From positions 1-22,002 of IMG/VR virus record IMGVR_UViG_3300017605_000684: a stretch of 22,002 nucleotides of DNA, one strand, 5' to 3'. Positions within the stretch are counted from its first letter, which is position 1, and each line of letters starts with the position of its first letter. Below, piece after piece: positions 1 to 22,002 of this stretch. A model generated the notes under the pieces. The model worked only from the letters and a program-made list of their open reading frames with translations, searched no databases and had not been told where the DNA came from. The translations under genes were made by a program, and so were the position numbers. Origin of the DNA: a virus.

Positions 1-93
1 GGCGTTGATTGAGTCTGAGAAATTATACCAGTAACTCTTGACACTGGTATAGGTGTCTTCGATTATCTGGCCGGGGTAAAGTGTGGTTTTCAT
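1..93 (-). CDS. Unrecognised phage protein, N-terminal 31 residues (cut by window edge)
   Basis: The reading frame begins with ATG at 93-91 on the minus strand and stays open to the window edge, giving a start of MKTTLYPGQIIEDTYTSV. I do not recognise the family. Confidence that it is a gene comes from its initiation region: the bases upstream of this ATG (AAAGGCAAA, then CGACAATG) nearly duplicate those upstream of the AAA+ ATPase gene that ends 32 bases before it. The two genes therefore look co-transcribed leftwards and similarly translated. MoxR-type ATPases usually work with a partner such as a VWA-domain protein encoded next to them, so the continuation of this gene is a candidate partner. 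That last point is inference only. Confidence 0.6.
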   Translation of the reverse strand, partial: MKTTLYPGQIIEDTYTSVKSYWYNFSDSINA

Positions 94-125
94 TGTCGTT
101 TGCCTTTACTGGACTGTCGTCCTAA

Positions 126-1337
126 TTACAGCGTGGTCTTCGCGGTGATGTGGGCCACAAGCTTGCGCCGGTCATCTACGGGAACACCAAACCACACCGT
201 ATGATTCTCCGTCTCGTGGCGGTCCATGCCAGACGTGAGCAGTGCCGCACCTTGCTGAATCCGACGCGTGCCAAAGATGTGCAGCATGCGGAGTTCATTC
301 GCTGCATCACGCAGGGCATGCACAAAATTCATCCACTGCTCGCAAACCGGATTGTTGAATTTTGCCACAATGGCAGCTTCCACGGCACGGTCATAGTCCC
401 ATGAAATGCCAGCGAAACGGTCAAGCGTCGCGCCGTCAAGCTCATTGCGGCCAACATACTGTGACGTGGCACCGTGACCGTAAGTGTTTGCTGAGGCGAT
501 GCAGTAAAACTCTGCATGCGGGTAGATGACCTGCCCGTCCGGAAATACGGTAGGCGCACCTGAAAGAGCAGCATTCAGGATTGTGAGCACACCCGCGTTA
601 CCTGCATCGATTTCATCGAGCAGGAACAGTCCGCCATGTTCCAGAGCATCGCGAAATGGTGTCCGGATGTATGCACCGTTCGTCACATTTGTGTAACCGA
701 GCAGGTCTGATTTCGAGGTTTGCGGACCCACAGAGAACGGGAAATAACGCAGTGCTTTACCCTGTTCATCCACGCCAAACAAGTGCTTTGCCATGAGTTG
801 CGCCGCGTGTGTTTTACCACATCCGGCGGGGCCAACAATCATGACGTGCAATTTGGCCGTCAAAAGCTGTAGCAGTCGAGCAGCGGATTCACTCAGTCCG
901 GCAGCGATATCAATCGTGCCGTCCTGATTTACAATGTGGACCTCATGAACATGGACGATGGGCGATACGTTGGCCGGTGAGAATGCTTCAAGTTCATCCT
1001 GAATCCGTTTCACCACAAACGGTTCGACCAATGTGTAAAGTGCTGCTCCGGCATCACTGGCCCCCTGCGGCGGAGCAGGCGCAGGCGCAGGCGCAGGCGG
1101 CAGCACTTCAATGTGATGACCGGGGCCATCAGCATTGGGAACAACCACTACAGACGGTTGTGATGCCTTATTGCCCCAATTGAGGCATGAGCCACCGGGT
1201 CCACCATGCTGAGTGCCGTCCGGATTGTGCAAGTGGACTGCACCTGCGGGAGCGGAAAGTGTCGGCGGGAGTTTACGCCAAAAGAGATTTGTTGCGCCAC
1301 AAAATTGACAGGTTTTCGGAGTGCGCGTGCGTGCCAT
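126..1337 (-). CDS. MoxR/CbbQ-like AAA+ ATPase with N-terminal zinc ribbon
   Basis: A 403-residue AAA+ ATPase. Seen: Walker A GPAGCGKT at 169-176, Walker B LFLLDEID at 237-244, sensor-1 SAN at 282-284, an arginine-finger-like LDRF (R307) and a sensor-2-like FGTRR at 355-359. This arrangement fits the MoxR/CbbQ/NorQ branch, whose members remodel or activate partner proteins by ATP hydrolysis. The first 55 residues resemble a small zinc ribbon (C10, C13, H44, C51 are likely ligands) followed by an Ala-Pro repeat linker at about 81-90. The ATG at 1337-1335 is preceded by AAAAGGCAAATCGACA. It is the first clear gene of a leftward operon, followed 32 bases on by the partial gene at 1-93. Its role in the phage (early takeover, maturation or replication) cannot be read from sequence. 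The AAA+ assignment is firm; the subfamily is likely. Confidence 0.88.
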   Translation of the reverse strand: MARTRTPKTCQFCGATNLFWRKLPPTLSAPAGAVHLHNPDGTQHGGPGGSCLNWGNKASQPSVVVVPNADGPGHHIEVLPPAPAPAPAPPQGASDAGAALYTLVEPFVVKRIQDELEAFSPANVSPIVHVHEVHIVNQDGTIDIAAGLSESAARLLQLLTAKLHVMIVGPAGCGKTHAAQLMAKHLFGVDEQGKALRYFPFSVGPQTSKSDLLGYTNVTNGAYIRTPFRDALEHGGLFLLDEIDAGNAGVLTILNAALSGAPTVFPDGQVIYPHAEFYCIASANTYGHGATSQYVGRNELDGATLDRFAGISWDYDRAVEAAIVAKFNNPVCEQWMNFVHALRDAANELRMLHIFGTRRIQQGAALLTSGMDRHETENHTVWFGVPVDDRRKLVAHITAKTTL

Positions 1338-1545
1338 TGTCGATTTGCCTTTTGGGCTATGCCCTGCGGTAGCTATTCCGCTGTGAATACGAAACCTCAG
1401 ATTCGAGATTCGTTCCGGTTTACGTTATTTGCTGAGCTTGGTTCTGTTCTGTTTCCGTTTGCGATTGATTCGGTGATACGTCGCTAGACGCGCCAAACGA
1501 CGCGCCTTTCGAGTAACTCTGTCCTGTTTGATTCGCATCACAAAC

Positions 1546-1574
1546 ATTGTCGGGTATGCGGAGGCATATGTCAA
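1546..1574 (-). promoter_or_regulatory. Sigma-70-like promoter candidate for the leftward operon
   Basis: Reading the minus strand, a perfect TTGACA (1574-1569) is followed by a 17-base spacer and GACAAT (1551-1546), which matches the -10 consensus at four of six positions. Transcription would start near 1538 and leave a leader of about 200 bases before the ATPase ATG. The leader contains GACGCGCC twice on the plus strand (around 1487-1504). This is the best -35/-10 pair I found for this operon. Confidence 0.45.
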
Positions 1575-1650
1575 GAGGTATGCAAAAGAATTTCAAACAA
1601 TCGCATTTGGCACCGTCAAACACACGTCCAAACAAGTGCAGTTAACCCAG

Positions 1651-1659
1651 TTTTCCACA
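1651..1659 (+). promoter_or_regulatory. DnaA-box-like sequence
   Basis: TTTTCCACA fits the relaxed DnaA box TTWTNCACA. A second, one-mismatch version, ATTTCCACA, lies at 1706-1714 inside the first Crp-like palindrome. Two boxes about 55 bases apart next to repeats could mark an origin, but short boxes occur by chance. Confidence 0.3.
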
Positions 1660-1697
1660 GGCTAAGTGCTTGTGCATATAAAGTGGACATTTTGTCA

Positions 1698-1715
1698 CTG
1701 TGGCGATTTCCACAG
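1698..1715. promoter_or_regulatory. Crp/FNR-geometry palindrome, variant (CTGTGG-N6-CCACAG)
   Basis: A perfect inverted repeat with 6-base arms and a 6-base spacer. It has the same geometry as the sites at 1804-1821 and 1973-1994, but with GG/CC in place of GA/TC at the inner positions. A TTGACA hexamer lies 7 bases to its right (1723-1728) without a good -10. Confidence 0.45.
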
Positions 1716-1763
1716 GGGGGCCTTGACAGGGGTATGGGCGGAATCCGCTACGCTGTGCGGGGC

Positions 1764-1803
1764 TGTGGGCGTGTCTGGCAGGGGATGCTGGGGAACGCCC
1801 ACA
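1764..1803. repeat. 9-bp inverted repeat with 22-base spacer
   Basis: TGTGGGCGT (1764-1772) is the exact reverse complement of ACGCCCACA (1795-1803). The right arm directly abuts the Crp-like palindrome that begins at 1804. It could form a stem-loop in RNA or be a second protein-binding site. No T-run follows, so it is not a standard terminator. Confidence 0.5.
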
Positions 1804-1821
1804 TTGTGATACTTTTCACAA
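1804..1821. promoter_or_regulatory. Crp-like operator TTGTGA-N6-TCACAA
   Basis: A perfect inverted repeat matching the core TGTGA-N6-TCACA known for Crp-family regulators. It is one of three such palindromes in about 300 bases. The regulator could be a host Crp/Vfr/FNR-type protein or a phage protein encoded outside the window. Confidence 0.6.
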
Positions 1822-1972
1822 GCTGACAGCATTCGATCATATGCCCTAAAGCGTTCCGGCTGGCGCGTGCGATTCCCCCCGCGTAAGCTCTGCCGTGGTG
1901 GACCCGCACCGGATTGTTTGTTTAGATTGTTTGCCCTAAACAATGGCGATCACATGCAGTGCAAGCCGGGAT

Positions 1973-1994
1973 GCTTGTGATAAATTTCACAAGC
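1973..1994. promoter_or_regulatory. Crp-like operator GCTTGTGA-N6-TCACAAGC
   Basis: The longest of the three palindromes, with perfect 8-base arms around an A+T-rich spacer (TAAATT). The TGTGA-N6-TCACA core is exact. The series of GC-rich hairpins starts 5 bases downstream, and the TATAAT-associated tandem repeat about 95 bases downstream. Confidence 0.62.
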
Positions 1995-1998
1995 GGTT

Positions 1999-2071
1999 GC
2001 GCTTCGCGCTGCGGGCACGGCCCGCCCCCCATATGCCCATCTGACGATGGGACTCCGCCGCTGCGCGGCGG
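1999..2071. repeat. Cluster of GC-rich triloop hairpins
   Basis: Three consecutive hairpins each have a 3-base loop: GCGC-TTC-GCGC at 1999-2009, GCGGGC-ACG-GCCCGC at 2011-2025, and CCGCCGC-TGC-GCGGCGG at 2055-2071. All stems are perfect and pure G/C. No T-run follows, so these are not simple terminators. The third hairpin begins in the last two bases of a GGGACTCC motif (2049-2056). Confidence 0.55.
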
Positions 2072-2089
2072 CCACAAGCTTCGTCTCTC

Positions 2090-2123
2090 ACTCCGCACAG
2101 TATCTTACTCCGCACAGTATAAT
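2090..2123 (+). promoter_or_regulatory. Tandem 14-bp repeat overlapping a perfect TATAAT
   Basis: ACTCCGCACAGTAT occurs at 2090-2103 and again at 2107-2120, a 17-base period. The second copy runs into TATAAT at 2118-2123. No good -35 sits 16-18 bases upstream, so the tandem repeat occupies the space where an activator or repressor would bind. A degenerate copy, ACTCCTACAGTAT, occurs at 2404-2416 upstream of the TTGACA promoter candidate. Confidence 0.5.
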
Positions 2124-2274
2124 ATGGTTCATGCAGATAAAACAAAAAACTATACTTTCTCCATCGGTGGGACTCCTGCAGCGTGCCGCGCACCCGTATA
2201 TAGGGGTGTCGGCGCAGGGTCGGCTCTGAGGGCGTGCCAGACGCATTTGGAGGCGATTCTAGGCGGGTGAAACG

Positions 2275-2344
2275 GGCGCTTCGCGCCTGTGCCCTTGTGG
2301 ACATCCGCGCTCGTCAGGGAGCCGCCTGTGGCCGCTGCGCGGCC
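2275..2344. repeat. Second pair of GC-rich triloop hairpins
   Basis: GGCGC-TTC-GCGCC at 2275-2287 and GGCCGC-TGC-GCGGCC at 2330-2344. The first repeats the GCGCTTCGCGC core of the hairpin at 1999-2009, and the second repeats GCCGCTGCGCGGC of the hairpin at 2055-2071. The set therefore looks like two hairpin types each present twice. Confidence 0.5.
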
Positions 2345-2350
2345 CCCGCA

Positions 2351-2388
2351 CTCGGAATCGACGGCCGAGCGATAGCAGAGCATTTTTT
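2351..2388 (+). terminator. Weak terminator-like hairpin plus T6 run
   Basis: CTCGG (2351-2355) can pair with CCGAG (2365-2369), and a run of six T follows at 2383-2388. The stem is only 5 bp and the T-run starts 13 bases after it, so this is not a canonical intrinsic terminator. It would end a rightward transcript started at the TATAAT near 2118. Confidence 0.2.
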
Positions 2389-2439
2389 CTAATGTTGGCA
2401 GGGACTCCTACAGTATTTCCTTTCATGCGGAAAAAAGAC

Positions 2440-2468
2440 TTGACATCCTCCTTCCATCCGGCTACCCT
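2440..2468 (+). promoter_or_regulatory. Promoter candidate for the rightward late operon
   Basis: A perfect TTGACA (2440-2445) is followed by a 17-base spacer and TACCCT (2463-2468), a weak -10 matching at three of six positions. Transcription would start near 2475, about 90 bases upstream of the first rightward gene. The weak -10 and the ACTCC-type element 24 bases upstream (2404-2416) suggest that activation may be needed. Confidence 0.4.
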
Positions 2469-2563
2469 CAGAGGGCGCTGCGCGCATGCACAGTGCTCCC
2501 CCCAATCTCACACGTTAAGATTTCCGGTCTTCGTTAAGAAGATTTAAGAAAGAGAGTGGAAGA

Positions 2564-3106
2564 ATGCCGGAACGACCAGCAACACTGTCGGGAACTCTGT
2601 CATGGGATGAAGCGTCACCAGAGCAGCCGATTTATACTCCCACACCGCCGCCGGGACGACCCACACATCCCATCGCTACGCCGCCGCTGGTCCCATCGCA
2701 TCCCATCTGGATTACCGATGCGCCCGACCATCCTGCACATCCGATCGTGCTGCCAGACCCTCCCGTCAGCATTTGGCCCCCGCGTCCGGATAACTCACTG
2801 CCGCCGTATCCGGGGTATCCAGCACATCCTATTTGGATTGGGACTCCGGGGCGTCCGACGCATCCGATATATCTGCCACCCGGTGTAGGACCGGTTCCGC
2901 CGATGGAGCCGGGTGGTCATCCATCACATCCTATCGTTCTTCCTGTTCCACCGAATGGGGCTGGTTCTCCGTCACACCCCATCGTGCTACCCATTGTTCC
3001 CGGTGCGATTCCGGAAGGTAGCGAGCTGTATTTCAGTCCCACACTGGGATATTTCATCGCTATCAAAATCAGCGGTGAGGACATGCCAGTAGTAGACCCG
3101 CGCTAG
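2564..3106 (+). CDS. Proline-rich protein with seven HPI repeats
   Basis: A 180-residue protein dominated by proline. The tripeptide HPI occurs seven times (residues 35, 46, 59, 88, 100, 122 and 138), nearly always as P-[A/S/T]-HPI followed by one aromatic or aliphatic residue and often LP. The last 30 residues (from GSELYFSP) lose the repeat and look like a short folded beta tail. No signal peptide or membrane segment is visible. Similar HPI-rich proteins are common as hypothetical proteins in uncultured phages, to my recollection; no function is known to me. The repeats suggest an extended, possibly metal-binding or protein-binding surface. The ATG is preceded by AGAGAGTGGAAGA, and it is the first gene of the rightward block. 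Confidence 0.75.
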   Translation: MPERPATLSGTLSWDEASPEQPIYTPTPPPGRPTHPIATPPLVPSHPIWITDAPDHPAHPIVLPDPPVSIWPPRPDNSLPPYPGYPAHPIWIGTPGRPTHPIYLPPGVGPVPPMEPGGHPSHPIVLPVPPNGAGSPSHPIVLPIVPGAIPEGSELYFSPTLGYFIAIKISGEDMPVVDPR

Positions 3107-3139
3107 TAAACCCAAGCCGGAAATACCGAAGAGACTCCA

Positions 3140-3829
3140 ATGTTTATCTCAGACGCCGAAGCGAAAGCAAGACTACACGCAGCAGATAATCTCGCTCGAC
3201 GTAATGAGATAGCAGAGAAACCGCGCCGCACACTCACCAATTACAACGAAAGAAAAGAGATAAGATACCAGACTCCCGAAGATACACAACAAGATAATGC
3301 AGATGACACTCCTGCACCAGAAAGTGCGGCACCGAGGGACGGGACCACAATTGCGCCTTTGCATAATGGTGGTCGCCGTCCGGGGGATATAAATCTGTCA
3401 CGCGAAGTGCGCTCCATCATTGGCACCATTGCCAATATGGACACGCTGAAAAACACTGCAAAAGCTTTCGGTGTTTCTCCCCATCACGCGCACGAACTCA
3501 AACACGGCAAACATTCCAACGCACAGGGAACCAATCCAGAACTTGCATCATCTATAGATAGCAAGCTGGAAAGCGCACGCAATACAGCAGCCGAGATGCT
3601 GACGAATGTGCTGCTTGGAATGGACACGTCCAGAATCAGAAAACCAAGAGATGCAGTATACGTAGCAGATAAACTCTCCACTATCGCTACGCGCACCGTC
3701 CGTTCATCAGCATCTGGTGAGGAAGAGGGGAATGGAGGAGCGACCAAACTGATTGTTTACGCTCCAACAATCAAGCAGGAAAATCACTACGAGTCAGTCC
3801 ACACTGGCCCTTCACAACAGGACAGGTAG
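3140..3829 (+). CDS. Helix-turn-helix DNA-binding protein, candidate small terminase
   Basis: A 229-residue hydrophilic protein. Residues 101-123 (TLKNTAKAFGVSPHHAHELKHG) have the shape of a helix-turn-helix: a helix, the turn FGVS, then a basic recognition helix. The first 80 residues are charged and low in complexity. A second helical stretch at about 134-190 (SIDSKLESARNTAAEML and on) could oligomerise, and the C-terminal 40 residues look flexible. Small terminase subunits combine an N-terminal HTH with a central oligomerising helical region, and lie upstream of the large subunit. Position and domain order fit, but five or six genes separate it from terL, where the small subunit is usually adjacent. 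A transcription regulator of the late operon is the main alternative. Confidence 0.6.
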   Translation: MFISDAEAKARLHAADNLARRNEIAEKPRRTLTNYNERKEIRYQTPEDTQQDNADDTPAPESAAPRDGTTIAPLHNGGRRPGDINLSREVRSIIGTIANMDTLKNTAKAFGVSPHHAHELKHGKHSNAQGTNPELASSIDSKLESARNTAAEMLTNVLLGMDTSRIRKPRDAVYVADKLSTIATRTVRSSASGEEEGNGGATKLIVYAPTIKQENHYESVHTGPSQQDR

Positions 3830-3835
3830 AAGAAA

Positions 3836-4078
3836 ATGCCAATCGATAAGCCATATGCGTATCTCAAGCCGTCGAATGATGGCCTTGCTCGTATTACTGA
3901 ACTACGGGAACTTTTTTCTCTTGTAGAAAGGAAAATCAAGGAATTGTGCCCACAATCGCGGCACCAAAGCATCGCGTTGACACGCAATGAAGAGACAGCA
4001 ATGTGGGCAATCAAAGCTGTCGTATTCAATGACCCAGAATCCATAAATACAGTAGATAAAGAGCAGAAGGAAAAATGA
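3836..4078 (+). CDS. acb2: Acb2/Tad1-hairpin family protein, candidate anti-CBASS cyclic-nucleotide sponge
   Basis: An 80-residue protein that looks like the Acb2/Tad1 hairpin family. Seen: an N-terminal PYAYLKPSNDG segment, a first helix (ARITELRELFSLVERKIKEL), then the hallmark CPQSR at 38-42 and ALTRNEETAMWAIKA at 47-61. The last fits the family pattern I recall: CP-S-R, then S-ALT-LEEA-MWA-AI. Characterised Acb2 proteins form oligomers that sequester the cyclic oligonucleotides made by CBASS (and some by Thoeris-type systems), blocking the abortive response. The gene sits 6 bases after the HTH gene and overlaps the next by ATGA, so it is co-transcribed with the late operon. The family call is from recalled pattern, and ligand range cannot be read from sequence. 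Confidence 0.8.
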   Translation: MPIDKPYAYLKPSNDGLARITELRELFSLVERKIKELCPQSRHQSIALTRNEETAMWAIKAVVFNDPESINTVDKEQKEK

Positions 4079-4617
4079 ATACTCCCAATCTGAGAGATAT
4101 TCGTGTTGCAAGTGACCTGAATGCGGATGCTTCTCCTATGGCTCAAGTCATAGTAGCAGGGACTCCCGGCACATCTCACATCGCGCTCCGTCTTATCTGC
4201 TCACTTTCAAGAATCCCGGCTGAGAAAGAGAAACCTGCTGTCCTGAAGATAGAAGGCGGTGCGGCACCGATTGAATTAGAGATGGGGGGTGCGGGAATCC
4301 AGCAGATTGATCTGGGCTATTACGTCTGCATGGATGGAAAAGACCTTGCCATCACGGTCACGGACCCAAACGCGCACAAGGCAGAAGCACCAGCACACGC
4401 TTCGCCAGCGCCAGCACCTGCTCCAGCACCAACAACCAAACCCCCAGTAGCACCTTTGCAGAAGCTCCCTACTCCGCAAGCGCCCTTGCATCCGGCCCCG
4501 CACCACCCAAATCCTACTCCAGCCCCGGCTCCAAACCCTAATCCTGCCCCGCACAAAACGCCGATTTCGGGTCGTTTGGCCGTGTTCTACTACTCAGCAT
4601 CGACGCTAGTCCTCTGA
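4075..4617 (+). CDS. Small beta-rich protein with Pro/Ala-rich C-terminal tail
   Basis: 180 residues in two parts. Residues 1-100 look like a compact beta domain (alternating hydrophobics around VIVAGTPGTSHIALRLICSL and LEMGGAGIQQIDLGYYVC). Residues 108-165 are a flexible tail of AP, NP and HP repeats, such as PAPAPAPAP. The final 15 residues (SGRLAVFYYSASTLVL) are hydrophobic again. Start and stop of the preceding Acb2-like gene overlap by ATGA, so translation is coupled. I do not recognise the family. A beta domain with a Pro-rich linker could be a minor virion or surface-displayed protein, but that is inference. Confidence 0.65.
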   Translation: MNTPNLRDIRVASDLNADASPMAQVIVAGTPGTSHIALRLICSLSRIPAEKEKPAVLKIEGGAAPIELEMGGAGIQQIDLGYYVCMDGKDLAITVTDPNAHKAEAPAHASPAPAPAPAPTTKPPVAPLQKLPTPQAPLHPAPHHPNPTPAPAPNPNPAPHKTPISGRLAVFYYSASTLVL

Positions 4618-4639
4618 ACAGAAAGCTAACGGAGCGACC

Positions 4640-4825
4640 ATGAACATCATCTCTGTGATTGTCGTTCTGGTTATTTTTGGGCTTGCTCTCTATCTAATAG
4701 AGACTTACATCCCAATGTCTCCACCTATCAAAACAGTTCTACGCGTAAGCGTTGTTCTGTTTCTTGTCATCTGGTTGCTTTCCATCATCGGACTTCTGGA
4801 TGGCACCGTTCTCAGAATAAAGTAA
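4640..4825 (+). CDS. Small membrane protein with two transmembrane helices
   Basis: 61 residues. Two hydrophobic helices are clear: about 3-22 (IISVIVVLVIFGLALYLIET) and 33-54 (KTVLRVSVVLFLVIWLLSII), joined by a short YIPMSPPIK loop. The pattern of helix, I-P-M-loop, helix resembles the small Thivi_2564-type membrane proteins often found in phage and bacterial genomes. Function in the family is unknown to me. A holin role is possible because it is a two-helix membrane protein in a phage, but no endolysin gene is visible nearby. The start has a fair ribosome binding site (ACGGAGCGACC before ATG). Confidence 0.7.
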   Translation: MNIISVIVVLVIFGLALYLIETYIPMSPPIKTVLRVSVVLFLVIWLLSIIGLLDGTVLRIK

Positions 4826-4852
4826 CCTCACACGTTCACTGAATCTCACAAC

Positions 4853-5074
4853 ATGGGTTTAGAAACTGCACCGCTTCGCACCCGCGTTCGCGTGGCACGC
4901 ACTGGGGCCAGAGCATTACACGCACAGGGCAAAGCACACGTATTTACTTCGGAGCGCGCCCGAGCGGCGGCGGCTGCGAGATGGGGCGGGAAGGGATATA
5001 AATATGCCACTGAAGAGCGGGAAATCGCAGAAGACGGTCCAGAGCAACATCAGGACCGAGATGGCAGCGGGTAA
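4853..5074 (+). CDS. Small basic protein with Ala/Arg-rich motif (possible gene)
   Basis: A 73-residue frame in the gap between the membrane protein and the 42-residue basic protein, overlapping the latter by 71 bases. The stretch FTSERARAAAAARWGGKG (residues 31-48) looks like the SER-A-A-ARWG motif of small basic KGG-like proteins common in phages. The last 25 residues are simply the other frame of the overlapping gene and look unselected. No strong ribosome binding site precedes the ATG. I consider the N-terminal half likely real. The extent is uncertain and a frameshift joining it to the next gene cannot be excluded. Confidence 0.45.
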   Translation: MGLETAPLRTRVRVARTGARALHAQGKAHVFTSERARAAAAARWGGKGYKYATEEREIAEDGPEQHQDRDGSG

Positions 5075-5132
5075 GCCACAGAAGCAAGCAGTGGCTATCG
5101 CACTAAGCAAAGCTGGCAAGAGCAAAAGGTAA
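5004..5132 (+). CDS. 42-residue basic protein, conserved small phage type
   Basis: ATG at 5004 opens a 42-codon frame beginning MPLKSGKSQKTVQSNIRTEM and ending with QKQAVAIALSKAGKS, stop TAA at 5130-5132. The pattern PLKSG-S-----NI---GKPQKQAVAIAL--A is very common as a tiny protein in phage and bacterial genomes (DUF6496-like, from memory). It is basic and probably binds nucleic acid or a partner protein. It lies 5 bases before the next gene. AAGGGA is placed 9-10 bases upstream as a ribosome binding site. The strong family resemblance makes this more credible than its size suggests. Confidence 0.72.
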   Translation: MPLKSGKSQKTVQSNIRTEMAAGKPQKQAVAIALSKAGKSKR

Positions 5133-5137
5133 GGCAG

Positions 5138-5446
5138 ATGTCAGACACCAGAAACATCTTCAAGAAGAGAGCAGACATCTCCAAGAGAGACTCAGCTACT
5201 CCTAAAGCACCTGACTCTCCGGCTATGTTCAAGTCAGACTCAAAGGGAGGACTACAGGTAGGGGCACCGATGCGTCAGACGCTGGATGACCTGACACCTG
5301 AAGACCTAGCGTTTAAGACCAGAGGACCGCTACCGTCAGAACAAGAAGTAGACAAACGCATGGTCAGCGACTACGAGAAATACGGTGGTAAACGCGGACC
5401 AAGAGAAGACAGACCAACAATATTCTCAATCTCGATACACAGATAG
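5138..5446 (+). CDS. Unrecognised hydrophilic protein
   Basis: 102 residues, highly charged, with no membrane segment and no motif that I recognise. Its middle (APMRQTLDDLTPEDLAFKTRG) looks like a short amphipathic element and the rest looks flexible. AAGGCAG precedes the ATG, and the stop codon at 5444-5446 is immediately followed by the ATG of the next gene, so translation is probably coupled. Position between the small basic protein and the metzincin-like protein in the pre-head block is the only clue to its job. Confidence 0.6.
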   Translation: MSDTRNIFKKRADISKRDSATPKAPDSPAMFKSDSKGGLQVGAPMRQTLDDLTPEDLAFKTRGPLPSEQEVDKRMVSDYEKYGGKRGPREDRPTIFSISIHR

Positions 5447-6193
5447 ATGGCTGATAAGATACCGAATATTCTGGGCCTGAAATCGGGCAACATCTTTGGC
5501 CCCTCGCTAGCGGTATCTCATACAGCACCCGGTGTAAAGAAACCCATCAAGCCAAATATCTTCACACCCAGTGAGTTGGAATACGGTCGAGAAGTAGAAG
5601 AAGTAGCCAAGCGTGCTCATACTGACAAAGATGAAATTTATGTAGCTGAGCCGGGAGGAGATAAAGATAGTGAAGTGTTTGTTCCCACGCCTCCAGACTT
5701 CAGACCATTTACTAGCACTGTCGTAGGACCGCCAGCACTTGCACGCACAGTAGAAAAGATTTATAAATTAGTGCCACATTTGAGAGGTGTGTCACAAGAA
5801 ATCATCATGGGACCAAACAGAGCAGTTATGGAATCTATGGATGAACAGAATACTCTAGGCAAATTAAAGGGTAAAAATAGATGGGGTCCGGAGAATTATG
5901 AAAGTGCGCCCATGTTGGGAGTAACTGACCGTTCACCCGAAGGGGAAAACAATATATCATTAAATCCTATTCATAATTATGGAGACTTCAGACCGTCAGA
6001 GCTAGACAACACGGTCGCGCACGAACTCTCTCATGTAGCTGGCTACGGACATCCTGATGCTTATCGTCTAGGTGATTTGTTTACTAAAGAACAGAATGAT
6101 AGATTCCAAGAAGAAGTAAATGCAAGACTAAAAGAGAAGCTGGATAAAATCAAAGCAGACGTCATTAAAGGCGGCATCAGAATGGCTCAGTAA
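5447..6193 (+). CDS. Metzincin-like zinc metalloprotease-motif protein
   Basis: 248 residues. HELSHVAGYGH at 192-202 is an exact HExxHxxGxxH motif, which in metzincin peptidases supplies three zinc-binding histidines (H192, H196, H202) and the catalytic glutamate (E193). It follows an N-P-I-H-N-Y segment and a helix-forming ELDNTVA stretch, as expected for the active-site helix. The first 80 residues look flexible and the final 40 are a charged helix (KEQNDRFQEEVNARLKEKLDKI). There is no signal peptide, so it would act inside the cell or in the virion. It starts directly at the previous stop and ends one base before terL. Roles worth considering are a maturation protease or a virion-carried enzyme. 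Family is likely from motif; substrate is unknown. Confidence 0.68.
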   Translation: MADKIPNILGLKSGNIFGPSLAVSHTAPGVKKPIKPNIFTPSELEYGREVEEVAKRAHTDKDEIYVAEPGGDKDSEVFVPTPPDFRPFTSTVVGPPALARTVEKIYKLVPHLRGVSQEIIMGPNRAVMESMDEQNTLGKLKGKNRWGPENYESAPMLGVTDRSPEGENNISLNPIHNYGDFRPSELDNTVAHELSHVAGYGHPDAYRLGDLFTKEQNDRFQEEVNARLKEKLDKIKADVIKGGIRMAQ

Positions 6194-6194
6194 C

Positions 6195-7850
6195 ATGTCG
6201 CTCGAAGTTCCTGGCAATATAGTAGATATAATAACTTCATCTAACGCACCTAAAGAGTGGAAGCCACACGCACGTCAAGAAGAATTCGTTCAGCTACCGT
6301 GGACTATCTTTGAAGCATTCTTCGGCGGGGCTGCTGGTCCCGGCAAGACAGAATGCTTGATGATGATTCCAATCCTTTATGGATGGTATCGTCATCCACA
6401 GTTCAAAGGACTGATTCTTCGACGCACATTCTCTGATTTAGAAAAAGAATTCATCTCACGCTCACAGGAATACTACCCTCTTACTGGCGCAAAATACAAC
6501 GAACAGAAACGCCGCTGGAGATGGCCCAATGGGGCTATGATTCAGTTCGGCCACATGGAACATGAGAAAGACAAAGCTAATTACGATGGCGCCGAATATA
6601 ATTACATCGGATTCGATGAACTGACACACTTCACAGAATCACAGTATCTTTACGTCACATTATCCCGAGCGCGTTCGACCAGTCCGGACTTGCCAGCAAT
6701 TGTTCGGTCAGCGAGCAATCCCGGCAATATCGGGCATTCGTGGGTTCGTCGTCGTTTTATCGAACCTGCGCGTGAAGGACGAAAGATAATCATCGAAACA
6801 GTCACTGACTTTACTGGACAAAGAGTAGAGAACAAACGCATCTTTATTCCGGCACACGCAACTGATAATCCAACACTTTTAAAGAACGACCCCGGCTATC
6901 TCGCACGAATGGAGATGATGCCGGAAAGCGAAAGACGAGCGAAAGTCTATGGCGACTGGTGGCTATTTGCAGGTCAAGTCTTCACAGAGTTTCGCAGCGT
7001 CTTGATGCCGGGTGAACCATCAAATGCATTACATGTAGTAGAGCCATTTAGAATCCCAGATTGGTATCCACGCGTATCGCACTTCGATTGGGGAACATCA
7101 TCAGCAACAGCAGGCTATTGGGGAGCAGTAACACCAGATAATAGATGCATCGTCTATCGTGAATACTACGAGAAAAACAAGCGTGTTTCCGATTGGGGCA
7201 ACGCTTTTAGAGAGCTATCAATTGGAGAAAGCATACGAAGAGTTGGCTTATGCCACTCCGCTTTCGCAAATCGTGGAGAGGAACATACACTTGCTCAACA
7301 GTTTGCCCAATTTGCAGGAATGGAGCCTACATCTTCTGGAAGAGATAGACTCGGCGGTAAAATGCTCCTACATGAATATTTGCGATGGAAATCATTGGAG
7401 CGTGCTCCACTAGATCAATCACAGTTCGATGAAACAGTAGCACAGAGACTCTTTAGATTTTATGGAGAGAAGAAATATCAAGATTATCTGCGAATGTTTG
7501 AAGCACCAAAAGAAGAAAAAAATCTACCAAAACTAATCATCTTCGATACTTGTCCAAAACTCATTGAAACCATACCGCTATGCATCTACGATGAACATGA
7601 TAAGGAAGATGTAAAAGAGTTTGAAGGAGATGACTCCTATGATAGCATTAGGGGTCTGCTGAAGATGGTAGACGGCTATGTTGGGGACGCAGAAAGAGAA
7701 CAACAGAAAAGCGTAAAGTATGATACCGCACTCAATTACTTGGCTGTTACGCAGGACCAAACAGGCTTTTATCGACGCATGGAAGTTATCGATAAGGGTG
7801 AAAAACGCGGGATTGGCGTTCGTCGGCGCAGTGCTATCAGACGCAGGTAG
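6195..7850 (+). CDS. terL: Terminase large subunit
   Basis: A 551-residue DNA-packaging motor. Seen: Walker A GGAAGPGKT at 44-52, Walker B YIGFDE at 137-142, and a coupling motif SNPG at 174-177, all typical of the N-terminal ATPase. The C-terminal RNase H-like nuclease begins at HFDWG with first aspartate D298 and ends with SYDSIRGLL (D483). It cuts concatemeric DNA and pumps it through the portal encoded two genes downstream. One oddity is that the position where relatives usually carry the second nuclease aspartate (DPS-AF) reads C353-H354-S-A-F. The ATG lies one base after the previous stop without a strong ribosome binding site, so translation is probably coupled. Confidence in the family is high. 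Confidence 0.95.
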   Translation: MSLEVPGNIVDIITSSNAPKEWKPHARQEEFVQLPWTIFEAFFGGAAGPGKTECLMMIPILYGWYRHPQFKGLILRRTFSDLEKEFISRSQEYYPLTGAKYNEQKRRWRWPNGAMIQFGHMEHEKDKANYDGAEYNYIGFDELTHFTESQYLYVTLSRARSTSPDLPAIVRSASNPGNIGHSWVRRRFIEPAREGRKIIIETVTDFTGQRVENKRIFIPAHATDNPTLLKNDPGYLARMEMMPESERRAKVYGDWWLFAGQVFTEFRSVLMPGEPSNALHVVEPFRIPDWYPRVSHFDWGTSSATAGYWGAVTPDNRCIVYREYYEKNKRVSDWGNAFRELSIGESIRRVGLCHSAFANRGEEHTLAQQFAQFAGMEPTSSGRDRLGGKMLLHEYLRWKSLERAPLDQSQFDETVAQRLFRFYGEKKYQDYLRMFEAPKEEKNLPKLIIFDTCPKLIETIPLCIYDEHDKEDVKEFEGDDSYDSIRGLLKMVDGYVGDAEREQQKSVKYDTALNYLAVTQDQTGFYRRMEVIDKGEKRGIGVRRRSAIRRR

Positions 7851-8175
7851 TGCAATATCCAAAACCTTCCATCGGGAGGGAAAATGGAAGCTGGCGTATG
7901 AGCTTGAACGTAACCGTGCTAACACGCTAAAATCCATGCTGGAAATGTTCCAGATGATGCTGGAAGATGAGAAAGAAAACGCACAAAAAGAGCGGGAAAT
8001 GCTCTATCGATACATGGGCGTATTGCCAGAAACGCGCACAGACGAAAAGTCACATGCACCAAGAAAGCCGATATACACGTATAAGTCTCGCTCTCGTAAA
8101 ATTCGAGAGGCAGAACTCCGCTCTCGCTTAGATGTAGCTGCTTCAGAGATAGCTGAAAATGCCACTACCAATTAA
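7720..8175 (+). CDS. Charged coiled-coil protein between terminase and portal
   Basis: The open frame from 7720 gives 151 residues, but the first 37 lie wholly inside the end of terL and look unselected. The real start may be TTG at 7813, GTG at 7831 or an ATG further on (7936). From about HREGKWKLAYELERNRANTL onwards it is strongly helical and charged (SMLEMFQMMLEDEKENAQKEREML), a likely coiled coil. It resembles the short helical proteins that often sit between terminase and portal genes in uncultured phages. A Lys/Arg-rich segment follows (SRSRKIREAELRSRLD). It overlaps the portal start by 17 bases. Function unknown; a packaging or portal-assembly helper is a guess. Confidence 0.6.
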   Translation: MIPHSITWLLRRTKQAFIDAWKLSIRVKNAGLAFVGAVLSDAGSAISKTFHREGKWKLAYELERNRANTLKSMLEMFQMMLEDEKENAQKEREMLYRYMGVLPETRTDEKSHAPRKPIYTYKSRSRKIREAELRSRLDVAASEIAENATTN

Positions 8176-10657
8176 TTCACAGCAGCCGGGACTAGCACCG
8201 GAAGCGGTGCCGGGTCTGGGGATGCCACAGCAAGGATTGCCGCAGATAGCAGAACCCGATGTCACTCCAGTCGATGCTGATACTGCTAATAGTGACATCG
8301 ACGATGAAAATGTGCATCGTTGCACTCTTACTCTGTTTGAAGAATACAAAAAAGAAGAACAGGATATAAGAGAGACTCGCATTGCATTCTGGAAGAAGCT
8401 GGAAAATTATTTCGACGGTATTCAGAACATCTTTTTCGATTACGGTGCTCGGGATTGGCGTCGTGTTGATTCTACCAATCCTGTCTTTGACCCGAATCTT
8501 TATGATAAAATTGTCAACATCTACCGCGCACACGGAGAAAGCATCATCGCGGCACTCTCGGTAAAGCTCCCCCGCGTAATCTTTTATCCAGACGATGCAG
8601 ATAATGTAGAAGACGTGGACACAGCAAGAGCTTGCAATGATGTCAAAAAACTTATAGAGAAAGATAACAACGGCACACTTTGTCTCATTAAGGCTCTCTA
8701 CTATCTCTGGAATCAGGGCGTTGCGGCGGCATATGTCTACAATAGAGCCAGTAATGAATATGGCACTATCAAAGTTCCACAATATGGACCAGATGTTCCG
8801 GTTCATACCACAGATTATTATTGCCCAGTCTGCACACAGCATCTTGACCAACAGCAGATAAAGGGACTCCCCGAACCTCAGCATCCTGATATGGCGCTAT
8901 GTCCGAAATGCGGTCCTGTATCTCCAATACCGGACACTATTTCAGAATTATTGCCACAGGTGCTCGGTTACACAGACGAAGCTAAATCCCGCACCATTAT
9001 TGATGTCTTTGGGCCGATGAGCGCACAGATGCCATTCTATGCTCGCAAGCAAGAGCATATGCCGTATCTGATGCTTCGGTTTGAGCAGCATGAAGCATTG
9101 CTGAAATCAGTCTATAAAGACGTAGCAGAAAAAATTAGAGGCAAATCAGATAGCAACTTCGACCGCACTGCACGAATGCAAAATAATAATTGGGATTCCA
9201 ATCAGCATCTTGTTACCACATCATGCTGTTGGTTTCGTCCGTGGTCATTCTCTGTCTTGTCAGAGCAGGATGCAGAGATGATGCTGGCGAAATTCCCTGA
9301 TGGACTCTATGCAGTTATTTTGAATGATGACCTTGTAGCAGAAACGCGGGAAGAATCACTCGATAAACATTGGGCAGTCACACACTCACCACTCGGAAAC
9401 TTCATCCACACGGACCCGCTCGGTAAGACACTTGCTCCAGTTCAAGACATCCGGAATGAAGCAGTAGATTTATCAATCGAAACATTTGAGCATTCTATCC
9501 CTGAAACATTCGCTGACCCTGATGTGCTAAATTTTGAAGCATATGGAGAGACAGCGGCTGCACCGGGAATGAAATACGAAGCCAAGCCAAAAGCAGGTCG
9601 CTCACTCGCAGAATCTTTTCATACTATCAAGACTGCCACTGTGAATGATGAGATGGAGAATTTTATCAAGCGCACAGATGCAGATGGTCAGTTTGTCAGC
9701 GGTTCATTTCCTTCTATCTACGGCGGTCCCAATACTTCAGGTAGTAAAACAGCCAAAGAGTATAGTGAGAGCAGAGCAATGGCTCTCCAACGTCTAAATA
9801 CCACATTTACCATTATTAAAGATTGGTGGGCGCGTGTGATGGCATGCGGGGTCCAGAATTATATCACGGGGATGGTAGAGGACACGCGCATCGTCAGCAA
9901 GGGGCCAAGTGGTAGCGGCTTTGTCAATAAGTGGATTAAGCAATCAGAACTGAGTGGCAAAATCGGACGAGTAGAAGCGGACGCGGAGGAAGAACTCCCA
10001 TCGTCATACGCACAAATCAAATCAACTATCATGGAATTGGTCACATTAAACAGTGATGATATTAATACCGCATTGTTCGACCCGGCAAATTCTCCCATCA
10101 TTGCTAAAGCCATCGGTATTCCCGATGCGAAGATTCCGGGTGCAGATTCACGCGATAAGCAGATTGGTGAAATCGCTGAATTGCTGAAGAACGCGCCCAT
10201 ACCGGCTATGCCAGCAGTAGCGTTGCCGTCACAAGAGATGCAGCAGGGAGCAGAAGCACCGCAGCAGATACCGGAGCAGCAGGAACAGCCACCAGTAGAA
10301 TCTAGTGCGCCACCGCAGCGTGGCGGGATGCCAGCGGCGGGAGTAGCAGCGGCGGGACCACCTGTGCCGCCACAAAGCACTGTTGCGGTAAACGTGAAAT
10401 TCGATGACCACGAAGTAGAGATGGATACTATCACTACGTGGGCAAACTCTCCAGAAGGACTGATAGAGAAGCAGCAAAATCCGGCTGGCTTCGCTAACGT
10501 AGAAGCGCACTACGCTGAACATGAACAGGCTCTCTTAATGAAGCAGATGCAAGACGCACAAAAGCAGATGCTCACACAGGGCGGTCCCGCACCGGAAGGA
10601 CAGCCAGAGTCTCAGAATAAACAATCATCTGCTTCAGAGGGTCAAGGCAATGCATAA
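8159..10657 (+). CDS. Portal protein (large, with internal zinc-ribbon insertion)
   Basis: 832 residues. Position directly after terL and before scaffold and capsid, size, and the long mixed helical core (for example FWKKLENYFDGIQNIF, YDKIVNIYRAHGESIIAAL and the clip/stem-like FEHSIPETFADPDVLNF) identify the portal, the dodecameric ring through which DNA enters the head. The N-terminal 50 residues and the last 170 are disordered and rich in Pro, Gln and Ala. Inside the core is CPVC at 222-225 and CPKC at 248-251, a zinc-ribbon-like insertion, followed by a normal-looking portal sequence. It overlaps the previous frame by 17 bases and the scaffold gene by 8 (ATGCATAA). The call is strong from context and length, without a single defining motif. 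Confidence 0.88.
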   Translation: MPLPINSQQPGLAPEAVPGLGMPQQGLPQIAEPDVTPVDADTANSDIDDENVHRCTLTLFEEYKKEEQDIRETRIAFWKKLENYFDGIQNIFFDYGARDWRRVDSTNPVFDPNLYDKIVNIYRAHGESIIAALSVKLPRVIFYPDDADNVEDVDTARACNDVKKLIEKDNNGTLCLIKALYYLWNQGVAAAYVYNRASNEYGTIKVPQYGPDVPVHTTDYYCPVCTQHLDQQQIKGLPEPQHPDMALCPKCGPVSPIPDTISELLPQVLGYTDEAKSRTIIDVFGPMSAQMPFYARKQEHMPYLMLRFEQHEALLKSVYKDVAEKIRGKSDSNFDRTARMQNNNWDSNQHLVTTSCCWFRPWSFSVLSEQDAEMMLAKFPDGLYAVILNDDLVAETREESLDKHWAVTHSPLGNFIHTDPLGKTLAPVQDIRNEAVDLSIETFEHSIPETFADPDVLNFEAYGETAAAPGMKYEAKPKAGRSLAESFHTIKTATVNDEMENFIKRTDADGQFVSGSFPSIYGGPNTSGSKTAKEYSESRAMALQRLNTTFTIIKDWWARVMACGVQNYITGMVEDTRIVSKGPSGSGFVNKWIKQSELSGKIGRVEADAEEELPSSYAQIKSTIMELVTLNSDDINTALFDPANSPIIAKAIGIPDAKIPGADSRDKQIGEIAELLKNAPIPAMPAVALPSQEMQQGAEAPQQIPEQQEQPPVESSAPPQRGGMPAAGVAAAGPPVPPQSTVAVNVKFDDHEVEMDTITTWANSPEGLIEKQQNPAGFANVEAHYAEHEQALLMKQMQDAQKQMLTQGGPAPEGQPESQNKQSSASEGQGNA

Positions 10658-11876
10658 GTTTTATCGTGTTCAAGATATCTCTCGGATTCCGGAAGAAGGC
10701 GGCTCTGGAGAAGGCAGTGGAGCCGACGCTGAACTCAACATTCTGGAAACTGGTAATCCTGATGGAGATGTGGAAGGAGAGAAAGAAGATGGCGAATCAG
10801 GGGCCGAAGACGGGACGACAGAGGAGGTCGGAGAAGAGGAGGGAGAGTCTGGAGAAGAAAGTGCGGAGAATGAAGAATCTGAGGAAGACACTGAAGAAGA
10901 GCCGCTTACAAGAGTAGATTACCCAAAACTCAAAGAAGTTCTCAAGGACCACCCTGAAGTTCTGAAAGCTCTGAAGTCTCAGTTCTTTAGGGAGCAGAAG
11001 TTTACCGAACTCTTCCCGACCGTTGATGCTGCTAACGCGGCACTTGAAGATTCTCAGAAATTTGAGATTTTCAAAGAGATGGTTCTCGGTGGTAACACCG
11101 ATGAATTTGTCTCACAGTTAGGAAGTAACATAGGAGAGTTCGCGGAGAACCTGCTCCCGTCACTTGCTCGGCTGGACTCAAAAATCTACGAACGTGTTAC
11201 GACGCCAATTATTCGTAACGTATTCTGGCAGATTGCGGAGTATGGCAAAGAGCTTGGTGGTGATGCTGGTGAGAATATTATCAATGCCGCCAAGGTCGCA
11301 CACCATGCTGTATTCCGTAATTACGAATTAGGAAGACCTGAAGCGCCACGCCAGCAGCAGCGCGACCCGAAGCTGGATGCAGAGCGCCGGGATTTTTACA
11401 ATCAGAAATACACGGAATTGTCAGCCTCCCTGTTGGGAGATGTCGAAAAGATTCTTGATACTGAGATAGAGCAGGGGCTGGACCCAACCAATAGCCTTCA
11501 GCCGGGCTTAAAAAAGCTGCTCATCAAGGACATCAAGACTGAGCTTTATTCCCGTCTTAACGCTGACAAAGCGCACATGGGCAGGATGCAAGCTCTGTGG
11601 CTTCGAGAACAGAAGGAAGGATTTAAGGGTTCTTATAAAGACAGTCTGAAATCCACGTTTCTGTCGCGTGCTAAGACCCTGATTCCAGCTATCCGCAAGG
11701 AAAAGCGCACTGAGGTATTCGCTACGCAGAAGTCGAAAGACAAAGCGTTAGGCGACAAGTTAAACAATCGTCCCCGTATCGTGCCATCTGGCGGTAAACC
11801 CACTGCTTCGCGCAAGCCTATCAGTGTGGCAGAAGCTCGCAAGAAAGGCATGTCGGAGATGGATTTGCTGTCATAG
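10650..11876 (+). CDS. Acidic capsid scaffolding protein
   Basis: 408 residues. The first 85 are almost all Glu, Asp, Gly and Ser, an extremely acidic disordered region (EDGTTEEVGEEEGESGEES and on). Residues 90-330 are predicted helical with many charged residues, and the C-terminal 60 are basic (KLNNRPRIVPSGGKPTASRKPISV). Scaffolds typically have this highly charged helical build, form a core inside the procapsid and bind the capsid protein through a basic C-terminal segment. The gene lies exactly where a scaffold is expected, between portal and major capsid gene, overlapping the portal by 8 bases. No protease motif is seen in it. The family is not diagnosable by motif. Confidence 0.78.
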   Translation: MHKFYRVQDISRIPEEGGSGEGSGADAELNILETGNPDGDVEGEKEDGESGAEDGTTEEVGEEEGESGEESAENEESEEDTEEEPLTRVDYPKLKEVLKDHPEVLKALKSQFFREQKFTELFPTVDAANAALEDSQKFEIFKEMVLGGNTDEFVSQLGSNIGEFAENLLPSLARLDSKIYERVTTPIIRNVFWQIAEYGKELGGDAGENIINAAKVAHHAVFRNYELGRPEAPRQQQRDPKLDAERRDFYNQKYTELSASLLGDVEKILDTEIEQGLDPTNSLQPGLKKLLIKDIKTELYSRLNADKAHMGRMQALWLREQKEGFKGSYKDSLKSTFLSRAKTLIPAIRKEKRTEVFATQKSKDKALGDKLNNRPRIVPSGGKPTASRKPISVAEARKKGMSEMDLLS

Positions 11877-11898
11877 CAGCAGAAGATTCGAGAGCAGC

Positions 11899-13146
11899 AT
11901 GCAGACAGAAACTCAGGTCGTGGCATCGGAATTGGAGCGCGTGCTTCCAAACATTCCGACGCTTTACGACTACGAAGATAACTTTTACTCTCGCATTGAG
12001 AAGGCGACGGACGTAGAAGTTATCTCAGCACGGGATATGCGTATCCCGCTCGATATTCGTCCGGGTGGCTACTTCGGCTACTTTGACACGTCAAATGGCG
12101 ACCTCGGAACTGGCGACGGAAACGTGCTGGAAAAGGGCGTCATTTCCACAGTCAACATGAAGCTGGCGATTCAGTGGGACACGAAGTCACAGTGGGCTAC
12201 TGACGACAAGCGAAAGGCTGTGCAGAACAACGTCAAGACTCTGCTCGCAAAGAGCATGAAAGAGTTTCGGCGTCAGACGGCAGCGCAGTGTCAGACGGCA
12301 GGAACTGGTGTTCTTGCTACTGTCACGTCTATTGCCGGTAACATCACCGTTACTTGCACAACGGATGGTTTCGGCGTAAAGCTGCTCCGCTATGGACAGC
12401 GTGTCAACATCTATGACTCGGCGCGCACGGCAGCAAAGACCGTGGGCGGTCCAGTCAAGATTACTGCGGTGGACCTTGCCAATAACACGTTCACGCTGGC
12501 AACGGCTGTGGGCGGCGTGATAGCAGGTGATGTGATTCTGCCGGAAGGTCTAACGGGTGCAACGCCTGTTGGACTCTTCGGTGTGCCGTATCACATCTCT
12601 TCGTCTACTACCGGTGCGTGGCTTGGTCTTCAGCGGAGTGCATATCCAGAAGTTGTCGCTTCTGGTGTTGACGCGGCTGGTGCAGATTTGGCACTTCCGT
12701 TTGCTCGGCTGGCGATGAATAAGGTAGGCGACCGCATAGGGTCGAATAATTCATTCAAGCCGGTTGCACGCATGCATCCCTGTCAGGTGCAGGCTTATGA
12801 AGAACTGGGCCAGTTGGTCCAGATGATTCAGAAGCAGGCATCGGAACAGAATCTGAATCTTTACTTCGGCAATGGCATGCAATTGGCCGGTGCTGCGGTA
12901 GAACCAGATTTCATGTGGAACAAGAAGCGTATTGACTTCTTCGACCCGTCCAATTGGGGGCGTGCAGAAATGAAGTCTCCAGGCTTCTATGAGGTAGATG
13001 GTCGTCGCATTTTCGAGATGCGTGGACCATCGGGTGGTGTGGCAACATCGCAGATTTTCTATCTGGTTTCATCGTGGAATCTCTTCACGAAGAATCCGGC
13101 TGCGAACAGCTACATCTTCAATCTCAAAGTCCCCGCGGGATACTGA
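11899..13146 (+). CDS. Major capsid protein
   Basis: 415 residues from the ATG at 11899. A longer open frame begins at a GTG at 11824, inside the scaffold gene, but its extra 25 residues (WQKLARKACRRWICC) look like noise and overlap the preceding gene. I therefore prefer the ATG after GAGAGCAGC. The sequence is typical of a phage coat protein: an N-terminal ISARDMRIPL, a loop rich in Gly (GGYFGYFDTSNGDLGTGDGN), a beta domain at about 145-230 consistent with an inserted I-domain, and a C-terminal region (FEMRGPSGGVATSQIFYLVSSWNLFTKNPAA). HK97-fold membership is inferred from position, length and this pattern. It forms the capsid lattice and follows the scaffold in the operon. Confidence 0.85.
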   Translation: MQTETQVVASELERVLPNIPTLYDYEDNFYSRIEKATDVEVISARDMRIPLDIRPGGYFGYFDTSNGDLGTGDGNVLEKGVISTVNMKLAIQWDTKSQWATDDKRKAVQNNVKTLLAKSMKEFRRQTAAQCQTAGTGVLATVTSIAGNITVTCTTDGFGVKLLRYGQRVNIYDSARTAAKTVGGPVKITAVDLANNTFTLATAVGGVIAGDVILPEGLTGATPVGLFGVPYHISSSTTGAWLGLQRSAYPEVVASGVDAAGADLALPFARLAMNKVGDRIGSNNSFKPVARMHPCQVQAYEELGQLVQMIQKQASEQNLNLYFGNGMQLAGAAVEPDFMWNKKRIDFFDPSNWGRAEMKSPGFYEVDGRRIFEMRGPSGGVATSQIFYLVSSWNLFTKNPAANSYIFNLKVPAGY

Positions 13147-13322
13147 ACGGTTTCTGAGATGTAGTAGGTGCGTGGCTCGCGTGATACTAAGCGTTGGTGC
13201 CGGGTTCCCCGGTGAGGTGTTTACTCGGTTCCGGCCAAGTGAGCAAATCCCCTACTGGCGTAGACAAGCGACGAGCGCGCACCTGCTACTGTTTTTATCA
13301 CAGCATCTTAGGAGAACATGAA
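13147..13322 (+). promoter_or_regulatory. Structured intergenic leader between capsid and decoration genes
   Basis: A 176-base gap, unusually long for this compact block. AGTAG-GTGCG-GCTCG at 13163-13179 can pair with the CGAGC-CGCAC-CTACT arm at 13272-13290 with small bulges, and inside lies a small CCGG-type hairpin (CCGGG at 13200-13204 with CCCCGG at 13207-13212). Directly after the outer 3' arm is a T5 run (13292-13296), then AGGAGA (13310-13315) as ribosome binding site for the next gene. The T-run after a long stem could partially terminate transcription, which would fit the usual high demand for capsid over downstream proteins. No gene is visible here on either strand. Confidence 0.4.
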
Positions 13323-13649
13323 ATGCCGAACGTAGACTTGCAGGTTTGGAATGCTCGTATCGGGGACTCCGGTCTGGGCGGCTATCTTGTGCCGACGCTG
13401 GCATCAGCGGCTACCATTCAACCGACTGCTCCGGTGACGAAGCTCACAGGCGTAGGTCCGGTGTCTGCTATCACACCACCGTGGCCGGGATTCATCGGTC
13501 ACATCACGTTTCTGCTTGCTGGTGCGGTAGCATTTGCTACTGGCGGAGCAGCGGGTAGCGCACTCACCTCCCCGATTACGGGAGTTGCAAATGAGGCCGT
13601 CACACTGTTTTATGACGGTGCGTCATGGTGGCCCATGATAGCGGATTAG
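13323..13649 (+). CDS. Candidate capsid decoration or head-surface protein
   Basis: 108 residues from ATG 13323, chosen because TAGGAGA lies 7 bases upstream. A longer open frame from a TTG at 13194 crosses the structured leader and has an unlikely N-terminus. An out-of-frame ATG at 13318 is ruled out by the short product. The protein is rich in Gly, Ala, Thr and Pro with beta-prone segments and a closing NEAVTLFYDGASWWPM, the sort of aromatic beta end seen in surface and fibre proteins. Its place right after the capsid gene is that of decoration proteins in many phages. No family is recognised with certainty. Confidence 0.6.
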   Translation: MPNVDLQVWNARIGDSGLGGYLVPTLASAATIQPTAPVTKLTGVGPVSAITPPWPGFIGHITFLLAGAVAFATGGAAGSALTSPITGVANEAVTLFYDGASWWPMIAD

Positions 13650-13689
13650 CTGTTTTTTAACGCATATGAATGTCTTTAAGGAGGACTTC

Positions 13690-14139
13690 ATGGTGGACAA
13701 AGTAAAAGCACTGGAAGCACTAAAACGTCATACACAATATATCAATGATTGTTGGGTATTCACAGGTTCAACTTCAGGACGTGGATACGGACAAGTCAGA
13801 ATAAATAATCGTCTGTATATGGCGCACAGACTCAGCGCACATATACATAAAGATTTTGATTTGAATGATGAGGAACACTTCATACTTCATGCAATAGAGT
13901 GTAAATACAGACAATGCTGGAATCCAGAACATCTACGTGTAGGCACTCAAAAAGATAACATAAAAGACTCAATAGCAGCAGGGACATTTACTGGTCCACA
14001 GAAATCAGCAGAAATGAGGTCGAGAAAAGTAATGTGTAAACGGGGCCATGAATTTAGTCGAGAAAATACATCTTACGCAGCGGGTAAACGTAGGTGTTTA
14101 GCGTGTCATTCGTTGCGGCAGAGGAAATACAATGCCTGA
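13690..14139 (+). CDS. HNH endonuclease (free-standing, homing-type)
   Basis: 149 residues from ATG 13690, chosen because a perfect AAGGAGG lies 5 bases upstream; an in-frame ATG at 13666 precedes that site. Seen: CWVFTGSTSGRGYGQV at 21-36, AHRLSA, and the HNH core with H67, C71, C76, N78, H81 and N90 (CWNPEHLRVGTQKDN). This is the arrangement of phage HNH endonucleases that cut intron-less or intron-containing alleles and spread by gene conversion. A C-terminal CKRGHEF followed by CLAC is a second small zinc finger. It sits between the putative decoration gene and a structural gene, overlapping the latter by 8 bases. Likely a mobile insertion; packaging-related HNH functions exist elsewhere but usually adjoin the terminase. 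Confidence 0.87.
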   Translation: MVDKVKALEALKRHTQYINDCWVFTGSTSGRGYGQVRINNRLYMAHRLSAHIHKDFDLNDEEHFILHAIECKYRQCWNPEHLRVGTQKDNIKDSIAAGTFTGPQKSAEMRSRKVMCKRGHEFSRENTSYAAGKRRCLACHSLRQRKYNA

Positions 14140-14626
14140 CGAACAGACAATAAACAAGAGACTCAGAGACTTCTATGGTATGTCTCCGCTTGATGGCACC
14201 AAAGCCAAATACAGAGTTATCTGGTCTACAGGACTTACTGAGAAGAGGCACGGTGAATTTAACGACTACTATGGGAACATCTTTATCCGTTCCGTTATCG
14301 CTACAAGAGAGGTTCCCAAGTATCCATACGACAAAAATAGATGGGTTCTGGAGCGTTATATCAGAACAGGTGATAATCCTGAACTAGAAGGAACAGACCA
14401 CTACGAACCGATATGGACATTCAAGTCCGCCAATGGCGGATTCCTCCCGCTCAACTGGAAGGCAATTGAGATAATTGTCAATTCGCTGGAGAATCCTCTG
14501 AAGGTGAATCCAGTGGCCGTGCTAGAGGAAGCGGAAAATAAGAAAGATGAAGCGCAGCTAGCGCGTGACATTGACATGTTGGGAGATTTAATGCGTTCTC
14601 CCTATTTCGGTGATTTGGTTGAGTAG
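14132..14626 (+). CDS. Conserved-looking virion-region protein of unknown function
   Basis: 164 residues. Recurrent-looking segments are YRVIWSTGLTEKRHGEFNDY, IRSVIATREVPKYPYDKNRWVLER and PLNWKAIEIIV. I recall similar blocks (WSTGLTEKR, REVPKYPY, RWVLER) in hypothetical proteins beside capsid and adaptor genes of short-tailed metagenomic phages. The C-terminal 40 residues are charged and helical. No catalytic motif, signal or membrane segment is seen. It begins inside the end of the HNH gene (8-base overlap), with GAGGAAATACA ahead of the ATG. It is most likely a structural or assembly protein, but the exact role is unknown. Confidence 0.65.
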   Translation: MPDEQTINKRLRDFYGMSPLDGTKAKYRVIWSTGLTEKRHGEFNDYYGNIFIRSVIATREVPKYPYDKNRWVLERYIRTGDNPELEGTDHYEPIWTFKSANGGFLPLNWKAIEIIVNSLENPLKVNPVAVLEEAENKKDEAQLARDIDMLGDLMRSPYFGDLVE

Positions 14627-14635
14627 GAGACAGAG

Positions 14636-15253
14636 ATGGAAGCAACAGTAATCTCGATTGTGCCGCGTGAAGTGCGGATGATGGCACCGGGACTTACACC
14701 GGATACGTTCATCATCCCACCAGCAGCGGATAAAGACTTTGAAATTCTGCCAGTCAAAGATTCCTTCTTCTACGTCTACAGGCTGGAAGGAGAACAGATT
14801 AGAGTGAATGAGCCGGGGGAACGCGTGGCGCAGAGCATTGTGACTACGTTTCTCGGGGATCAGCTTGGATTGTCTGAGACGGGAATGCCGGGATTGTTTT
14901 GGGTTCCCGGTAAGCATACCAAAGAAGACATCGCGGCCGTGCATGGAAAAGAAATTGCTGCCGCACACACACGTCAGATGGAGTGGTTCCGCACGCTAGT
15001 CAATCTGGCTGATGATTCATGGCAGAAGAATCGTCAGTTAAAGGCTATCTCGGAAACACAGCGTGATGCGGCACGGCGGCTTGGTCTAAAGAAAGAGTGG
15101 CTGGTGAATTACACGCAGACCGTGAACTGCCCCGCATGCGGGACCTCGCTCCCTATTCCGGATGCGACAGTGTGTGCTGCGTGCCGCACGATAATTAATC
15201 CGACGGAACACGCAAAACGTTTTGGCGCTCCGGCTCTTGCTGCTACGAAGTAA
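14636..15253 (+). CDS. Virion-region protein with C-terminal zinc ribbon
   Basis: 205 residues. C165-P-A-C168 and C180-A-A-C183 (CPACGTS and CAACRT) form a clear zinc ribbon near the C-terminus. The N-terminal part (VPREVRMMAPGLTPDTFIIPPA, DSFFYVYRLEGEQIRV) looks beta-rich, and the middle is helical (EWFRTLVNLADDSWQKNRQLKAI). Similar architecture, a beta N-terminus with a CPAC-type ribbon, is found in hypothetical proteins near the capsid of uncultured phages, to my recollection. It lies 6 bases before the adaptor gene and is preceded by TAGGAGACAGAG, an excellent ribosome binding site. A connector-region or assembly role is inferred only from context. Confidence 0.65.
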   Translation: MEATVISIVPREVRMMAPGLTPDTFIIPPAADKDFEILPVKDSFFYVYRLEGEQIRVNEPGERVAQSIVTTFLGDQLGLSETGMPGLFWVPGKHTKEDIAAVHGKEIAAAHTRQMEWFRTLVNLADDSWQKNRQLKAISETQRDAARRLGLKKEWLVNYTQTVNCPACGTSLPIPDATVCAACRTIINPTEHAKRFGAPALAATK

Positions 15254-15259
15254 CGTCCA

Positions 15260-15901
15260 ATGATTGCATCAGAAGTCACCAAGCAAGCGGCTGTCCTTTT
15301 GAATGACCCTGCACAGGTCATTTTCACGGATATTGTTCTGCTTCCTCTGTTATCGAAGGCCAATGAGGAATTGGAGCAGCTTCTTGAAATTAATGAAGTG
15401 CCGCTACAGAAGCAGACTTCTATTGCAATCCCTGTGCTTACTGGCGTTGGAGAAGTAGACCAGCCAGTAGAATTCGTGGAAGCACTTGATTTAAGAGAAC
15501 GCACTATGGGCGGGGATACGTGGGGAGAAGAGATTCGAGAAGTGGATTTCATCGACCCAAACAATAATCTCTCCTCAAACATCAATGAGTGGTGTTATCG
15601 TGACTCGCGCATTCTTGTCAATCCTCCGACCAGTGACAGGGAAGTGTTGCTGAACTTCATCCGGAAACTCACTCCGCTTGATACTGCTGGCGCAAGTGTA
15701 GAGATTTATCAGGCTAAACCGTGGCTTGCTGCAAGGACCGCACAACTAGCAGCACAGAACGTTGGCAACAATCCCACGAAAGCAGACAAATTGCAAGTAG
15801 ACGTAGACAGAATGCAAGATATTCTTATACGTATGCTTGTAAAACGAAATCAGGGCATGGGAGTGCGGAGGAAGCCATACAAGGGCAGAAACAGACCGTA
15901 A
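15260..15901 (+). CDS. Head-tail adaptor (P22 gp4/T7-tail-tube-adaptor-like)
   Basis: 213 residues. The N-terminal helix with MIASEVTKQAAVLLNDPAQVIFTDIVLLPLLSKANEELEQLL, the central beta part and the aromatic NEWCYRDSRILVNPP fit the adaptor family that docks under the portal in podoviruses (P22 gp4 type and relatives). It is followed by helical IYQAKPWLAARTAQLAAQNVG and a basic tail. Such adaptors are frequently about 160-220 residues and precede the nozzle gene, as here. No strong ribosome binding site precedes the ATG at 15260. The assignment rests on position, fold-like pattern and length. Confidence 0.7.
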   Translation: MIASEVTKQAAVLLNDPAQVIFTDIVLLPLLSKANEELEQLLEINEVPLQKQTSIAIPVLTGVGEVDQPVEFVEALDLRERTMGGDTWGEEIREVDFIDPNNNLSSNINEWCYRDSRILVNPPTSDREVLLNFIRKLTPLDTAGASVEIYQAKPWLAARTAQLAAQNVGNNPTKADKLQVDVDRMQDILIRMLVKRNQGMGVRRKPYKGRNRP

Positions 15902-15948
15902 GAGAATCCTGTGCGGCACCCGTCGCACTTCTGAATAAGGAGCAGGAG

Positions 15949-16170
15949 ATGATTTCACGTCCAAACATGTTGGGTATGCTGGCGGACTTGGTAAAGTCGG
16001 GCACACTCATCATTCGCAATCCCGGTGTTCCTGTCGATGGAGCCGCTGGCACTGGTGTTAACCTGTGCGGCACTGGTTCGATGTATATCGACACTACCAA
16101 CGCAAACGTTTACATTAACGGTGGCACCAAGGCAGCTCCAATCTGGAAGCTGATTACTCGGGCTGCGTAA
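15949..16170 (+). CDS. Small Gly-rich beta protein, structural
   Basis: 73 residues from ATG 15949, with AAGGAG six bases upstream. A longer open frame that starts with a GTG at 15721 lies inside the adaptor gene and is not plausible. The sequence ends with GTGSMYIDTTNANVYINGG and APIWKLI, the repeated beta pattern with Y-N-G-W seen in fibre and virion-surface modules. It contains no recognisable domain, and its stop codon abuts the ATG of the nozzle gene. A small structural or decoration protein is the likely role. Confidence 0.62.
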   Translation: MISRPNMLGMLADLVKSGTLIIRNPGVPVDGAAGTGVNLCGTGSMYIDTTNANVYINGGTKAAPIWKLITRAA

Positions 16171-18036
16171 ATGATTGACAATCACACACCAGTCGAACCG
16201 GGTCGATTTGGTGGCATCTATTCGCGGGGGACGTATAACGATAACGTCCCCGGCGACCATTTCATCGACTCGCGCAATACTATCACAACAGGTAGTAATG
16301 AAATCCGCACGCGCACAGGATTCGATGTCTCCATCACAATACCAAATCTAAGAAGAATTAGAAGATATACCAGAGAAGGTGAAGCGACCAGAATCATTGC
16401 ACTCGATAGTGCAGGGAATCTCTTCGATACATCAGTCTCTCTTCTCACACCGATTCTTTCAATACCAGCGATGTTGGACTTTGCACTGGTGGTTGCATAT
16501 AATCGTGCCTACATCAGTCCAAACAATCGCGTAACCGGACTCCCCTCGGAGTTCGTCTATGTGTATGAAGGCTCCGGTTCGTGCAGGAGAGCCGCTGGTC
16601 GCGCACCGACTGCCGGATTCAATGTCGCTATTAGTGCTAACGCAGGACACATAGAAGCAGGAACACACATCTTTTCATGGGCATTTGAAACTGTATCCGG
16701 ATTCGTAACACATCCATCAGAGGGGCAAGCAAAGGTATTCGACGGATTACATCAAGCAGACTTCACAGCTATTCCAATCGGTCCAGCAGGAACAGTGGCT
16801 CGTCGTCTTGTGGCATCTCGTGCTATCCAAACCTTCAACGGAGATTTGGAAGGCTATGAGATGTTCTTTGTTCCTAATGGACGAATCTCTGATAATAGCA
16901 CTACTACACTAAGTGGAGTAGATTTCTACGACGCGGATTTACAATCAAGCGCAGATTACACATACGACCAATTAGAAGAGATACCGGCCTGTCTGTTTCT
17001 TGGAGCATACGGCGAACGTATTGTTTACGGAGCAGAGGCTGCCAACAGAAGCATGATTCGTTTGTCTAATCCTACAGAGCCAGAGAGTGTAAATGAGCTT
17101 GCTGGCTTTATAGTATTGGACCCAAACGAAACAGAAGGACTAAAGGCTTGTGTAGAATTCCGTAGGAATCTTTATGTAACTAAAGGCAATCCGGGTAAGA
17201 CCTATGCTACAACAGATAATACATTCGACCCTTCTACTTGGGATGCTCCTGCTATTGACGGTGGCATTGGCGCTGATTATAATGGTATATCCACCTTCAT
17301 ATCTCCACACTCCGAGGCGGCAGCTATTGCTTTTTTTAGTGCTGACCACTCTGGTCTTTTTATGTTTGACGGGGCTTATCGGGATATACCTCTGACCTAT
17401 AAGATACAGTCACTCTGGGACCGAATCAACAAAGCGAATTTCAACAAACTTGATATCGTAATCAACACTAAAGAAAAGCTCTTCTATATTCTTGCACCAC
17501 TTGATACAGCTACCACACCCAATACTCTATTCGTGGGAGATTACTCAGAGGGACTTGATTCTAAAAACATCATTTGGCATTGGTGGACATTCACAAACAT
17601 CAGTCCTGCCTCCATATTGCTTGACATTGACTTTCTTACCAAGCAAACACATCTGAAAATTGCCGGATATGCTGGTAATGTTTACGTGGACAATCATGCT
17701 ATTTACAATGACAATGGCGATTTCTACGAGAGCTATATCAAATCCGCACTTGCTTCCTTACTTTCCGGATATGTTCATCACTGTTGCGGCGTCCGTCTGC
17801 GTGTTAAGGGTTCTGGTCAGCTTCTCTTGAATCTCTTCGGAGAAGATGATGTTTTGGTGCAAACTCTTAAGACGCATTCTCTCAGTGCCGCTCCGGGTCG
17901 AGAATTCATGTTCGGTGCCAATTTCGTAAATGAGAAGTGCGCGCTTAAATTACGTTGTGCTGGCATCAACGAACACTTTGAGCTTTATAACGCTATACTG
18001 TTCATGCAAGCTGTTTGGGCTACCAGACCTGCGTAG
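16171..18036 (+). CDS. Nozzle/DNA-stabilisation-type tail protein
   Basis: 621 residues. It is long and beta-rich, beginning GRFGGIYSRGTYNDNVPGDHF and continuing with repeated short blades such as RIIALDSAGNLFD, EFVYVYEGSGSCRR, DHSGLFMFDGAYRDI and KLFYILAPLD. This fits the beta-propeller tail nozzle/packaged-DNA stabilisation proteins (P22 gp10/T7 gp12 type) that form the short tail tube below the adaptor. It directly follows the small beta protein (stop TAA, then ATG) and precedes the fibre genes. Length and position fit. Podovirus type is inferred from this gene plus the absence of tape-measure and tube genes. Exact homology needs a profile search. Confidence 0.72.
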   Translation: MIDNHTPVEPGRFGGIYSRGTYNDNVPGDHFIDSRNTITTGSNEIRTRTGFDVSITIPNLRRIRRYTREGEATRIIALDSAGNLFDTSVSLLTPILSIPAMLDFALVVAYNRAYISPNNRVTGLPSEFVYVYEGSGSCRRAAGRAPTAGFNVAISANAGHIEAGTHIFSWAFETVSGFVTHPSEGQAKVFDGLHQADFTAIPIGPAGTVARRLVASRAIQTFNGDLEGYEMFFVPNGRISDNSTTTLSGVDFYDADLQSSADYTYDQLEEIPACLFLGAYGERIVYGAEAANRSMIRLSNPTEPESVNELAGFIVLDPNETEGLKACVEFRRNLYVTKGNPGKTYATTDNTFDPSTWDAPAIDGGIGADYNGISTFISPHSEAAAIAFFSADHSGLFMFDGAYRDIPLTYKIQSLWDRINKANFNKLDIVINTKEKLFYILAPLDTATTPNTLFVGDYSEGLDSKNIIWHWWTFTNISPASILLDIDFLTKQTHLKIAGYAGNVYVDNHAIYNDNGDFYESYIKSALASLLSGYVHHCCGVRLRVKGSGQLLLNLFGEDDVLVQTLKTHSLSAAPGREFMFGANFVNEKCALKLRCAGINEHFELYNAILFMQAVWATRPA

Positions 18037-18045
18037 TAGACGGAG

Positions 18046-19458
18046 ATGGCTAACTCGCAAGCAGATTTTCTCTCACTTGTTCAGCAGACTCGCGTTAAAG
18101 ACAAAGCGACAGCGGATGCACTTGAGAAATTAAATGATAAGCTGAATGAGCTAAATAATATCGTTAATCCACCACCAGACACAGAAGTATCGACAGGGGA
18201 AGTAACTCCCACAGATCCGCCAACAGATGTCATAATAGCTTCTTATTATTTTACAGATACAAATGTCATACTCAATTGGGAACGTAATGGTGAAGAAATT
18301 ATCCTGTATGAAGTGCGTCAAGGCACAGTTTGGGAAACAGCAAGTAAACTCTTTGTAACTGCCAGCACCACAGCAACGTTAAACCCAACGTTAGTAGGGG
18401 CGACTAGCTTTCTTATCAAGGGACTAAATCAATTTGCTATCTATTCTAAGAATGCATGTCGCGTTGATGTTCTAACTCCGCCAATTGGAACACTATCGCT
18501 AAATACGGATGTCATCGGGAACTTTGTAAATATCGATTGGGACTATCCTGTTACCACTTTTCGAATTGCATATTACATCATTACTAAAGACGGCACTATT
18601 ATTGTTGACCAATGCCCCGGCACGTTTTACTCAAGACAGGAGCCAGCCGCAGGAACGTTTACATATGGTGTTACATCAGTAGATATTGGTGGGAATCATA
18701 GCGAAGAAACTACAACAACGCTGGTTGTTAAAGCACCTACAGATTTTGATTTACAAGATACGCGGAAGAGTCAGCTTACTGGCACCAAAGTCAATGCACG
18801 GTTACAGGGTGATAGACTCTATCTGCCTGTTAATACTACAGAGACTTATCAGCAGCATTTTACTACGAGAGGGTGGACATCACCGCAGGCACAGATAAAT
18901 GCTGGCTATCCATTATGGCTATCTCCATTTGTTATCACTGGCTCATACGAAGAGATATTTGATTTTGGTGCAGTAATCAATAATGTCATCGTTAGTCTGT
19001 CGTGGCTCACACAGGTTATCGATGGTGTTTTTACTTACGCGCTTGAAGTCAGCACTTCGGTAGATGGTGTAACATACACAACGCCACCAAACACAACACA
19101 AAGCACATACGTCCCTACTCTGAGATACGTCAAGGTCAAAATTACTTTTACAGGTGACGATGACAAAGCATTAATGACGTTCTACAATCTTATTGTCTCA
19201 CTGAGTGTCAAGAGAGAAAATGATGCAGGATTTGGAACAGCAATAGCCTCTGATACTGTAGGCACATTCGTGCGATTCAATAAAGTATTTGTAGACGTGG
19301 AGGGCATTACTGTTACTCCTGTTAGCGATACAGCAACATTCTCAATCTTTCAGTTCGATGACATACCATACCCATTAGGCTTTTCAGTGCGAATATACGA
19401 TAATGCTGGAGTCCGTATAACAAGAGACTTTCGTTGGAACGCTAGAGGAATCATCTAA
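18046..19458 (+). CDS. Tail fibre-type protein with FN3-like beta domains
   Basis: 470 residues. Residues 1-45 include a coiled coil (KATADALEKLNDKLNELNNIV) that could anchor or trimerise, then a Pro-rich linker (PPPDTEVSTGEVTPTDPP). Two sandwich-like repeats follow, with the FN3-type pattern of N-W near VILNWERNG and VNIDWDYP, then a beta-rich C-terminus (GWTSPQAQINAGYPLWLSP, SLSWLTQVIDGV). FN3-like modules are typical of tail spike or fibre proteins. Overlaps the next gene by one base (TAATG). CGGAGATGG gives a good start. Receptor binding is the likely role; no lyase motif is visible. Confidence 0.7.
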   Translation: MANSQADFLSLVQQTRVKDKATADALEKLNDKLNELNNIVNPPPDTEVSTGEVTPTDPPTDVIIASYYFTDTNVILNWERNGEEIILYEVRQGTVWETASKLFVTASTTATLNPTLVGATSFLIKGLNQFAIYSKNACRVDVLTPPIGTLSLNTDVIGNFVNIDWDYPVTTFRIAYYIITKDGTIIVDQCPGTFYSRQEPAAGTFTYGVTSVDIGGNHSEETTTTLVVKAPTDFDLQDTRKSQLTGTKVNARLQGDRLYLPVNTTETYQQHFTTRGWTSPQAQINAGYPLWLSPFVITGSYEEIFDFGAVINNVIVSLSWLTQVIDGVFTYALEVSTSVDGVTYTTPPNTTQSTYVPTLRYVKVKITFTGDDDKALMTFYNLIVSLSVKRENDAGFGTAIASDTVGTFVRFNKVFVDVEGITVTPVSDTATFSIFQFDDIPYPLGFSVRIYDNAGVRITRDFRWNARGII

Positions 19459-20261
19459 TGGCTGTCGTTCAATACAGCAACGTTTATAGAAGCGGAGCAT
19501 CTAGTGGTTCTCCTGTAACTTCTATTTACGTTTGTGATACTACTGCTGAATTACCTGCTACGGGAACACCAGGAGATTTAGCGTTAACAAAAGATACAGG
19601 CATCGTATATATTTATAACCAGAGCTGGTTTCAACTTATGCGATCGGACGCTAAGTGGCCTTTTACTGGGGATGTAAATATAAAAAAAGCATTTCCTATT
19701 TTATATTTTTCTGCTACTGATGCACCAACAGCAAATCAAAAAATATTTCGATTAACTAATTATCAAGGAGATATGTATATCCAGCCTTGTGATGATGTAG
19801 GAAATTTTCAGCATGAAGCTCTTAAAATTACAAGACAAGGAGATGTAGTAGTTGCTGGTGGCATTTGGGAAGCATCAAGAACAGTAAAATTAGGCTATAT
19901 AATTGATGTTCCTTTTTCATCTGGTGATTTTGTTTGTGATAGAGGAACATTTACTATTGTAGATTATACAAGATATAGTTATAGTTTAGTAGGAAATACT
20001 ATGACTGTATTTTATAATTTTCATGGAACTCTTGCAGGCAGTCCTACTCAGATTTATGTAAGAATACCCGCGGGTGCGATATCACAAGGAAATTTTCAAA
20101 ATACTAATATTATGTATGATTTAGATGGAAAATCCTGGAGAGCTGGTAAAGCTTATACAAATCTTGGATGGGGTTCATTTGTAGTAATTAAAATGGATTT
20201 TGCAGCATTTGCAAATGGTGATTTTTATGCTATAGGCCAGTTCTCGTTTGCTTTAAGTTAA
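19458..20261 (+). CDS. A+T-rich tail appendage/fibre protein
   Basis: 267 residues. The start MAVVQYSNVYRSGASSG and the segment DTGIVYIYNQSWFQL resemble the N-terminal virion-attachment parts of fibres. The C-terminal half is aromatic and beta-rich (SYSLVGNTMTVFYNFHG, GKAYTNLGWGSFVVI), as in receptor-binding tips. Base composition changes sharply here: roughly a third GC by eye, with many AGA, ATA, TTA and AAT codons, lower than neighbouring structural genes. That suggests acquisition from another source, as is common in receptor-binding genes. It starts one base inside the previous stop codon. The specific receptor is unknown. Confidence 0.65.
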   Translation: MAVVQYSNVYRSGASSGSPVTSIYVCDTTAELPATGTPGDLALTKDTGIVYIYNQSWFQLMRSDAKWPFTGDVNIKKAFPILYFSATDAPTANQKIFRLTNYQGDMYIQPCDDVGNFQHEALKITRQGDVVVAGGIWEASRTVKLGYIIDVPFSSGDFVCDRGTFTIVDYTRYSYSLVGNTMTVFYNFHGTLAGSPTQIYVRIPAGAISQGNFQNTNIMYDLDGKSWRAGKAYTNLGWGSFVVIKMDFAAFANGDFYAIGQFSFALS

Positions 20262-20270
20262 TTGGCCTAT
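20232..20270. repeat. Inverted repeat across the end of the appendage gene
   Basis: ATAGGCCA (20232-20239) and TGGCCTAT (20263-20270) are exact reverse complements separated by 23 bases. The second copy lies just past the stop codon. No T-run follows, so it is not a canonical terminator; it could stabilise the mRNA end or mark a recombination boundary. Next comes AAAAGGAG for the following gene. Confidence 0.35.
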
Positions 20271-20295
20271 TCTACTGTATTAAAAGGAGTCTATC

Positions 20296-20556
20296 ATGCC
20301 CGGTCAATCAGTTACAATGCAGGACTTGAACTTCAAGTCTGGCGAAATCACTTCATGGCTGAATGAATACTTCAATCAGGCTATGGAAATTAAGCAGTAT
20401 TTCGACATCGTAGGTAAAGCCGGACTGGTAGCCCTTGGATTTACTGATACTGATGCTGATATTCTTATCAGTGCTTTCAATGACTTAGAGACTGCGAAGG
20501 CATCATTTGATGCCAGTCCATTTGTCAAGCAAGTCTACGGTCTGGGCATCAGGTAA
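20296..20556 (+). CDS. Small unrecognised tail-region protein
   Basis: 86 residues, mostly helical (MQDLNFKSGEITSWLNEYF, QAMEIKQYFDIVG, DADILISAFNDLETAKA), ending VYGLGIR. A strong AAAAGGAG lies upstream of the ATG. I cannot name a family, though proteins of this length and helical type recur among tail genes of short-tailed phages. It is the first of three small genes between two fibre genes, so it could be an assembly helper or minor virion protein. Confidence 0.6.
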   Translation: MPGQSVTMQDLNFKSGEITSWLNEYFNQAMEIKQYFDIVGKAGLVALGFTDTDADILISAFNDLETAKASFDASPFVKQVYGLGIR

Positions 20557-20561
20557 GTGAG

Positions 20562-20798
20562 ATGGTTATTACAAAAACAAAAGAAGTCATCATCATTGTG
20601 ATGAACAACGAAGAACTTAATGCTGTGGATTACTTCATTAAACAGCGCGGGATTGCTATTCTGGACGAATACTTTGGGCACTTTTTTCAGACCCGTATCG
20701 ATACTGCGGCTCTTGAGCAGAAGACGGATGTGATGAGAGTGTTCAATTCACTGACACCAGAACAGCAGGCTGCGTTTCTCACACAGGGTCAGCTATGA
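20562..20798 (+). CDS. Small unrecognised protein, possible coupling partner of the next gene
   Basis: 78 residues. Hydrophobic start (TKEVIIIVMNNEELN) followed by helices (AVDYFIKQRGIAILDEYFGHFF, LTPEQQAAFLTQG). No clear signal peptide or membrane span. AGGTAAGTGAG precedes the ATG; an in-frame ATG 13 codons later (20601) is an alternative. Its end overlaps the next gene by ATGA. Function unknown. Confidence 0.58.
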   Translation: MVITKTKEVIIIVMNNEELNAVDYFIKQRGIAILDEYFGHFFQTRIDTAALEQKTDVMRVFNSLTPEQQAAFLTQGQL

Positions 20799-20971
20799 TT
20801 TATGGTTACGACGAGACAGGTCTGACTTTGATTATTGGTAGGATGGCTATCGCCAATAGTCGTTTGTCAGAGGAAATTCTGATGCGAGATGCCAAGATAG
20901 CCAATTTAGAAAAACGTCTAGAAGAAGTAACGTCACTAATAGAAGAAGAAAAAGAGCATACAAATGGCTGA
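20795..20971 (+). CDS. 58-residue coiled-coil protein
   Basis: ATG at 20795 overlaps the previous stop (ATGA) and the frame runs 58 residues to TGA at 20969-20971. After a short start (MIYGYDETGLTLIIGRMA) it is a charged helix with repeating leucine/isoleucine spacing (LSEEILMRDAKIANLEKRL, then EEVTSLIEEEKE), a probable coiled coil. It overlaps the following fibre gene by 8 bases (ATGGCTGA). Such small coiled-coil proteins may be spanin-like, chaperones or fibre partners; nothing here decides which. Confidence 0.55.
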   Translation: MIYGYDETGLTLIIGRMAIANSRLSEEILMRDAKIANLEKRLEEVTSLIEEEKEHTNG

Positions 20972-22002
20972 TTGGCTTCAACCATCACTTCCCGACCCAT
21001 ACGTAAACTTTCAGGACGCTCTGAAAGCACGGGATTTCGACGCTATATCTCTCGGTCTTTCAACCATCACAAATCCGCAGACAGGAATGATACGCTATGT
21101 TAGAGCATCTAATAAGTTTCAAGAATATGATGGAGCCGTTTGGCAAGATAAAATTTTATCTGTAGCAGGTGGTGGAACAGGGTCAAATACACCAGCAGGA
21201 GCTATCAGTGCCCTTGGTCTGGGCACGATGGCAACACAAAACGCCAATAATGTAGCCATTGTCGGTGGAGCTATTTCTGGATTAAGCAGCTTAAACGTAA
21301 ATGGTAACTTAGGGGTTAATGGTGGTTCAACTATATCAGGTCATTCTGGATTTGGAGCTAATTTATCTATTGCAGGAACACTTTTTAGCACTGTAATAGA
21401 CAACGCTGGTTTTGCTATTTTTCGTCAGAATCTTGCTGTTTCAGGTCAAGCTGACTTTGCCGGCCTAGTTAATATTGGTCAAGGCCATGTAATAAGCGCC
21501 GGTGGATTGACAGTAGAGTATGACATTGCAGTAAAAAGAGATCTTTATGTTACTGGAAGCACAAATGTTACTGGTTTTTTAGCTGTAAATGGCAATATTA
21601 ATACTAGCAGCAATCTTGGAGTTATTGGACAATATTATGCTGGTCCTAGCGGTGTAGCCATAACATCTCCTGATGGAAAATTATATGCTGGAGCTATAGG
21701 AAGGCCGGGATATAGTGGAGCAGGAACGAAAGTTCTTGTGGACAATGATACTTGGGTTGATTCTAATACTATAGGTGGTGGCATGATAGAAATCATACAT
21801 CAAAACATGACTTTTGGCACTGATGAAATGACAAGGACTCTTGTAATACCTTGGAATGGTCCTATGCCTGCCAATGCTAATAAATGGCATATTCAGTTTG
21901 ACCAAATGTATCAGGACAATGTAGCTGAGAATGGTGGCACCATTTTCTATAATCTAGTTTATCTTGGTCCAAATCAGGTGCAAGTGAATAGAGTTAGAGC
22001 AC
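20964..22002 (+). CDS. Tail fibre protein, 3' end cut by window
   Basis: The frame opens with ATG at 20964 (MADWLQPSLPDPYVNFQDAL) and continues to the window edge, giving at least 346 residues. Seen: QEYDGAVWQDKIL followed by SVAGGGTGSNTPAGAISALGL, the GGTG-N-A-ALGL pattern common in phage tail fibres. A series of short repeats follows (NVNGNLGVNGG, VSGQADFAGLVNIG, DLYVTGSTNVTGFLAVNGN), typical of the beta-helical shafts of fibres. The protein lies at the end of the tail module. It overlaps the previous gene by 8 bases. The C-terminal tip and any chaperone domain are outside the window. Confidence 0.8.
   Translation, partial: MADWLQPSLPDPYVNFQDALKARDFDAISLGLSTITNPQTGMIRYVRASNKFQEYDGAVWQDKILSVAGGGTGSNTPAGAISALGLGTMATQNANNVAIVGGAISGLSSLNVNGNLGVNGGSTISGHSGFGANLSIAGTLFSTVIDNAGFAIFRQNLAVSGQADFAGLVNIGQGHVISAGGLTVEYDIAVKRDLYVTGSTNVTGFLAVNGNINTSSNLGVIGQYYAGPSGVAITSPDGKLYAGAIGRPGYSGAGTKVLVDNDTWVDSNTIGGGMIEIIHQNMTFGTDEMTRTLVIPWNGPMPANANKWHIQFDQMYQDNVAENGGTIFYNLVYLGPNQVQVNRVRA

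Follow-up and report, generated by a model that had tools for sequence, protein, structure and literature searches.

The window, that is, the whole stretch of 22,002 nucleotides analysed here, comprises positions 1 to 22,002 of the IMG/VR record IMGVR_UViG_3300017605_000684, and its source is an uncultivated phage, probably from soil. The features around the locus are as follows.

3140..3829, plus strand: preceding ORF of 229 aa; homologues lie near acb2 in 17 relative loci
3836..4078, plus strand: acb2-like gene of 80 aa; the Acb2/Tad1 hairpin domain covers residues 9-62 (Pfam, PHROG, AF2, Foldseek)
3860..3907, plus strand: N-terminal ligand-facing block of the acb2-like gene, residues 9-24 (alignment and residue map)
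3959..4027, plus strand: C-terminal helix block of the acb2-like gene, residues 42-64 (alignment)
4075..4617, plus strand: following ORF of 180 aa, Ala/Pro-rich in its C-terminal part
6195..7850, plus strand: terminase large subunit, terL (Pfam Terminase_6N, E=9e-14; phrog_979, E=1e-46)

The plus-strand translation of 3836-4078 contains exactly the three elements, CPQSR, ALTRNEETAMWAIKA and PYAYLKPSNDG, that a first-pass annotation had read in the 80-residue product. That annotation had also placed the gene upstream of terL and overlapping the next gene; by measurement, the overlap with the ORF at 4075-4617 amounts to 4 bases (ATGA), and terL starts 2.1 kb downstream. The preceding ORF (3140..3829) had no family match in Pfam or PHROG and is a candidate small terminase, as judged from its position and a helix-turn-helix-like segment. 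No homologue of the following ORF was found in the loci of the first 35 relatives. Together with an ORF at 2564-3106 on the same strand, the ORF at 4075-4617 forms a Pro/Ala-rich pair near acb2 with repeated HPI/PP or PAPAP motifs, and in the relatives acb2 is flanked by similar small PDNSLP-rich proteins.

A profile search, which had been proposed as a check on the first annotation, matched the 80-aa protein to Pfam PF24729 (Acb2/Tad1 hairpin) with E=2e-10 and 41.1 bits, above the curated cut-off of 27 bits. The same family was matched by all 26 aligned family members, and it was the sole family matched by each of the positive controls, T4 Vs.4, PaP2 p26, and Acb2 homolog 43. When the family profile was compared with T4 and PaP2 Acb2 using hhalign, the probability was 92.7%, in the same register as our residue map. 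A match to PHROG 1454 (E=1e-9) was accompanied by a further significant one to PHROG 15810; on the other hand, the protein did not match PHROG 717, the T4-type Acb2 subfamily that T4 and PaP2 Acb2 do match. By PHROG, the protein belongs to the short-hairpin subfamily 1454, together with Paenibacillus phage proteins. Among these, Pahemo gp73 is the best match from a sequenced isolate (36% identity); it and its relatives share the short hairpin but have no IDKPYAY lead and no FNDP tail. We found no experimentally tested close relative of this subfamily. In a single-sequence phmmer search of the PDB, Acb2 was absent and the only matches were irrelevant WD-repeat proteins; the Acb2 link missed there emerged once profiles, HMMs, and the predicted fold were used for searching. 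Neither PADLOC nor NCBIfam has a model that matches the protein.

The AF2 model of the 80-aa protein consists of a short N-terminal helix and two antiparallel helices forming a helical hairpin (H6-9, H14-37, and H42-64), followed by a low-confidence helix at 72-78; the mean pLDDT is 83, exceeding 95 across most of the hairpin. This architecture agrees with that of the published Acb2 protomer, which is likewise built of a short helix and two antiparallel helices (PMC10419184). The AF2 model and its Foldseek matches agree on a short N-terminal helix, two long antiparallel helices, and no other domain. The first-pass annotation would have given up its call had the helical hairpin been missing; it is present in the model. 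As for known structures, the top-ranked Foldseek match in the PDB was 9ptq, Acb2 homolog 43 with 3'cADPR (probability 1.00; 61 columns with an rmsd of 1.6 A), with T4 Vs.4 at ranks 2-3; E-values were weak, 0.17 at best, because the fold is tiny (a 60-residue hairpin). In BFVD, ranks 1-10 were Acb2/Tad1 hairpin proteins throughout, with rmsd down to 0.8 A. The assignment to the Acb2/Tad1 hairpin family was therefore upheld by the PF24729 and hhalign matches, the predicted fold, and the structure searches, and both Acb2-family membership and the fold are established by computation. We also considered Tad1 (Thoeris anti-defence 1, 7uav), with which the protein has the hairpin domain in common. 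Tad1 carries an N-terminal beta1-beta4 sheet (PMC12043709), whereas here the hairpin domain begins at residue 9 of 80, after just 8 residues, and the AF2 model contains no N-terminal antiparallel beta sheet. Membership of Tad1 was rejected on the missing beta domain, and the protein is accordingly named Acb2-type.

Mutants of T4 Acb2 have assigned roles to Y8, H11, K23, R79, and F82 in the cyclic-dinucleotide pocket, with F82 as its second stacking residue, to the T12 cap, and to A66 and A77 at the hexamer interface (PMC10097602); T68 matters for affinity (PMC12657230). In the register that sets Y9 on T4 Y8 and T49 on T4 T68, which hhalign reached independently, Y9, R24, and K60 align with the cGAMP contacts Y8, K23, and R79, S13 aligns with the helix cap T12, A47 and A58 align with the interface residues A66 and A77, and T49 aligns with T68; the position of T4 A73 is taken by T54. 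T4 H11 falls on P12, and F82 falls on V63, or on F64 with a one-residue shift. PaP2 Acb2 likewise does without H11 and F82, having Ala at the F82 position. In spite of the shared fold and these equivalences, identity to T4 Vs.4/Acb2 (7uq2) is 18%, T4 is 19-20 residues longer between the two blocks, and it sits in PHROG 717 rather than 1454. Similarly, Y11, S15, K26, R67, T74, and R85 of the Pseudomonas phage protein PaP2 p26 (8h2j, 8ixz) correspond to Y9, S13, R24, R42, T49, and K60, yet identity is 24% and PaP2 is 23 residues longer between the blocks.

The search with the single sequence retrieved 35 close viral-contig relatives with 62-86% identity, and the family-profile search raised the number to at least 152 at the search threshold. 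Across 72 distinct relatives, R24, R42, A47, T49, E52, M56, W57, A58, and K60 are invariant, and Y9 and S13 are almost invariant. The best conserved stretch of the protein in the alignment of relatives is MPIDKPYAY.KPS. Thus, the divergence of the N-terminus suggested by the first-pass annotation did not hold as a general claim, the N-terminus being the most conserved part, but it holds for one residue: L10 (codon CTC) stands where all viral relatives have His. Estimates of pN/pS against the nearest relatives ranged from 0.14 to 0.28 and are rough because synonymous sites are near saturation. ORF 3836-4078 is a real gene, and it is under purifying selection. A scan of bacterial contigs yielded three distant matches with 37-40% identity, two in Myxococcales MAGs and one in Bradyrhizobium, and thus no host assignment.

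Context labels, assigned from 5-6 kb flanks on often fragmentary contigs, divided 70 distinct related viral loci into 35 with packaging/structural genes, 20 with replication genes (for instance, L025 and L017, respectively), 3 with both, and 12 with neither. The replication-type neighbours include a UDG-DNA polymerase A, a Sak4-like protein, a PD-(D/E)XK exonuclease, a DUF3987 primase, and a helicase. On the acb2 protein tree, in which few columns leave many forks unresolved, supported branches force at least seven context changes. The acb2-like gene is an accessory that moves between packaging and replication modules, and for this reason its place 5' of terL does not fix the timing of its expression. 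Of the earlier proposal that the gene is tied to a late operon, the position upstream of terL stands, while the expression timing is unsupported, given the relatives in the replication module. Promoter and terminator scans gave matches no commoner than in shuffled sequences and are therefore silent on an operon; a search for Shine-Dalgarno-type patterns was also at chance level. Recurrence of the same protein in a packaging or a replication module is what is expected of an accessory counter-defence gene, and it cautions against reading expression timing from position. These copies in the replication module also weigh against a different reading of the gene, as a structural or packaging accessory (e.g., a scaffold or terminase helper) sharing a helical hairpin by chance. 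Such a role draws on the terL, portal, or terS-like genes found near acb2 in about half of the related loci; nonetheless, the flanks of the 20 replication-type loci are without packaging genes, acb2 is conserved far better than the adjoining terL (62-86% versus ~38-44% identity among relatives), and the invariant residues include those of the ligand site. We regard a packaging role as highly improbable, and it was rejected as largely refuted.

Taken together, the gene very probably encodes an Acb2-family sponge. Its 80-aa chain, predicted to fold as a short N-terminal helix and a helical hairpin, would probably assemble as a hexamer, as T4 and PaP2 Acb2 do, and would bind small cyclic nucleotides that act as immune signals, holding them between paired protomers by means of Y9, R24, and K60, as the aligned T4 residues suggest. 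The signal would be sequestered uncut, so that CBASS effectors, and possibly Thoeris effectors too, would be kept from killing the infected cell. Counterpoints to a sponge are a hairpin whose inter-block stretch is some 19-23 residues shorter than that of T4/PaP2 Acb2, the absence of clear equivalents of F82 and H11, and the presence of L10 where the subfamily conserves a His; the phmmer result and the weak Foldseek E-values count on the same side.

Of the single labels, anti-CBASS is the most probable for the 80-aa protein, whose ligands may be the cyclic nucleotides of CBASS or the cADPR isomers of Thoeris. Anti-CBASS specificity is not established: among solved structures, the nearest is that of an Acb2 homolog in which the Thoeris signal 3'cADPR is bound, and the pocket residues fit the cGAMP-binding T4 protein as well. 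That the main target of this Acb2-type sponge is 3'cADPR or another cADPR isomer made by TIR/Thoeris, rather than CBASS cyclic oligonucleotides, is a tenable possibility, if not a probable one. Homolog 43 belongs to the same Pfam family, shares the short hairpin length, and aligns without gaps in both blocks (residues 10-62); single sponges able to bind both signal classes are known (PMC12043709). Its overall identity to the protein is just ~21-25%, however, and it has MFFATKAA in place of the conserved MWAIKAVVFNDP tail. Moreover, Y9, R24, and K60 fit the T4 set for cGAMP too, and R42 aligns with PaP2 R67, which we take to be a contact of cA3.

The residue-10 column bears on the ligand as well. 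The window copy could be a weakened or re-tuned allele, in which L10 beside the stacking Tyr alters affinity or ligand choice: His occupies this column in all viral relatives and in the short-hairpin proteins Pahemo gp73 and Acb2 homolog 43, and the end branch of the window copy on the protein tree is 0.35 long against a median of 0.16. This we hold somewhat doubtful, since Lys in T4 and Arg in PaP2 mark the His as dispensable in the wider family, Leu also occurs in one distant bacterial-contig relative (L041), and the codons CTC and CAC differ by a single base, so that an assembly error is possible. That both things apply at once, with the short-hairpin, IDKPYAYH-led subfamily forming a sponge class of its own, adapted to a TIR-derived or other signal, and the L10 copy having a shifted ligand range, appears unlikely. 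For the Acb2-family sponge itself, the analysis supplies a residue-level hypothesis, a pocket of R24, K60, and Y9 with the change from H10 to L10. The Acb2 family was already known and its known picture is unchanged by the 80-aa protein; what is added is a conserved sponge subfamily, with its viral-contig copies, now placed in uncultivated phages.

Several other features of the window were observed. No tRNA was found in a scan of the window. A minus-strand gene at 126-1337, opposite in direction to the structural genes, encodes a CobS-like AAA ATPase (phrog_249, 'porphyrin biosynthesis', E=1e-46), and between it and the divergent structural genes lies a stretch of ~1.2 kb without a long ORF (1338-2563). 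Just 5' of terL, a plus-strand ORF of 248 aa (5447-6193) contains HELSHVAGYGH, an exact instance of the metzincin-type zinc-binding motif HExxHxxGxxH, with a weak SprT-like Pfam match (E=0.038). Finally, an HNH endonuclease gene, possibly of a homing endonuclease, lies amid the structural genes at 13666-14139 on the plus strand (phrog_826, E=6e-24).
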